Of a stretch of DNA of 64,000 nucleotides, positions 1-64,000 are shown one piece after another. Numbering within the stretch: the stretch's first letter is position 1; every line of letters begins with the position of its first letter. Both the position numbers and the translations under genes were made by a program. Under the pieces are notes generated by a model. It worked only from the letters and a program-made list of their open reading frames with translations. It ran no database searches and was not told where the DNA came from. Origin of the DNA: Desulfovibrio sp. (GTDB taxonomy: Bacteria; Desulfobacterota; Desulfovibrionia; Desulfovibrionales; Desulfovibrionaceae). The stretch covers positions 194,529-258,528 of the forward strand of contig NZ_WASP01000008.1 of assembly GCF_009712225.1 (NCBI RefSeq), given 5' to 3'.

Positions 1-1809
<1,809 letters not shown>

Positions 1810-2115
1810 GAACAACCGCAGCCAGCGGTTTGCCCTCCGGCTGTGGGATTTCGCCTGCGCACCGGCCCTGCGCCGCAACAGCGCACCGACAGGCAGGCGG
1901 CCTTATTGGGCGGAGGTTAAAGACATCTCGTGGCGACATTTGCGGGAGGCGCAGCGGCTACCAAGCCGTTGCGCTTCCCCACAAGCCCCGGCACGCAACC
2001 GAACTGAGACCCAGGCCAGCAACAGGCCAACAGTTGAGGATCGGCAGGCAAATTACCGGGCGCACGGAAGCGGCGCACAGCAACAGGCCACGGCCAGCAC
2101 CAGGCGAGGACACAT
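1810..2115. other. guaB-guaA intergenic region
   Basis: 306 bases, GC-rich, with no convincing gene. Right after the guaB stop are two mutually exclusive inverted repeats. One is AACCGC 1814-1819 with GCGGTT 1825-1830. The other is CCGCAGCC 1816-1823 with GGCTGTGG 1839-1846, which needs one G-U pair. Neither is followed by a T-run. The remainder shows nothing I can name, apart from the GAGG ribosome-binding site of guaA near 2105. Confidence 0.5.
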
Positions 2116-3651
<1,536 letters not shown>

Positions 3652-3660
3652 GGGGGCAGC

Positions 3661-4377
3661 ATGTTTGGAATAGGAAGCTCTGAACTTCTGGTCATCCTGG
3701 TGGTGGCCCTCATTGTTCTTGGGCCCAAGAGCCTTGCCAACGTGTCGCGCACGCTGGGCAAGGCCATGGGCGAATTCCGTCGCGTTTCCACAGATTTTCA
3801 GCGCACGCTGAACGCTGAGGCCGAGGAAGAAGAACAGCGCAAGCGCAAGCAGGAAGCCGCCCGTGCGGCCAAGGAAGCCGCAGCCGCAGCCAAGGAAGCC
3901 CGCGCCGCCGAAATGGCCGCGGCAGCCGCTGCCGCGCCTGGGGCCACCCCGGAGAATATTCCCGCATCCGAAGCGGTAATTGATGCCTCCGCAACCCGCC
4001 CCACAGCAGAAGCCGGCCAGGCAGCCCCCGCGCAGCCTGCGCCAGCTGCTACTGCAGATAGTGCGCCAGCAGCAACGACAGACGCTACGGCAACGGCAGC
4101 GAACGAGGCCCAGCCGCAAACGGCTCCTGAAGCCGAAACCACTGTGGCCTCAACGCCGGCTGCGGAGGCCAAGGTTGTGGATGCACAGGTGGTTGAAGGC
4201 CCCGGCGCAGACGCCAAGGCAGAAGCCGCACCCGTCACGCCCCCTGCTGGCAGTCCGCTGGCCGAAGCCCTTGCCAAAACCAGGGCTCAGGCAGAAGCAG
4301 CCGAGGCAAAACAGACAGCAGCCCCCACAGGTGTGGCCCAGCCTGCCGCAGCCTCTGAAAATGGCGGCAAGGCATGA
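3661..4377 (+). CDS. tatB: Sec-independent translocase subunit TatA/TatB type
   Basis: A small inner-membrane subunit of the twin-arginine translocase, which exports folded cofactor-containing proteins. Residues 1-21 form the short membrane helix (FGIGSSELLVIL followed by VALIVLGP), then comes the amphipathic helix (LANVSRTLGKAMGEFRR). This is the TatA/B pattern; the FGIG...ELL and GP motifs and the tatC neighbour favour TatB. The protein is 238 residues, longer than most TatB, because residues from about 65 onward are an Ala/Glu/Pro/Thr-rich, probably disordered tail. A strong GGGGGG ribosome-binding site precedes it. The stop codon overlaps the tatC start as ATGA. Confidence 0.85.
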   Translation: MFGIGSSELLVILVVALIVLGPKSLANVSRTLGKAMGEFRRVSTDFQRTLNAEAEEEEQRKRKQEAARAAKEAAAAAKEARAAEMAAAAAAAPGATPENIPASEAVIDASATRPTAEAGQAAPAQPAPAATADSAPAATTDATATAANEAQPQTAPEAETTVASTPAAEAKVVDAQVVEGPGADAKAEAAPVTPPAGSPLAEALAKTRAQAEAAEAKQTAAPTGVAQPAAASENGGKA

Positions 4378-5567
4378 GCACAGACAAGCCCTTGAGCCCC
4401 GAGGTGGTCGCTGCTCCGTCTACCCCTGAGAACGCAGGGGATACGCAAAACCTCAATAATAACGAATCCATGGCGGCCCCGGTTGATCCGGTGGCCGCTA
4501 CGGCTGTTTCTGCGGAGGCGCAAACGCCCGCTGCTCCTGAAGGCGCAACCGAAGCCACTCAGGAAGCAACGGCAGAAGCCGCCCCCGAAGCCGCGCCAGA
4601 AACACTGGCCGACGGCCAGCCTCCCCTGCCTCCTGTTCCGCCCGTAGGCGAGGCGCAAAGCCCTGCGGCAGATCCTGAAAATCTGCCCGCCCAGAGCGAA
4701 GGGACATCGCCCGCCAACCCGGAAAATGAAGAGGAAGAAGCGGAAGGCGACGACCGCCCCATGGGCCTCATGGACCACCTTTCGGAACTGCGTGGTCGCC
4801 TTGTGCGCTGCTGCCTGGCCGTCATGGTGGGCTTTATGGCCTGCTGGGCGGTTGTGGACCCCATTTTTGACGCGCTGGTAGACCCGCTGCTCAAGGTTCT
4901 GCCCGAGGGCTCACACGCCATCTACACAACCCTGCCGGAAGGCTTTTTTACACGCATGCACATTTCCTTTGTGGCAGGCGTGTTTGTGAGCAGCCCGGTC
5001 ATTTTTTACCAGGTATGGTCATTCATTGCGCCCGGCCTGTATGAAGAAGAAAAAAGGCATATCCTGCCTGTGGCCTTTATGTCGGCCTTTTTCTTCATCA
5101 GCGGCGGCGCGTTCTGCTACTTTGTGGTCTTTCCCAACGCATTTGCCTTCTTTGTGAGCTACGCCACCGATTCCATTGTGGCCATGCCCAAGATCAGCGA
5201 TTATCTGAGCTTTGTACTCAAACTCATACTTGCCTTTGGTCTTGTGTTTGAAATGCCCCTGTTTGCCTTCTTTTTGGCGCGCATGGGCATCATCACAGCC
5301 GAGCTCATGCGCCGGGTACGCCGTTACGCCATTCTTGGCATCTTTATTGTGGCGGCCATTCTTTCGCCGCCCGACGTGGTTTCGCAGCTGCTCATGGCCG
5401 CGCCCATGCTCGTTCTGTACGAAATAAGCATCTATGTTGCGGTGGCATTTGGCAAAAAGCCCCCTACAGAGGATGACGAATCTGAAGAAAAAGCGGATGA
5501 TGCAGACAACGGCGACACTGCTGACAAAAAGACGGCCAAGGGCGAACACCCCTCGGAGGGAGCATGA
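4374..5567 (+). CDS. tatC: Sec-independent translocase TatC with long N-terminal extension
   Basis: The polytopic core of the Tat translocase, which binds twin-arginine signal peptides. The conserved [11 protein letters not shown] cytoplasmic start of TatC is not at residue 1 but at residue 133. Before it lies an Ala/Pro/Glu-rich, low-complexity extension, similar in composition to the tail of the preceding TatB. Six membrane segments follow, including the [17 protein letters not shown] loop, and the protein ends in an acidic tail. ATG 4374 overlaps the tatB stop, so the extension is translated as drawn unless an internal start is used; I see no better start before the core. It overlaps hisB by four bases as well. 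Confidence 0.93.
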
Positions 5568-6163
5568 GCAACACCGCACCCAGAACCTCCACACAGGAGC
5601 GTAAAAGTGCAGAAACCGACATCCGGCTTGAACTGAACCTTGACGGTCAGGGCATTACGGATGTGAAAACCGGTTTTGGTCTGCTCGACCACATGCTCAC
5701 CCTTACTGCCTTTTGGGGTGGTATGGATCTGCGGCTGGTTTGCGAAGGCGACATGGAAGTGGACGCCCACCATACCACCGAAGACGTGGGCCTGCTGTTT
5801 GGCAAGGCCCTGCTCGAGGCCCTTGGCGACAGAACTGGCATTGCCAGGGTGGGCTATGGCCGCGTTCCCATGGACGAGGCGCTGGCCGAGGCTACCGTTG
5901 ACCTTTCGGGCCGCCCCTGGCTTGAATGGCGCGGTGGCGAGCTGTTGCCCCCCGTGCTGGCAGGTGAAGAAAAAGACCTTTGGCGCGAATTTTACAAGGC
6001 CATTGCCAGCAGTGCCCGCTGTAACCTGCATGTGGAATTCCGCTATGGCCAGAACGGTCATCATCTGCTGGAATCGGCCGCCAAGGGGCTGGGGCTTGCC
6101 CTTGCCCAGGCAGTGCGCCGAAACGGCACAACTATCAGAAGCACCAAGGGAGGTCTTGATTGA
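5564..6163 (+). CDS. hisB: Imidazoleglycerol-phosphate dehydratase
   Basis: Dehydrates imidazoleglycerol phosphate to imidazoleacetol phosphate in histidine biosynthesis, with two Mn ions. The 199 residues are the monofunctional bacterial length with no fused phosphatase. Metal-binding His/Glu motifs appear as [10 protein letters not shown] near residue 68 and [13 protein letters not shown] near 167. The start overlaps tatC in an ATGA and the stop overlaps the next gene in TGATG. The histidine genes are therefore translationally coupled to the Tat genes. No other his genes besides hisA are in the window. Confidence 0.97.
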
Positions 6164-6822
6164 TGCAATCCCGACTTCGCATACTGTTGCTGCCCGCGCT
6201 CTGCCTGTTGATGATCGCCTGCGCCTGCAGCCGACGTCCCAGCAGCACGGCAGATGTGCCCCGTGTTATTTCTCCTTCATATGTCGTCTCGGTTGCGCCC
6301 TTTACCCAGCCGATCAACGCAAGCCAGCTTATCACCGGCCATATCCCCGAAGATCAGGGACGCATTGCCGACGAGCAGCTGCCCTCGCTTGACCGCCGCT
6401 TCCAGACCGTGCTCAGCTCCGATTCCAAACGGCAATTCAAGTTTATCAACAAGCTTGACCTGCCCAAGGATCTCACCCGGTTCCACAGCTCCGAGCAGCC
6501 TCAGGCCCTGCCCCTGTGGATCGCCTATGGCAAAAAGCAGGGCGCGCAGCTGCTGCTTGTGCCCCAGGTGCTCGACTGGCACGAACGCGAGGGCTCAAAC
6601 GCTGGCGTTACCCAGCCCGCTCACGTGCGCGTGGAATTTTTCCTCATCAACATTGCCAACGGCTATGTGATGACGCGTTCGGTATTTGAGGAACGGCAGG
6701 AAGGGCTGGTGGACAACCTGCTCAACGTTGGCTCGTTCTTCAAGCGCCGCGGCCAGTGGGTCACCGCCGAAGAGCTGTCTGAAGACGGCATGCACAAAGC
6801 AGTAAAGGACATGGGTTTATGA
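6163..6822 (+). CDS. Predicted lipoprotein between hisB and hisA, function unknown
   Basis: 219 residues beginning with a classic secretion signal ([16 protein letters not shown]) and a lipobox-like MIAC, so it is probably lipid-anchored at about Cys20. The rest is a soluble mixed alpha/beta domain that I do not recognise. ATG 6163 overlaps the hisB stop, and GGGAGG sits at 6148-6153. The stop overlaps the hisA start in ATGA. From memory, a similar unassigned gene sits between hisB and hisA in D. vulgaris, so the arrangement may be a lineage trait. A role in histidine synthesis is unlikely for an exported protein; the linkage may only reflect shared expression. Confidence 0.85.
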
Positions 6823-7550
6823 TTCTGTTTCCCGCCGTAGACATTCAGGACGGTAAGGCCGTGCGTCTCAAGCAGGGCCGCGCCCACGAAAGCACGGTCT
6901 TTGCCGAAGACCCCACCGATGCCGCAAAAGCCTGGGAAGCCCGTGGCGCCCAGTGGCTGCATGTGGTTGACCTGGACGGCGCCTTTGACGGGGCAGCCAA
7001 AAGCCGCGAGATCGTGCGCCGTATCTGCAACGAGCTCAGCATTCCTGTGCAGCTTGGCGGCGGTATTCGCGATATGGAAACAGCCCGCGCCTACCTTGAT
7101 GCGGGTGTTACGCGCCTGATCATCGGCACGCTGGCTCTGGAACAGCCCGAGCTTTTTGCCGAAATGTGCCGCACCTTTCCCGGGCGCGTTGGCGTTTCGC
7201 TTGATGCCGAAGGCGGCAAGCTCAAGACCCGTGGATGGGTGGCCGATACGGGCCTGACGGTGGACGGAGCCCTGCCCCGCCTGCTGCAGGACGGTGCGGC
7301 CTTTATCATCTACACCGATATCGAGCGCGACGGCATGCAGTGCGGCGTGAACGTGGCGGCGCTTGAACACATCTCGCGTCTTTCCACTGTGCCAGTCATT
7401 GCGGCTGGCGGCGTGGCAACCCTGGCTGACGTACAGAAGCTCTACCCCCTCACCCTCACAACAAGTCTGGTGGGCGCCGTGAGCGGCAGAGCACTGTACG
7501 AGGGCACCCTCAACCTTGAGGAAGCCAACGCCTGGGTTGCAGCCCAGTAA
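6819..7550 (+). CDS. hisA: Phosphoribosyl-formimino-AICAR-phosphate isomerase
   Basis: Catalyses the Amadori isomerisation of ProFAR to PRFAR in histidine biosynthesis, as a cytoplasmic (beta/alpha)8 barrel. The 243 residues contain the N-terminal [17 protein letters not shown] motif with catalytic Asp8, the second-half phosphate site and the acid in [10 protein letters not shown]. HisA rather than HisF is indicated by the DIQDGK start and length. It is the last gene of the cluster and overlaps the lipoprotein gene by four bases. A strong terminator lies 33 bases downstream. Confidence 0.96.
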
Positions 7551-7583
7551 CCCTGGGTAGATTACCTGCTGCTGACTGAATGA

Positions 7584-7609
7584 GGCGGGCCACAAGGCCC
7601 GCCTTTTTT
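7584..7609 (+). terminator. Rho-independent terminator after hisA
   Basis: GGCGGGCC (7584-7591) pairs perfectly with GGCCCGCC (7596-7603) around an ACAA loop, followed by six T residues. It closes the guaA-hisA transcript. Confidence 0.92.
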
Positions 7610-7897
7610 GTGGCAAGCTCTTTTCCTCATTTTGCACCGCCGCTGCAGGCAATGCCACTCGTTTGAGGTGCAAACGAATATAGCTGCCTTGACTCACCAC
7701 ATTTCAGGCCTTATATTTGTCTCATGTCAGTCTTCAACGCCTCTTTACTACCGCTTTTTGTCCCGAACGTATCGGGATTTCCTGAAGAACGCTACTGGCG
7801 TTCACTTCTGTAATATCTCTCGCAGATTCGTATCCTTGCGTATTTTACTGTTCTTATCCCATGAAGAACAATCCATTTCTTTTACTGCGAGAATATT
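7610..7897. other. Leader region of the SMR exporter genes
   Basis: 288 AT-richer bases with no gene. Two adjacent hairpins stand out. TCCCGA 7761-7766 pairs with TCGGGA 7772-7777 around a 5-nt loop. GAACGC 7787-7792 pairs with GCGTTC 7798-7803 around a 5-nt loop. They lie about 95-135 bases before mdtJ, so they could be a structured leader. I could not match them to a known riboswitch. Confidence 0.5.
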
Positions 7898-8320
7898 ATG
7901 CTTACTGCAAAACCATACCACTGGTACTGTCTGCTTGCATCCATAGCCCTGGAGGTGGGTGGCACTCTGATCATGAAGCTGGCGCAGGGCTGGGCATTTG
8001 CCCATGCCCAGCTGCTTGGACTTATTGTCATGTGGCTGGCCATTGGCCTGTCATATATCTTTTTGTCACGTGCAGTTACAGGCATTCCTGTGGGTGTGAC
8101 CTTTGCCCTCTGGGAGGGATTGGGCCTCACCTGCATAACCCTGGGCGGCATATTTTTTCTGGAAGAAGCAGTGACATTAAACCGCGCGCTGGGCCTTGCC
8201 TGTGTACTTGGAGGCGCGCTGCTGGTTAACCACGGAACTGGGCACGGAAAAGCTCACGGCACTGAACGCACCGCAAACAGCACAGCTACCCCCACCGCAC
8301 TCACAGAAGGGGGCAACTGA
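7898..8320 (+). CDS. mdtJ: Small multidrug resistance family exporter subunit, MdtJ type
   Basis: 140 residues with four hydrophobic helices of the SMR family, which exchange protons for small cations inside the inner membrane. The membrane-embedded Glu lies in ALEVGGTLIMK near residue 19. The segments SYIFLSRAV and FALWEGLG match, from memory, the E. coli spermidine-exporter subunit MdtJ closely. A hydrophilic tail of about 30 residues after the last helix is longer than usual. It overlaps the next SMR gene by one base (TGATG), the arrangement expected for a heterodimeric pair. The ribosome-binding site is weak. Confidence 0.85.
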   Translation: MLTAKPYHWYCLLASIALEVGGTLIMKLAQGWAFAHAQLLGLIVMWLAIGLSYIFLSRAVTGIPVGVTFALWEGLGLTCITLGGIFFLEEAVTLNRALGLACVLGGALLVNHGTGHGKAHGTERTANSTATPTALTEGGN

Positions 8321-8658
8321 TGGACTATGCAAACCTGTTTGACAATGCAGCCCTGCCCCTTGTCCTGCTGGCGGCAGCGCTCGATGTGACCGCCAACATG
8401 CTGCTGGTGCGCTCCGACAGTTTTCGCCGTCGGGGTCTTGGCCTGCTGGCTCTGGCGCTGGTGGGGCTGGCTTTCTATTGCCTTTCACTGGCAGTTTGTC
8501 ATATGGATTTGGCCGTGGCTTATGCCATGTGGGGCGGTTTTGGCGTACTTGGCACATCGCTGGGCGGCTGGATTTTGCTGCGCCAAAAACTCCGGCCCAG
8601 CGCTTTTGCGGGCATCTTTCTGCTTGTGTGCGGCATGGTTTTGCTGCACTCAAGCTGA
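8320..8658 (+). CDS. mdtI: Small multidrug resistance family exporter subunit, MdtI type
   Basis: 112 residues with four membrane helices, the partner of the preceding gene. The segments DSFRRRGLGLL and AYAMWGGFG resemble MdtI of E. coli, the subunit that pairs with MdtJ for spermidine export. In helix 1, where homodimeric SMR proteins carry the essential Glu, this subunit has an Asp within AAALDVTANMLL. That fits an asymmetric pair in which the two subunits contribute differently. The substrate is inferred by resemblance only; other cationic compounds are possible. Confidence 0.85.
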   Translation: MDYANLFDNAALPLVLLAAALDVTANMLLVRSDSFRRRGLGLLALALVGLAFYCLSLAVCHMDLAVAYAMWGGFGVLGTSLGGWILLRQKLRPSAFAGIFLLVCGMVLLHSS

Positions 8659-8690
8659 GTCAGCCCCAGCTGCTGTTATTGGGAGCGTAT

Positions 8691-9230
8691 ATGAGAAAAG
8701 GATTCTGGGATTATCTGGCGCACTGGCAAAAGATGTTTCCGCGGCGTCGCACGGTGAGCTGGCGAGATGGCTGGCTCCAAAACGGGTATTGCCGCGACTG
8801 TCGCTATTGCTGCGGCCCGCAGGATTCCAACGAGCCCTTTCCCATGGGGCTCTTGCCCGATCAGCTGCGCCCTGGCCTTGCCAACGACTTTTTTCTGCTG
8901 ACCAAGGATACGGCCTTTATGGATGGCAGGGGCTGCCGCTCATGCACAAGCCAGGGTTGCCGCCTGCCGCGCCCCGACAGGCCGGTAGCCTGCGGGCTGT
9001 TCCCCTTTGTGCTCAATGCGGGCGAGCTGTACCTTTACCAGATATGCCCCGCCAGCATGTTTACACCCCTGGCCCACATGGCGGAACTGGGGCGCGAGGC
9101 TGCGGCGTGGCTGGCAAAGTTCAGCCAGCGAGAACAGGAGCACATTGCCCTCAATCTGCCTGCGGACGTGCTGACAGACCGCTACATCAAGCTGCATATC
9201 ACCGTGTACAATCCCACCGCGTGGAGCTGA
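8691..9230 (+). CDS. YkgJ-type cysteine-cluster protein
   Basis: 179 residues with the CxxCxxCC motif at Cys34, 37, 40 and 41. Further Cys follow in GCRSCTSQGC, VACGLFPF and YQICPAS. This is the signature of the YkgJ-like Cys-cluster family, thought to bind zinc or an Fe-S centre; the biochemical role is not established. The start ATG 8691 is preceded by GGGAGC, 32 bases after mdtI. The frame is open further upstream but overlaps mdtI, so this start is preferred. It converges with the histidine phosphatase gene. Confidence 0.8.
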   Translation: MRKGFWDYLAHWQKMFPRRRTVSWRDGWLQNGYCRDCRYCCGPQDSNEPFPMGLLPDQLRPGLANDFFLLTKDTAFMDGRGCRSCTSQGCRLPRPDRPVACGLFPFVLNAGELYLYQICPASMFTPLAHMAELGREAAAWLAKFSQREQEHIALNLPADVLTDRYIKLHITVYNPTAWS

Positions 9231-9266
9231 GCGCAAAAAAACAGGGAATACAACTGGCGACTGCCG

Positions 9267-9854
9267 CTACCATTCAGGCACAAAGGCCCGGCAACCATAG
9301 TATTGTGGTATCTGCAGCACGTGCCTGAGCGGCAGGGCAAGGTAATGGGCCAGCAGCGTGCCAATGATGCCTGCGTGCGAAACCACAAGCAGGGTGGCGC
9401 AAGGGTATGCCCTGCGCCAGCGCGCCAGCGCCGCCAGAGCCCTGCGCTGCGCCTGCATAAAACTTTCCCCCTCCGGGGGGCAATAATGGGCCATGTCCTG
9501 CCCACGGGCGGCGTATGCACCGGGCCATGCGCTTTCAATTTCTGCCTTGGTCATGCCCTGCCAGCGGCCAAGGCATATCTCGCGCAAACCGGGCTCCACA
9601 TGCAGGGTGGGTCTGCCCTGTTTGCTGGTTGCAGGCAGGCTCTCAAGCAGCAGGGTTGCTGTTTCACGGCAGCGGTCAAGGTCAGAGCAGATGACTGCTC
9701 CCACGCCCTGCCCCAGTTCTGGCACAAACTGACGCGCCATGGCGCGTATCTGGGCGCGGCCCGCATCGCTTAAAGGAATATCACGCGCGCCGACCATGCG
9801 GCGCTCGGGGTTGGGCGGCAGGCAGCCGTGCCTTACCAGCCACATGCCGCTCAT
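9267..9854 (-). CDS. Histidine phosphatase family protein
   Basis: 195 residues with the phosphohistidine motif LVRHG at residues 6-10, the second catalytic His in VVSHAGI, and the acid/arginine pattern of the phosphoglycerate-mutase superfamily. The size and sequence are closest to alpha-ribazole phosphatase (CobC)-like members, but no cobalamin genes are nearby. The start overlaps the stop of the upstream nucleotidyltransferase-HD gene in ATGA. It is thus the last gene of the aldehyde-oxidoreductase-linked operon. It may dephosphorylate a small molecule made by that pathway; the substrate is unknown. Confidence 0.85.
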   Translation of the reverse strand: MSGMWLVRHGCLPPNPERRMVGARDIPLSDAGRAQIRAMARQFVPELGQGVGAVICSDLDRCRETATLLLESLPATSKQGRPTLHVEPGLREICLGRWQGMTKAEIESAWPGAYAARGQDMAHYCPPEGESFMQAQRRALAALARWRRAYPCATLLVVSHAGIIGTLLAHYLALPLRHVLQIPQYYGCRAFVPEW

Positions 9855-11083
9855 GCGGCATTAACCTGCGCTGCGCCGCAGTTTCGTTTCAACGCCCGCT
9901 CAGCCACAAGGGCGGGATCCCTGCCAATTTCACGCGCAAGGCGTTCTTCCATTTTTTTGGCGCGGGCCAGACGACCCTGAATGGCCTCACAGGCCGCAGC
10001 ATCCTGCGCGTACGCATCAAGCTTGTTGCCAAAACGGCGTTCGATGGGCACAAAACTGCCACCGTAACAATATTTGTCGGCCAGATAGATCAGCTCGCGC
10101 TCGGTGATAGGTTCATCGCCCGGCAAGGAAAGATCACGGTGGTCCTGCACCAGCCGCGCCATGCCCGGCAGATCAAGTTGACGCAGCAATTCGCCCACGG
10201 CCTCTTCATGGCGGGGCTGCCCCTTGCAGAGGTCGTGCAGCAGACCGCCAGCCAGCGCCCAGCGCGGATCCACACCAGCATCATACCCGGCAATTTCGCG
10301 GGCGTGCGCCAGGGCTTCGGCCAGACAACAGGCCACAGCACCCACAGCGCGGGCATGACGCAGGCCTTTTTCCGGCACGTTGTACAGATGCAGCAACGAT
10401 TCGGCTTCTATTGGCGAGAGCATTTGCCGCTCAAGGGCGAGGAACCGCAGGCGGGCATAATCGTCGGGGGTGTCCATGTCTTCCAGAATCATGGCATCGG
10501 GCACTGGCACATGACGCAGGGACGCGCCTTCAAGCGCGCCGCGCAGGCCGTTTTGTCCGGTGTGAGCCAGAATGCGCGGGGCGAGATGCATGGGAACAAG
10601 CGGGGGATGCCCCTCCTGCCCGTCAAAGGCGGGGATCAGCACCGGCAACGGTGCCGCCTTGCCGCTCACGGCCTGTTCCGCCGCGCGACCAGCCTCCTCC
10701 TGCTCAGCCGCCTCGCACAGGGCCCGCAGGGTCAGGGGGCGCACCAGCGGAATATCCACCGGCTGTACAAAGAAATATCCGTCAAAACCGCTCTGCGTCA
10801 GGGCCGCCACGCCAGTTCGCACAGACGAAAACATGCCCTGCTGGGGATCAGGATTGCGAACCGCCTTCAGCCCCAGCGCCACAGCCTCGCCTTCCACAAC
10901 GTCGGCGTGATAACCGCTGACCACCACCACGCGCTGCACACCCGCAGACCGGTACTGTTTGACCAACCCCCGCAGGGCCGGGCAGTGCCCCCCATCGGGC
11001 AGCAAGGGCAGTGAAAGCAGCGCCTTGGCCGCACCCATGCGTGAAGCCATGCCAGCGGCAAGAACGATAACGGCAGTTTCCAT
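9851..11083 (-). CDS. MocA-like nucleotidyltransferase fused to an HD domain
   Basis: 410 residues. The N-terminal ~200 residues are a MobA/MocA-like nucleotidyltransferase: LAAGMASRMGAAK at residues 8-20 is the nucleotide-binding loop and QPVDIPLV the metal-binding Asp. After a linker comes an HD phosphohydrolase domain, with the HD pair at residues 283-284 (LLHDLCKG) and flanking His residues. MocA makes molybdopterin cytosine dinucleotide, the cofactor form known in Desulfovibrio aldehyde oxidoreductases, so the N-terminal half fits the mop operon. The role of the HD half is unknown. ATG 11083 has a strong AAGGAAG; the frame is open 14 codons further upstream. Confidence 0.85.
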   Translation of the reverse strand: METAVIVLAAGMASRMGAAKALLSLPLLPDGGHCPALRGLVKQYRSAGVQRVVVVSGYHADVVEGEAVALGLKAVRNPDPQQGMFSSVRTGVAALTQSGFDGYFFVQPVDIPLVRPLTLRALCEAAEQEEAGRAAEQAVSGKAAPLPVLIPAFDGQEGHPPLVPMHLAPRILAHTGQNGLRGALEGASLRHVPVPDAMILEDMDTPDDYARLRFLALERQMLSPIEAESLLHLYNVPEKGLRHARAVGAVACCLAEALAHAREIAGYDAGVDPRWALAGGLLHDLCKGQPRHEEAVGELLRQLDLPGMARLVQDHRDLSLPGDEPITERELIYLADKYCYGGSFVPIERRFGNKLDAYAQDAAACEAIQGRLARAKKMEERLAREIGRDPALVAERALKRNCGAAQVNAA

Positions 11084-11151
11084 GTGCTTCCTTCCTTGCG
11101 TCGCAGCGCGGATCAGCTCATCCACTGCGGCAGATACAGGATGCCAAAAAA

Positions 11152-12267
11152 TTAGTGCAGGTCCGATAAATCAGGGATTTGCCATCCCCTGCCCTTGCTG
11201 GGGCAAACAATGCGCGGGCTTGCTCCCGCAGGGCGCTCGATGCGCCCAAGCACAGGCCCAAGCCTGAGCAGGGGGCTGCCACAGTCGCAGGGGCCGGGCA
11301 ACAGGCGGGCCACATCACCAGTGCGGTAGCGCACCAGCGGCATGGCCTCGCGCTGCAGGGTGGTTATGACCACCTCGCCAGCCTCTCCTACGGGCAAAAC
11401 CTTATGCCCCGATATATCTACTATTTCTATCAGAACGTCCAGCTCCCGCACATGAAAACCATTGTGCGCGGCACATTCTACCGCGCCGCCGTAGGCTGTT
11501 TCCGTAAGGCCGTAGTGATCCAGAACCTCGCACTGCCAGACCTGGCGCAGGCTTTGCCCAAGCGCGACATCCAGAGGCTCGGCGCTGGAAAGCACGCCCG
11601 CAATTTTTTTTGGCCCGGCAGAGAAAAACCACCCGAGCAGACAGGCCAGCTGTGCCGGGGCAGCCACAAGGCAATGCGCTTCGGCCTGCTCTATCCATTG
11701 GACAAGGGATTCACCTGGCTGACTGGACATATGCACCTGCGCTGGCGGAGCCACCACCTCCACTCCGGCGCTGACAAGGGCCTGCCGCAGCAGATCGGCC
11801 ACACCGTCTGGCCGTTCCGCGCCCGGCAGCAGCACGGCCAGACGCTGCCCTGCCCGCACGAGCTGGCTCATACCCACAGCAAAAAAATCGCGCGTACGCG
11901 CAAGATCTGCATCCGTAAAGGCGAGCCGCTTGGGCTGACCTGTGGTGCCTGAAGTGTGCAGGGTTACCATGCGCTGCACGTCACCCTGCGAAACACACAA
12001 AAAATCACCCCAGTTGCGCAGGTCTTCGGCCGTAGTAAAGGGCAGGCGCGTCAGGTCTTCCAGCCTCGTAAACTCGCTGACACGGCCCTGCAAACGCGTT
12101 GCGTAAAAGGCCCCGCGCATGGCCTGCTCTACGGTGCTACGCAAAAGGCGCAACTGCATTTGCGCCAGTTTTTCGGGCAGTTCACAGCTGGCGGTTGCGC
12201 CGCACTGCACTGCCAGCCAGACATCCAGCGGGCACGAACCAAAACACGCGTCAATTTTTGCCCTCAT
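11152..12267 (-). CDS. AMP-forming CoA-ligase-like enzyme, short C-terminus
   Basis: 371 residues resembling phenylacetate-CoA ligase and coenzyme F390 synthetase. It has the adenylate-forming P-loop HTSGTTGQPKR near residues 103-113, the DHYGLTET motif and YRTGDVARL. Family members usually run to 430 residues with a C-terminal lid carrying a catalytic Lys. This one stops about 35 residues after the RTGD motif and seems to lack that lid. The frame after the TAA stays open for about 12 codons. Its start overlaps the stop of the radical-SAM gene by four bases. From memory it corresponds to the family named after D. vulgaris DVU_1553. The substrate is unknown. Confidence 0.8.
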   Translation of the reverse strand: MRAKIDACFGSCPLDVWLAVQCGATASCELPEKLAQMQLRLLRSTVEQAMRGAFYATRLQGRVSEFTRLEDLTRLPFTTAEDLRNWGDFLCVSQGDVQRMVTLHTSGTTGQPKRLAFTDADLARTRDFFAVGMSQLVRAGQRLAVLLPGAERPDGVADLLRQALVSAGVEVVAPPAQVHMSSQPGESLVQWIEQAEAHCLVAAPAQLACLLGWFFSAGPKKIAGVLSSAEPLDVALGQSLRQVWQCEVLDHYGLTETAYGGAVECAAHNGFHVRELDVLIEIVDISGHKVLPVGEAGEVVITTLQREAMPLVRYRTGDVARLLPGPCDCGSPLLRLGPVLGRIERPAGASPRIVCPSKGRGWQIPDLSDLH

Positions 12268-13697
12268 GGCTGTTCACCATACAGGCGCGTGCCGTTGCTG
12301 GCCGTAAGATTGTGCAGGCAAAATGGAATCATGCGGCCATCAGGCCGCACCACATGGATGCAGCAGCCCCGAACACGGTCAAGGTCGAGGCTCAGGGCAT
12401 CCTGAAAGGCCATGGACGAGAGCGTAAAGCGTTGTTCTGCCCCGGCGTGGGCCAGAAAGCGGCTAAAGCCGTCTGCGCCGGAATTTGGGGAAACACGGCT
12501 TTCGCCTGCGGTATCGTCGCCCTTCCAGTGCATGGCCACAAACTGCTTTGCCTTGCGCGCGCCCTCTTCGGCGGGTGGCGGCACGCTTGCCCCCACTGTC
12601 TGCGGCGCAGGCGAGCAACACGACTGCCCGGCATCGGACAACCATTGCAGCCCCGGTTTGCCGTTATGCTGCACACGACGGTAAACGGCACTGAAAGAAC
12701 ACAGTTCGTTTTCACACCCCGGCGGGTGCAGATGGCTTGGGCTGACCAGTTCCGGAGCCTGTCGCGCCAGCGCGGCCATCACATCGGGCAAGGTAAGACG
12801 CGGTGCTTCTTCCAGTTGCCAGGGGTAGCGGCCAAAAAATGCAGCGGGCTGAATGTGCAGCCCCCGCACCGCAGGCCCCATATCCAGCGCCAGTCGCAAC
12901 AGGTCGCCCAGCTCACCATCGTTGACGCCGCGCACCACGGTTGCCACAAGCACCACGCCAAGCCCGGCATCGGCGCAATTGCTCACCGCGCGGCGCTTGA
13001 ATTCGAGGCATTCCCTGCTGCGCAGGGCCATAAAACTGCTTTCACGTACGCCATCCCATTGCAGATAGACCGAATCAAGCCCGGCATCGCGCAGGCTGCG
13101 GGCATAGCCCTGCTGGCGCGCGAGCCTCAGCCCGTTGGTATTGACCTGCACCAGACCAAAGCCGCGTTGACGCGCCAAGCCTATGATTTGGGGCAGGTCG
13201 TCGCGCACGGTGGGTTCGCCGCCAGAAATCTGCACGTTGCACGGGCCGGACGCCCCCTTGAGAACATCCATCTGCATGGCGATGACATCCAGCGAGATAT
13301 CGTCGGCCTCGCTGCGTAGGGGATTCGACACTGACCCCGCCTGTGCGTAGCACACGGGGCAGGCCATGTCGCAGCGCTTGGTGACCTCAAACAGGCCCGT
13401 GCAGGTATGCTGGGCGTGCGCGGGGCAAAGCCCGCAGTCATAGGGACAGCCATCGCGGATGGGAGTGCGGGGATTGACCGGATAGGAGGGATTTTTGGGG
13501 CGCGACCAGCTCGCAAAGGGCGGCGTGGCTGCCGCACCCTCGCCGGATTCGCGCCACACAGGCACACTGAACGTGCCGTGGTCAGGGCAGGTTTTACGCA
13601 GTACAACGGTATGGGCATCTGTGGCCGAATACACATAGCTGGCCTCTACCCGCCGCAAACACTCGGGGCAGAGGCTTTGGGTGCGGCGCAGGATCAT
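12264..13697 (-). CDS. Radical SAM enzyme with two CX3CX2C motifs (Tes/MJ0619-like)
   Basis: 477 residues. Cys109, 113 and 116 (CDMACPVC) form the radical-SAM [4Fe-4S] motif. Just before it, Cys84, 88 and 91 (CPYDCGLC) form a second CX3CX2C, and Cys10/Cys13 (CPEC) and Cys37 give an N-terminal Cys group. This layout, with GLCPxHxxxTC before the SAM motif, is what I recall for the MJ0619 / tetraether-lipid-synthase type. The conserved SGGEPT and NTNG motifs follow. The start at 13697 overlaps the upstream gene's stop in ATGA; a longer open frame upstream lies inside that gene and is rejected. The product and substrate are unknown. Confidence 0.88.
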   Translation of the reverse strand: MILRRTQSLCPECLRRVEASYVYSATDAHTVVLRKTCPDHGTFSVPVWRESGEGAAATPPFASWSRPKNPSYPVNPRTPIRDGCPYDCGLCPAHAQHTCTGLFEVTKRCDMACPVCYAQAGSVSNPLRSEADDISLDVIAMQMDVLKGASGPCNVQISGGEPTVRDDLPQIIGLARQRGFGLVQVNTNGLRLARQQGYARSLRDAGLDSVYLQWDGVRESSFMALRSRECLEFKRRAVSNCADAGLGVVLVATVVRGVNDGELGDLLRLALDMGPAVRGLHIQPAAFFGRYPWQLEEAPRLTLPDVMAALARQAPELVSPSHLHPPGCENELCSFSAVYRRVQHNGKPGLQWLSDAGQSCCSPAPQTVGASVPPPAEEGARKAKQFVAMHWKGDDTAGESRVSPNSGADGFSRFLAHAGAEQRFTLSSMAFQDALSLDLDRVRGCCIHVVRPDGRMIPFCLHNLTASNGTRLYGEQP

Positions 13698-14158
13698 GCT
13701 TTTTCCGTGAGATCCAGCTCGTAACTCTGAACCAGTTCCATGATTTTTCCCCAGCATTCGGCCAGCAGGTCGCCACAGGCCACGGGATTGGGCTGCTCGC
13801 CCGCTACGCCAGAAGTAGCGCCCAAGCCAGCCGCTATCTGCCCGCAACGCTGCCCGCCGTAAGCCTCTGTGCGGTCATAAAACCAGCTGGCATAATCGTT
13901 GAGCAGGGGGGTAAGCATGGGGTGCGCGGTTTCGTCCTCTGCGCCCTTGCCAGCGGCCAGCGCCAAAGCACAAGCACCGCCGGTCAGCAGGCCGCAGGGG
14001 CCGTCAGACTGGCCGATGCCGTGGCACAGTCCCTGCGCGGCGCGTACCACGCCGGGATTCTGCCTGTCCTGCGCCTGAAGCATGAGCAGAAGCAGCAACT
14101 GGCTGCAACAATAGCCCTGATGCACCAGGGGCAGCAGTTCCATCATCATGGGATTCAT
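13694..14158 (-). CDS. C_GCAxxG_C_C family protein
   Basis: 154 residues with the spaced Cys pattern of the C_GCAxxG_C_C family: Cys17/18 (GYCCSQ), Cys55 and Cys63 around GPCGLLTGGAC, then Cys105, 128 and 135. The family is thought to bind a metal or Fe-S centre, and members near radical-SAM genes are common; no activity is established. The start at 14158 gives the ATGA overlap with the methyltransferase gene, as at the other junctions in this operon. A GTG or ATG eight codons further upstream would be the alternative. Confidence 0.82.
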   Translation of the reverse strand: MNPMMMELLPLVHQGYCCSQLLLLLMLQAQDRQNPGVVRAAQGLCHGIGQSDGPCGLLTGGACALALAAGKGAEDETAHPMLTPLLNDYASWFYDRTEAYGGQRCGQIAAGLGATSGVAGEQPNPVACGDLLAECWGKIMELVQSYELDLTEKA

Positions 14159-14880
14159 AGCGTCTCCTTTCGGGCGATCCACAGGCCGTAGCCAAAGGCG
14201 CGCAAGGCGTTGCCGGGGGTGTGGCCTTCGCAGGCGCAGCCCCTGCCCTGCCCGGTGGATGCATCGCCGTACCAGACCATGCGCGCGGCCAGTTCCACCA
14301 GCGCGCGGCTGTTGTCCTCAAAATGCACGATTGTAAAGCCCGCAGCTTCCATGAGCCCGCGCCAGCCAGCTTCGCCCCGCGCGCCCGCAAGGCACGAAGA
14401 ACCAACTCCCCCAAGGCTGGAATCCGCCGAGGTCTGCGCGTACCCCTGCCGCAGCATAAGATCGCTGACCACCAGCACACCGCCGGACCGCAAGGCCGCA
14501 AAGGCCGCCTTTAAGGTCACAAGGGGGTCTGCCAGCAAAGAGAGCACGCATTCGCACAGCACACAGTCTGCGCAGGCCCCTGCCAGAGGTGGACGCGTAA
14601 GGTCCGCGCGCACAAGGGCGCAAGTAATGCCCAAATCTTCGCCAGCCAGCCGCTCTGCCCCGGCATATTTGTCCAGCCCCACAGCGCTGTAGCCCCGCTC
14701 TGCCAGCAGGCGCAACGTGGCCCCTGCCCCGCTGCCCATATCAAGCACCAGCCCGCCGGGCCGCAGCCAGCCGCTGGCCGCGCACCTGTCGAGCGCGCGG
14801 CAGGTCAGCACCACGCCACCGGGCCGCCACGCATCACCTGCGGCGCGCCGAAAATCGGGCCGTTCCCAGAGTGCGCTCAC
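14155..14880 (-). CDS. SAM-dependent methyltransferase
   Basis: 241 residues with the class I methyltransferase motif I GLVLDMGSGAGATL at about residues 44-57 and an acidic loop and motif IV region around VRADL and a Cys-rich CADCVLCECVLSLL. The start is GTG at 14880, overlapping the stop of the small Cys-pair gene as GTGA. From memory this is the DVU_1556-type family, always seen beside the radical-SAM and C_GCAxxG_C_C genes; selenocysteine variants exist in that group, but here the positions are ordinary Cys. The methyl acceptor is unknown. Confidence 0.82.
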   Translation of the reverse strand: MSALWERPDFRRAAGDAWRPGGVVLTCRALDRCAASGWLRPGGLVLDMGSGAGATLRLLAERGYSAVGLDKYAGAERLAGEDLGITCALVRADLTRPPLAGACADCVLCECVLSLLADPLVTLKAAFAALRSGGVLVVSDLMLRQGYAQTSADSSLGGVGSSCLAGARGEAGWRGLMEAAGFTIVHFEDNSRALVELAARMVWYGDASTGQGRGCACEGHTPGNALRAFGYGLWIARKETL

Positions 14881-15092
14881 TTGTCTTCCAGCAGGGCTTC
14901 CACCTCAAGCATCTTGCCCTCTGCCAGAGATTTGGGAACCTGAGTGAGCCCGCACTTGGGGCAGCGCGGCAAAAATACGTCAAAAGCGCTGTTGAGATAA
15001 AATACGGGAACCTTCACCTGCTCAAGGGCAACACGACAACGTCCGCATACCCATTGGCCGCCATCCGGCCCGTAATTTGGCCCCATGCTCAT
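14877..15092 (-). CDS. Small two-CxxC redox or zinc-ribbon protein
   Basis: 71 residues with two Cys pairs, CGRC near residue 17 and CPKC near 47, separated by a short hydrophobic stretch. This is a rubredoxin-like or zinc-ribbon arrangement suited to one metal ion. It is too short for other domains. The start at 15092 gives the ATGA overlap with the flavoprotein gene; longer upstream readings lie within that gene. It may be a small electron carrier or a scaffold for the adjacent enzymes. The function is inferred from context only. Confidence 0.8.
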   Translation of the reverse strand: MSMGPNYGPDGGQWVCGRCRVALEQVKVPVFYLNSAFDVFLPRCPKCGLTQVPKSLAEGKMLEVEALLEDK

Positions 15093-17644
15093 GACTGTCC
15101 ACCTCCCTGCACGCCAGATTGTCCGCTCCGGGAGCCCGGATTCTGCCCAAGATTCTGGCCAACCCTCTGACCATCGGTACAACACTGGTGGCTGTTGATG
15201 ACATCCACGGCCTCCTGCCCGCCAGAACCCGGCACCACCATACGGTGACACCATGCATCGTGCAGGATAAAGCCCTCGCCCTGCGGCTGGTATTCCACCC
15301 AGAAAGTTACCTTTCTGGGTCGCCACGAACCAAGCCGGTGGCCGTTTTCCAGATTTTCAAACCAGTGGCCGCTGGCCTCGGCCCCCGCCACGGCTCCTTC
15401 CACGTCTGAAAGCAGAATATGCCGTTCTTCCATGCGCGCCAAGGCGTTGGGGCTTACCAGCACCCTACGCTTGCCCGCGTGGTCTGGTGCGGTAAAGGTA
15501 GCGCTGTTCAGTCCATACATGCTGCCGTATTTTTCCAGCAGAATGCGGCGCAGGGCCGCGCGGTTGGCCCGCCGGGCCGAAAGACCGGGGCCGGGAACTG
15601 CGCCCGACTGTCCCTTTGCAAATTCTGCATTGCCAGACTGCGGCAAAAGCAAGTCGAGCATATGCCAGCATTCCTTGCCGCTGGCCGCCATACGGTCGCG
15701 GCACATGATGCACGAGGCAAGACCGGGGTGCTCAAGCTGGGCCGCCCGGTGGTCGCTCATGGCTTTTGCCGTCTGCGGCTGGGCGCACCACACAAGGCCA
15801 CCGTAACCGCAGCAGGCCGTGGAGGCTCCGCTGAGGCGGGGTTCCTCAACCGTGGCCCCGCACTTTCCCGCAAGACTGCGCACAGCAGCAAGCCATGCCT
15901 TGTCGTGCCGCGCAGTGCAGGGATCCTGAATGGAAAATATTTGGGGCAGATCTTTTGAAATGGGCGTGGCAGCAAGCCAATCCTGCGCCAAACCGTCCAG
16001 CACTTCCCACACAGATACGGTCTGCGCTTCGGGCAGGCCTTCGCGCAGGGCCGCAAGACATGAGGAACAGGCCGCCACAATGCGTGGCTTGCCCAGCCCC
16101 TGCCAGGCCTGACGGATTGTTTCCATGTGCTCGCTGAACAGGGCCGACCGACCGGCCCAGCGGGCAGGAATACCGCAGCACGAGAGCATTACGCCCACGC
16201 CCTGCCCATCTGCCGTGCCAAGCTTTGCGCGCAGCAGGTCGTACAGATCGACGGTTTGTTCTACCCGTGCCGCAGCCAGCTGACAGCCGGGAAAAAACAG
16301 ATGAGATACCGCGCCGTGGGCCCCGGTTGCACCTTGGGCAGCCGGGGGCGGCAGCACCAGCGCGCATTCGGCCCCGCTGGCGCTCTCCATATCTTCCAGC
16401 GCAAATTCGTGCGCAGTGGGCGGCATAAAGCCGCGCTCCACCATATCTTCGCGTGCGGAAAGGCAGAGCTCGGACATGGAAAAATTCTCCGGGCAAAGCT
16501 CCTCGCACTGACCGCACAGGGCGCAGCCGTTAATGACGGCATTGGCCGTGTGCAGGCCTTTGACGATGGAGGCATTATTGTGGATCTGGCGCGCGTAAAG
16601 TCGAGGATACCCCTTGTATTTTTGCAGGTACACGCATTCGCGCACGCAGATCATGCACTGGCATTGCAGGCAGCGCTCTGCCTCGCGAACGGCCTCCTCT
16701 GCCGAATACAGAGGCTCCGCAAGGGCATTGCCAGCTTGCCGTGCCGCCTCCACGCGCGGTACGGGGTTTATACCCGTAACATCGGTGTGCAGCGGTCCCT
16801 GCGATTTGTCGCGCGCCGCGGTGAGTGAAACACCGCTGGTCACGCGCTCCATGGTCTGGGCCGCGTGCCGCCCCTGCCCTGCCTGACGCGAGGCAGAGGC
16901 GAAAACATGCCCCGTGGGGGTGCTGACAGGCCAGCCAGCGCAACAGATATTGTCACGCCACAGCAGGGTCTCGGCATCAATCTGGGCCTCGGCCGGTATC
17001 AGGTCGGGCGCTGCCGCCAACACAGCGTCGGCGTCCACCAGCACTGCATTGTATTCCACCGCCAGCTTTTCCAGCAGGGGCGCATCCAACGTTGCCTGTT
17101 CAAAAACTACCTTTTGGCGGGTGAGGCTTTCAAAATCTTCTGCCGCAAAATCCTTGGTGATGCCTGCGGCATCAGGTGCGGCAGCCAGCGCCGCGTGGCG
17201 GGCCAGCAAAAATTCCGCAGGTGCGCCCGCGTGAAATACCGTTACGGGATAGGCCTTGCGCGAGAGATCCCACGCCGCCGCAAGCCCCGCCAATCCTGCA
17301 CCCATAATCGCCATACGAAATTTTTTGGGCGGCAGGGGCAGAGGACGGCCCTGCGGCCCCACAGCCAGCATACATGCAAGCTCAATCCCGTGCATGGCCA
17401 CGCTGCCGCCAAGATCCTGCCGCAGGCAGGCATTTTCGCAGGGGTGGTCGCAGATACGGGCGATTATGCCGGGCAAGGGCAGATGCCGCTCAAGCACCTT
17501 GCGGGCCTCGCCCTGCTTGCCCTCGGCCATGCGGGCCATAAAGGTTCGCACATCCAGATCAAAGGGGCAGGCCACCCGGCAACGGGGCGGGCTTTCCTGC
17601 GTGCAGTGCGACTCTATTTCGTGCAGACGTTGTTGGTCCATCAT
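15089..17644 (-). CDS. Multidomain Fe-S / NAD(P)-binding / CCG-domain oxidoreductase
   Basis: 851 residues in at least four parts. First is an N-terminal GltD-type Fe-S domain (CPFDLDVRTF, then CDHPCENACLR). Next is a Rossmann fold with GAGLAG near residues 115-120. A ferredoxin-like dicluster region follows (CLQCQCMICVREC, then CALCGQCEELCP). Last are two CCG domains of the heterodisulfide-reductase/GlpC type (FFPGCQL with SCCGIP, and DPCTARHD with CCGYGG) and a ~100-residue tail. It probably moves electrons between NAD(P)H, Fe-S centres and a partner, perhaps the aldehyde oxidoreductase. Two ATGs (17644, 17641) are possible. It lies 254 bases downstream of mop, beyond two large hairpins. 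Confidence 0.85.
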   Translation of the reverse strand: MMDQQRLHEIESHCTQESPPRCRVACPFDLDVRTFMARMAEGKQGEARKVLERHLPLPGIIARICDHPCENACLRQDLGGSVAMHGIELACMLAVGPQGRPLPLPPKKFRMAIMGAGLAGLAAAWDLSRKAYPVTVFHAGAPAEFLLARHAALAAAPDAAGITKDFAAEDFESLTRQKVVFEQATLDAPLLEKLAVEYNAVLVDADAVLAAAPDLIPAEAQIDAETLLWRDNICCAGWPVSTPTGHVFASASRQAGQGRHAAQTMERVTSGVSLTAARDKSQGPLHTDVTGINPVPRVEAARQAGNALAEPLYSAEEAVREAERCLQCQCMICVRECVYLQKYKGYPRLYARQIHNNASIVKGLHTANAVINGCALCGQCEELCPENFSMSELCLSAREDMVERGFMPPTAHEFALEDMESASGAECALVLPPPAAQGATGAHGAVSHLFFPGCQLAAARVEQTVDLYDLLRAKLGTADGQGVGVMLSCCGIPARWAGRSALFSEHMETIRQAWQGLGKPRIVAACSSCLAALREGLPEAQTVSVWEVLDGLAQDWLAATPISKDLPQIFSIQDPCTARHDKAWLAAVRSLAGKCGATVEEPRLSGASTACCGYGGLVWCAQPQTAKAMSDHRAAQLEHPGLASCIMCRDRMAASGKECWHMLDLLLPQSGNAEFAKGQSGAVPGPGLSARRANRAALRRILLEKYGSMYGLNSATFTAPDHAGKRRVLVSPNALARMEERHILLSDVEGAVAGAEASGHWFENLENGHRLGSWRPRKVTFWVEYQPQGEGFILHDAWCHRMVVPGSGGQEAVDVINSHQCCTDGQRVGQNLGQNPGSRSGQSGVQGGGQS

Positions 17645-17719
17645 GGCGATGTTTCTCGCTGGATTGGTGCAGGTGCGGTATTGCGTCAAAGAGTGGCGGG
17701 GCCGCTGCCCAAACGGCAA

Positions 17720-17753
17720 GCGGGGCTTTCAGAGAGCTCCCTGAAAACCCCGC
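17720..17753 (-). terminator. Inverted repeat between mop and the accessory genes
   Basis: Arms 17720-17732 and 17741-17753 pair 12 of 13 positions around an 8-nt loop. No T-run follows on the minus strand, so this may be a partial terminator, an mRNA-stabilising hairpin or a processing site. It lies 76 bases before the flavoprotein start. Confidence 0.45.
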
Positions 17754-17836
17754 AAACCGTGCCACCGTGGCAGCCCTTGTGGCTGAACCTCGGATAAATA
17801 CCAAATATAACTCAGGGATCTTTATGCACTTTTGTG

Positions 17837-17868
17837 GGGGAGAACCCTTTTTGCAAAGGATTCTCCCC
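17837..17868 (-). terminator. Hairpin at the 3' end of mop
   Basis: GGGGAGAA (17837-17844) pairs with TTCTCCCC (17861-17868), and the inside can extend through CCTTT and AAAGG. It sits 31 bases after the mop stop. There is no clear T-run on the minus strand, so termination is likely incomplete. A 3'-protecting hairpin for the mop message fits equally well. Confidence 0.5.
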
Positions 17869-17898
17869 AATTATTCAGATGTTTGGCCTTAGCCTACG

Positions 17899-20622
17899 CT
17901 ACTTGGGCATGGCCTCCAACACCTTTTCGGGACGGGCGGGCAGATGACGCACGCGCGCGCCGCAGGCATTGTAGATGGCGTTGATGATGGCGGGGTGCGG
18001 CGCGGTGAGGGGCATCTCGCCCACGCCGGAAGCACCGAAGGGACCAGCCTTGCGGGGGGTCTGCACATAGACGATTTCCATGTTGTCGGGAATCATCTTG
18101 ATGGTAGGCACGCCCGCGCCAGCAAGGGTGCTGTGCTTCTTGAGGTCTTCGTAGTCTTCGGTAAGGGCAAGACCCACGCCCTGCGCCATACCGCCGTAGA
18201 TCTGGCCGTCGACCACCAGCTTGTTGCACAGGGTGCCGATGTCGGCCACGCACACGAGCTTTTCAACGGTGGTCTTGCCGGTGGCCACTTCCACGGCCAC
18301 TTCGGCCAGGAACAGGCCGTACATGTAGCAGGCAAAAGGTTCGCCCTGGCCCTTGAGGTCGCAATCCTTGGCCGGGGCAGACCACTTGCCGTCGTAGTGC
18401 ACGGGGCGGCCTTCGGCCTTCATTTCTTCATAGGTAAAGAAACCGCCGCTGGGCTTGCGCATGCCTTCAATCAGCATTTCGCAGGCCACACGGGTGGCGT
18501 TACCCGTAACCACCTGTGAACGCGAGCCGCCCGCAGGACCGGAATTGGGGGTCTTGCTGGTGTCGTTCATGACCAGATGGATGCTTTCGGGCTTGATGCC
18601 CAGGGGACGCAGGGCTTCGTGCGCGGTGCCCAGAGTACCGGAATCAGCGCCCTGACCGTGGTCTTCCCACGAGTTGCCGATGGTGACGCTGCCGTCGGGG
18701 TTCAGTTCCGCCCAGGCCTCGGAGGTATCCGGCCCATCAAGGCCAGCGCCGTACACGCCAAGGGCAATGCCCACGCCGCGTTTAACTTCGGCGGTGGAGC
18801 GGGCTTTGACGGCCTTTTTGGATTCTTCGTAATAGGGGCGCATTTTTTCAAACATTTCGGGCAGGCTCATGACTTCAGGAGTCTGGCCCGAGGGGTTGGT
18901 ATCGCCCTCGCGGTAGCAGTTCAGCGCGCGGATTTCAAAGGGATCCATGCCGAGCTTTTCGGCGAGCTCGTCCATGAGCACTTCAGAGGGGAATTCCGTT
19001 TCCGGCGCGCCGTAACCACGGAAAGCGGCGCCCCAGCAGTGGTTGGTGGCAACGGTACGGCCCTTGCCGCGAATATTGGCAATGCCGTAGCCAGCGCCAA
19101 TGTACTGTGCGCCGCGCAGGGTGAGCAGATCGCCGAATTCGGAATAGGGGCCGTGGTCAACGCTCCAGTCCGTTTCCATGGCAAGAATCTTGCCCTGCTT
19201 GTTGGCGGCGTAGCGAACGGTTGTCCAGAAGGGCGAGCGCTTGCCGGTGTAGCTCTGCTGCTGTTCATAGTTGTAGCGCAGGTGGCAGGGACGGCCGGTG
19301 GCCATGACGGCCACGCCCACAAGGGCTTCCATGGTGGGGCTGAACTTGTAGCCAAAGGTGCCGCCGGTGGTGTTCTGCACCACGACCAGATCCTTGGGGA
19401 ATTCCAGGCCAAGGCCGGGGGCGATCATCAACGCGTGCAGGTGGATGGCCACAGACTTGGAGTGGATGACCACCTGACCCTTGTCATTGATGTAGCCATA
19501 GCCCACATCGGGTTCGATGGGCAGGTGGGGCTGGCGCTGGGTGTAGTAGCTGCCCTCGGCAACCACATTGGCGGAATCATTGAAGAAGGGAGCGGTATCC
19601 GCGCCTTTTTCTTCAAGCTGTTCATAGTAAATATTGGGGGTACCGGGGTGGATTTCGATGGCGTCCGGAGCCATGGCTTCGGGGGCGCTCATGTATTCGG
19701 GCAGCAGCTCGAGGTCAAACTTGACCTTTTCGGCGGCGGCGCGGGCGTTGCATTCAGAATCGGCGCACACTATGGCAAGGGCGTCGCCGTACTGGAATAT
19801 CTTGGTGTCGTTAAGGATGGGGCGTTCCCAGCCGTCACCCTTGTTGGTGGGGAAGGTGATGAGACCGGTGATGCGGTTTCTGCCCTTCACGTCCTTATGG
19901 GTGAGCACCTTGTAGACACCGGGCATTTTTTCGGCTTCAGAGGTGTCAATGCCCTTGATAAGGGCGTGCGATACCTTGGCTTGGGCCAGGGCCAGATGCA
20001 GGGTGTTGGCGGGCAGGCGATGCGCCGCGTCCGCGCCGAATTCGGCGGTGCCGGTCACCTTGGCAACGGCAGTGGGACGAGGAATGGTGGAACCCCAGAT
20101 GCGGCCATCGGCAGGCATCTTGAAGGTCACGTCGTCCAGAGATTTTTCGCCGCGCATAAGGGCGGCGGCGTCCATAACGGCATCCACCAGAGGCTTGTAG
20201 CCCGTGCAGCGGCATACGTTGTGGTTTTTCTGGAACCAGTCGCGCACGTCCTCGCGACTGGGATTGGGATTGGAATCAAGCAGGGCCTTGGCCGAAACGA
20301 TGAAACCGGGGGTACAGAAACCGCACTGGGCCGCACCGTGGAATATCCAGGAGTGCTGCAGGGGGTGCAGATTGGCGGGCGTACCTACGCCCTCAAGGGT
20401 TGTAACGGCGGCGTTTTCCGCCACGCGATTCATTTTGACAACGCAGGCGCGTACAACTTTACCGTCAAGAATAACAGAGCAGGCGCCACACTGGCCTTTG
20501 CCGCAACCAACCTTGACACTGGTGAGCTGCAACTGATCACGCAACACGTCCACCAGCATATCTTCAGGTTTAACCAGCAAACGCCGGGGGATGCCGTTAA
20601 TCACAAGGGTTTTTGTTTCCAT
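17899..20622 (-). CDS. mop: Molybdenum aldehyde oxidoreductase (xanthine oxidase family)
   Basis: Oxidises aldehydes to carboxylic acids at a molybdopterin cytosine dinucleotide centre. The 907 residues equal the length of the D. gigas enzyme. The plant-type [2Fe-2S] Cys are at 40, 45, 48 and 60 (VGCGKGQCGACS). The second cluster ligands are in AQCGFCTPG and NVCRCTGY. Molybdenum-domain motifs include GGTFGYKF, AFRGYGAPE and, near the C-terminus, GASGVGEMPL with the catalytic Glu. It has no FAD domain, as in D. gigas, so electrons must leave to an external acceptor. GGAG precedes ATG 20622. The upstream molybdopterin-binding gene and downstream accessory genes look dedicated to it. Confidence 0.97.
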   Translation of the reverse strand: METKTLVINGIPRRLLVKPEDMLVDVLRDQLQLTSVKVGCGKGQCGACSVILDGKVVRACVVKMNRVAENAAVTTLEGVGTPANLHPLQHSWIFHGAAQCGFCTPGFIVSAKALLDSNPNPSREDVRDWFQKNHNVCRCTGYKPLVDAVMDAAALMRGEKSLDDVTFKMPADGRIWGSTIPRPTAVAKVTGTAEFGADAAHRLPANTLHLALAQAKVSHALIKGIDTSEAEKMPGVYKVLTHKDVKGRNRITGLITFPTNKGDGWERPILNDTKIFQYGDALAIVCADSECNARAAAEKVKFDLELLPEYMSAPEAMAPDAIEIHPGTPNIYYEQLEEKGADTAPFFNDSANVVAEGSYYTQRQPHLPIEPDVGYGYINDKGQVVIHSKSVAIHLHALMIAPGLGLEFPKDLVVVQNTTGGTFGYKFSPTMEALVGVAVMATGRPCHLRYNYEQQQSYTGKRSPFWTTVRYAANKQGKILAMETDWSVDHGPYSEFGDLLTLRGAQYIGAGYGIANIRGKGRTVATNHCWGAAFRGYGAPETEFPSEVLMDELAEKLGMDPFEIRALNCYREGDTNPSGQTPEVMSLPEMFEKMRPYYEESKKAVKARSTAEVKRGVGIALGVYGAGLDGPDTSEAWAELNPDGSVTIGNSWEDHGQGADSGTLGTAHEALRPLGIKPESIHLVMNDTSKTPNSGPAGGSRSQVVTGNATRVACEMLIEGMRKPSGGFFTYEEMKAEGRPVHYDGKWSAPAKDCDLKGQGEPFACYMYGLFLAEVAVEVATGKTTVEKLVCVADIGTLCNKLVVDGQIYGGMAQGVGLALTEDYEDLKKHSTLAGAGVPTIKMIPDNMEIVYVQTPRKAGPFGASGVGEMPLTAPHPAIINAIYNACGARVRHLPARPEKVLEAMPK

Positions 20623-20700
20623 GCGCGACTCCTTTAAATGATGAACAAAGTTATATGCCTACGCGGAAAATCCGCGCCCGGTATCTGGCTTGTCGCCTCC

Positions 20701-21741
20701 CTACTTGCCAAAGGGACAAATGGGGTAACGGCATACTTCGCACTGCGAGCAAAAACCGCCGTGCCCCAATGCCGCCACATCGGCCGCACTTACCTCTATG
20801 CCCGCCAAAAGGCGCGGCACGATCAGGTCAAAGATGCTGGCCTTGTGGTACATGACGCAGCCGGGCAGCCCCAGTACGGGAACCCGCCCAGCAGCGCCCT
20901 CGGCATATGCCAGAAGAAACATGGCCCCAGGGTAGACCGGCGCGCCGTAACTTGCCACTTCTGCACCGGAAGCGCGGATGGCTGTGGGCGTGCGGTCGTC
21001 GGGATCTACAGACATGCCGCCCGTAACCACAATAAGATCAGCTCCTTGCTCCAGAAAATCCCTGATTGCCCCGGCTGTCATGGGCACTTCGTCGCTGGTG
21101 AGGGTTTGCCCCACCACCGTGCTGCCCAGAGCCATAAATTTTTTGCGCAGTACAGGGCCAAAAGCATCCTGTATACGACCATAAAAAACCTCGCTGCCGG
21201 TAGTGACCACACCAACCTTGGCGCGGCGTAGCGGCAACACTTCTATGACCGGCCCGCTCACAAACGCCTCAAGCTGACGCAGTTTTTCGTCTTCAATCAT
21301 CAGCGGCACAACACGAGCCCCTGCAACAGAACGGCCCTTGGTGACATGTTGCATGGTGTGGATGGTTGCGACAGATATTTCGCCAAGGCTGTTGATGCGG
21401 TTGAGTACCGGCACATCAATGCGCAACAGCCCATCACAGGCGGCCTGCAGATCGATGCGGCCTTCCTTGGGGTCAGTGTGCACAAGGTTACCACCAGCAA
21501 CGGCGGCAATTATGCGCGCGGCGGCGTCATTTTCGTGCACCATGCCGGGCAGGGATTCAAAAACGTAAAGATGCTCTTTTCCGACCTGTAAAAGCACCTC
21601 AACATCTTCCTGCCGCACCACATGGCCTTTGCGAAAAACTGGTCCTTTGCTTTCACCTGGCACAATTCTGGTGATGTCGTGGCACAAAATACTACCCACG
21701 GCGTCATGAACACGGATGGTTTTCATTGCCAATTTGGACAT
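20701..21741 (-). CDS. MoeA-like molybdopterin-binding protein with C-terminal Cys cluster
   Basis: 346 residues. The central MoCF_biosynth-type fold is marked by VVTTGSEVFYGR and VVTGGMSVDPDDRTP, the molybdopterin-binding motifs of MoeA/MogA proteins. The last residues hold CSQCEVCRYPIC, a metal-binding Cys group not found in ordinary MoeA. A role in molybdenum insertion or cofactor handling for the adjacent mop gene is the best inference. ATG 21741 follows GGGAGAGG and is preferred over the second ATG at 21726. It is first in the operon, with 78 bases before mop. Confidence 0.88.
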   Translation of the reverse strand: MSKLAMKTIRVHDAVGSILCHDITRIVPGESKGPVFRKGHVVRQEDVEVLLQVGKEHLYVFESLPGMVHENDAAARIIAAVAGGNLVHTDPKEGRIDLQAACDGLLRIDVPVLNRINSLGEISVATIHTMQHVTKGRSVAGARVVPLMIEDEKLRQLEAFVSGPVIEVLPLRRAKVGVVTTGSEVFYGRIQDAFGPVLRKKFMALGSTVVGQTLTSDEVPMTAGAIRDFLEQGADLIVVTGGMSVDPDDRTPTAIRASGAEVASYGAPVYPGAMFLLAYAEGAAGRVPVLGLPGCVMYHKASIFDLIVPRLLAGIEVSAADVAALGHGGFCSQCEVCRYPICPFGK

Positions 21742-22021
21742 GACCTCTCCCGAAGCTGACTTCTAGATTGTGCATAAAATAGCACCCTCGCAACAAAATG
21801 CAAAATAAAATTCGTTATTTATTAATTGTGCTTTTGCTAACCGGCTGACTTGTCATGGTATCAACAGATAAATTCCTCTTTTTTGCAAAAAGCGTGATTA
21901 TTGTGCCCGCAAGTGCCCGCGCCAGCAGACAGGCGGCATTGACAGCGGCCCTATTCTTTGCGACAGGGAAAGAAAACGCCGCCGCGATTTTTATGATCGC
22001 GGCAGTATTATGAGGAACGCC
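21742..22021. other. Divergent control region, mop operon and lipoprotein gene
   Basis: 280 AT-rich bases between the minus-strand mop operon and a plus-strand lipoprotein gene, with no gene of its own. It contains the candidate mop-operon promoter (21776-21803). A perfect inverted repeat, GCCGCGAT 21981-21988 with ATCGCGGC 21996-22003, lies just ahead of the lipoprotein ribosome-binding site. Confidence 0.6.
21776..21803 (-). promoter_or_regulatory. Candidate promoter of the mop operon
   Basis: On the minus strand, TTGCAT (21803-21798) and TATTTT (21781-21776) are 16 bases apart. The predicted start would leave a leader of about 30 bases before ATG 21741. Reasonable sigma-70 boxes, but unproven. 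Confidence 0.4.
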
Positions 22022-22399
22022 ATGCAAACGCTTTCAGCATACTTGCCACTGGGCCAAGCCCGGCTTGCACTTTCCGGACTGGCGCTTTTTGCCACCCTGC
22101 TGCTCGGCGGGTGCGGCTTTGGCGGATCGCCTGCCCAGCCAGAAACGCCCCCCGGCCCGGTTACGGGATTCATGATTGCTTCCAACGTGGGCGAAACCGC
22201 TACTGTTGACGACCCAGATTTTGGCAAGGGCGTGCGCGTGAGCCTCGATGAACTTTTTACCTCGGCCAAGGGCGAAGACTGCAAACGCGGCACGGTGCTT
22301 GCGGGTCAGCGTGAGGCAGAGGTTATTGTCATCTGCCGCGATGCCACGGGCCGCTGGAACATGGCCCCACGCGTGTGGGGACAGGGCCTCTCGCAATAA
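22022..22399 (+). CDS. Small predicted lipoprotein of unknown function
   Basis: 125 residues. The N-terminus has a signal peptide (LALSGLALFATLLLGGC) with the lipobox LGGC, so lipid attachment is expected. The mature part is short, has two Cys (DCKRG and VICRD) that could form a disulfide, and ends in a Trp-rich patch. I do not recognise the family. ATG 22022 follows GAGGA at 22012-22016; an ATG at 22010 in frame has no such site. It precedes a polysaccharide-export gene by 272 bases, and a link to it is possible but not shown. Confidence 0.75.
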   Translation: MQTLSAYLPLGQARLALSGLALFATLLLGGCGFGGSPAQPETPPGPVTGFMIASNVGETATVDDPDFGKGVRVSLDELFTSAKGEDCKRGTVLAGQREAEVIVICRDATGRWNMAPRVWGQGLSQ

Positions 22400-22492
22400 A
22401 ACACCCCTGAGCAGAGCCTTGAGGCATGCGGGCAAAAAAACGCCCATACCAGCATTGCCTCTGGCTAATCTGGGCAAATATGATTATTTATT

Positions 22493-22526
22493 GAAGCGCA
22501 CGGCGGCTATCATGCCCGTGCGCTTC
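22493..22526. repeat. Perfect 11-bp inverted repeat before the export gene
   Basis: GAAGCGCACGG (22493-22503) and CCGTGCGCTTC (22516-22526) pair perfectly around a 12-nt loop. The T-run expected of a plus-strand terminator is missing. It could be a leader hairpin or an operator for the export gene; minus-strand termination is possible because an A/T-rich stretch lies left of it. Confidence 0.6.
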
Positions 22527-22671
22527 ACTTGTTACGGTTGCAAGCCCTGCAACGGCGCTTTTCCGCATCGGTTGGCACATGGCGCTGGCCATTCCACCCG
22601 CGAACCGCGCCACAGGGCTGGTCACGGAACCCAAGGGCAACTGCCTGTTTGTGGAACCATTTCTGGGGGCC

Positions 22672-24276
22672 ATGCAAGCCCGAACCCATTGCATCATCAC
22701 TACCATGTCGCACAGAACATTTTTTGCTTTTCTGCTGGTATTTCTGGCCTTGTCGTGTACAGCCAAGGCCGAGGACGCTCCGCAACCCTATGCAGCCAAC
22801 CTTTTTCAGGGCAATTTTTCGCAAAGCAAGGACGCGGCCAAAGACGCCAAGGATACCTCCATCATCGCCCCTGGCGACAGGGTGGTATTGCGTCTTTGGG
22901 GCGGCAACCTCAAGGTTGACAGCACCCTTATCGTAGCCGCCGACGGCCATCTTGACGTGCCCGAGGTGGGCGCTATTCCCGTTGCTGGGCTTGGCTACGA
23001 CAAGCTGACAGAAGCCCTGCGCAGCAAACTGGCCGCCAATGGTCACTCTGACGCGCAGATCTACGCAGCCCCACTCGATGCCCGCCCTGTGGCCATTTTT
23101 GTGACCGGCGGCGTGGCCAAGCCGGGGCGCTACACTGGCACGCCCGGCGACCCCCTGCTGAGCTTTCTTGACAAGGCGGGCGGGCTCGACCCGGTGCGAG
23201 GCAGCTACCGTGACATTCGCCTTATGCGCGACGGCAAGGCCGTAGCCAACCTCGACCTCTACCCCTTTGCCCGCAAGGGCGTATTGCCAGCCGTGCGCGT
23301 ACAGGAAGGCGACACTCTGGTGGTAGGCGACAAAGGCCCCACGGTTACCGCCATCGGTGCAGTGCGCACCCCGGCCAAGTTTGAATTCCCCAAGGGCAAA
23401 TCTTCTGGTGCGGCCCTGATTGAACTGGCCGAGCCGCAAAACAGCGCCTCGCACATTGCCCTTACGGGCACGCGCAATGGCGCGCCCTACAGCACCTATC
23501 TGCCGCTCAAGGAACTGCGCAACCTCATGCTGGAAGACGGCGATCAGGTACAGTTTATTGCCGATGCGCCCGGCAACACCATGATGGTTGAAGTGCAGGG
23601 TGCTGTGCGCGGCGCCTCGCGCTTTCCCGTGCGGCGCGGCGCCCGCCTGCAGGAAGTAAAGAACTTCATTGCGGTTGAACCGGGCCGCGCCAATCTGCAG
23701 GCCATGTACATCAAGCGTAAGAGCGTTGCAGCCCGCCAGAAAAAGGCAATCGCCGATTCGCTGCGCAGGCTTGAGGAAACAGCCCTCACTGCTTCATCTG
23801 CCAGCTCGGACGAAGCGTCCATCCGCGCCAAGGAGGCCGAAATGGTCTCCAAGTTTGTGGAGCGCGCCAAAACAGTGGAACCCGAGGGTGTTGTGGTGCT
23901 CGATGGTGGCCCGGACAAGGCCGATCTGGCGCTGGAGGACGGCGACATTATTGTTATACCGCCCAAGAGCGACGTAGTGCTCGTGAGTGGCGAGGTCATG
24001 ATGCCCCAGGCAATGCTGTGGGGCAAAAAGAAGGATGTGGACGACTACATCAAGGGCGCTGGCGGTTACACCAACCGTGCCGACCACGACAAGGTACTGG
24101 TGTTGCACCAGAACGGCTCTGTTTCGCAGGACGGAGACAAGATTCTGCCAGGCGATCAGGTTATGATTCTGCCAAGGGTGGAATCCAAAAACATGCAGGC
24201 CGTCAAGGATATTACCCAGGTTATCATGCAGGTTGTGGTTTCGGCCCGTCTGCTGCTGGGTATGCCATCCTTGTAA
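22672..24276 (+). CDS. Polysaccharide export protein with SLBB domains
   Basis: About 534 residues as drawn. After a signal peptide (FFAFLLVFLALSCTAKA) comes a poly-export domain (APGDRVVLRLWGG) and repeated SLBB beta-grasp modules, including FVTGGVAKPGRYTG and VSGEVMMPQAM. It ends with a short hydrophobic segment. Wza-like proteins of this kind form outer-membrane channels for capsule or exopolysaccharide. The gene stands alone, with no synthesis or chain-length genes beside it. The start is uncertain: ATG 22672 has GGGGG upstream, while ATG 22705 sits right at the signal peptide but lacks a ribosome-binding site. Confidence 0.82.
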   Translation: MQARTHCIITTMSHRTFFAFLLVFLALSCTAKAEDAPQPYAANLFQGNFSQSKDAAKDAKDTSIIAPGDRVVLRLWGGNLKVDSTLIVAADGHLDVPEVGAIPVAGLGYDKLTEALRSKLAANGHSDAQIYAAPLDARPVAIFVTGGVAKPGRYTGTPGDPLLSFLDKAGGLDPVRGSYRDIRLMRDGKAVANLDLYPFARKGVLPAVRVQEGDTLVVGDKGPTVTAIGAVRTPAKFEFPKGKSSGAALIELAEPQNSASHIALTGTRNGAPYSTYLPLKELRNLMLEDGDQVQFIADAPGNTMMVEVQGAVRGASRFPVRRGARLQEVKNFIAVEPGRANLQAMYIKRKSVAARQKKAIADSLRRLEETALTASSASSDEASIRAKEAEMVSKFVERAKTVEPEGVVVLDGGPDKADLALEDGDIIVIPPKSDVVLVSGEVMMPQAMLWGKKKDVDDYIKGAGGYTNRADHDKVLVLHQNGSVSQDGDKILPGDQVMILPRVESKNMQAVKDITQVIMQVVVSARLLLGMPSL

Positions 24277-24444
24277 TGAACACAAAAATAACGGCTGATT
24301 GCAGTGCAGTATCTACCCTGCCAGATCTTTCAGCTGTAGCTTTGCCGCAGGGCAGCGATGTGGAAAAAGCAGTCACTTGAGGTCACAAAAAAAATGCTGG
24401 CATCATTGGTCTGATATACACGTTGACTTGGGCAACAAAACCAG

Positions 24445-24464
24445 GGGGGCTTCGGCCCCCTTTT
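24445..24464 (+). terminator. Rho-independent terminator
   Basis: GGGGGC (24445-24450), TTCG tetraloop, GCCCCC (24455-24460), then TTTT. It ends transcription from the polysaccharide-export gene, 169 bases upstream. Confidence 0.9.
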
Positions 24465-24496
24465 CAGTTTCGGCTACAAAATGTGCTCACGTGTGG

Positions 24497-24513
24497 TTGC
24501 GTCACAGACACAA
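24497..24513. promoter_or_regulatory. Candidate operator before the Crp/Fnr gene
   Basis: TTGCGTC and GACACAA flank a 3-base centre and form a dyad with one mismatch. It lies about 27 bases before the regulator start, a position suited to autoregulation. The shape is like a Crp/Fnr-family site, but the assignment is a guess. Confidence 0.35.
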
Positions 24514-24539
24514 TTTGTTGTAAGCTGATTCAAGGTATT

Positions 24540-25250
24540 ATGCATCTGTCAGAGGAGTACATGGAACGCGCATTGGAAGCCTCACCACTGTTTTCGGGCA
24601 TGAGCGGGCACGAAGCCAGCCTGTGCCTTGCCTGCAGTGGAGCATCTGAAGAACAGCACGGAAAGGGCGCACTGATTTTTGCAGAATCAGACCCCCCGGA
24701 AAGGCTCTATGTACTGCTTGAAGGCACGGTTAACGTATGCCGAGAATCGGCGGAAGGCAGACGTGCGGTTATGGCCCGCGTAGAGGCCCCCGGCGATCTT
24801 TTTGGTGAGGTGCATGTTTTTTTGGGCCGCCCCAGTTATGGATGCAGCGTGCTGGCTGAAACCCCGGTGCGCGTGCTGGGCATACCGGCGCGGTTCTTTT
24901 ACGCCACCTGCGAAAAATCGTGTTCTGTGCATTCGCGCATGATACGCAATATGCTGGGCATATTTGCGCACAAGGCTTTTTTTCTCACGCGTCGCATCTC
25001 GCTGCTTTCATCTGGCAGCCTGCGGCGCAAGATTGCGGCCCTGCTGCTTGAGCACCGCCAGCCCGACGGCAATGTTTCGCTGGCCATGAACCGCGAGCAG
25101 ATGGCCGATTTTCTGGGGGTTACCCGCCCCTCCCTGTCACGCGAGCTGGCCTCCATGCGCGATGAAGGCCTGCTACAGATTGAAGGACGCGCCATACGCG
25201 TGCCCGACCCCGCCTCCCTGAATTTTCTGTGCGAGTACTTTCCGGCCTAA
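24540..25250 (+). CDS. Crp/Fnr family transcriptional regulator, candidate HcpR-like
   Basis: 236 residues. The N-terminal cyclic-nucleotide-binding-type beta barrel spans about residues 15-130 (KGALIFAESDPPERLYVLLEG, then GDLFGEV). A long dimer helix follows, then a winged helix-turn-helix near 175-225 (REQMADFLGVTRPSLSREL). No Fnr-type Cys quartet is visible. It is followed by a cupin gene and hcp on the same strand; in Desulfovibrio an Hcp-controlling Crp/Fnr protein (HcpR) is known, so this gene is a good candidate. Two starts are possible: ATG 24540 (AAGG upstream) and ATG 24561 (AGAGGAG but only 3 bases away). Confidence 0.85.
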   Translation: MHLSEEYMERALEASPLFSGMSGHEASLCLACSGASEEQHGKGALIFAESDPPERLYVLLEGTVNVCRESAEGRRAVMARVEAPGDLFGEVHVFLGRPSYGCSVLAETPVRVLGIPARFFYATCEKSCSVHSRMIRNMLGIFAHKAFFLTRRISLLSSGSLRRKIAALLLEHRQPDGNVSLAMNREQMADFLGVTRPSLSRELASMRDEGLLQIEGRAIRVPDPASLNFLCEYFPA

Positions 25251-25341
25251 GCTATTTATTTTTTAATAAATATTGTGGTTTGAGATACGTGCATTCCGCT
25301 TTTGCAGCCTGACAGAAAATTTTTTTCATCTTTTTTGCGCA

Positions 25342-25361
25342 TCCGTAACAATTGGTACGGA
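25342..25361. promoter_or_regulatory. Candidate operator before cupin-hcp
   Basis: TCCGTA (25342-25347) and TACGGA (25356-25361) form a perfect 6-8-6 inverted repeat in the AT-rich leader, about 50 bases before the cupin start. It is a plausible regulator site for the cupin-hcp transcript. Confidence 0.4.
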
Positions 25362-25412
25362 ACCATTGTCCCAGCCTTGATAGAACGAAATCGTCAACAC
25401 AAGGAGGGCCTC

Positions 25413-25766
25413 ATGGAACGCATTCTCAAGAACCTTGATTACGCCGCAGCGCTGCCCCTGGCCGCGCAGGTCGAATGCCAACCCGGCCAGATCGCAAGCA
25501 AGACCCTTATCCAAAACGCCTCTGTGGGCATTACCCTGTTTGCCTTTGACGCAAACGAAGAAATCAGCGCCCATACCTCCACGGGCGACGCGATGGTTCT
25601 CGTTCTCGAAGGTGCCGCAGAAGTAACCATCAGCGGCCAGTCACATACGGTCAAGGCGGGTGAGGTTATCATTATGCCCGCTGGTCAGCCGCACGCAGTA
25701 CGCGCGCAAGAGCGCTTCAAGATGCTGCTTACCGTCGTTTTTTCTACCCCCAAGGCCGCCGCTTAG
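25413..25766 (+). CDS. Cupin-domain protein
   Basis: 117 residues forming a single conserved beta-barrel cupin. The metal-binding motifs are visible as [19 protein letters not shown] (His/Glu) and MPAGQPHAV (His). The substrate is unknown; cupins next to hcp are common in anaerobes, and a role in nitrosative or oxidative stress is an inference from that neighbour. The start ATG 25413 has a strong AAGGAGG five bases upstream; the longer open frame is rejected. It ends 49 bases before hcp and the two are probably co-transcribed. Confidence 0.85.
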
Positions 25767-25815
25767 GCGGATCACCCGCACAGCCTCCGCCTTGCGGAGC
25801 GTAAGGAGACTTTTC

Positions 25816-27453
25816 ATGAGCAACGCCATGTTCTGCTACCAGTGCCAGGAAACCGTAGGCAATAAAGGCTGCACCCAAATAGGTGTGTGCGGCAAGAAGC
25901 CTGAGACCGCCGCCCTTCAGGACGTGCTGGTATATGTGACCAAGGGCCTTTCGCAGGTTGCCACCAAGCTGCGCGCCAAGGGCAAGACCGTGGGCCATGA
26001 CATTGACCGCATGGTTGTGGGCAACCTTTTCTGCACCATCACCAATGCCAACTTTGATGATGACATGCTCGCCGAGCGTGTTCGCAAAACCTGTGCCGCC
26101 AAGAAAACCCTGATCGCCGAACTTGGCTCGAGCGATGGCCTGGCCGACGCCGCCCTGTGGGAAGCTGCCGACAAGGAAGCCATGCTCGCCAAGGCTGCCA
26201 CTGTGGGCATTCTTGCCACCAGCGACGACGACGTGCGCTCCCTGCGCTGGCTCGTTACCTTTGGTCTCAAGGGCATGGCCGCCTATGCCAAACACGCTGA
26301 TGTGTTGGGTAAGCATGATCCTGAAGTGGACGGTTTTCTGCAGGAAGCCCTTGCCAAAACCCTGGACGACAGCCTCTCCGTGGCCGACCTCGTTGGCCTG
26401 ACCCTCGAAACGGGCAGCAAGGGCGTGAGCGTCATGGCTCTGCTCGACGCCGCCAACACCAGCACCTACGGCAACCCTGAAATCACCAAGGTCAACATTG
26501 GCGTGGGCACCAACCCCGGCATCCTGATTTCTGGTCACGACCTGCGCGACCTGCAGATGCTGCTTGAACAGACCGAAGGCACCGGCGTTGACGTGTACAC
26601 CCACTCTGAAATGCTGCCCGCCCACTACTACCCTGCCTTCAAGAAGTTCAGTCACTTCAAGGGCAACTATGGCAACGCATGGTGGAAGCAAAAGGAAGAA
26701 TTTGAAACCTTCAACGGCCCCATCCTGCTGACCACCAACTGCCTTGTGCCGCCCAAAGACAGCTACAAGGACCGCGTGTACACCACGGGCGTGGTTGGCT
26801 TCCCCGGCTGCAAGCACATTCCCGGTGAAATCGGCGAACACAAGGATTTCTCGGCCATCATCGCTCATGCCAAGACCTGCCCCGCTCCTACCGAAATTGA
26901 AAGCGGCGAAATCGTGGGCGGCTTTGCGCACAATCAGGTTCTGGCCCTTGCTGACAAGGTTATCGACGCCGTGAAGTCTGGCGCCATCAAGAAATTTGTG
27001 GTCATGGCCGGTTGCGATGGCCGCATGAAGGGCCGCTCATACTACACCGAATTCGCCGAAGGCCTGCCCAAGGATACGGTTATCCTCACTGCCGGTTGCG
27101 CCAAGTACCGCTACAACAAGCTGCCTCTGGGCGACATCGGTGGCATCCCACGCGTGCTCGACGCCGGTCAGTGCAACGACTCCTACTCTCTGGCCGTGGT
27201 TGCCCTGAAGCTCAAGGAAGTGTTTGGTCTGGCCGACATCAACGACCTGCCCATCGTGTACAATATTGCCTGGTACGAACAGAAGGCCGTTATCGTGCTG
27301 CTGGCCCTGCTTGCCCTGGGTGTAAAGAACATCCACCTCGGACCGACGCTGCCCGCCTTCCTGTCGCCCAATGTGGCCAAGGTGCTGGTGGAACAGTTTG
27401 GCATCGGTGGCATCACCAATCCTCAGGACGACCTCAAGGCCTTTTTTGGCTAA
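25816..27453 (+). CDS. hcp: Hybrid-cluster protein (hydroxylamine reductase)
   Basis: 545 residues. The N-terminal [4Fe-4S] ligands are Cys7, 10, 19 and 25, the Cx2Cx8Cx5C spacing typical of strict anaerobes such as Desulfovibrio. Hybrid-cluster ligands are expected from the [24 protein letters not shown] and GCKH segments. The protein is described as an NO reductase or hydroxylamine reductase that protects against nitrosative stress; it is cytoplasmic. ATG 25816 follows AAGGAG. Two hairpins after the stop, the second with a T-run, end the transcript. Confidence 0.97.
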
Positions 27454-27469
27454 ACCAGATTGCTGAAAG

Positions 27470-27503
27470 ACACGGACGGCGCGCGTAAGCATGCCGTCCG
27501 TGT
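27470..27503 (+). repeat. Perfect 11-bp hairpin after hcp
   Basis: ACACGGACGGC (27470-27480) pairs with GCCGTCCGTGT (27493-27503). There is no T-run directly after, so it may protect the hcp mRNA 3' end or act with the next hairpin. Confidence 0.6.
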
Positions 27504-27512
27504 AACGCATCT

Positions 27513-27546
27513 GCGGCGTACCTCATACGGGGTGCGCCGCTTTTTT
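27513..27546 (+). terminator. Rho-independent terminator after hcp
   Basis: GCGGCG (27513-27518) pairs with CGCCGC (27535-27540), the stem continuing inward with one mismatch, and six T residues follow. It ends the cupin-hcp transcript. Confidence 0.85.
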
Positions 27547-27817
27547 GTTGTGCCCCTGCCGTGTGGCAGTGCAAAACATACCAAGAAAGTAACAGAGCGT
27601 CGCAACAGGCAAAATAATTCACGCGAACGCAACGGGCGTGTCAGATGCATCAGGTCGAGGCACACCTGGTGCCAACGCATGACCCAAATGGGCATAAGCA
27701 ACAGGGCCAGGGGCGTTATCAACGCTGAGCAGGCAGAGGGGGAACATCACAGAGGCATTGGCATCAATGCAAGATGCGGCAGATGCTCAGCTTTGATAAG
27801 GAGGATCAACAGGAAAC

Positions 27818-27843
27818 AAAAAAGGGGAACCCGAAGGCTCCCC
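27818..27843 (-). terminator. Terminator of the truncated porin copy
   Basis: The same hairpin as at 28545-28571: GGGGAACC 27824-27831, CGAA loop, GGCTCCCC 27836-27843, with an A-run at its left giving the U-run on the minus strand. Confidence 0.85.
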
Positions 27844-27867
27844 TTTTGATAGTAAGGCTGGGTACTC

Positions 27868-28320
27868 TTAGAAGGAGTACACGAAACGGACGTTCACGTT
27901 CCAGGGATCACGTTCCTGGTCGCTACGGCCGTTCATGCGGCTGGTGCCCCACACGCCACGGGACTGGTCAAGCCAGGTGGCGATGTAGGCGGCGTCAAGA
28001 GACACCGTGAAGTTGTCATACATCTTGTAATCGTTGGACAGACCAATTTCCAGCGCGGTGTCGTTGGTGGTCATGTACAGCGGATTGGCGCCAGCAATAC
28101 CGGAGTTGGGGCCGGAGTTGCTGAAGGTGGTGTACGCACCGTTGTGGGGCGCCAGGTAACGGGTCATGGTGGTGCTGTTGGTACCGCCGATGAGGTTCAG
28201 GCGCACGGTGTGCTTCAGGTTTTCGATGAAGCTCATGTCCTTCAAGCGGGCGCCGATGCCCCAGGTGCCGGACATGTCGTAGCCAAGGATGGCTTCACGG
28301 GCGATCATGGGTCCGCCGTT
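27868..28320 (-). pseudogene. Truncated 3' copy of the porin gene
   Basis: This stretch encodes the last 150 or so residues of the porin at 28596-30143, identical as far as I can read. The 5' part is missing: the sequence starts directly at the junction with copy B's downstream region. An in-frame TAG lies just before the copied segment, and no ribosome-binding site precedes the first ATG (28308), so the fragment has no signal peptide and should not yield a porin. It could serve as a donor of 3' sequence for recombination with the intact gene. Confidence 0.85.
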
Positions 28321-28544
28321 AGGCTAAATAATTCACGCGAACGCAACGGGCGTGTCAGATGCCATCAGGTCGAGGCACACCTGGTGCCTACGCATGACCA
28401 AAATGGCATAAGCAACAGGGCCAGAGGCATTATCCACGCTGAGCAGGCAGAGGGGGAACATCACAGAGGCATTGGCATCAACAAGGCAAGGCATTGCGGG
28501 GAGTGACAGATACTCAGCTTTGATAGGGAGGATCAACTGGAAAC

Positions 28545-28571
28545 AAAAAAAGGGGAACCCGAAGGCTCCCC
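28545..28571 (-). terminator. Rho-independent terminator of the porin gene
   Basis: On the minus strand: GGGGAGCC, loop, GGTTCCCC with one mismatch in the stem, then seven U residues (A-run 28545-28551 on the plus strand). It lies 25 bases after the porin stop. Confidence 0.9.
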
Positions 28572-28595
28572 TTTTGATAGTAAGACTGGGTACTC

Positions 28596-30143
28596 TTAGA
28601 AGGAGTACACGAAACGGACGTTCACGTTCCAGGGATCACGTTCCTGGTCGCTACGGCCGTTCATGCGGCTGGTGCCCCACACGCCACGGGACTGGTCAAG
28701 CCAGGTGGCGATGTAGGCGGCGTCAAGAGACACCGTGAAGTTGTCATACATCTTGTAATCGTTGGACAGACCAATTTCCAGCGCGGTGTCGTTGGTGGTC
28801 ATGTACAGCGGATTGGCGCCAGCAATACCGGAGTTGGGGCCGGAGTTGCTGAAGGTGGTGTACGCACCGTTGTGGGGCGCCAGGTAACGGGTCATGGTGG
28901 TGCTGTTGGTACCGCCGATGAGGTTCAGGCGCACGGTGTGCTTCAGGTTTTCGATGAAGCTCATGTCCTTCAAGCGGGCGCCGATGCCCCAGGTGCCGGA
29001 CATGTCGTAGCCAAGGATGGCTTCACGGGCGATCATGGGTCCGCCGTTGAAGGCGAAATCAGAGAAGCCGTTGTTGTTGTTGTTCACGCTGATGGAAGGC
29101 ATGCGTTCGGAGCCGTTGGCAGGATTGCCGTCGTCACCGGAAGCGTACCACATGTACAAGCCGGGGATGGCCCAATCAAGCTTGTATTCAAACAGCAAAG
29201 AACCAAGCCAGCCAGCGCGGTTGGCGCGGGTGTCAGCATAGGAAACGGAACCGTAGTTGAAATCCCACGCGATGCGGAAGGGATCAAACGTGGTCACTTC
29301 GCCGGTCAGGCCAGCCCACACGGCGTTGCCGTAGGAACCCATGGCCTTGGTGCTGGCGGTGCCGTCCTTGTGACGGGCGCCACCAAGGGGAATCATGCCA
29401 GCGGTGGGGTAAGCATTGCTGGTGGCAGGCACGTTGCTGAAGTAGCCGTTGGAGCTACGGAAGGTGTTGGGTCCGATGGCAGCGTAGCTGACCCAGGGGG
29501 TCACTTTCACGCCGTCAAAGGTCAGGGGCACCAGCAGGGCAAACACGTCCATGTTGTCCAGGTAGTTGGTGCGGTTGCCGCCATGGTCGTTGGCATTGGT
29601 GTAGTTGTCGTTGTAAGGACGGGCCCACAGGGCGGTCACGCCAACGTTTTCGTTGAACTGGTAGGAGGCGGTGATGCCGGCCACGTCGTCGTTGAAGACG
29701 TTGCTGCCGGTGGTGAAGCTGGGCAGAGCCATGCCCTGAATGCCCATGCGGAACTTCAGGTCGGTCTGGGGAACGATCCAGTCGATGTAAGCGTTCTTCA
29801 CTTCCACGACCTGACCGTCAGCACCAAGAGAGGCGCCCTGAGCGGAACGGCCCCAGGTCTGGTCGCCGATTTCGAAGAACACGGTGCCGGACAGGGCTTC
29901 AGAAGCCACGGCGTCCAACTGCAGACGAACGCGCTGACGCGCTTCGAATTCGTCTTCGTTGGCGTAGCGGTTGCCGCCGCCGTTGAAGCCAGTGCGGCCG
30001 TTACCGCCGGTGAAACCACCGTTCTGGCCGTAGTCGAAGCTCATGATCCACTGGCCCTTGGCCTTGAAGTCGATGGCGCTGGCGCCCGTGGCAGCGCCGA
30101 ACACCAAGCCGGCCGCCAACAGAAGAGTAGCGATCTTTTTCAT
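28596..30143 (-). CDS. Outer membrane porin, Desulfovibrio homotrimeric type
   Basis: 515 residues with a signal peptide (MKKIATLLLAAGLVFGAATGASA, cut before IDFKAKG), alternating hydrophobic/polar beta strands and a terminal Phe (NVRFVYSF), the outer-membrane insertion signal. Composition (Asn/Gly/Thr-rich, few Cys) and the opening IDFKAKGQWIMSFDYGQN resemble the major porins of Desulfovibrio, known from memory as DVU0799-type. It is expected to form a trimeric diffusion channel for small solutes. AAGGA precedes the start and a good promoter lies at 30225-30253. Its 3' third is duplicated downstream. Confidence 0.92.
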   Translation of the reverse strand: MKKIATLLLAAGLVFGAATGASAIDFKAKGQWIMSFDYGQNGGFTGGNGRTGFNGGGNRYANEDEFEARQRVRLQLDAVASEALSGTVFFEIGDQTWGRSAQGASLGADGQVVEVKNAYIDWIVPQTDLKFRMGIQGMALPSFTTGSNVFNDDVAGITASYQFNENVGVTALWARPYNDNYTNANDHGGNRTNYLDNMDVFALLVPLTFDGVKVTPWVSYAAIGPNTFRSSNGYFSNVPATSNAYPTAGMIPLGGARHKDGTASTKAMGSYGNAVWAGLTGEVTTFDPFRIAWDFNYGSVSYADTRANRAGWLGSLLFEYKLDWAIPGLYMWYASGDDGNPANGSERMPSISVNNNNNGFSDFAFNGGPMIAREAILGYDMSGTWGIGARLKDMSFIENLKHTVRLNLIGGTNSTTMTRYLAPHNGAYTTFSNSGPNSGIAGANPLYMTTNDTALEIGLSNDYKMYDNFTVSLDAAYIATWLDQSRGVWGTSRMNGRSDQERDPWNVNVRFVYSF

Positions 30144-30224
30144 GGTTATCCTTCCTTTCTTTTGCCCCGCTTGGGACTATGGTTTCATATAAACGCCTGT
30201 GGAGCGGTTTCCCGCTTCGGTGCA

Positions 30225-30253
30225 AATATATGGAAGGGCTAAACACAATGCAA
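30225..30253 (-). promoter_or_regulatory. Candidate promoter of the porin gene
   Basis: On the minus strand, TTGCAT (30253-30248) and TATATT (30230-30225) are 17 bases apart. The predicted leader to ATG 30143 is about 75 bases. Confidence 0.5.
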
Positions 30254-30533
30254 GCCCTATCGTGCAAAAATTTTTACCCAAAACGGCCTTAATGGAGCCT
30301 CAAATATGTATATACTTACATTTTAGCAGGTTAAAAAAACTTTAGACCTGAAAAAAATTTTTGTCACAAGCTTGCCACAGGGATTTTTTTTAGAGCTTGT
30401 AGCCAAAATTCCGCACTGCTGGCGCACAATCCGCCCGAAACCAGCTGGTTAAAAATTTTTTCACGCCATTTTTGTCGCCCCTTGATTGGGAAATATCAGG
30501 CAGTTTACAGCATTTCCCACATCCACAATATGA

Positions 30534-30578
30534 GTGGTCACGCACACCCTTCAATAAATGAAGGGGTTGCGTGACCAC
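30534..30578. repeat. Large hairpin after the ABC importer operon
   Basis: Arms 30534-30553 and 30559-30578 pair at 18 of 20 positions around the loop ATAAA. It lies 67 bases past the last gene of the minus-strand importer operon. There is no clear T-run, so its role may be RNA 3'-end protection or termination. Confidence 0.65.
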
Positions 30579-30644
30579 TGCGGAACCGTCAGTTGCTGAT
30601 GCGGGCAGGCCAGCCAAGGCCGACCCGACATAAAGCAGGTATGG

Positions 30645-31709
30645 TCAGGCCTGTTCGTCCACAGGGAACCACAGGGGCTTCAAAAAATGCAGGCGGCAGG
30701 TTTCACCCTGATGTGGGCCACGGTCATAGCGGCCTTTTTGCACCCGTACGCTCTGCTCGCCCACACGAACCTGGTAGTCAAGCTGCTCACCAAGAAATGT
30801 TCGTCGCTCCACTATACCCGGCACGCCCCCCTCGTCGACAAATTCGATTTCGTTGGGTCGGCTGGCTATTATTCCCCGACCGATGTTCATAATCTGCGCG
30901 TCAGGCTCACACCCGACAGGGAAAGGGGCGCTCACGCCCTCCAGCTGCATGTGGGTTGCCGTCACGGTCATTTCCGTAAAGTTTGACAGCCCGATGAAGC
31001 TGAACACAAAACGGTTGGCGGGCCGCGTATATACCTCAAGAGGTGAGGCCACCTGCTGCACCACGCCGTTTTTCATCACCAGTATGCGGTCAGAGAGCGC
31101 CATGGCCTCCGACTGATCGTGGGTTACATACATGATGGAGAAGCCGTAGATTTTTTGCAGCTCCTTGATTTCAAAACGCATCTCTTCGCGCAGGTGAGGG
31201 TCAAGGCTTGAGAGCGGCTCGTCCAGCAGCATGACCGAAGGGTTGATGGCCAGCGCCCGGGCAAGGGCAACACGCTGTTTGCCGCCGCCAGAGAGATCCG
31301 CCGGGCTTTTTTGTGCCACGTCAATCAGGTTGGTGTGCTGCAGGGCCTCTGTGGTACGTTTGTGCAGTTCCGCCGCGCCCACCTTTTTGATGCGCAGTGG
31401 GAAAGCCACATTTTCGTACACGCTCATGTGCGGCCATACGGCAAAAGCTTGAAAAACCATGCCAAAATCGCGTTTCTCGGGCGGCAGATAATATTTTTTG
31501 CTGCTCGACGAAAGCAGCTTGCCATTAACGCTGATCTCGCCCTCGTCCAGGTCTTCAAACCCCGCCACCATACGCAGGGTTGTGGTTTTGCCGCAACCAG
31601 AAGGTCCGAGCATGGAAAAACACTCGCCGTCGCCTATTTCGAGGTTCAGGGATGAAACAGCCTTAACCTTGCCAAAATACTTGGTAACATTGCTTAGTGA
31701 AATGGACAT
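30645..31709 (-). CDS. ABC importer ATPase, iron/polyamine type (second copy)
   Basis: 354 residues with Walker A GPSGCGKTT, signature DLSGGGKQRVALARAL (a variant of LSGGQ), Walker B VMLLDEP and the H-loop MYVTHDQ. The C-terminal ~120 residues form the TOBE regulatory domain of PotA/FbpC-type ATPases. It is the last gene of a four-gene operon and starts two bases after the permease stop. The operon also holds another ATPase of the same type (33502-34557), so two different ATPases may pair on the one permease. The substrate is probably ferric iron, but not proven. Confidence 0.88.
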   Translation of the reverse strand: MSISLSNVTKYFGKVKAVSSLNLEIGDGECFSMLGPSGCGKTTTLRMVAGFEDLDEGEISVNGKLLSSSSKKYYLPPEKRDFGMVFQAFAVWPHMSVYENVAFPLRIKKVGAAELHKRTTEALQHTNLIDVAQKSPADLSGGGKQRVALARALAINPSVMLLDEPLSSLDPHLREEMRFEIKELQKIYGFSIMYVTHDQSEAMALSDRILVMKNGVVQQVASPLEVYTRPANRFVFSFIGLSNFTEMTVTATHMQLEGVSAPFPVGCEPDAQIMNIGRGIIASRPNEIEFVDEGGVPGIVERRTFLGEQLDYQVRVGEQSVRVQKGRYDRGPHQGETCRLHFLKPLWFPVDEQA

Positions 31710-31711
31710 GA

Positions 31712-33403
31712 TCAGGCCTGCCTGGACTTGGCGAAGTGGTTGATGATGCTCTGGCCGGTCACGATGAGAATAAGGGCGATGCCCGCCAGAGCCGCCGAGG
31801 TAACAGTTTCGCCGTCTTCGTTAAGGGTGTAGATGGCAACGCCGATGGTGCGGCTGGTGGTGCCGTACAGCATGACTGAAACCGTCAGCTCGCGCAGGGC
31901 TGGCAAAAAGATGAGAAAGAACGCCGCCACCATGCCGGGACGTACCAGAGGCAGCACAACATCGCGCAGGGCCTGCCACATACTGGCGCCGCAGGCGCGG
32001 GCCGCTTCCACCAGCGAATCGTGCACCTGTTCAAGCGCGGCCGAGTTGGCCTTGAGCGAAAAGGCCATGTAACGCGCAATGTAGGCGATAAGAATAATCC
32101 ATATGGTATTGTAAAGATTCACTCCAAAGCGGCCGCTCCAGGCCAGGATCACGCCAAGGGCAATGACCGAGCCGGGTACGGAAAACGGCAGCATGCCCAG
32201 AAATTCCAGTATGCCCTTGCCCCGCACCCGCATCTTTACGATGACGTACGAGATCATTACGCCTGCAAACATGGTTATGGTGGCCGCAGCCAGCCCGAGG
32301 CCTATGCTGTTCTTGATGGCCTGCTGGGTCTGATCCCACTCGAACAACACATATTTATAGTTGTCGAGCGAGAGGTTTTCCCAGGTAATGGGCACGCCGT
32401 AGGTTTTGAGCCCGCCCACAAGAAAGATTGTAACCGTGGGCAGCACAATGGTAATGGCGATGTACAGCAGGCAAAAAACAAACAGCGGCGTACGCAGGCC
32501 ACGCAGCTTGAGCTCCATGGGGCGGAAGCTCTTGCCCCCGATGATCTGGTATTTGCCGGAGCCCAGCACCTTGCGTTGCAGCCAGATAATCAGGGCCGCC
32601 GTAACCACCAGCACCGAAGCCAGCACAGTGCCGGTGCGGATGGAGGCAAAGCTGCCCGCGCTTTCATGAATACGCTCGTAAATGAGCGTGGGAATATTAT
32701 AGATGCCCACCTCAATACCAAGCACGGCCACAGTGCCGAAGTGCGCCATGGAATACAGCATGATAAGCAGCGCGCCAGAAAGGATGCTGGGCAGCACCAG
32801 CGGCAGGGTTATCTTGCGGGTGATGGTAAAGAGCCCCGCGCCCGAAATGCGGGCCGATTCCTCAAGCGTGGGGTCCATACGCTCGAGCGCGCCGCACACC
32901 TGAATGAACACAAAGGGGAACAGGTACATGGTTTCGATGCAGATGATGCCCGCGTACGAAAAAATATTAAACAGGGCGTCTTCCGCACCGGTAACATCGC
33001 GCCAAAGCCTGTTTATATAGCCCGCGCGAGGCGAAAGCAGCATCTTCCAGGCCAGTGCACCGATAAATGAGGGCAGCATGAAGGGCACCAGAAACATGCT
33101 TTTCATGAAACCCTTGTAGGGAATATCAGTACGGGTCACCAGCCAGGCAAAGAACGTACCCACGGCGGTGGCGCACAGGGTAACGCCGCTGGCGATGAAC
33201 AGCGAGTTCATCAGGGCCTGATAGGTTTCACCTTCGCCCAGGGTTTTGACAAGGTCGGCGGCGTTGAACTGCCCGTTTACAAAAAAAGCGTTGAAGAAGA
33301 TCAGCGCCACCGGAACCACAACCACAATAACAAGAATGGCGATGGACAGAAGCAGGATCACTTCTGCCAAACCCCACGAACGCTGCTGTTTGACTGCTTG
33401 CAT
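31712..33403 (-). CDS. ABC importer permease, FbpB-like fused double domain
   Basis: 563 residues with about twelve membrane helices in two halves. The cytoplasmic loop that contacts the ATPase (EAA-type) appears twice: EESARISGAGLFTITRKITLP and VEAARACGASMWQALRDVVLP. FbpB/SfuB-type iron permeases are built this way. ATG 33403 is chosen; a TTG 17 codons further upstream is possible. It lies between two ATPase genes in the operon. Confidence 0.88.
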   Translation of the reverse strand: MQAVKQQRSWGLAEVILLLSIAILVIVVVVPVALIFFNAFFVNGQFNAADLVKTLGEGETYQALMNSLFIASGVTLCATAVGTFFAWLVTRTDIPYKGFMKSMFLVPFMLPSFIGALAWKMLLSPRAGYINRLWRDVTGAEDALFNIFSYAGIICIETMYLFPFVFIQVCGALERMDPTLEESARISGAGLFTITRKITLPLVLPSILSGALLIMLYSMAHFGTVAVLGIEVGIYNIPTLIYERIHESAGSFASIRTGTVLASVLVVTAALIIWLQRKVLGSGKYQIIGGKSFRPMELKLRGLRTPLFVFCLLYIAITIVLPTVTIFLVGGLKTYGVPITWENLSLDNYKYVLFEWDQTQQAIKNSIGLGLAAATITMFAGVMISYVIVKMRVRGKGILEFLGMLPFSVPGSVIALGVILAWSGRFGVNLYNTIWIILIAYIARYMAFSLKANSAALEQVHDSLVEAARACGASMWQALRDVVLPLVRPGMVAAFFLIFLPALRELTVSVMLYGTTSRTIGVAIYTLNEDGETVTSAALAGIALILIVTGQSIINHFAKSRQA

Positions 33404-33501
33404 ACCTGACCGCCAAATTTGGAGTAAACCTGTGCCCGTCGTCCTGCCAGACAACGGATGTTATGCTGCGCCAGCCGGTGCAGCCTGATGCGCAATACCG
33501 C

Positions 33502-34557
33502 CTAGCTGAACCAGTGCGCGCTGCGCAGGTTGATGACGCACGCATCGCCCTCTGCCAGCAGCAGGTCACGGGCAAGAGCCTCGTGGGTATCCACTGCCGT
33601 GCGCACATGCTGGCCACACACGTCCAGCTGGTAATCGGTAAACGCCCCAAGAAAACTGGCACGACGCACGGTGGCGCGCAGGCCCTCGCCCTGCCGGCTC
33701 AGCTGTACGTCCGAAGGGCGGAATCCAACGCGGGCCTCGCCTGCCAGTCCCGGCTGCGGCGCAAGAGGAAAGGTGCAGCCATCAAGGCTTGCAAGTCCAT
33801 CCGCCACATTGACCCGCAAAAAATTGCTCATGCCAAGAAAGGAAAAAACAAATTCGTCCGCAGGGGAGGAAAACACCTCTTCAGGTGTGCCAACCTGGCG
33901 GATGGCCCCCTGCTCGTCCAGCAAGGCCATGCGGTCTGATATGGCCAGGGCAATTTCCTGATCGTGGGTGACGTACAGGATGGTCACGCCCAGATTTTTT
34001 TGCAGTGCCTTGATTTCAAATCGCATTTCTTCGCGCAGGTTGGCATCAAGGTTATTGAGCGGCTCGTCCAGCAGCAACAGGCTGGGCTGGGCCACCAGGG
34101 CGCGGGCAAGCGCCACACGCTGCTGCTGCCCGCCAGAAAGCTGCGAGGGCAGGCGGTCTTCCATACCGGTAAGGTTCACATCGTCAATGCTCTTTTGCAC
34201 CAGCGCCGCCGCCTCGGCAGGGTCACGCCGGGCGATCTTGAGCGGATAGCCCACGTTTTGCCGCACGGTCATGTGCGGCCACACGGCATAATCCTGAAAA
34301 ACCACGCCAAGGCTGCGCTGTTCAGGCGGCAGGGCCGTGCCGCTCTGCGCGTCGGCCACCACTTCGCCGCCAATGCTCATGCGCCCCGCGTCCAGGGTTT
34401 CAAATCCGGCCATGATGCGCAGCAGCACGGTTTTACCGCAGCCCGATGGGCCAATGAGGGTAAAACACTCGCCGTCGCGCACCGTGAGCGACAGGTCCTT
34501 GAGCACCGTGTGGTCGCCAAAAGACTTTGATATGTTCTCAATAAGTATTTCCGCCAT
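33502..34557 (-). CDS. ABC importer ATPase, iron/polyamine type (first copy)
   Basis: 351 residues with Walker A GPSGCGKTV, signature QLSGGQQQRVALARAL, Walker B LLLLDEP and VTHDQ. The C-terminal third is a TOBE domain. It follows the binding-protein gene and precedes the permease. In domain order and length it is close to the other ATPase of this operon, yet clearly divergent, suggesting an old duplication or a recruited partner. ATG 34557 follows GGGAAA; longer frames upstream lack support. Confidence 0.88.
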   Translation of the reverse strand: MAEILIENISKSFGDHTVLKDLSLTVRDGECFTLIGPSGCGKTVLLRIMAGFETLDAGRMSIGGEVVADAQSGTALPPEQRSLGVVFQDYAVWPHMTVRQNVGYPLKIARRDPAEAAALVQKSIDDVNLTGMEDRLPSQLSGGQQQRVALARALVAQPSLLLLDEPLNNLDANLREEMRFEIKALQKNLGVTILYVTHDQEIALAISDRMALLDEQGAIRQVGTPEEVFSSPADEFVFSFLGMSNFLRVNVADGLASLDGCTFPLAPQPGLAGEARVGFRPSDVQLSRQGEGLRATVRRASFLGAFTDYQLDVCGQHVRTAVDTHEALARDLLLAEGDACVINLRSAHWFS

Positions 34558-34697
34558 GAAATTTCCCGCTTGCGCTGTGCGCGTGGTATGGCGGCTGCCT
34601 GCCGCAAACCGCCATGCCCGCGCCACACTATGGTTGTCCCCGCCTCCGCCGTATCTCATCGCACGGAGAAAATCGCAGAGTTGTAACGCTGTTGTCG

Positions 34698-35687
34698 CTA
34701 TTTCGACATCATTATGTCTGTAAATTTTTTAACAGTGGATTCTTTTTCGCTCAAAATATGCTGGTAATCAATTTTGATACCCCGTTCAAAGGCCTGCTCG
34801 CTGGTGGGCAAACCGAATTCAGCCGGGGGCACAATGCCTTTGCGCACAGGCAGGGTTCCCTGTTCGGCCAGAATCTTCTGTCCTTCTTCAGAAAGCAGGA
34901 AGTCCACAAACTTCTTGGCGGCCGCCAGATTGGGTGTGCCCTTGAAAATGGCTGCGGGGCTGGGGATAACCAGCATTTCGGGCGGGTACACCAGGGCGAG
35001 ATCCGCACCCTTCTTGATCTTGTCATTCACGATGTAGTCAACGCCGATGCAGGCCAGAAGGTCGCCGGAAGCGGTATCGTCGATAACCTGGCCAGAGCCC
35101 TTGCCCATGCGCGCGCCATTCTTGTGCACGTTTTCAATGTATTCCCAGCCAAACTTGTCCACCAGCAGCTGAATGCTCATGTACGAGGTGCCTGAAAGGG
35201 CCGGGTTGGCAATGCCAAAGGCCTTTTTGAATTCGGGTTTCATCATGTCGTTCCACTGGGCGGGAGCTTCCTTGACGTGGCGCTTGTTGTAGGCAATGCC
35301 CAGCGTGCCCAGACGGATGGCGGTAAACGAGCCGTCAAAATCGGGGAAAGGATTGATAACCGCCTTGAGCTCCGGCGATTCGTATTTTTCCAGAATGCCC
35401 TCTGCCTTCATGTTGAAGAAGTCCGGCACTTCGCTGGTCCAGATTATATCGGCCATGATTTTGCCAGACTGGCGCTCGGTGGCAATTTTTGCCATAAGCT
35501 TGCCTGCGCCAGCAGATTGATAATCCATGGCAATATCAGGATATTTTTTAACAAAGGCCTCCTTGAGCGAACCAATAATGGATTCTTTCATGGAGGTGTA
35601 GACCACCAGTTTTTCGGCGGCAAAGGCCGAAAAAGCCGATACTGCCAGAAAAACGGCAGCAAAAAGAAGAGTGGTAATGCGTCTCAT
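34698..35687 (-). CDS. Periplasmic substrate-binding protein, ferric iron type
   Basis: 329 residues with a signal peptide (MRRITTLLFAAVFLAVSAFSAFA) and the two-lobed solute-binding fold of the FbpA group (EKLVVYTSMKESII, SAGAGKLMAKIATERQSG). This group binds Fe3+, although closely related proteins bind thiamine, spermidine or 2-aminoethylphosphonate. It is the first gene of the importer operon and is transcribed divergently from an aminotransferase. Its neighbours (FbpB-type permease and PotA/FbpC ATPases) favour iron. Confidence 0.88.
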   Translation of the reverse strand: MRRITTLLFAAVFLAVSAFSAFAAEKLVVYTSMKESIIGSLKEAFVKKYPDIAMDYQSAGAGKLMAKIATERQSGKIMADIIWTSEVPDFFNMKAEGILEKYESPELKAVINPFPDFDGSFTAIRLGTLGIAYNKRHVKEAPAQWNDMMKPEFKKAFGIANPALSGTSYMSIQLLVDKFGWEYIENVHKNGARMGKGSGQVIDDTASGDLLACIGVDYIVNDKIKKGADLALVYPPEMLVIPSPAAIFKGTPNLAAAKKFVDFLLSEEGQKILAEQGTLPVRKGIVPPAEFGLPTSEQAFERGIKIDYQHILSEKESTVKKFTDIMMSK

Positions 35688-35730
35688 CTGTCACTCGCTC
35701 CGTTTGAAGGTATTCATAAAACACAGTCAC

Positions 35731-35761
35731 ATTCCGGCAATCTGCCACATGCTGCCGGAAT
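35731..35761. promoter_or_regulatory. Inverted repeat in the divergent region before the importer operon
   Basis: ATTCCGGCA (35731-35739) and TGCCGGAAT (35753-35761) are perfect complements 13 bases apart, 44 bases upstream of the binding-protein start. Possibly an operator or a leader hairpin; on the plus strand it ends in a T-run. Confidence 0.4.
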
Positions 35762-35966
35762 TTTTCTTAAAGGTAGCGAATGCCCGCCACGAATACAATG
35801 CGTTTTTGTTCCATACGCTCTACTGCCAGTCTTCTGCCGGGCAGGTGACCTATTGCACTGTTCCGCATCGTCAATTTGCGTGATACCGTGCTTTATCCGC
35901 CGTCGCAGCAAGCGCCCGGCAAGGGTCTGCCGCACGCAGGCCTCTCACACAAACCAGGAGATTGTC

Positions 35967-37073
35967 ATGACCACGGTTTTCGGAACATTGGACCATGTGC
36001 TTCTGATGGCCCCCGGCCCCAGCCCGGTTGCGGCCAATGTGCTTGAAGCCATGAGCCTGCCCACCCTTGGGCATCTTGATCCTGACTGCATCAAGGTGAT
36101 GGACGCATTGCAGGAACAGCTGCGCGCCGTATGCAAAACGCGCAATGCCGTAACCTTTCCCATTTCCGGCACCGGTTCTGCTGGCATGGAAGCCTGCTTT
36201 GTCAATCTGGTAGAACCGGGCGACCATGTGCTTATTGTCAACAACGGCCTGTTCTGCTCGCGCATGGTCGAGGTCGCCTCGCGCCTGGGCGCTTTGGTGG
36301 ATACCGTGGAATGCCCCTGGGGCGCTCCCATTTCTGTAGAAGCCGTAAAAAAACAGCTCGGCCAGAAAAATTATAAGATTCTTGCAGTGGTGCACGCCGA
36401 GACATCCACGGGCGTCAACAATCCCGTGGGCGAACTTGGCGCGCTGGTCAAAAACAGCGACACGCTCTTTCTGGTGGACAGCGTGGCCGGTCTTGGTGGT
36501 GTTGACGTGCGGGTGGACGAATGGGGCATCGACGCTTTTTACAGTGGCTCGCAAAAATGCCTTTCCACCCCTCCCGGTCTTGCGCCTGCCTCGTTCTCGG
36601 AAGCTGCCATGGAGGCCATGGCGCGCCGTAAAACCAAGGTACCCAACTGGTATCTGGACGTAACCCTGATCCGCAAATACTGGGAAGGCACACCCCGCAC
36701 CTACCACCATACCGCGCCCATCAACATGTACTATGGCCTGCATCAGGCCCTGGACAACATGCTGGCCGAAGGTCTTGAAGCTTCGTTTGCCCGCCACAAG
36801 GCCATGCACGAACGCCTCAAGCAGGGCATGGGCAAGCTTGGCTTTAGCCCCTATGTTACTGAAGGGGCCGCGCCACAGGTCAACCTGTTTGTGCCACCTG
36901 CCGGTGTGGACGCCAACGCTCTGCGTGCCCGCCTGCGCAGTGACCACAAGATTGAAGTGGCTGGGGGCCTTGGCGCGCTGGCTGGCAAGGTGCTGCGCGT
37001 CGGAGTCATGGGCGAGGGCGCCCGCGAAGAACCCATCGACCGCCTTGTGGCGGCTGTGGCCGCCTGCCTGTAA
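35967..37073 (+). CDS. Alanine-glyoxylate aminotransferase-type PLP enzyme
   Basis: 368 residues of the class V aminotransferase fold. Conserved elements are MAPGPSPV, GTGSAGMEA, the PLP-binding HAETSTG and Asp in LVDSVAGLGG, and the catalytic Lys197 in GSQKCLS. Closest in feel to alanine-glyoxylate or serine-pyruvate aminotransferases; a 2-aminoethylphosphonate aminotransferase seems less likely from the motifs. ATG 35967 follows CAGGAG. It is divergent from the importer operon. The amino donor is not predictable with confidence. Confidence 0.88.
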   Translation: MTTVFGTLDHVLLMAPGPSPVAANVLEAMSLPTLGHLDPDCIKVMDALQEQLRAVCKTRNAVTFPISGTGSAGMEACFVNLVEPGDHVLIVNNGLFCSRMVEVASRLGALVDTVECPWGAPISVEAVKKQLGQKNYKILAVVHAETSTGVNNPVGELGALVKNSDTLFLVDSVAGLGGVDVRVDEWGIDAFYSGSQKCLSTPPGLAPASFSEAAMEAMARRKTKVPNWYLDVTLIRKYWEGTPRTYHHTAPINMYYGLHQALDNMLAEGLEASFARHKAMHERLKQGMGKLGFSPYVTEGAAPQVNLFVPPAGVDANALRARLRSDHKIEVAGGLGALAGKVLRVGVMGEGAREEPIDRLVAAVAACL

Positions 37074-37104
37074 CCGGCACGTCGCCCAAAACCCGTCTTA
37101 AGCA

Positions 37105-37168
37105 AGCCCCCCGGCAGCAGGTCAACACCTTCACGCAAGGTGCAGCCAGGCCGGGGGGCTGGATTTTT
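37105..37168 (+). terminator. Terminator after the aminotransferase
   Basis: AGCCCCCCGGC (37105-37115) pairs with GCCGGGGGGCT (37150-37160). An internal small stem (ACCTT/AAGGT) sits in the loop, and TTTTT follows at 37164. It is likely an intrinsic terminator. Confidence 0.8.
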
Positions 37169-37426
37169 CTGCCTGTAGTCCCCGGTCTGTTTCGGGCTGG
37201 CCAGGGGGATCAGATGAACGGCAACATGCAACTTCTGCGGGTTGTGGCTCATCCCATAACGCTGACGTTTGACTTTCTTCCGCCCAAAACACTATATTTG
37301 AAATGTCAAAACTGTGTAAGGCGTGAGTTCTCTGCCAATTCCGGCATTCCGTTGAGCTGCGGCTTGAAACGGCAAACAGTCAATGCAGGCAGCGCCGCCC
37401 CGTACAAGGGCTGAGGAATCCGTCAG
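37169..37426. other. Upstream region of the EAL gene
   Basis: 258 bases with no gene. A candidate promoter is at 37269-37298. The ribosome-binding site GAGGA lies at 37413-37417. Confidence 0.5.
37269..37298 (+). promoter_or_regulatory. Candidate promoter of the GGDEF/EAL gene
   Basis: TTGACT (37269-37274) and TATATT (37293-37298) with an 18-base spacer. The 130-base leader to ATG 37427 holds nothing recognisable. Confidence 0.5.
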
Positions 37427-39049
37427 ATGCAGTCATTATGGCTCCCCTTCTTTCTGACCATGCTCCTGTTCTGCTGCCCTACCGTAGCCGTGATGCCTGC
37501 CTGGGCAAGCACAGACAAAGCGCAGACGGCAGCACAACAGACCGAGCAGGGCGTCTCCCCTTTCAATTCACAGGCCGAGCTGCCTGTTTACCCACCCGAC
37601 GACCCCACAACATTTTCGGCCCGCACCAGTAAGAATTTTGACAGCATCGTGCACGACCACCCGTTGCGCTTCGTGAGCTTCATGAGCGTTATTTTTCTGG
37701 TGCTCATGCTGAGCATGCTTATTGCCCTTGCCAACAAGTGCGGCCGTATCTGCCGTATGGAAGCACAGCTGAACAAGGACGACCTCACGGGCCTGCCCAA
37801 TATGGAAAAGCTCAAGTCGCTGTGCTCGACCCTGTTAGTTACCCAGGTCACGGCTGACTACATGCTGCTTTCTGGCGACATCTGCCAGTTCAAAACCATC
37901 AATGACCAGTTTGGATTTGGCATGGGCGACAGGCTGTTGCAGGCCTATGCGGCCATTTTGCAGCGCAATGTGCTGCCAGAGGAATGCTGCGCCCGCATTT
38001 CATCAGACCTGTTCGTTTTGCTGTTGCGCTTTGAAAACTGGGATCAGCTTACGGCCCGCCTGCGCGAGATGGACAACGAGCTGGACGAATGGCGCAGGCA
38101 GCAGTCGCTGCCCTACGCAGTGCGCACCGTCTTCGGGGCCTACCATGTGCCCAAGGCGCAGCACTACGACGTGCAGCTCATGCTTGATATGGCCAACTAC
38201 GCCCGTCTTGAGGCCAAGCGCTCGTCGGGCATACACATGGTACTGTACAACGAACGTATGCGGCAGGAGGCTCTGCTCTGTCAGGAGCTTACCGGCAAGC
38301 TGGAAGAAGCACTGGTCAATGGCGAAATCGAGGTGTGGCATCAGGCCAAGGTGGACATGCGCACCGGCACAATAGTTGGCAGCGAAGCGCTTGTGCGCTG
38401 GAATCACCCCCAGCGTGGCCTGCTGCTGCCGGGTAGCTTTATTCCCCTGTTTGAACGCAATGGTCAGGTGACATCCATAGACTTTCACGTGTTCGAGCAA
38501 ACCTGCCGCAGCCTGCGTAGCTGGAAACTGCGCAACCTTCCGATGCACACGGTATCGTGCAACTTTTCACGCCTGCACTTTGACCGTCCCAACTTCACCC
38601 AGCGGCTGGCCGACATAGCCGACCGCCACGGTGTTCCCCGCCATCTGCTGGAAATAGAGATTACCGAAAGCGCCATCATGAACAACCCGGATGTCGTCTG
38701 GGTGCAGATTGTGCAGCTGAAAGAGATGGGCTTCAAGACCGCCATTGACGATTTTGGCGCTGGCTACTCGTCGCTGGGTATTGTGCAGATGCTCGACACC
38801 GACTGCCTCAAGATCGACCGTAGCTTTATCCAGCGAGATCTGCCGGGCAGACGCGCCCAGATCGTGCTTGGCAACATTATCCGCCTGGCGGACGATCTGG
38901 GCATGAGCGTAATTTGCGAGGGAGTGGAAACAGCGGAACAATCCGCCATTATCATGAAGCTGGGCTGCTACACGGCTCAGGGATTTTTTTACGCCAAGCC
39001 GGAACCCACCCACGAATTTGAAGCGCGTCTGGCCATGCAGGGCCTGTAA
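37427..39049 (+). CDS. Membrane GGDEF/EAL protein, degenerate GGDEF, likely c-di-GMP phosphodiesterase
   Basis: 540 residues. A signal/membrane segment (LWLPFFLTMLLF), a periplasmic stretch and a second membrane helix (FMSVIFLVLMLSMLIAL) anchor it. The GGDEF-type domain reads SSDLF where the catalytic GGDEF should be, so cyclase activity is unlikely. The EAL domain keeps EALVRW, CNFSRLHF (N), ITES, DDFGAGYSSL, KIDRSFI and EGVET, the metal-binding and base residues of active phosphodiesterases. It probably hydrolyses cyclic di-GMP, with the degenerate domain regulating it. It converges on the secretion-linked gene set. Confidence 0.88.
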   Translation: MQSLWLPFFLTMLLFCCPTVAVMPAWASTDKAQTAAQQTEQGVSPFNSQAELPVYPPDDPTTFSARTSKNFDSIVHDHPLRFVSFMSVIFLVLMLSMLIALANKCGRICRMEAQLNKDDLTGLPNMEKLKSLCSTLLVTQVTADYMLLSGDICQFKTINDQFGFGMGDRLLQAYAAILQRNVLPEECCARISSDLFVLLLRFENWDQLTARLREMDNELDEWRRQQSLPYAVRTVFGAYHVPKAQHYDVQLMLDMANYARLEAKRSSGIHMVLYNERMRQEALLCQELTGKLEEALVNGEIEVWHQAKVDMRTGTIVGSEALVRWNHPQRGLLLPGSFIPLFERNGQVTSIDFHVFEQTCRSLRSWKLRNLPMHTVSCNFSRLHFDRPNFTQRLADIADRHGVPRHLLEIEITESAIMNNPDVVWVQIVQLKEMGFKTAIDDFGAGYSSLGIVQMLDTDCLKIDRSFIQRDLPGRRAQIVLGNIIRLADDLGMSVICEGVETAEQSAIIMKLGCYTAQGFFYAKPEPTHEFEARLAMQGL

Positions 39050-39098
39050 CCCCGACAAGTGACCAAACTTTATAAATACGGATCGGACCAGCCCGTTT

Positions 39099-40370
39099 CT
39101 AGCCTTCTGCCCTGCTCTGCATGCTTGCTTCTATCAAATCCATAAACCTGCGGGTCTGCACGTCCGCATCGTAAGAACGCAGCACTGTCTGCCGGGCATT
39201 GCGGCGCACATGGCCGAGCTGTTGCGCCCTTGCAAGCACCTCAGCCAGTTTTTGCGCCATGGTTTCATGATCCCAGAAATCGCACAAAAAGCCGTTTACT
39301 CCGTCCTGCACAACCTCACGCACGGGCGCGGTATCTGAGGCAACCACCAGGGTACCGCAAGCCATTGCTTCCAGCAGCCCGGTGGAAAAAACATGCGGCG
39401 CGGCCAGATACACATGGGCAGTGGAGTGCTGCAACATGGCCCTGTATTCCTTGAGCGAACGGGCGCCGAGCAGATGTACCCGCGAGCGAAAACTCTGGTC
39501 GATGCCCAGAATGTCCACAGCCCGCCTCATGGCCTTGCCTGTCTCCGAGCATTCTACCGGGGCGGGAACGGGGCCATTTTTTTGCCCGGTCTGGGCAATA
39601 TCAAGCCAGGCCAGCACCACAAGGCAGTTGGGGCGCAGCTCGAGCAGGCGCGGCAGACATTGACGAAACTGGTCAAAACCGCGCGCGGGATCGTGCATGG
39701 GGCCGCAAAATGTTACCATCTCGTGGCTGGCACATCCCCAGGGGTCTTCGCACGCAGTGCCTGCCTGTTCTTCTTTTTTCTCGTCACCCGGCACAAAAAA
39801 ACGTGTGTTGATGCCGCTTGGCACCACCTTGATTTCACGCTGCAATGCTGCCGGATACTGCGCCCGCTGCCACAGGGAGGTGGTTACGGGCAAATGGCAC
39901 TCGCCAAGCGCATTGTATTCCCACAAATTGCTCACACGCAGGGGGGCAAAGTCCGCAGGAGGTCTGGGGGTGCCTCTGGTGAAAAAGCAGTGGTTTTCCC
40001 CATTGGTGTAAAACCAGTCGCCCAAGGCCACAATAAATGCCTTGGGGAATATGTCGCGCACATAAAAACTGCCGCCCATGCTCGCCGCGCCGCAGATGAG
40101 GTCGGGCGCAAAGCCGTTTCTGCGCAGGGAAAGCAGGGCATTGCCCGCACGCGCGGCACGCCGCAGGCGCATGACCATTTCTTTTTCTGCCGGGTCATCC
40201 CCTTCATATGGTATTGGCGGGGCAATCCGCAGCCGTCGCACACCGGGGATAGCCAACTTCTGCCCTGTTTCTGCAAGAAACAGCACGGTATTCTTGGGGT
40301 TGGCCCCAAAGGCCTGGGCAATGGAGCGAAAGCGGCCGGGGAAAACAGAATTCAGAAAAAGAACGCGCAT
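39099..40370 (-). CDS. Glycosyltransferase family 4-like protein
   Basis: 423 residues with two Rossmann-like halves. The C-terminal half carries the donor-binding signature AAPHVFSTGLLEAMACGTLVVASDT, including the E-x7-E-type region, characteristic of GT-B group 1 transferases. It transfers a sugar from a nucleotide sugar; acceptor and donor are unknown. AAGGGG precedes ATG 40370, 15 bases after the membrane sensor gene, so it is the last gene of the type I secretion transcript. It might modify a secreted adhesin or another surface polymer. Confidence 0.85.
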   Translation of the reverse strand: MRVLFLNSVFPGRFRSIAQAFGANPKNTVLFLAETGQKLAIPGVRRLRIAPPIPYEGDDPAEKEMVMRLRRAARAGNALLSLRRNGFAPDLICGAASMGGSFYVRDIFPKAFIVALGDWFYTNGENHCFFTRGTPRPPADFAPLRVSNLWEYNALGECHLPVTTSLWQRAQYPAALQREIKVVPSGINTRFFVPGDEKKEEQAGTACEDPWGCASHEMVTFCGPMHDPARGFDQFRQCLPRLLELRPNCLVVLAWLDIAQTGQKNGPVPAPVECSETGKAMRRAVDILGIDQSFRSRVHLLGARSLKEYRAMLQHSTAHVYLAAPHVFSTGLLEAMACGTLVVASDTAPVREVVQDGVNGFLCDFWDHETMAQKLAEVLARAQQLGHVRRNARQTVLRSYDADVQTRRFMDLIEASMQSRAEG

Positions 40371-40385
40371 AGAGACCCCTTCCGC

Positions 40386-42518
40386 TTAGGCGCTGTTTGG
40401 CTGCTGGTCTGCAAGCAACTGAGCCATAAAGGCCTTGCCCGGTTCCGTATCCAGATAATTCCGCAGCGCATTTACGATGGCAGCATCATACTTGGGCGGA
40501 GTCTCGCCGAGAATTTTCAGGGCATCGACCATGCCGTGCGCCTCGCGATACGACCGGGGCCGCACAAGGGCGCAGAAGGTATTGGCCACAGCCAGAATAC
40601 GGGCATGCTGACATATGGCCCCGTCGCTCAGACCGGCGGGGTATCCACTGCCGTCGAGGCGCTCGTACATCTGGGTGATGGCCTCAAGCACGGGCAGACC
40701 AAAATCTATGTCGGCCAGCGCTTCGCGCGCGAATTCCACATGGTTTCTCAGCAGCGCACGCTCTTCGTCAGACAGGGTCCCTGTCTTGGTGAGCAGGTCC
40801 TTGGGCAGCCGGATCATGCCCACATGTGAAAGGTTGGCTGCCGTGCGCAAGGTGGCCAATGTTTCGGCATCGTTGCGCCCAAGTCCGCAGGCCAGAGCCA
40901 CAGCCAATTGGGCCGTAAAGGCCGACTGCCCGCGAAGGTAGGTATCCACAGCCTCAATGGCCCTCACAAAGGCGTTGACCGTCTGGGCTACCATCTGCTG
41001 TGAACGCTGCTGGGTCAGGGCGATTTCCGTCATATCGCTATAGACGGAGACCATGCCGGAAAGGCGACCGTTTTCATCCCTGAACGGCGTGCACGATGTA
41101 AGAAAATAGTGCAGCTTGCCATCAACCAGCAGGGCCTCGGCAAAGCTGAAAGCCTCACCCGACCGATGCACTGCCAGTGTGTGCGAAACAAGACTGTGCG
41201 CCAGCTCCATGCCCAGTTCGGAATGTCTACGCCCGCGAAGCTCCGTGGCGACCAGACCACACATGCGGGCGAAGCTCTGGTTGGCGTAGTGGATGACACC
41301 GTTCAGGTCGTTGAGCACGATACCCGCAGACAGGGCGGAATTAACACCGTCCATGATCTGCTTTTGCTGGTTGACCACCAGATAGAGCCTGTGCATCTGC
41401 TCTGCAACCGCACGCTCATTGCGGCTGACGAGGCTCCACCACAGCGCCGCAAGCACCACGCCCGCGAGGAAAATCATAATTGCAGACGCCACCATGACGT
41501 TTTGACGAATTTCCGCAAACCTTTCGTCAATACGGCTCACGGGCAGGGTCTGCTCCACAAGCCAAGGCAGATTGGGTACTGGCAGAGCAAGTCCGTACGC
41601 CTCCTGGGCACCTTGGGGCAAACCGGGATCAATGCGCGTGCCGAGGGGCAGCATCCCGTTGCTGAGGGTCCAGCCGGGCAATTCCACCACGCCCGTGGCT
41701 TCGGTGGGAGCTATGCGCTGCAGGCCATCGTCCACCACCTGCAAAATGCGCGTATTGTACTGGCTGCTGCTCGATTCGCCCGTGGTGGCTGTGATGACGG
41801 GCAGCACGCTGTAGGTCGCCAGCAGGAGCGAAACCACACGGTCGCCCGTGGCATCCACATACAGAGGCGCAAAAATGGGAAATGCCACGTCCATGACCAG
41901 TCTGCCGTTCTCGCGGCGCACCGGCATGAGGACGGGCTGTTTGTTTTCAACCACCCCCATGAGGTAGGGCTTGAGCTCTTCGGGCACCTGCTGCTGGCCC
42001 TCGGGAGCGAGGTATATCTGCAGGTCAATATTAACAAGGCACACGCCGGTGAAATTGTTTTTTTCGGCGAATTCTTTCAGAAAATTAACCATCAACGGCA
42101 GGCGCGGGGCCAGTTTTTTCAGCCCGCTCTGGCTGCCCACACCATTTTCCCCGGGGGGGATGATGTTGTCGGCAAAATCGTTGTTATTTTCCTGGCTCTG
42201 CTGCAGCAGTTCCTGGGCAGAGACCCCCGACGCGCTGACCTCTGCCGCAAAAAGACGCAGCAAATCCTGTGATACAAATACGTTTACCTGACCGGCAAGC
42301 GTTCCAGACCACACGGTGAGCAGGGCCACCTTACCGGAAGCCTGCGAATTCATTTCCTGCCCCATTTCGCTCAGCATGTACTTGCGCGAATCCTGCAGAT
42401 ACCACCGGGCACACAGAAAAATAAGGCAGACCGCCAGCACAAACAGTGCCGACATGGTCAGTGCGGCCTTGCGATTGCGCTGGGCCACACCTGGAAGTGT
42501 CAATTCTTGGGGTGCCAT
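40386..42518 (-). CDS. Membrane sensor: periplasmic Cache-like, PAS and degenerate HD-GYP domains
   Basis: 710 residues. Membrane helices at about 20-40 and 336-358 enclose a ~295-residue periplasmic sensor. PAS (about 385-500) and an HD-GYP-like output follow. The output keeps DGSGYPAGL, but the metal-binding HD is replaced: where HDIGK is expected near residue 559, the sequence reads SHVGM, and the HHE before GYP reads MYERLDG. It probably cannot hydrolyse c-di-GMP and may bind it or act as a signalling partner. It is co-transcribed with the ABC exporter and adaptor genes. AAGGAAAG precedes the start. Confidence 0.82.
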   Translation of the reverse strand: MAPQELTLPGVAQRNRKAALTMSALFVLAVCLIFLCARWYLQDSRKYMLSEMGQEMNSQASGKVALLTVWSGTLAGQVNVFVSQDLLRLFAAEVSASGVSAQELLQQSQENNNDFADNIIPPGENGVGSQSGLKKLAPRLPLMVNFLKEFAEKNNFTGVCLVNIDLQIYLAPEGQQQVPEELKPYLMGVVENKQPVLMPVRRENGRLVMDVAFPIFAPLYVDATGDRVVSLLLATYSVLPVITATTGESSSSQYNTRILQVVDDGLQRIAPTEATGVVELPGWTLSNGMLPLGTRIDPGLPQGAQEAYGLALPVPNLPWLVEQTLPVSRIDERFAEIRQNVMVASAIMIFLAGVVLAALWWSLVSRNERAVAEQMHRLYLVVNQQKQIMDGVNSALSAGIVLNDLNGVIHYANQSFARMCGLVATELRGRRHSELGMELAHSLVSHTLAVHRSGEAFSFAEALLVDGKLHYFLTSCTPFRDENGRLSGMVSVYSDMTEIALTQQRSQQMVAQTVNAFVRAIEAVDTYLRGQSAFTAQLAVALACGLGRNDAETLATLRTAANLSHVGMIRLPKDLLTKTGTLSDEERALLRNHVEFAREALADIDFGLPVLEAITQMYERLDGSGYPAGLSDGAICQHARILAVANTFCALVRPRSYREAHGMVDALKILGETPPKYDAAIVNALRNYLDTEPGKAFMAQLLADQQPNSA

Positions 42519-42595
42519 ATATGTCTTTCCTTCATAGGGCAGCTGCGGGCCCAAACGGCAGTTGCAGCCGTCATTGCCCGTGCATATCGCTGCTC

Positions 42596-44638
42596 TTACC
42601 GCTCGCGCAGGGCGTTCTGCTTGGCCTTGAGAATGGGCTTGAGCAGATAGTCGAGCACGGTTTTTTTGCCGATCAAGATATCTGCCGTAACCACCATGCC
42701 CGGAATAATCGGCAGAGATTCGTTATGGTAGACGATGGCGTTTTTCTGGGTGCGCACCTTTACAAGGTAAAAGTGCTCGCCCTTCTTGTCTTCAATGGTA
42801 TCGGCGCTGATGGATTCGAGCTTGCCTTCAAGCCCGCCATAGATGGAAAAATCGTAAGCCGAAACCTTGACCATTACTTCCTGACCAGGACGCAGAAAAG
42901 CCACATCCTGAGGCTTGACCTTGGCTTCAACCACCAGGGTGTCGTCGAGCGGCACAAGATCCATGATGGGTTCGCCTGGCTTGACCACACCGCCAACTGT
43001 AGAAATGTAGATCTGCTTGACCGTACTGCGCACGGGAGCGCGCAATTCGGTGCGGGTGACACGGTCGCGCCCGGCAGAGAGGTTTTCGCGCAGCGAATTA
43101 AGCTCTTGCCTGCGCTTGTTGATTTCGTCGGTTACGGCTGCAATCTGCTCGGCCTTGCGTGAGGTTATCCGCTGCTTTGATTCATCTGCAGCTGCCTTGG
43201 CCTTGGGAATGGTGGCAGCCAGCGAATCGATCTGCCCTTGCAGCTCCACAACCCGCTGCTGCATGCCAAGATACTCGAGCTTGGAAAAGTTGTTGCGCTG
43301 CACAAGGGCATAGGCCGTGTTGCGCTGCTCTATGGAAAGTTCAAGGCTGCGGTCCAGTTGCAACTTGCGCGCTGTGAGTTCTTCCACATCATGCAGGCGT
43401 TGCACATACTGCGATTGCAGCACGTCAATTTCGGCATTGAGTTGATCGCGGCGGCTGTTCCAGGCATTTTCCTGGTCCTGAATGATCTGGCTCACCCTGC
43501 CAAGCATGGCCGGTTCCACCCTCCGCCCGATAACTTTTTCTGCCCAGACATCGACATTTTCAGGAAAAACCGGGCGCTCGCCCTTGATTTCTGACTCAAG
43601 ACGGATAACAGCCAGGCTGTTTTCCATGGCCTTGTTGACGGCATCACGGTAAGCGCTTTCGGCCATTTCGTTATCGAGCTGGGCCAGAACAGTGCCCTTG
43701 TCCACAATCTGCCCTTCGTGCACGAGCACGGCACGCAGAATGCCGCCTTCAAGGTTCTGGATGGTCTGGGTGCGTTGCGAACCCACCACCGAGCCTTCGG
43801 CGTGGGTCACTTCGTCCACATCGGCAATGGCGGCCCAGATAATCAGGCACAAAAAGAAAACGGCGACGCTTATGGACAGCAGGCGTATGCCAAACTTGGG
43901 CCGCCGAGCCAGAGCCGCGTCAACCTCGTTGGCGTACAGGATATCGTCGGGCGTGAGCCCGTGCAGGGGAGCATCCATTGCGGCAAACAGGCCGACATTG
44001 CCCTGAAGCGGCCCTACGCCAGGCATGCCAGGCAGGCCCGGTACTCCGCCAGCAGCGCCCTGGCCCACGGCCTTGCCAAGCAACCTGTCGGCTGTTTCAC
44101 GCAAAGACTGTCGCAGACTTTTATCGGGCTTCTGCTCTTGGTCACCGCCCAGCAAAAGCTGGCGCAAAAAAATCTCGAGGTTGCTTCGTTCCCTTTTTTT
44201 CGTTGTCAAAGCATCCATACCCAGAGGCCGCACCCCCCCGGCATCAGGCGCAAGACCGGCCATCAGGGTGGCAAGATCGGGCAAGGGCGCACCGGAGGTT
44301 CCGGACTGTGCCGGGTTGACGCCATCCGCACTGACCGGGGTGTCTTCAATACTTTCGCTACCGGGCATTTCGGGCAGGGGTGCATTCACATCTGGCCGCG
44401 AAAACTGCGAGCCAAAAGGCATGCCCAACGATGAACCCAAGGGGTGCCCGAGTGGCCTCCCGGCTTTGACAACTGGCTTCAAACCATCGCCCGCTGCCTT
44501 AACGGGTTCAGTGGGATACTGAACCATGGAAGGTATTTCCCCAGAGCTGTTGTTGGCCCCCTGTGCGACCGTTTGGGGCGCAGACAGGGGCTGTTCTTCA
44601 GCCTGTGGCATTATCTTTTTCTTCTGTGGCAACTGCAT
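42596..44638 (-). CDS. HlyD-family membrane fusion protein of a type I secretion system
   Basis: 680 residues, much longer than the usual 390-480. The first ~250 residues are Pro/Gly-rich, disordered-looking and cytoplasmic. One membrane helix follows (IRLLSISVAVFFLCLIIWAAI near 253-273), then a lipoyl-like half (EGGILRAVLVHEGQIVDKG), long coiled-coil hairpins and the beta-barrel (APVRSTVKQIYISTVGGVVKPG). It links the ABC exporter to the TolC-like protein, making a channel across the envelope. The N-terminal extension is not a known part of HlyD proteins. Confidence 0.9.
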   Translation of the reverse strand: MQLPQKKKIMPQAEEQPLSAPQTVAQGANNSSGEIPSMVQYPTEPVKAAGDGLKPVVKAGRPLGHPLGSSLGMPFGSQFSRPDVNAPLPEMPGSESIEDTPVSADGVNPAQSGTSGAPLPDLATLMAGLAPDAGGVRPLGMDALTTKKRERSNLEIFLRQLLLGGDQEQKPDKSLRQSLRETADRLLGKAVGQGAAGGVPGLPGMPGVGPLQGNVGLFAAMDAPLHGLTPDDILYANEVDAALARRPKFGIRLLSISVAVFFLCLIIWAAIADVDEVTHAEGSVVGSQRTQTIQNLEGGILRAVLVHEGQIVDKGTVLAQLDNEMAESAYRDAVNKAMENSLAVIRLESEIKGERPVFPENVDVWAEKVIGRRVEPAMLGRVSQIIQDQENAWNSRRDQLNAEIDVLQSQYVQRLHDVEELTARKLQLDRSLELSIEQRNTAYALVQRNNFSKLEYLGMQQRVVELQGQIDSLAATIPKAKAAADESKQRITSRKAEQIAAVTDEINKRRQELNSLRENLSAGRDRVTRTELRAPVRSTVKQIYISTVGGVVKPGEPIMDLVPLDDTLVVEAKVKPQDVAFLRPGQEVMVKVSAYDFSIYGGLEGKLESISADTIEDKKGEHFYLVKVRTQKNAIVYHNESLPIIPGMVVTADILIGKKTVLDYLLKPILKAKQNALRER

Positions 44639-44709
44639 TGGCCCTACTCCAAAAACGCTCGGAGGGTCGTTTCAAAAATTGGCTTGCGTAAAAATCAGGC
44701 CATAGCCTC

Positions 44710-47070
44710 TCAGGCGCTTGCAGCATTTTCATGCGCATGCGGCGTGTCACCATGTCTGGCGGCCTGTTCCGCATTGTTCATATTTTTTTGCGAACGCTCG
44801 CGCAAAGTCTGCAAAACCACATCGCGCGGGCCGTCCAGCTTGATCTGGCCGTTTTCCATTACGATAAGCCGATCCACGATGCGCAGCATTGAAAGCCTGT
44901 GTGTAACCAGCACCAGAGTGCGCCCGCCGATAACTGCTTGCAGCCTTTTTTGCAGCATCAGTTCGGAATCCGTGTCCATATTGCTTGTGGGCTCGTCGAG
45001 GATAAGTACCTCGGGGTCGCGCACCAGTGCACGTGCAAGCGCCACGGCCTGACGCTGCCCGCCAGAGAGCGCCTTGCCCTGCTCGCCCACCTGGGCAGCA
45101 AACCCGGCGGGATTATTGCGCAAAAAGTCTGTAACACCAGCCAAGGACGCGGCGCGCAGAATGAGGTGGTCGTTTATTGTGGGGTCGCCCAGGGCAATGT
45201 TTTCGCGCACACTGCCATAAAACAGCACCACATCCTGGGGCAGAACACCCACGCGGCTGCGCAGCTCCATACTGGGAATCTGCCTGATGTCCACGTCGCC
45301 GAACTTCACGGCCCCGTCTTTGGGTTGGTACAGACCAATAAGCAGCTTGGAGAGCGTACTTTTGCCAGAACCCATGGGACCAATGACGCCCACCCGCTCA
45401 CCCGGCTCAATCCGCAGCGAAATATTTTCCAGCGCCAGCCTATCCTGCCGGGGATAGGCAAAAGAAACCCCCTCCATGGTAAACGATGGCCGCAACATGC
45501 CAAAGTCCATGCAGGTTTTTTCCATCTGGTTTTCAGAAGGCAACATCATCAGCATATCCAAAGCCTTGAGCGCCACCTGCGAATTTTGCATTCGTGTGAG
45601 CAGCGAAGCCATCTGGAGCAGGGGCGCCATGGTGCGGCCCACCAGAATATTGCAGCCTATAAGCGCGCCCATGGTCATGAGGCCGTCAGAAATGCGGTAC
45701 ACGCCCCACACCACCATGGCCACGGTAACGATCTGCGTGACAAGCATGGAGGAAGTCACAGCCAGATTGTTGTATTTGCGCGAATCGCTGTTTGACTTTG
45801 CAGAAAGTCCCACCACCGATTCCCACAGCTTTTGCATGCGGCTTTCGGCCATGCAGCTTTTGAGGGTTTCCAGGCCGCCCACAATTTCGACCAGCAGGGC
45901 ATTTTTTTGCATGTTCTGCTTGTAGCTGGCCTCGGCGCACTCGCGCGAGCGGTGCTGCAACAGCAGGCCGATGCCAATCATTACGGGCATGGCCCCCACA
46001 GACAGCATGACCATGGGGCCACCAATAAAGGCCGTAAGCAGCAAAAAAATAACCAGAAAGGGTAGATCGATGCAGGCAAGCAGGCTTGAAGAGCTGAAAA
46101 ATTCGCGCAACTGCTCAAATTCACGCAGATTGTTGACCAGAGCACCGGTGGATTCTGGCTTGGCGTCAAGCCGCATGGAGAGCACTTTTTCAACCAGCGA
46201 ACTGGAAAGCACAATGTCGGCATTGCGCCCCGCCACGTCCACAAAATGCGTGCGCAAGGCCGAAAGCAGGAAGTTGAACAGGTAGATTATGCATATGCCG
46301 CTGGCCAGTACCCACAATGTCTCAACGGCATTGTTGGGAACCACGCGGTCGTACACGTTCATGACAAACAGGGGGCTGCCGACGGCAATGAGGTTGATAA
46401 CCACGCTTGCCAGTGCCACATGCCTGTAAATGGGGGCATAATAACGCAACACATCCCAAAACCAGCGCTTGCCGCGCCCTATGCTGAGGCGCTCGGTTCT
46501 GTCTTCGGGCAGGGCCTCCACAGCCGCAAACAGAGCATAGCCAGAGTATTCTTCCTTCAGCGCCTCTATCGGCACAAGCTGCGCGCTTTCGTAGGTTTCA
46601 GGAAAAACCACCTCGGCCATGTCGCCATCAAGAGCGGTAAGCACACACGAGCGGTCATGGCTGAGCAGCAGAATGCAGGGCAGTACCAGACCGGGGATAT
46701 CTGCGAGTTCGGGGCGATAGGCAATGCGGCCAGTCAGACCGGCCTTGCGGGCCGCCCGCAGGCACGACTGCGGCGTAACGTTGCTGCCGGAGAGCCCGGC
46801 CATGAGCACGTGGGGTGAAACAGCACGGCCGCGAAGACGCAACAGAACAGAGAGGCTGCGCAACAGACCTGGCATAAAATCCACATCTGAAGGACGCAGC
46901 GGCCCCATGGAGGGTGCAGAACGCGGCGGAGCGGCAGCAGCCTGCTGGCTTATCTCCCTGTGCTCTGTTGAAGAATCAGCCCCGTTGTCAGCTGCCTGAC
47001 TGCCGGTTGCATGGCCTGAAACAGGGGGCTTGGCCTGTTCGCCCGACCCCGGAGAAGAAAAATTGTCCAT
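44710..47070 (-). CDS. Type I secretion ABC exporter with C39-like domain
   Basis: 786 residues. After a disordered N-terminus comes a C39-peptidase-like domain (about 65-190) without a recognisable catalytic Cys, of the type that recruits RTX substrates in HlyB/LapB. Six membrane helices (about 215-480) and an ATPase follow: GPMGSGKST near 563, ALSGGQRQAVALARAL and VLILDEPTSNMD. It exports an unfolded substrate directly to the outside together with the HlyD and TolC-like proteins. No RTX or LapA-like substrate gene is in the window. Confidence 0.92.
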   Translation of the reverse strand: MDNFSSPGSGEQAKPPVSGHATGSQAADNGADSSTEHREISQQAAAAPPRSAPSMGPLRPSDVDFMPGLLRSLSVLLRLRGRAVSPHVLMAGLSGSNVTPQSCLRAARKAGLTGRIAYRPELADIPGLVLPCILLLSHDRSCVLTALDGDMAEVVFPETYESAQLVPIEALKEEYSGYALFAAVEALPEDRTERLSIGRGKRWFWDVLRYYAPIYRHVALASVVINLIAVGSPLFVMNVYDRVVPNNAVETLWVLASGICIIYLFNFLLSALRTHFVDVAGRNADIVLSSSLVEKVLSMRLDAKPESTGALVNNLREFEQLREFFSSSSLLACIDLPFLVIFLLLTAFIGGPMVMLSVGAMPVMIGIGLLLQHRSRECAEASYKQNMQKNALLVEIVGGLETLKSCMAESRMQKLWESVVGLSAKSNSDSRKYNNLAVTSSMLVTQIVTVAMVVWGVYRISDGLMTMGALIGCNILVGRTMAPLLQMASLLTRMQNSQVALKALDMLMMLPSENQMEKTCMDFGMLRPSFTMEGVSFAYPRQDRLALENISLRIEPGERVGVIGPMGSGKSTLSKLLIGLYQPKDGAVKFGDVDIRQIPSMELRSRVGVLPQDVVLFYGSVRENIALGDPTINDHLILRAASLAGVTDFLRNNPAGFAAQVGEQGKALSGGQRQAVALARALVRDPEVLILDEPTSNMDTDSELMLQKRLQAVIGGRTLVLVTHRLSMLRIVDRLIVMENGQIKLDGPRDVVLQTLRERSQKNMNNAEQAARHGDTPHAHENAASA

Positions 47071-47229
47071 GCGTATTCCGTTGATACTAAACAGGAAAAA
47101 TCAGCGTCACCACTGCATCTTGGCTGCACACACCAAAAAGCCGCACTCGTCCTGCATCACCAGCCACTGGCAGGTCGCATGATCAAACAGGCTTTGTCAG
47201 ACAGCAAACAACAGCGGGCGGTCAACCAC

Positions 47230-47271
47230 AAAAAATGCCACATGCCTCCCCAAATATGGAGGCATGTGGCA
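47230..47271 (-). terminator. Terminator between tolC-like and exporter genes
   Basis: Arms 47236-47249 and 47258-47271 pair perfectly over 14 bases with an 8-nt loop. A six-A stretch at 47230-47235 gives the U-run on the minus strand. Transcription of the tolC-like gene probably ends here, though partial read-through to the exporter is possible. Confidence 0.9.
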
Positions 47272-47278
47272 ACAATTG

Positions 47279-48679
47279 TCAATTGAACCAGCCGGGTGCG
47301 AATTCTTCGCGTGGGTCTTCGGGATCTTTGGGGGCACTTTGCCCAAGCGGGCCAGTGTTGATGGACATTTCAGGCAGCATATTGCCAGTGAGGGCCGACA
47401 ATCTGTACGCACCCACAAGAATGTTCCCACGGGCGGTTTCGGCCTGAGTTGCGGAGTTGTACAGTTCGCTTTCAGTATCAAGAACGTCCAGGATACTGCG
47501 CTTGCCAATCTGGAACTGTTCCCGATAGGCGGTGCGGGTGTACTTGTTGTACTCAATGGCTTTTGAATAGTGATTGTACTGTTCCTGGGCGGCCTGATAG
47601 TTGACCCATGTGCTTTCAACATCAAGCTTGAGGTCATCCATGAAGTTGTACATCACCTGACGAGTCTGGCGCATGCGGGCAGATGCAGCGCGGCGTTCGG
47701 CAAGGTCGGCCCCGCTGTTGAAGATGTTCCAGCGCACAACGCCCATAACGTCAAAACTGTAAACCCAACGGTCGCTGGCGCCACCGAGGTTGGTATAATT
47801 GGGCCCTGCCTCAAGATTAAGAGTGGGCGAAAAAGCAGCATCAGCCAGCTCGCGTGATGCACGCGAAGCGCGGATGTCCTGCAGGTAGGCAGCAAGCTTG
47901 GGATTGCTTTTCTTGGCCTGCTCCATAACCGCCTGCGTTGCCGCAAAAAGCTGGGGAGGCATGCTCACGGTCTGCAAACGGCTGGCAGCGGGCAAACCGG
48001 TAAGACGCGCATAGGTTTCTTCAGCCACCAGCAGGGCGGCCTTGGCCTCAGAAAGGCTGGAATACGCACGCTGCAGGCGCGACTGTGCCTGCGTTACGTC
48101 GGCAGCAGTATCAGCACCGAGGCTCGCGCGATCCTGGGCTTGCGCCACCAGCCCCTTGTGTTGGGCCACGTTTTCTTCAGAAAGTTCATAAATCTTTCTA
48201 CGGCGCAAAAGATCGATGTGCGCAATAATTGCGTCCAGCGAGAGCGACGTAGCAGTGTCAAACACACGATATTGTTGAGATTCAAGAGTAGACTTGGCAT
48301 TACGCACACGCGAGCGGGTGGCAAAGCCATCCCAAATGGGTTGCACAAGCTGGGCACTGTAGCCAATCTTGCCCCACATCTGCTTGTCCAGATTCTGGTT
48401 GCGGGTGCTGGAATCGCTCAGCACGCTGCCGCCAGCCTGCCCGGTAACGTCCACCCGGGGGCCAAAGCCAGCCTGGGCTCGCCGCACTTCATGAGACAAG
48501 ACTTCGCGGTTTTCGATCATTCCGCGAAGGTTGTGGTGAGTACGCAATACGCCATAAATAGTGTCTTCGATCGAGAGCGCCTTCCCCGGAGCCGGGGGAG
48601 GAGGATAACTGTTTTCAGCAGCCACTGCCGATGAAGCCAAAAACAAAAAAGTCCCCACTGCAATAATAAAATGTTTCAC
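47279..48679 (-). CDS. TolC family outer membrane efflux protein
   Basis: 466 residues with a signal peptide (IIAVGTFLFLASSAVA), the duplicated helical repeats of TolC (e.g. VRRAQAGFGPRVD and RELADAAFSPTLN), and a typical SILDVLDTESEL helix. It forms the outer-membrane channel of the secretion system. The start is GTG 48679 with GAGGAG upstream. A strong terminator lies just after its stop, before the ABC exporter gene. Confidence 0.93.
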   Translation of the reverse strand: MKHFIIAVGTFLFLASSAVAAENSYPPPPAPGKALSIEDTIYGVLRTHHNLRGMIENREVLSHEVRRAQAGFGPRVDVTGQAGGSVLSDSSTRNQNLDKQMWGKIGYSAQLVQPIWDGFATRSRVRNAKSTLESQQYRVFDTATSLSLDAIIAHIDLLRRRKIYELSEENVAQHKGLVAQAQDRASLGADTAADVTQAQSRLQRAYSSLSEAKAALLVAEETYARLTGLPAASRLQTVSMPPQLFAATQAVMEQAKKSNPKLAAYLQDIRASRASRELADAAFSPTLNLEAGPNYTNLGGASDRWVYSFDVMGVVRWNIFNSGADLAERRAASARMRQTRQVMYNFMDDLKLDVESTWVNYQAAQEQYNHYSKAIEYNKYTRTAYREQFQIGKRSILDVLDTESELYNSATQAETARGNILVGAYRLSALTGNMLPEMSINTGPLGQSAPKDPEDPREEFAPGWFN

Positions 48680-49014
48680 AGTTAACTCCTCAGCTTGAAA
48701 AATGCACCGTTACACATTTCCCAGCTTGTCGGCACATCGACCATTATGGACCACATCATACGAATGGCAGTGTCCCTTCCCCATCCATATAACGACATGC
48801 CTTGTCATACTTGATAACCGTTTACCAAATATCCTGCAAGATGTTTGGTCGCAATTGCCTTCCCAAAATACTGAAAGCAACTACTGTTCCGCGCAGATTG
48901 CCATTAGCAGATATTTTTTTCGGGACATCCGATATTCCCCTCTAGAAAAACCTATTTGCAAATTCCAGGCCATATAAGCAGGAATTTTTCGCCGAAATAA
49001 TGACGTCACTGCGA
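48680..49014. other. Upstream region of the tolC-like gene
   Basis: About 335 AT-rich bases between the tolC-like start and the rubrerythrin terminator. No gene or clear promoter pair; it presumably holds the promoter of the secretion genes. Confidence 0.4.
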
Positions 49015-49048
49015 CAAAAAAGCGCCAGATCTGCCAAGATCTGGCGCT
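49015..49048 (-). terminator. Rho-independent terminator of rubrerythrin
   Basis: AGCGCCAGATCT (49021-49032) and AGATCTGGCGCT (49037-49048) pair perfectly; the A-run at the left gives a U-run on the minus strand. It lies 57 bases after the rubrerythrin stop. Confidence 0.92.
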
Positions 49049-49104
49049 TGATGCCACAGGGGCCAAATATTCGTCAGCCCCCATAAAACACAGGGGCAAA
49101 CAGA

Positions 49105-49680
49105 CTAGAACGAGTAGTTGAGTTCGGCAAAATACGCCTTGGGGTGGGCACAGGCCGGACACATTTCGGGGGCGTGGTCGCCCTCTGCCAGACAGCCGCA
49201 GTTAAGGCAGCGCCACACGGTGGGCTTGGTGCGCACAAACATGCGCCCTTCCTTGATATCGCTGGCAAGCGCAAGAAAACGCTTTTCGTGGTAGGCCTCG
49301 GCAATGGCGATATTGCGCATGACGGCGGCAACTTCCGCATAGCCTTCTTTGTCCGCGATGGCGGCATATTCGGGATACATGACGGTGTGCTCGTGGTTTT
49401 CACCACTGGCAGCGGCGATCAGGTTGGCTTCGCTGCCAGCGATCACGCCAGCGGGAAAAGCCGCGGTGATTTCCACATCGCCGCCTTCAAGAAACTTGAA
49501 CAGGCGTTTGGCGTGTTCTTTTTCCTGCAAGGCGGTTTCAAGAAAAATTTCTTGCACCAGCACAAAACCGTCGTTCTTGGCGCGTCCGGCAAAGTAGTCG
49601 TAACGGTTGCGGGCCTGCGATTCACCAGCAAAGGCGGTAAGAATATTTTTTTCGGTCTGGGAACCTTTCAGTGACTTCAT
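49105..49680 (-). CDS. rbr: Rubrerythrin
   Basis: 191 residues, the D. vulgaris length. The N-terminal four-helix bundle carries the di-iron Glu/His ligands (AGESQARNRYDYF, LQEKEHAKRLF, AEAYHEKRF). The C-terminal rubredoxin-like domain has Cys158, 161, 174 and 177 (CLNCG, CPAC). It reduces hydrogen peroxide in the anaerobic oxidative-stress response, using NADH-linked rubredoxin electrons. A perfect palindrome lies about 100 bases upstream, suggesting PerR/Fur-type control. Confidence 0.97.
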   Translation of the reverse strand: MKSLKGSQTEKNILTAFAGESQARNRYDYFAGRAKNDGFVLVQEIFLETALQEKEHAKRLFKFLEGGDVEITAAFPAGVIAGSEANLIAAASGENHEHTVMYPEYAAIADKEGYAEVAAVMRNIAIAEAYHEKRFLALASDIKEGRMFVRTKPTVWRCLNCGCLAEGDHAPEMCPACAHPKAYFAELNYSF

Positions 49681-49776
49681 AGCGACTTCTCCTTGGAATG
49701 AGGGTGGCCGTGCGTTTTCTCACGCACAAAAAAAGAAGGGCATTACGTTGCACGCTCAATCTCCACCCACATTAAT

Positions 49777-49791
49777 TAGGAATTATTCCTA
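49777..49791. promoter_or_regulatory. Candidate PerR/Fur-type operator before rbr
   Basis: A perfect 15-base palindrome, TAGGAATTATTCCTA, between the FlxA-like gene and the rubrerythrin start. AT-rich palindromes of this kind bind PerR/Fur proteins; the specific regulator is not known. Confidence 0.45.
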
Positions 49792-49793
49792 TG

Positions 49794-50303
49794 TCAAGAA
49801 GAAGTCTTCATCGCTTCAGCAAGCTGCTCCTCAAGCGAAGCAATCTGTGACTCAAGCGACTGTATCTTGCTTTCTACGGCTGCTTCATTACCGCTACCAG
49901 CGTGAGAGGCAACACTGTTGAGCTGACTCTGCAACGCCTGAATCTGTTTCTTGATACGCTCAACCGCACTGGTGGATGACGAGCTGTCACCTCCACCGCT
50001 GCCGCCGCCAACGCCACCAGACTGGGAAGAACCTTCACCACTCTTGGTTTCGCTGTCGGCGCTTTCTGTCGAGGACTCGCCCGAACTTTTGGAAGTTGAG
50101 GTGGCCGAGGCGCTGGAAGCCCCCTTGTCGTACATGTGTATTTTTTCAGAAAACAGCTTTTTGGCTTCGTCTGAAATATCCACAGTATCGCCGGAATCGG
50201 ATGAACTGCTGCTGGTGCGGATGGTATTTGACCCCAAGCCCACCTTGTAAATGGCATCTGCGCTGCTTGTGCCCAAAAGACTGCCAATACCAGATATGCC
50301 CAT
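49794..50303 (-). CDS. FlxA-like coiled-coil protein
   Basis: 169 residues. A conserved-looking N-terminus (GISGIGSLLG, DISDEAKKLFSEK) is followed by a long Ser/Gly/Thr-rich linker (about 65-110). A C-terminal coiled coil comes last (ERIKKQIQALQSQL, ESKIQSLESQIASLEEQL). The pattern resembles FlxA-like and other flagellum-linked small proteins of Desulfovibrio; the function is not established. GGGAGG precedes the start. Confidence 0.6.
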   Translation of the reverse strand: MGISGIGSLLGTSSADAIYKVGLGSNTIRTSSSSSDSGDTVDISDEAKKLFSEKIHMYDKGASSASATSTSKSSGESSTESADSETKSGEGSSQSGGVGGGSGGGDSSSSTSAVERIKKQIQALQSQLNSVASHAGSGNEAAVESKIQSLESQIASLEEQLAEAMKTSS

Positions 50304-50386
50304 GTTAGCCTCCCGCAGGCTGCTGCCCGCAATTGCCGTTTTTCGCGTTCACCGTCTGTTCCGGTGCAACGGCGGCATCGGGACAA

Positions 50387-50409
50387 CACCCGGCAATAGT
50401 TGCCGGGTG
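50387..50409. repeat. Perfect 10-bp hairpin upstream of the metallopeptidase gene
   Basis: CACCCGGCAA (50387-50396) and TTGCCGGGTG (50400-50409) around a 3-nt loop. There is no T-run. It lies between the two divergent genes and may be a regulatory or RNA element. Confidence 0.5.
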
Positions 50410-50489
50410 CATCTTTCCGCAGGAGGTGCAGCAACATCCGTGCCGATGGCAGCCTTTACAGCCTTAAGCCACTGTGGCAGCCTTACGGC

Positions 50490-51560
50490 ATGGCAGCCTT
50501 CAAAGCCTCATCAGCCCTCCTGCACGACCTCCCCGCAACTGTGGATTTTACCCTTGCTGACGGCACTCGTCTTACGGCTACGGTGCGTATTTCTGCCCGC
50601 GCGCGGCGCGCCCGGCTTTCGCTTTTGCCGCGCGGCGGGCTGGTGCTTGCCATTCCCATGGGCATGGGGCCCGAGCAGCTGAGGGCAAGCCTGCCTCTCT
50701 TTGTGCCGTGGCTCGAACGGGCCCAACGCAACCAGCTGCGCATCCTGCCCGCCCCGCAGCTGCCCGCGCAAATCCACCTGCCGCTGACGCAAGAAACTTT
50801 TACGGTAACCTGCGCGGGTGACATTGCATTTGGGCGCAGGGCTGCGGCTGGCTGCAAGGCTGTGAAGGGTTCTGCCGTCCACACCGCCGAAATGGTGCAA
50901 TGCCGCACGCTGCAGGTATCACGCGGTGCGCGCCGTGTGCTGCTGCTGGAAACCCCCGGCATGCTGCGCCTGTTTGGCAGTGTTAATGACACCCAACTTT
51001 GCGCCCAGGCCCTGCGGCAGTGGGCACGTAAAAAGGCCGCGCTGCGGCTGCCGCCCTATCTTGACGGGCTGGCCGCCAGTGCTGGTTTTGCTCTTGCAGA
51101 GGTCAGCGTGCGCGACCAGCGGAGCCGCTGGGGCAGCTGCTCACGCCTTCGCCCGCAAAAACTTGCAACAGGGGTGCGCGGCAGACAGACCTATGACCGC
51201 GCCAGCGTGCTGGATCAGATATCTGCCCGCGTGCGCAGCTTTTTTTCCGCTCCGCCGGTTGAGGAACATGCGCCTGCCAGCATGAGCCGCAACGCTGCGG
51301 GGCAAGGCCCCGAGGGGCGTATCAGCCTGAACTGGCGCGCCCTGCTGCTGCCGGTTCCCCTTCTGGAACATCTGTGCTGGCACGAGCTGTGCCACCTGCG
51401 GCACATGAACCATTCTGCGGCCTACAGGGCAGAACTTGCCCGCTTTTCACCCCGCTGGCCGGAGCAGGAAAAAGCCCTCAATGCGGCATGGCGCGGCCTG
51501 CCCTGGTGGGCCCTGCCCGGCGACGACCCTTTGCACCCTCCGCAGGATCACGACGCATAA
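50490..51560 (+). CDS. YgjP-like zinc metallopeptidase domain protein
   Basis: About 356 residues. The conserved elements are SRWGSCS, ISLNWRALLLP and the zinc motif HELCHLRHMNHS. This is the WLM/YgjP (DUF45) fold. Between RWGSCS and ISLNWR lies an unusual insertion of about 60 residues. The start is uncertain: ATG 50490 has no ribosome-binding site, and the frame is open to TTG 50400. The role is unknown. Confidence 0.8.
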   Translation: MAAFKASSALLHDLPATVDFTLADGTRLTATVRISARARRARLSLLPRGGLVLAIPMGMGPEQLRASLPLFVPWLERAQRNQLRILPAPQLPAQIHLPLTQETFTVTCAGDIAFGRRAAAGCKAVKGSAVHTAEMVQCRTLQVSRGARRVLLLETPGMLRLFGSVNDTQLCAQALRQWARKKAALRLPPYLDGLAASAGFALAEVSVRDQRSRWGSCSRLRPQKLATGVRGRQTYDRASVLDQISARVRSFFSAPPVEEHAPASMSRNAAGQGPEGRISLNWRALLLPVPLLEHLCWHELCHLRHMNHSAAYRAELARFSPRWPEQEKALNAAWRGLPWWALPGDDPLHPPQDHDA

Positions 51561-51668
51561 CAACAAAAAAAACGACCTTCTCCGTGGCAACGGAAAAGGC
51601 CGCAGATTCTGCCTGGGCAGCTTACAAAAAACAGTCGTGGTCAGTGCACGGTATCCGGCGGAGGTCTC

Positions 51669-52328
51669 CTAGGGCTTCAGGTCGCTCATGGAATCGGCCC
51701 TTCCGGCCACCACTACAGCGTCCCCCTTGTGCAGCACCGTCATTGCTGGCGGCACAAACATGAATTCGTTTTTTCCCGCAGGGCGTATGCCCATGACCAT
51801 TACGCTGAATTCCTGCATGAGATTGAGCTCCACCAGGGTTTTGCCATCCCAGTGGTCCACGCGCAGTTCCTGAATGGCAATGCCGCCGTACTTGGGAATA
51901 AGGTCGAGCATGCCGGGGTGGGTGAGCTGGTGGGCGGCCATGACGGCGGCCTCGGTTTCGGGAATCATGGCACGGGTAACGCGCAGGCGCTGCAAAATCT
52001 TCTTGTGCTCTTCGTTGGATGCCTTGACCCATATCTTGGGGCCGCCCAGTTCCTGCACGTTAAGGGTGATGCTGAGCGACTGCTCCACGCTCTGCCCGAC
52101 GCTTATGACCACCCAGTCCAGATCCTGCACGTGCAGCGAACGCAGCACCGCGATACTGGTGGCATCGGCCTTGTATACTGAATCCAGTGTGCTCTCAGCC
52201 CGCTGCACGCGGGCCTCTGACATATCAATACCAATGACGGTATGCCCCAGTTCCACCAGTGTGGTGGCCATGCGCAGACCGAATTTGCCAAGACCGATAA
52301 CGCCGATTTCCAGTTTTTTTTCAGCCAT
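51669..52328 (-). CDS. K+ uptake regulatory subunit, TrkA/KtrA type
   Basis: 219 residues. An RCK_N Rossmann fold (IGVIGLGKFGLRMATTL, binds nucleotide) and an RCK_C domain follow. It gates the neighbouring KtrB/TrkH channel in response to ATP/ADP or c-di-AMP in related systems. GGAGGG precedes ATG 52328. It lies 20 bases after the channel gene, so they are co-transcribed. Confidence 0.92.
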   Translation of the reverse strand: MAEKKLEIGVIGLGKFGLRMATTLVELGHTVIGIDMSEARVQRAESTLDSVYKADATSIAVLRSLHVQDLDWVVISVGQSVEQSLSITLNVQELGGPKIWVKASNEEHKKILQRLRVTRAMIPETEAAVMAAHQLTHPGMLDLIPKYGGIAIQELRVDHWDGKTLVELNLMQEFSVMVMGIRPAGKNEFMFVPPAMTVLHKGDAVVVAGRADSMSDLKP

Positions 52329-52348
52329 AATCCCTCCGCCGCAAACAG

Positions 52349-53713
52349 CTAGCCAATGGGCAGCTGGGCCTCGGCCACGGTGTAGGCCTTTTTGACCCGC
52401 AAACTCTGCGCCGCCATAAGCAGACTCAATATGCCAACCCGGCCAGCAAACATGCTAAAAATGATAATGGCCTTACCCGCAGTGCTCAGATCCTGCGTCA
52501 GATTGACGGAAAGCCCCACGGTGCCGAGAGCCGAAATTTCTTCAAACAGCAGGCGCAACACTGGCGGCCCCTGCGTACCCACAGCGCCCACAATGTCGCT
52601 TTCTGTAATCACAAGTAAAAAAAGGGAAAAAACCACAAGCAGGGTGTAGGCAAAAAACAGGGTCAGCGAACGGCGCACGTTTTCTGTGGAGACTCCGCGC
52701 CCCTCAAGCACAATCTGGCTATCACCCCGAAACTGGGCGGCAATATAGCCCGCAAGCACCCTGAAGGTAACAACCTTGATGCCGCCTGCGCACGAACCGG
52801 GCGCACCGCCAATAAACATCAGGGCAATGAGCACCAGCAGGGTTGCATCGCTCAGCACGGCAAAATCAATGGTGCTGAATCCCGCCGTGCGCGCCACCAC
52901 GGAATGAAAAAACATGGTGATTCCCAGATCAAAACAGCCTTGGGCTGTGTGGGGCACGTTGCCCCGGCAGAATTCAATGGCAAACATGGCGCCCCAGCCA
53001 ACCACAATAAGCATGAGACTGGTCTTTACCACCATGCGGCTGTACCGGCTCAAGCGGCGCACAGGCGCACCCATGCGCCCCCCCGTGCAGATGCCCAGAA
53101 ATTCGCGCAGCACGCCAAAACCAATACCGCCCAGAATAACGCTGCCTGCGATAATGGCATTGACGACCACGTCATCCCTGAACATGGCCAGGTTGGTTGT
53201 GCTGAGACCGAAACCGGCGTTGCAGAAAGCCGAAACGGCGTGGAACACCGCGCTGAAGGGATAGAAAAAAACGGGGTCGTACAGCCACAGCAGCAGGGCG
53301 GCCGTGGCCTCAATGCCAAATACCAGCGCCAGCACCTGCCGCAAAAAAGTGGCAATGCTGAAGTCACCCCACAGCAGGGCCTGGCTCACCGCCTCGCGGC
53401 TGTTGAAAGGCACGTTGTTGCGCCAGAGCAAAAAAATAATGCTGGTATAGGTCATCACACCCAGCCCGCCGGTCTGGATAAGGCACAGCAGCACCCCCTT
53501 GCCAAATGGGCTGAGCACCGCGCCTATATCCAGCGGAGAAAGCCCGGTGACGCAAACGGCAGAAGTGGCAATAAAACAGGCATCAATGGCGCTTATGCTC
53601 TGCCCCTGGGCCCAGCTTGCGGGCAGGCCGAGCAATACCGAGCCTGCGGCAATGACCGCAAGAAAGGATAAAACAGGCCAGGTAAAGGGGCTTAAAAAAC
53701 GTTTTCTTGCCAT
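52349..53713 (-). CDS. K+ uptake channel subunit, KtrB/TrkH type
   Basis: 454 residues with eight or more membrane helices and four pore loops of the SKT superfamily (TSAVCVTGL, FCNAGFGL, ARTAGFST, SALGTVGLS). It imports potassium across the inner membrane with the following KtrA-like gene. ATG 53713 is chosen; an in-frame ATG at 53755 is possible, and neither has a clear ribosome-binding site. Confidence 0.92.
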   Translation of the reverse strand: MARKRFLSPFTWPVLSFLAVIAAGSVLLGLPASWAQGQSISAIDACFIATSAVCVTGLSPLDIGAVLSPFGKGVLLCLIQTGGLGVMTYTSIIFLLWRNNVPFNSREAVSQALLWGDFSIATFLRQVLALVFGIEATAALLLWLYDPVFFYPFSAVFHAVSAFCNAGFGLSTTNLAMFRDDVVVNAIIAGSVILGGIGFGVLREFLGICTGGRMGAPVRRLSRYSRMVVKTSLMLIVVGWGAMFAIEFCRGNVPHTAQGCFDLGITMFFHSVVARTAGFSTIDFAVLSDATLLVLIALMFIGGAPGSCAGGIKVVTFRVLAGYIAAQFRGDSQIVLEGRGVSTENVRRSLTLFFAYTLLVVFSLFLLVITESDIVGAVGTQGPPVLRLLFEEISALGTVGLSVNLTQDLSTAGKAIIIFSMFAGRVGILSLLMAAQSLRVKKAYTVAEAQLPIG

Positions 53714-53805
53714 AGGTTGTCTATGCCAGCCAGCAGGTGCAAAAGCAAGGCGCATGGTGCGCGGGCTTTACAGCCACGGGCATAAGCGCTATTTATGCAA
53801 CCAGT

Positions 53806-53905
53806 GCTAGGGGAGCCGTGGGCCGCAAGGTCTGACGGCTGAGAGTGGGACATTCCCAGACCCTATGAACCTGACGCAGTTCGCACTGCCGTAGGGAAGC
53901 CGCGG
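53806..53905 (+). promoter_or_regulatory. TPP riboswitch
   Basis: Conserved THI-box elements are visible in order: the GGGGAGCC stem near 53811, GGCTGAGAG at 53837-53845, ACCCTATGAACCTGA near 53870 and GCCGTAGGGAAG near 53888. They fold into the TPP aptamer and lie about 70 bases before thiC, so thiamine pyrophosphate should repress the gene. Confidence 0.95.
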
Positions 53906-53971
53906 CCACGATGCTGTTCCGCGCTTGTGGCTTTTTTTGCGCCCTGCGTCGCAACCCGCGAGGCACACACC

Positions 53972-55252
53972 ATGTCTGCATCTCTCCTTTCGCAGAACTC
54001 CGCCCTGAGCGGTCTGCTGGACAAATACCTCACCACCCTTGCTGAGGAAGAACAACTCGCACCGCAAACCATTGTCGATGCCATTGAGGCAGGCACAATG
54101 GTGTTGCTGGGCAACCCCGCGCACCCCAACCTCAAGCCCCTGCTTGTGGGCCAGCCCTCGCGCATCAAGGTGAACGCCAACATCGGCACGTCGCCCCTGT
54201 GCAACTGCCCGGCCACCGAAGAACGCAAGATCAAGGCCGCCCTCGAAGCCGGGGCCGATACCGTGATGGATCTTTCCATCGCGGGCGATCTGGACGCGCT
54301 GCGCCTTGGCATGCTCAAGGCCTGCCCCCTGCCCCTTGGCACCGTGCCCCTCTACGCCGTGGGTCAACAGATTCTGGACGCAGAGCAGGACATTGCCACC
54401 ATGCAGCCCGATGCCCTGTTTGACGAAATCGCCAAGCAGGCCGAGCAGGGTGTGGACTTTATCACCGTGCACTGCGGCCTTTCCAAGCGCGGCGCAGAAA
54501 TGGCCGTCAAGAACAACCGCGTGCTGGGCATTGTTTCGCGTGGCGGCTCCATGCTGGCCCGCTGGATGCTCGAGAACAACCGCGAAAATCCCCTGCTTGA
54601 ATACTACGACCGTCTGCTCGAGATCTGCCGCCCCTACAACGTTACCCTTTCGCTGGGCGACGGCCTGCGCCCCGGCGCTGGCGTGGACGCGGGCGACGCA
54701 GCCCAGTGGGAAGAAGTCATCAACCTGGGCCAGCTTGCCAAATATGCCCTTGAGCGCGGCGTGCAGTGCATGATCGAAGGCCCCGGCCATGTGCCGCTCA
54801 ATCAGGTGCGCACCCAGATTCAGGGCATCAAGCGCCTCACCAACAATGCCCCCCTGTATGTGCTTGGCCCCCTGTGCTGCGACAGCGCCCCCGGCTACGA
54901 TCACATTGCCGGTGCCATCGGCGGCGCCATGGGCGTGGAGGCCGGTGTGGACTTTTTGTGCTACCTCACCCCCGCTGAGCACCTCACCCTGCCCGATGAG
55001 GCAGACGTGCGCGCCGGCGTGATGGCCTCGCGCGTGGCAGCCCATGTAGGCGAAGTGGCCCTTGGCCGCCCCGCCGCCGTTGCCCGCGAGGCAGCCATGA
55101 ACGCCGCCCGCAAGGCTCTGGACTGGGATGCCATGCACAAGGCCGCCCTTGATCCGCAGATGCTCGAAAAACGCCGCGAAGACCACAAGACTGAAGAAGT
55201 CTGCGCCATGTGCGGCAAGTTCTGCTCTGTCAAAATGCTGCGCGGGCACTAG
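53972..55252 (+). CDS. thiC: Phosphomethylpyrimidine synthase
   Basis: 426 residues. A radical-SAM-type enzyme that rearranges AIR to HMP-P for thiamine synthesis. The C-terminal cluster-binding CxxCxxxxC is CAMCGKFC near residue 413, the non-standard motif of ThiC. Conserved substrate-binding parts include NANIGTS, MDLSIAG, EGPGHVPL and GPLCCDSAPGYDHI. GAGG precedes ATG 53972 by 8 bases. A TPP riboswitch lies directly upstream, and a terminator follows. Confidence 0.97.
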   Translation: MSASLLSQNSALSGLLDKYLTTLAEEEQLAPQTIVDAIEAGTMVLLGNPAHPNLKPLLVGQPSRIKVNANIGTSPLCNCPATEERKIKAALEAGADTVMDLSIAGDLDALRLGMLKACPLPLGTVPLYAVGQQILDAEQDIATMQPDALFDEIAKQAEQGVDFITVHCGLSKRGAEMAVKNNRVLGIVSRGGSMLARWMLENNRENPLLEYYDRLLEICRPYNVTLSLGDGLRPGAGVDAGDAAQWEEVINLGQLAKYALERGVQCMIEGPGHVPLNQVRTQIQGIKRLTNNAPLYVLGPLCCDSAPGYDHIAGAIGGAMGVEAGVDFLCYLTPAEHLTLPDEADVRAGVMASRVAAHVGEVALGRPAAVAREAAMNAARKALDWDAMHKAALDPQMLEKRREDHKTEEVCAMCGKFCSVKMLRGH

Positions 55253-55280
55253 GCCTGGGCACAGCCACAAATGATACTGG

Positions 55281-55308
55281 GGGAGGCTCTGCGGAGCCTC
55301 CCGCTTTT
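55281..55308 (+). terminator. Rho-independent terminator after thiC
   Basis: GGGAGGCTC (55281-55289) and GAGCCTCCC (55294-55302) form a perfect stem, then CTTTT. Confidence 0.9.
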
Positions 55309-55610
55309 CTTGCAGCAACGCCAGCTGCCATATTGTCCGCACCGCGGTATCCAAGATATCACGCCGTTTTCCCGCTCTTTCTGCCCTTACCCTGCCTGTC
55401 TTTTGTGCTGATTTTGGCCTCGTAAGTTTTGGCCCCCAATGGGCATTGGTCATCGCGCTTAATTATTTTGCGTGAAAAAAATGTTTGTGCGCTCAAAGAG
55501 CTTTACTATGCGCCCGATAATTCTTATAAAGACTGCATGTGAAAAAAATAACAAAAATCGGTATATCAGCCGCCTCTGCGGTAGCGATCTATAGCATCAA
55601 GGAGAAAACC
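55309..55610. other. Upstream region of the alcohol dehydrogenase gene
   Basis: 302 bases, AT-rich toward the gene. The dehydrogenase frame is open upstream to GTG 55539, but I regard ATG 55611 as the start. No confident promoter boxes. Confidence 0.45.
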
Positions 55611-56822
55611 ATGTGGAATCAGGCAGAAGACTATAACAATGTTCGGGAAATTCGCGTCAAAACCACCACTTATCTGGGTGTGGGGGCCATTGATAAAATA
55701 GACGACATACTTGCCCAGCTCAAAAGCGAGGGCATCAACGCGGTGCTTTGTGTGTGCGGTGGCCGTTCGTACAAGATCACCGGCGCGTGGGACAAGGTTG
55801 AGGCCGCAGCCCAAAAGCACGGCATAACCCTTGCGCTCTATAACCGCGTTACCCCAAACCCCACCACAGACAGTGTTGACGAAGCCGCAGCCATGGGCCG
55901 CGAGGCCAACGTGGGCGCAGTGCTCGCCATTGGCGGCGGCAGTCCCATTGACTGCGGTAAAAGCGCCGCCATCCTGCTGGCAAACCCCGGCAAGACCGGC
56001 GAGGATCTGTACTGCTACCGCTTTACGCCACAAACGGCCCTGCCGGTTATTGCCATCAACCTGACCCACGGTACGGGCAGCGAAGTGAACCGCTTTGCCG
56101 TGGCCACGGTGACCAAGCTTAATTACAAACCCGCAATCGCGTACGACTGCATCTACCCGCGCTACGCCATCGACGATCCGGCGCTCATGACCGGGCTCTC
56201 GCCCGACCAGACGCGCTACGTTTCCATCGACGCCGTCAACCATGTGGTGGAGGCAGCCACAACCACGGTTACCAATCCTCTTGCCATTTCGCTGGCGGCA
56301 GAAACAATCCGGCTGGTGCACCAGTGGCTGCCCGCCGTGCTGGCAAACCCCGCCGACCTCAAGGCTCGCCACCAGCTGTGCTATGCGGCCATGCAGGCGG
56401 GCGTGGCCTTTGACAACGGCCTGCTGCACTTTACCCACGCTCTGGAGCACCCGCTGAGTGCTGTCAGCCCCGATCTTTCGCATGGCCTTGGTCTGGCGGT
56501 ACTGCTGCCCGCCGTGATTCTTGAATGCTACCCCGCGCGACCCGATGTGCTGGCGCACATTCTCGCACCCATGGCCCCCGGACTTAAAGGCCTGCCGGAG
56601 GAAGCACCCGTGGCGGCAAAGGCCGTTGAGCAGTGGCTTGCCAGCGTGGGTGTAACGCAAAAACTTGAAGATATCGGCGTGACCGCACAGGATATTGAAA
56701 AATTCTGTGACCTTGTTGAGCAGACTCCTTCGTTGGGCCTGCTGATTTCTGTTGCACCGGTGGAAGGAACCCGCGAGCGCGTGGCGCGCATCTACACCAA
56801 TTCTCTCAAACCATTGGCTTAA
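55611..56822 (+). CDS. Iron-containing alcohol dehydrogenase
   Basis: 403 residues of the group III Fe-dependent alcohol dehydrogenase family. The NAD-binding GGGSPIDCGKSAA, the HGTGSEVNRFAV segment and the metal-binding HVVEAATT and HALEHPLS (His/Asp) are all present. It interconverts alcohols and aldehydes with NAD(P)H; the specific substrate is unknown. AAGGAG precedes ATG 55611. Confidence 0.92.
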   Translation: MWNQAEDYNNVREIRVKTTTYLGVGAIDKIDDILAQLKSEGINAVLCVCGGRSYKITGAWDKVEAAAQKHGITLALYNRVTPNPTTDSVDEAAAMGREANVGAVLAIGGGSPIDCGKSAAILLANPGKTGEDLYCYRFTPQTALPVIAINLTHGTGSEVNRFAVATVTKLNYKPAIAYDCIYPRYAIDDPALMTGLSPDQTRYVSIDAVNHVVEAATTTVTNPLAISLAAETIRLVHQWLPAVLANPADLKARHQLCYAAMQAGVAFDNGLLHFTHALEHPLSAVSPDLSHGLGLAVLLPAVILECYPARPDVLAHILAPMAPGLKGLPEEAPVAAKAVEQWLASVGVTQKLEDIGVTAQDIEKFCDLVEQTPSLGLLISVAPVEGTRERVARIYTNSLKPLA

Positions 56823-56839
56823 GAACAGATCGCCATTGC

Positions 56840-56856
56840 CAACGCAATTTGCGTTG
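56840..56856. repeat. Perfect 17-base palindrome after the dehydrogenase
   Basis: CAACGCAA, a central T, TTGCGTTG. It lies 17 bases after the stop and does not look like a terminator by itself. Confidence 0.5.
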
Positions 56857-56868
56857 CAATTAAAAAGG

Positions 56869-56893
56869 GCCAGCACGCAGATGCTGGCTCTTT
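56869..56893 (+). terminator. Likely terminator after the alcohol dehydrogenase
   Basis: GCCAGCA (56869-56875) and TGCTGGC (56882-56888) with TCTTT after. Moderate strength. Confidence 0.65.
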
Positions 56894-56961
56894 CATTATC
56901 ATAAAAAAACTTCTGCATATTTTGCGCCCCACCAGTAGCAGCAAGGCTGCCCAATGGAGAC

Positions 56962-56993
56962 AAAAAAATGGATCAGCACTTGCGTGCTGACCC
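56962..56993 (-). terminator. Rho-independent terminator of ahpC
   Basis: On the minus strand, GGGTCAGCAC pairs with GTGCTGATCC around GCAA with one mismatch, then ATTTTTTT. It lies 75 bases after the ahpC stop. Confidence 0.85.
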
Positions 56994-57068
56994 ATTTCAG
57001 CGGGGTTGCCTGAGGAAGGGCATTTGGAGGAAGAAAAACGGCGTGTTATCTGCGTGCGCCGTGTTTGC

Positions 57069-57635
57069 CTACAGCTTGCCCACCAGATCAAGGCCCGGTT
57101 TCAGCGTGGCGCTGCCGGGTTTCCAGCGGGCGGGGCATACCTGATCGCCGTGTTCGGCCACAAACTGCGCGGCTTCAAGCTTGCGCAGCAGTTCTTCAAC
57201 ATTGCGGCCAATGGGCGTATCGTGAATTTCATAGGCCTTGATCAGGCCATCGGGATTAACCAGAAAACTGCCGCGCAGGGCCTGACCGGCTCCTTCAATC
57301 ATCACACCAAAGGCGGTGCATAGCGCGCCCGCGCAGTCTGCCAGCATGGGATAGCGTATCTTGGCTATGCTGGGCGAGGCGTCGGCCCATGCCTTGTGCA
57401 CAAAGGCGCTGTCGGTGGAGACGGAGTATATTTCGCAATTGAGCTTTTTGAACTGGTCGTAGGTTTCGGCCAGGTCTTCAAGCTCCGTGGGGCAAACAAA
57501 CGTAAAGTCGGCAGGATAGAAGAAGAATACCGACCAGTGTCCCTTGAGGTCGGCTTCTGTAACCGTTTTCAGCTCACCGGCGTGAAAGGCCATTACGCTG
57601 AAAGGCTCTACCGCTTTATTGATGAGATTTCCCAT
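57069..57635 (-). CDS. ahpC: Peroxiredoxin AhpC type
   Basis: 188 residues. A 2-Cys peroxiredoxin: peroxidatic Cys48 in FTFVCPTE, resolving Cys167 in VCPARW. It reduces peroxides; the electron donor is unknown (no AhpF here). AAGGA precedes ATG 57635. Divergent from a Fur-family gene. Confidence 0.95.
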   Translation of the reverse strand: MGNLINKAVEPFSVMAFHAGELKTVTEADLKGHWSVFFFYPADFTFVCPTELEDLAETYDQFKKLNCEIYSVSTDSAFVHKAWADASPSIAKIRYPMLADCAGALCTAFGVMIEGAGQALRGSFLVNPDGLIKAYEIHDTPIGRNVEELLRKLEAAQFVAEHGDQVCPARWKPGSATLKPGLDLVGKL

Positions 57636-57960
57636 GATTGGATCCTTACGACGAAGCAGTCTGCTTCGGCAGAGGTTGCTCTAACCTTGTTTTGAAAACA
57701 GTATTCAATCCTAATATTACTGTCAAGCAAATTCGACAGAAAAATTCCACCTCCTTTTTTTTTGGAAAGTGTGTCATATGCGGCTGCCCAACGGTAGCAC
57801 TATTTACTGTCTGCAAACCCATGCCTGGCGGCATGTGCCCTTCTGCATTGCTTTTTGCGGTTTTTTAGGCCAAAAGGTATGCGTATGGTTACGGTAGCAA
57901 ACCATATTTGTACCGCAGCTTTAACAAACGCACACTTGTTCAACCAGGGGTGGGCACAGA
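57636..57960. other. Divergent region ahpC / fur
   Basis: 325 AT-rich bases, no gene. An ACAGTA (57698-57703) / TACTGT (57718-57723) dyad with 14-base spacing lies 63 bases before ahpC, and long T-runs follow. These could be promoter and operator sequences for one or both genes. Confidence 0.5.
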
Positions 57961-58422
57961 ATGACAACGCAGCAAAATAACGCCTGCCTGGCGGATTTTT
58001 TGGATTTCATGAACCGCAAGGGACTGAACACCACATCCCAGCGACGCATCATTGCCGAGGCTTTTTTTGAACTGCCCGGCCACCACTCGCTTGAAGAATT
58101 TTATCAGCATGTGATCAAGCGCGATTCCGGCATCGGCCAAACCACGGTGTACCGCACGCTCAAGCTGCTGTGCGATGCCGGCATGGCAATGGAAATCCAC
58201 TTTAGCGACGGCATCACCCGCTACGAAATCGCCAAGCCGGACAGCCATCACGACCATCTTGTTTGCCTTGATTGCGGCAAAATTGTGGAAATATGCGATC
58301 CGCGCATTGAAAAACTGCAAAAAGAAATGGCCGAAAAATACGGCTTCAAATTGCGCGGGCATGTGCACAACCTTTACGGCATCTGCAAGGAATGCCGCGA
58401 CAAGGCCGCACAGGAAGACTAG
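57961..58422 (+). CDS. fur: Fur family transcriptional regulator
   Basis: 153 residues. A winged-helix DNA-binding half (TTSQRRIIAEAFF, SGIGQTTVYRTLKLL) and a dimerisation half with metal-binding HHDHLVCLDCG and CKEC. The HHDHLVCLDCGKIVEI sequence is closer to Fur than PerR. It probably senses Fe2+. A terminator follows. Confidence 0.9.
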   Translation: MTTQQNNACLADFLDFMNRKGLNTTSQRRIIAEAFFELPGHHSLEEFYQHVIKRDSGIGQTTVYRTLKLLCDAGMAMEIHFSDGITRYEIAKPDSHHDHLVCLDCGKIVEICDPRIEKLQKEMAEKYGFKLRGHVHNLYGICKECRDKAAQED

Positions 58423-58450
58423 CACGCTCATACCCGGATAATTCATAAAA

Positions 58451-58476
58451 AAGGCTGCCTCAGGGCAGCCTTTTTT
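58451..58476 (+). terminator. Rho-independent terminator after fur
   Basis: GGCTGCC (58453-58459), loop TCAG, GGCAGCC (58464-58470), then TTTTTT. Confidence 0.93.
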
Positions 58477-58604
58477 ATGGCCCTGGACAATTTTTTTATT
58501 GCCTGGCTTCAAACGAAGTTGACATTCATTTTCTATTGCAGCACACTTCAGGCACACATTCCCCACATGGCCGAAAGAGACCACCGGGAACAAGAAGGTG
58601 AAGC

Positions 58605-58817
58605 ATGGATATCCAACTGATTGTCGTCATTTTGTGCATAGCGGCGGCAGCCTATTATTTTGGCCGCCGCATTTACACGTCCATAAGCAAGGGCAAGTGC
58701 GGCTGTTGTGACGGCGGTTGCGACAGCGCAAAAAAAAGTTCGTGCGGCTGCTCACCCACCGATGCCGAATCGCAACGCCTTGAAGGCAAGCGCATCAAGT
58801 TTGAGCTCAAAAAGTAA
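58605..58817 (+). CDS. FeoB-associated Cys-rich membrane peptide
   Basis: 70 residues. One membrane helix (LIVVILCIAAAAYYFGRRI) and a cytoplasmic Cys-rich part (KCGCCDGGC, SCGC). Short proteins of this kind normally accompany feoA/feoB ferrous-iron transporters, but no feo gene is in the window. It lies next to fur, suggesting iron control. GAAGGTGAAGC precedes the start. Confidence 0.75.
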   Translation: MDIQLIVVILCIAAAAYYFGRRIYTSISKGKCGCCDGGCDSAKKSSCGCSPTDAESQRLEGKRIKFELKK

Positions 58818-58898
58818 GCGCTGCAATTTTAATCCCCCTCCTGCGGTTCGTATGCGGCAGACCGCGAACCGCGAGCTTTTTCTTGCGTAATGCCGCAA

Positions 58899-58936
58899 AC
58901 AAGCAAAAACCCGGATTCCTCCGGGTTTTTGCTTGT
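58899..58936. terminator. Bidirectional terminator between the peptide gene and uvrA
   Basis: Perfect 16-base arms (58899-58914 and 58921-58936) around ATTCCT, with A5 in one arm and T5 in the other. The stem and T-runs fit termination on both strands, serving the convergent genes. Confidence 0.9.
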
Positions 58937-58964
58937 TCATGTCAGCTATTCTTGAAAACTGAGC

Positions 58965-61919
<2,955 letters not shown>

Positions 61920-62142
61920 GAAAGCATATGTAAGCGGCCCAGGGGGCATTGGCAAGGGCTGCCACCGCGTATTTTTGCAGGTGCCGCAGTGGCAGTACGC
62001 CATGGAGCTGTTTGGCTTTTGACTCTCGCAGTCTGCTGCGCACTGGCTGTCAGTCTTTGCATGGACAAGCTTTGCCGAAAGCGGTATAAATTTTTTTACA
62101 GCACGTCTGTTCTCTGCAACCCTTTGTCTTGCGGGAGGATGT

Positions 62143-62754
62143 ATGCCGCGTCATATACACTACCTATTGTTTGCCCTGTTGCTTGCCACACTCTCCTGCC
62201 CTGCCAGGGCCGCTGAAAGCGAAGTGACCGCTCGCAACATTTTTGCTCTGCTGCCCGAAAGTATTTTTGAAAACACGCCAGAAGGCTTGAGCCCCCCGGA
62301 AAAGCAGAAACTGCTCTCCGCCGGCCATTCGGAATTCTGGGAAGTGGCTGGCGAAACCGAAGACGTGATGGTTTTTGCCTCGCTGCCTTTCAGGGATACC
62401 GCCGTGGCACTGCGCCTGTTCCGCCACAGCACCGATGGCTCAGTGCTGGCGGCCTTTGGCACCCTGGGTGGTTCTGTCTGCACTCTTGAGTTGTGGCGGG
62501 TTGACGCCACAGGCCGCACGGTGCCAGTCGATACGCCGCAAGAGCCTGACATCAGTACTTTTTTTGCCCCTGGACGCAAAATGCCGCCCGATGTGAAAGC
62601 CACGGTGATGATCTGCCTGGGCCTTGGAGGGCTGAAGGCCCAACCGCTCTTCTGGACAAGCACGGGCATGGCCCATGTGCCGGTAGACAACGATGTGAGC
62701 TTTCAGTGGAACGGCAAGAATTTTGAAAAGCTGGTGCAGCCGCATACCGACTAG
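62143..62754 (+). CDS. Secreted protein of unknown function
   Basis: 203 residues with a signal peptide (LLFALLLATLSCPARA, cut before AESEV). The mature domain is soluble, mixed alpha/beta, with two Cys. I do not recognise the family. GGGAGG precedes ATG 62143. A strong terminator follows. Confidence 0.75.
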   Translation: MPRHIHYLLFALLLATLSCPARAAESEVTARNIFALLPESIFENTPEGLSPPEKQKLLSAGHSEFWEVAGETEDVMVFASLPFRDTAVALRLFRHSTDGSVLAAFGTLGGSVCTLELWRVDATGRTVPVDTPQEPDISTFFAPGRKMPPDVKATVMICLGLGGLKAQPLFWTSTGMAHVPVDNDVSFQWNGKNFEKLVQPHTD

Positions 62755-62797
62755 CCGCGCCGTGTAAAAATCAAGGGTTGGGTTCCCGAGAGGGGAA

Positions 62798-62844
62798 AAG
62801 CCCGTTGCAGCCGAAGTGTATCCAGCTGCAACGGGCTTTGTTTT
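62798..62844 (+). terminator. Rho-independent terminator
   Basis: Perfect 14-base arms, AAGCCCGTTGCAGC (62798-62811) and GCTGCAACGGGCTT (62825-62838), followed by TTGTTTT. Confidence 0.9.
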
Positions 62845-62916
62845 GTGCAAAAAACCGTGTGGGGGCAAGCACGTTGGTATCTTCTCCGCTGACTCTGCCA
62901 GAAAGCAAAGGACAGT

Positions 62917-63804
62917 TTATCCCCTCTTGCCCGCAAGGCTGAACAGCAACAAAGCCCCCATGATGACCGCCCCGCCCATAAAGGTCGAGGCTTCGGGCAG
63001 CCCGCCTCTCACTGCAAAATCGAGCAGCATGGCCAAAAAGGGTGTCAGAAACATGTAGTTGGTCACAAGGCTGGTGCGCGGAGTTATGGCAAGGGCTCGT
63101 GCCCAGAACAGATAGGCCGCGGCACTGGGGAAAATACCGAGAAACAGCACCAGCCACAGGGCATGTGCGGGCGCAGCCCGCAGCTCTGCCATGGTTTGCG
63201 GCAGGCAATAAAGCAAGAACAGCGTACCGGCAAAAAAACTCCACGCCGCAATCTGCAACGAGCCGTAGTGCCGCAAAAGCGTGCGCTGCACAATGTTGTA
63301 CAGGCTCAGCAAAACCGCAGCCACCAGTACCCAGCCCATGCCCGGCGCCAGCATAAAGCCGCGCCCGCCGCTATTCATCAGCACCACGCCGCCAAAGGCC
63401 AGCGCCAGCGCCATCCAGCGCAGCACAGGCAACCGCTCATCAAAAAACATGCGGGCCAGAGCTGCCGTCAAAATGGGCACGGTTGAAATAACAATGCAGT
63501 TGGTGGTGGGGTTGAGGCTGATGGAGCCTTCGTTGAATGCCAGCAGGTAAAGCGTAAAACCGCTGAGGCCAGATGCCGCGATCAGGGGCAGATGCCGCAC
63601 GGCAGGCAGAAAAAAACCGCACCGTCCCTTGCCCATGACCGGCAGAATGACAAGAAATGCAAGTGATGCCACGGCGCAACGTACAAGGCCCAGCGGGCCG
63701 GGAGTAAAAAACTCGAGCGCTACCTTGGTGTACACATAGGCTGTGGACCACAATACCACTGTTGCAAAGGCATAGGCCTGACAGACCAGGGCTGGGTTGT
63801 TCAT
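62917..63804 (-). CDS. EamA/DMT family transporter
   Basis: 295 residues with ten hydrophobic helices in two homologous EamA halves (AFATVVLWSTAYV, then GMGWVLVAAVLLSLYN), the drug/metabolite-exporter fold. The substrate is unknown. The start lacks a clear ribosome-binding site; ATG 63804 is the first in frame. Confidence 0.88.
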   Translation of the reverse strand: MNNPALVCQAYAFATVVLWSTAYVYTKVALEFFTPGPLGLVRCAVASLAFLVILPVMGKGRCGFFLPAVRHLPLIAASGLSGFTLYLLAFNEGSISLNPTTNCIVISTVPILTAALARMFFDERLPVLRWMALALAFGGVVLMNSGGRGFMLAPGMGWVLVAAVLLSLYNIVQRTLLRHYGSLQIAAWSFFAGTLFLLYCLPQTMAELRAAPAHALWLVLFLGIFPSAAAYLFWARALAITPRTSLVTNYMFLTPFLAMLLDFAVRGGLPEASTFMGGAVIMGALLLFSLAGKRG

Positions 63805-63917
63805 TACTATTCGCCGGCGGAATAGTTACACAGTGCAAAAGCCAGAAGTATCGCCCGCATACGCCGCGCGGGCGGCCCGGGCTTTTGTGGCCGGATATCG
63901 GCCAATTCGGGCTATCG

Positions 63918-64000
63918 CTACTTTTCCAACCACTCCCCAAGGCGGGTCTCAAGGGTTGCCGCGTCGTAACGGGGAGCGGCGTACATGCCTGCTGCCTCGC
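63918..64000 (-). CDS. 3' end of an unidentified gene, cut by the window edge
   Basis: On the minus strand a frame enters from the right edge and stops at TAG (63918-63920). It gives about 27 codons ending RLGEWLEK. The amphipathic, charged C-terminus looks like real coding sequence, but the family cannot be named. It would be upstream of the DMT transporter gene on the same strand. Confidence 0.55.
   Translation of the reverse strand, partial: EAAGMYAAPRYDAATLETRLGEWLEK

Follow-up and report, generated by a model that had tools for sequence, protein, structure and literature searches.

The window analysed here, a 64,000-nucleotide stretch of contig NZ_WASP01000008.1 from Desulfovibrio sp., carries a minus-strand operon of ten genes at 9267–21741 (Table 1), and all ten genes that a sequence-only reading had placed in a cluster around the aldehyde oxidoreductase gene mop were confirmed on this strand. 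Six gene pairs (DICL/RED, RED/MT, MT/CGCA, CGCA/TrsS, TrsS/LIG and MOCHD/PHOS) overlap by four bases at their start and stop codons (ATGA or GTGA, with starts refined by profiles), the refined DICL start being the earlier of the two ATG codons in ATGATG. In profile searches, eight of the ten proteins passed named NCBIfam models, and the attribution of several of them to families named after D. vulgaris genes was borne out by matches to the DVU_1551, DVU_1553, DVU_1555, DVU_1556 and DVU_1557 models. The gene identities proposed earlier agree with these family models and domains, except that the ligase matches the usual enzyme in its N-terminal part only. Within 8900–22500, no Rfam match was found at the gathering score; the promoter scan returned 2 sites where shuffled sequences gave a mean of 3.1, and terminator-like sites numbered 31 against 15.0.

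Table 1. Genes of the mop operon in the window, in order of transcription, with the profile scores (bits) on which their assignment is based.
Gene and product	Position	Strand	Profile evidence
MoeA-like molybdopterin-binding protein (MOEA), 346 aa, operon gene 1	20701..21741	-	PF00994 79 bits, cut-off 26.6
mop, molybdopterin-dependent aldehyde oxidoreductase, 907 aa	17899..20622	-	NF045668 1654 bits, cut-off 1100
DICL, flavin/4Fe-4S dicluster/CCG oxidoreductase, 851 aa (refined start)	15089..17644	-	NF045663 847 bits, cut-off 530; PF14691, PF13534, PF02754
RED, DVU_1557 family two-CxxC redox protein, 71 aa	14877..15092	-	NF045645 86 bits, cut-off 60; PF24292; ATGA overlap
MT, DVU_1556 family methyltransferase, 241 aa	14155..14880	-	NF045667 186 bits, cut-off 155
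CGCA, DVU_1555 family C_GCAxxG_C_C protein, 154 aa (refined start)	13694..14158	-	NF045669 159 bits, cut-off 103; PF09719
TrsS, Tes-like radical SAM enzyme, 477 aa (refined start)	12264..13697	-	NF045646 557 bits, cut-off 490; PF04055, PF23545
LIG, DVU_1553 family adenylating ligase, 371 aa, without C-terminal domain	11152..12267	-	NF045666 398 bits, cut-off 300
MOCHD, DVU_1551 family NTP transferase (MocA-like)-HD fusion, 410 aa (refined start)	9851..11083	-	NF045665 380 bits, cut-off 315; PF12804, PF01966
PHOS, histidine phosphatase, 195 aa, final operon gene	9267..9854	-	PF00300 150 bits

The Mop protein matches its model over the full length (3–905 of 905). The MoeA-like protein, whose C-terminus carries four cysteines, reached no MoeA equivalog cut-off and matched PF00994 only; MOCHD scored 104.5 against the 186.45 required by the MocA model TIGR03310 and passed NF045665 instead; and PHOS, although CobC-like, remained below the alpha-ribazole phosphatase cut-off (TIGR03162, 127 vs 163), PF00300 being its only domain match. 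An XdhC-family factor, absent from the sequence-only reading and found in 25 loci of which 21 also have mop, lies inside the cluster in many relatives, including the D. gigas-type locus, and is unlinked in the genome of the window, where a homologue stands outside the cluster (G000:C7:98613-99644; 318.5 bits vs the NF045664 cut-off of 350). A sulfido ligand missing for lack of XdhC was considered and ruled out on the basis of these two homologues.

The radical SAM enzyme TrsS is related to tetraether lipid synthase (Tes), with 7tol as its nearest solved structure (432 bits by profile) and 12 cysteines that align between the two as a set comprising the radical-SAM and further metal sites. It scores far closer to Tes than to peptide maturases, but the Tes model itself was not reached (NF045702, 304 vs 450). 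The NCBIfam names, (seleno)protein for TrsS and near_Sec for the dicluster protein, raised the possibility of a selenium link, which was rejected: the window TrsS gene contains no internal TGA, no internal stop was found in any of the ten genes, and in L152 and L207 the in-frame TGA lies right at the gene's end. The family name itself implies that selenocysteine is optional in TrsS. As for the ligase, LIG extends only 28 residues beyond its N-domain, compared to about 100 in most relatives, and lacks the C-terminal domain, with its lysine, of a full-length ANL adenylating enzyme. In the lineage of the window this domain was lost and a conserved K-G tail was kept, while the D. gigas ligase is long. 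Without the C-terminal domain, the window LIG may not perform ordinary ligase chemistry. A RelE-like fold for the C-terminal domain of DICL was not used (model pLDDT 80, best Foldseek match E 0.15).

Using the distribution of TrsS and mop over genomes, we found that their co-occurrence is almost one-to-one. In the 395 Desulfobacterota genomes, both genes occur together in 32, mop alone in 2 and TrsS alone in 11, and among the genomes tested in Desulfovibrionaceae, the family of the window, TrsS is present in 40 of 40 with mop vs 2 of 20 without it. The TrsS tree (which excluded matches covering less than 75% of the model, among them L076, L077, L078, L137, L157 and L159) separates two groups, namely a mop clade of 78 rows, 75 of them from mop-bearing genomes and the three others all MAG contigs, and a set of mop-less loci on other branches. 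Near-copies were kept in the counts, TrsS being identical in L072/L131, L099/L162 and L101/L147. The order mop-DICL-RED-MT-CGCA-TrsS-LIG is fixed and recurs in unrelated phyla, far beyond what chance would produce; in mop-clade loci with full mop and oxidoreductase on one strand, DICL starts 0–1000 bases downstream of mop in 53 of 55. The accessory genes follow the same division, since MOCHD (40 of 77 mop-clade loci vs 0 of 20 mop-less loci), MOEA (22 of 77 vs 0 of 20) and CGCA (65 of 77 vs 2 of 20) are found mainly or exclusively with mop. The cluster genes track mop tightly, in support of the sequence-only reading. Widespread occurrence without mop, which would speak against that reading, was not observed in the mop clade and holds in part for the DICL/RED/MT/TrsS/LIG core, which is also present in the 20 mop-less loci, amid corrinoid, HGD-D or formate-dehydrogenase-like genes.

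We suggest, with a probability somewhat below one half (about 0.45), that the ten genes form a dedicated Mop operon made of two parts with different histories. The MoeA-like protein, MOCHD and perhaps the phosphatase, together with the unlinked XdhC-family factor, would make molybdopterin cytosine dinucleotide (MCD) and insert it into Mop, a role suggested by the gene families and their near restriction to mop loci. The second part, the Trs core, would provide an electron path and a small diffusible partner or carrier. DICL and RED, joined in the mop lineage by the C_GCAxxG_C_C protein, are predicted to conduct electrons to or from Mop, either taking those released by aldehyde oxidation or holding the dithiolene of Mop reduced; the activity of D. 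gigas Mop is linked to how far its dithiolene is reduced or oxidised. The ligase would adenylate a carboxylate, TrsS would use Tes-type radical chemistry to form a C-C or C-S bond and, together with the methyltransferase, they would yield a small acyl- or aryl-derived molecule acting as a diffusible partner or carrier and not as a molybdenum ligand. More doubtful is the broader proposal that the core uses such bond formation on an adenylated acid to make a diffusible organic cofactor or redox carrier, employed by Mop or, in mop-less lineages, by corrinoid, 2-hydroxyacyl-CoA-dehydratase-like or formate-dehydrogenase-like enzymes.

It should be noted that several observations count against this scheme: flavodoxin is the putative Mop partner according to a review, MOCHD and PHOS fall under the MocA and CobC cut-offs, the window LIG is short, TrsS stands alone in four mop genomes (L123, L125, L152 and L160), and the mop-less core beside transporters and corrinoid genes would suit a catabolic role equally well. 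In such a catabolic module, the Trs core would degrade or remodel an organic acid that the ligase activates and TrsS and MT rearrange, Mop would oxidise the resulting aldehyde, and corrinoid or HGD-D enzymes would take the last step in mop-less organisms. The mop-less loci indeed adjoin TRAP transporters, a corrinoid protein with its activator, HGD-D proteins with activase and a formate-dehydrogenase-like enzyme; LIG resembles PaaK by score but stays far below the PaaK cut-off (TIGR02155, 104.7 vs 646); and one proteome table places D. vulgaris DVU_1559 under ethanol metabolism. However, among neighbour families present in at least four loci, TRAP genes occur almost only where mop is absent, mop loci showing instead XdhC, cysteine desulfurase and an ABC transporter with a permease read as being of the molybdate type, and no candidate substrate is in sight. 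We consider this explanation possible but rather tentative.

Maturation of metalloenzymes is a frequent task of radical SAM enzymes and, in line with the tight link between mop and this TrsS clade, TrsS, LIG and MT might build a group bound to the molybdenum site or to Mop itself, which may be labile and lost on purification. Such a modification appears unlikely to us, as the core exists without mop and as one genome that bears the cluster encodes a protein 100% identical to the crystallised D. gigas Mop, for which the accessible text on the 1.28 Å structure mentions, besides two Fe-S centres, only a cytosine-dinucleotide pterin and oxo/hydroxo ligands. Given this structure, the extra ligand on the enzyme envisaged by the sequence-only reading is unlikely; a small organic cofactor or electron-carrier, which it offered as an alternative, may still be the product. 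Finally, RED, a 71-aa protein whose operon also encodes a radical SAM enzyme and a methyltransferase, could be a precursor turned by TrsS and MT into a peptide-derived cofactor, as for PQQ or mycofactocin. This is very improbable, given that the two-CxxC family is conserved along its length (PF24292 covers 59 of 71 residues), that a single reading frame of the archaeal locus L138 bears RED and the DICL C-terminal domain, and that TrsS, by score, resembles Tes far more than it does peptide maturases.

If a Tes-like radical core is tied to Mop across several phyla, then either Mop has an unseen partner molecule or its true substrate pathway adjoins it, and the relatives that lack mop point to a use of this chemistry by further anaerobic enzymes. 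Should the diffusible cofactor proposal be true, a shared cofactor of anaerobes would have been missed during forty years of D. gigas Mop work. Since the cluster is present in a genome encoding the crystallised protein, this question can be addressed on an enzyme for which purification and structure are in place. In the CC-licensed PMC literature, we found no paper on the function of the cluster and no function for the DVU-named families, in agreement with the earlier statement that their chemistry is unassigned. Note that a 2026 review has a table listing TrsS and citing Haft and Tolstoy 2025 (mSystems 10:e0141724), where the gene neighbourhood may already be described.

Compared to known systems, the eight operon proteins recognised by the NCBIfam Trs (DVU_1551-1557) models receive from them family names and not chemistry; what is added here is the division of TrsS into two groups, the co-occurrence counts, the link to D. 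gigas and the shortened ligase. The XdhC model NF045664, which the homologue in this genome matches under its cut-off, belongs to this set too. The window Mop belongs to the same family as the aldehyde oxidoreductases of D. gigas (1vlb, about 68% identical) and D. desulfuricans (1dgj, 89%); publications on these proteins, as far as their accessible text goes, treat the enzyme without its neighbouring genes, the word ‘operon’ being absent from the accessible part of PMC10223205. Genes similar to those of MCD maturation in xanthine-oxidase-family enzymes (MocA, MoeA and XdhC) accompany mop, MOCHD differing from MocA by its added HD domain as well as by its score. Some mop-Trs loci also resemble those of selenium-dependent molybdenum hydroxylases in being adjoined by XdhC and an EF2568-type cysteine desulfurase (under its cut-off), whereas the window Mop stays under the selenium-dependent xanthine dehydrogenase model (TIGR03311, 431.5 vs 830.45). 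With Tes, TrsS shares its fold, as judged by sequence, and differs in being bacterial and in forming a separate clade in the tree, except for one archaeal row.

All ten minus-strand genes described in the sequence-only reading were found, running from 21741 to 9267, and they are transcribed in the order MoeA-like gene (MOEA), mop (molybdopterin-dependent aldehyde oxidoreductase), flavin/dicluster/CCG oxidoreductase (DICL), a 71-aa protein with two CxxC motifs (RED), methyltransferase (MT), C_GCAxxG_C_C protein (CGCA), the radical SAM protein TrsS, adenylating ligase (LIG), MocA-like protein with HD (MOCHD) and histidine phosphatase (PHOS). With starts refined by profiles, six junctions are 4-base overlaps (ATGA or GTGA), and the remaining intergenic gaps measure 78, 254 and 68 bases. 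In this 3.67-Mb genome, eight of the ten operon proteins pass NCBIfam models (NF045645, NF045646, NF045663, NF045665 to NF045669), and NF045664, which adjoins this set in the numbering, carries the title 'XdhC family aldehyde oxidoreductase maturation factor'. In a review, 'Radical SAM selenoprotein TrsS' is tabulated with Haft and Tolstoy 2025 as source. An Rfam search of the hairpin upstream of the operon gave no match.

Coordinates of features in the window and in compared genomes (G) and loci (L)
Feature	Location	Strand	Remark
LIG lacking C-terminal domain	window 11152-12267	-	form of window's lineage
MoeA-like protein	window 20701-21741	-	PF00994 sole domain; cysteine-rich C-terminal tail CSQCEVCRYPICPFGK
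Hairpin	window 21979-22005	-	10 pairs, T-rich tail
Second mop copy	G353:C1:78546-81257		1242 bits
Second mop copy	G235:C11:56171-58696		1056 bits
XdhC-type factor, window's genome	G000:C7:98613-99644 (L184:8584-9762)		outside cluster; adjoins topoisomerase I-like gene
DICL C-terminal domain and RED	L138:9399-9851		one reading frame

Mapping of co-occurrence with mop, as the sequence-only reading had proposed, makes it near certain that the operon is dedicated to Mop in the window's lineage. In one draw of 395 Desulfobacterota genomes, 43 had TrsS and 34 had mop above the model cut-off: the two genes occurred together in 32, mop without TrsS in 2, TrsS without mop in 11 and neither in 350 (Fisher p 2e-35, treating genomes as independent, which they are not). 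Regarding the mop-only genomes, TrsS is broken across two contig ends in G330, one on the contig bearing mop, and mop is present merely as fragments in G241. Among the TrsS-only genomes, mop is truncated by a contig end within the same operon in G104 (L064), in two (G253 and G358) TrsS belongs to the mop clade described below with mop not over cut-off, and in the remaining eight TrsS lies outside that clade. Within the window's family, 170 of the 247 genomes had a match to the D. gigas Mop query (E no higher than 1e-150), and in the 60 tested for TrsS, it was over cut-off in 40/40 genomes with a Mop match versus 2/20 without. In one of these two exceptions (G926), mop would fall off the contig, since the DICL frame begins at base 292, and the other (G721) has a tandem TrsS pair adjoining an HGD-D gene. 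In two sampled Desulfovibrio genomes, one of the window's own genus (G353), a second, more distant mop copy lies on a contig other than that of the TrsS cluster.

The association was also followed in the phylum of a Ruminococcaceae MAG (G419, L160), where mop was over cut-off in 19 of 299 genomes, and TrsS was sought in all 25 genomes whose mop match had an E no higher than 1e-200 and in 20 of the 274 others. Sixteen of the 19 had TrsS over cut-off; weaker matches occurred in G494 (469 bits, at a contig end) and G505 (332, partial), and G629 gave no TrsS match. Below the mop cut-off, G498, in which the contig end truncates mop, carries TrsS on that contig too, and no TrsS was found in G495 (mop fragment, 1056 bits), in four genomes with just distant mop relatives (G469, G479, G543, G701; 672-758 bits) or in the 20 controls.

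The genome-contig scan loci were the best 80 of 371 relatives; the first 67 are taken as TrsS, and the 13 archaeal loci that follow them as Tes-like, that is, akin to tetraether lipid synthase. In a 117-row tree (quick method, SH-aLRT support only), the window TrsS belongs to a clade of 78 rows (support 99) spanning, to judge from record titles, Desulfobacterota, Bacillota, Chloroflexi, Campylobacterota, Alphaproteobacteria, Spirochaetes and Synergistetes, in which mop lies at the same locus in 60 rows, elsewhere in the genome in 15 (three resting on sub-cut-off mop: fragments in L102 and L121, 1099.7 against 1100 in L125) and nowhere in three (L062, L063, L116; all MAG contigs). The other TrsS proper (22 rows, 20 loci), including Methanomassiliicoccales-type archaea, come from genomes without mop over cut-off (12 loci via one scan, eight via the 395-genome scan), some having distant mop relatives (e.g., 799 bits in G306). 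Tandem TrsS pairs occur in mop-less genomes (L143, L153, L225 on G721:C34), those of L153 and L225 near HGD-D-type genes. Since the mop clade nests within mop-less TrsS under the outgroup root, the Trs core may have existed before it became linked to mop, with a root that is not firm because several of these forks stand at 91 and L180, an archaeal row counted as Tes, joins long-branched rows on the side of TrsS.

Gene content was compared between 77 mop-clade and 20 mop-less loci, some cut by contig ends. DICL (67/17), LIG (67/18), RED (66/12) and MT (65/12) occur in both sets, whereas CGCA (65/2), MOCHD (40/0), PHOS (29/1), MOEA (22/0) and MOP (59/0) do not or hardly occur without mop; profiles may miss members in mop-less loci because proteins there are more diverged. 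These counts indicate that the cofactor genes track mop and that the five-gene core (DICL, RED, MT, TrsS, LIG) can occur without it. All seven core genes were present in 43 of the 55 mop-clade loci whose sequence reaches 8 kb or more upstream of TrsS and 2 kb or more downstream, and four mop-clade loci (L123, L125, L152, L160) have TrsS without the remaining core genes. Clustering of 901 neighbouring frames (loci L062 to L168) brought out an XdhC family at 25 loci, of which 21 have mop, and an EF2568-type cysteine desulfurase at nine, of which six have mop; the members scored were under cut-off (317 of 350 and 306 of 377, respectively). Five loci with cysteine desulfurase (L073, L109, L135, L165, L166) carry a ~104-aa protein close to TrsS, and the one member scanned had no Pfam or NCBIfam match. 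Neighbours in mop-less loci comprise a corrinoid activator, a corrinoid protein, an MtaA/CmuA-like methyltransferase, a TRAP transporter, HGD-D proteins with activase and a formate-dehydrogenase-like enzyme, to which DMSO-reductase-family genes in one mop locus (L094) are akin.

The crystallised Mop was obtained from D. gigas cells, and one genome (G735) encodes a protein 100% identical to it over 903 residues. By profiles, its locus (L220, L221) reads MOEA-MOP-DICL-RED-MT-CGCA-TRSS-LIG-XDHC-PHOS, with TrsS over the NCBIfam cut-off (632 bits) and MOCHD absent from the 34 kb searched. According to a history of the enzyme, its structures, solved at 2.25 and 1.28 A, contain the cytosine-dinucleotide pterin together with two dithiolene sulfurs and three oxygen ligands, plus two Fe-S centres, the sulfido ligand being unnecessary; a 2013 PLoS ONE paper agrees and ties activity to the dithiolene redox state. 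Thus, as described in these accounts, Mop made with the whole core present shows no extra ligand, which speaks against the earlier suggestion that the neighbouring genes build one, and modification of Mop appears improbable, even if a labile extra ligand may be compatible with the structures. The other solved Mop, 1dgj, shares 93% identity with the Mop of Desulfovibrio sp. MES5, where the cluster is present. There is a tension in that an XdhC-type gene lies inside the G735 operon of a Mop reported to lack the sulfido ligand, this family being usually required for that ligand according to PMC2997495.

MOEA, MOCHD, XdhC and perhaps PHOS would probably make and insert the Mop cofactor, and DICL, RED and CGCA would somewhat more tentatively constitute an electron path; the DICL-RED fusion in L138 suggests that these two work together. 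For TrsS, LIG and MT, our leading reading, at a probability of roughly 45%, is that they would produce a small molecule other than a Mo ligand. That the genes form a catabolic module seems less likely. One D. vulgaris proteome table assigns DVU_1559, named Aor there, to ethanol metabolism; this entry would suit a substrate role and is silent on the neighbours. A peptide-derived cofactor is very improbable.

Adenylating enzymes carry a catalytic lysine in the C-terminal part that the window LIG lacks. Leaving out contig-end hits and L157, and with some loci being the same genome twice, short LIGs, seen at 23 loci with the window among them and amounting to 17 distinct tails, end 16-44 residues past the N-domain, and long ones extend at least 70 (105 loci, 88 distinct tails). 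In the TrsS tree, the short form matches a single clade of 11 rows, the window's own (support 93). A conserved K-G closes all 17 distinct short tails, preceded by P within 2 residues in 16, and K followed by K or R within the last 30 residues in 83 of 88 long tails. Since adenylating enzymes have that lysine in the lost part, the short tail may supply a substitute. Unlike the window LIG, the D. gigas-type ligase (L221) has the long form.

The N-terminal ribbon of TrsS carries the Pfam name HMPTM, which derives from an older assignment of the archaeal protein as pterin methylase; pterin chemistry was not accepted from this name. By score (304 against 450), TrsS does not qualify as a Tes. Tes (7tol) is its closest solved relative (432 bits by profile, 253 by sequence), and the pairwise alignment has 12 cysteines in common, two in CPxCL, one in TCPxHG, three in CPYDCGLC, three in CxxxCPxC and three in the C-terminal CC...C, TrsS having one additional cysteine, not matched in Tes, soon after CGLCPxH.
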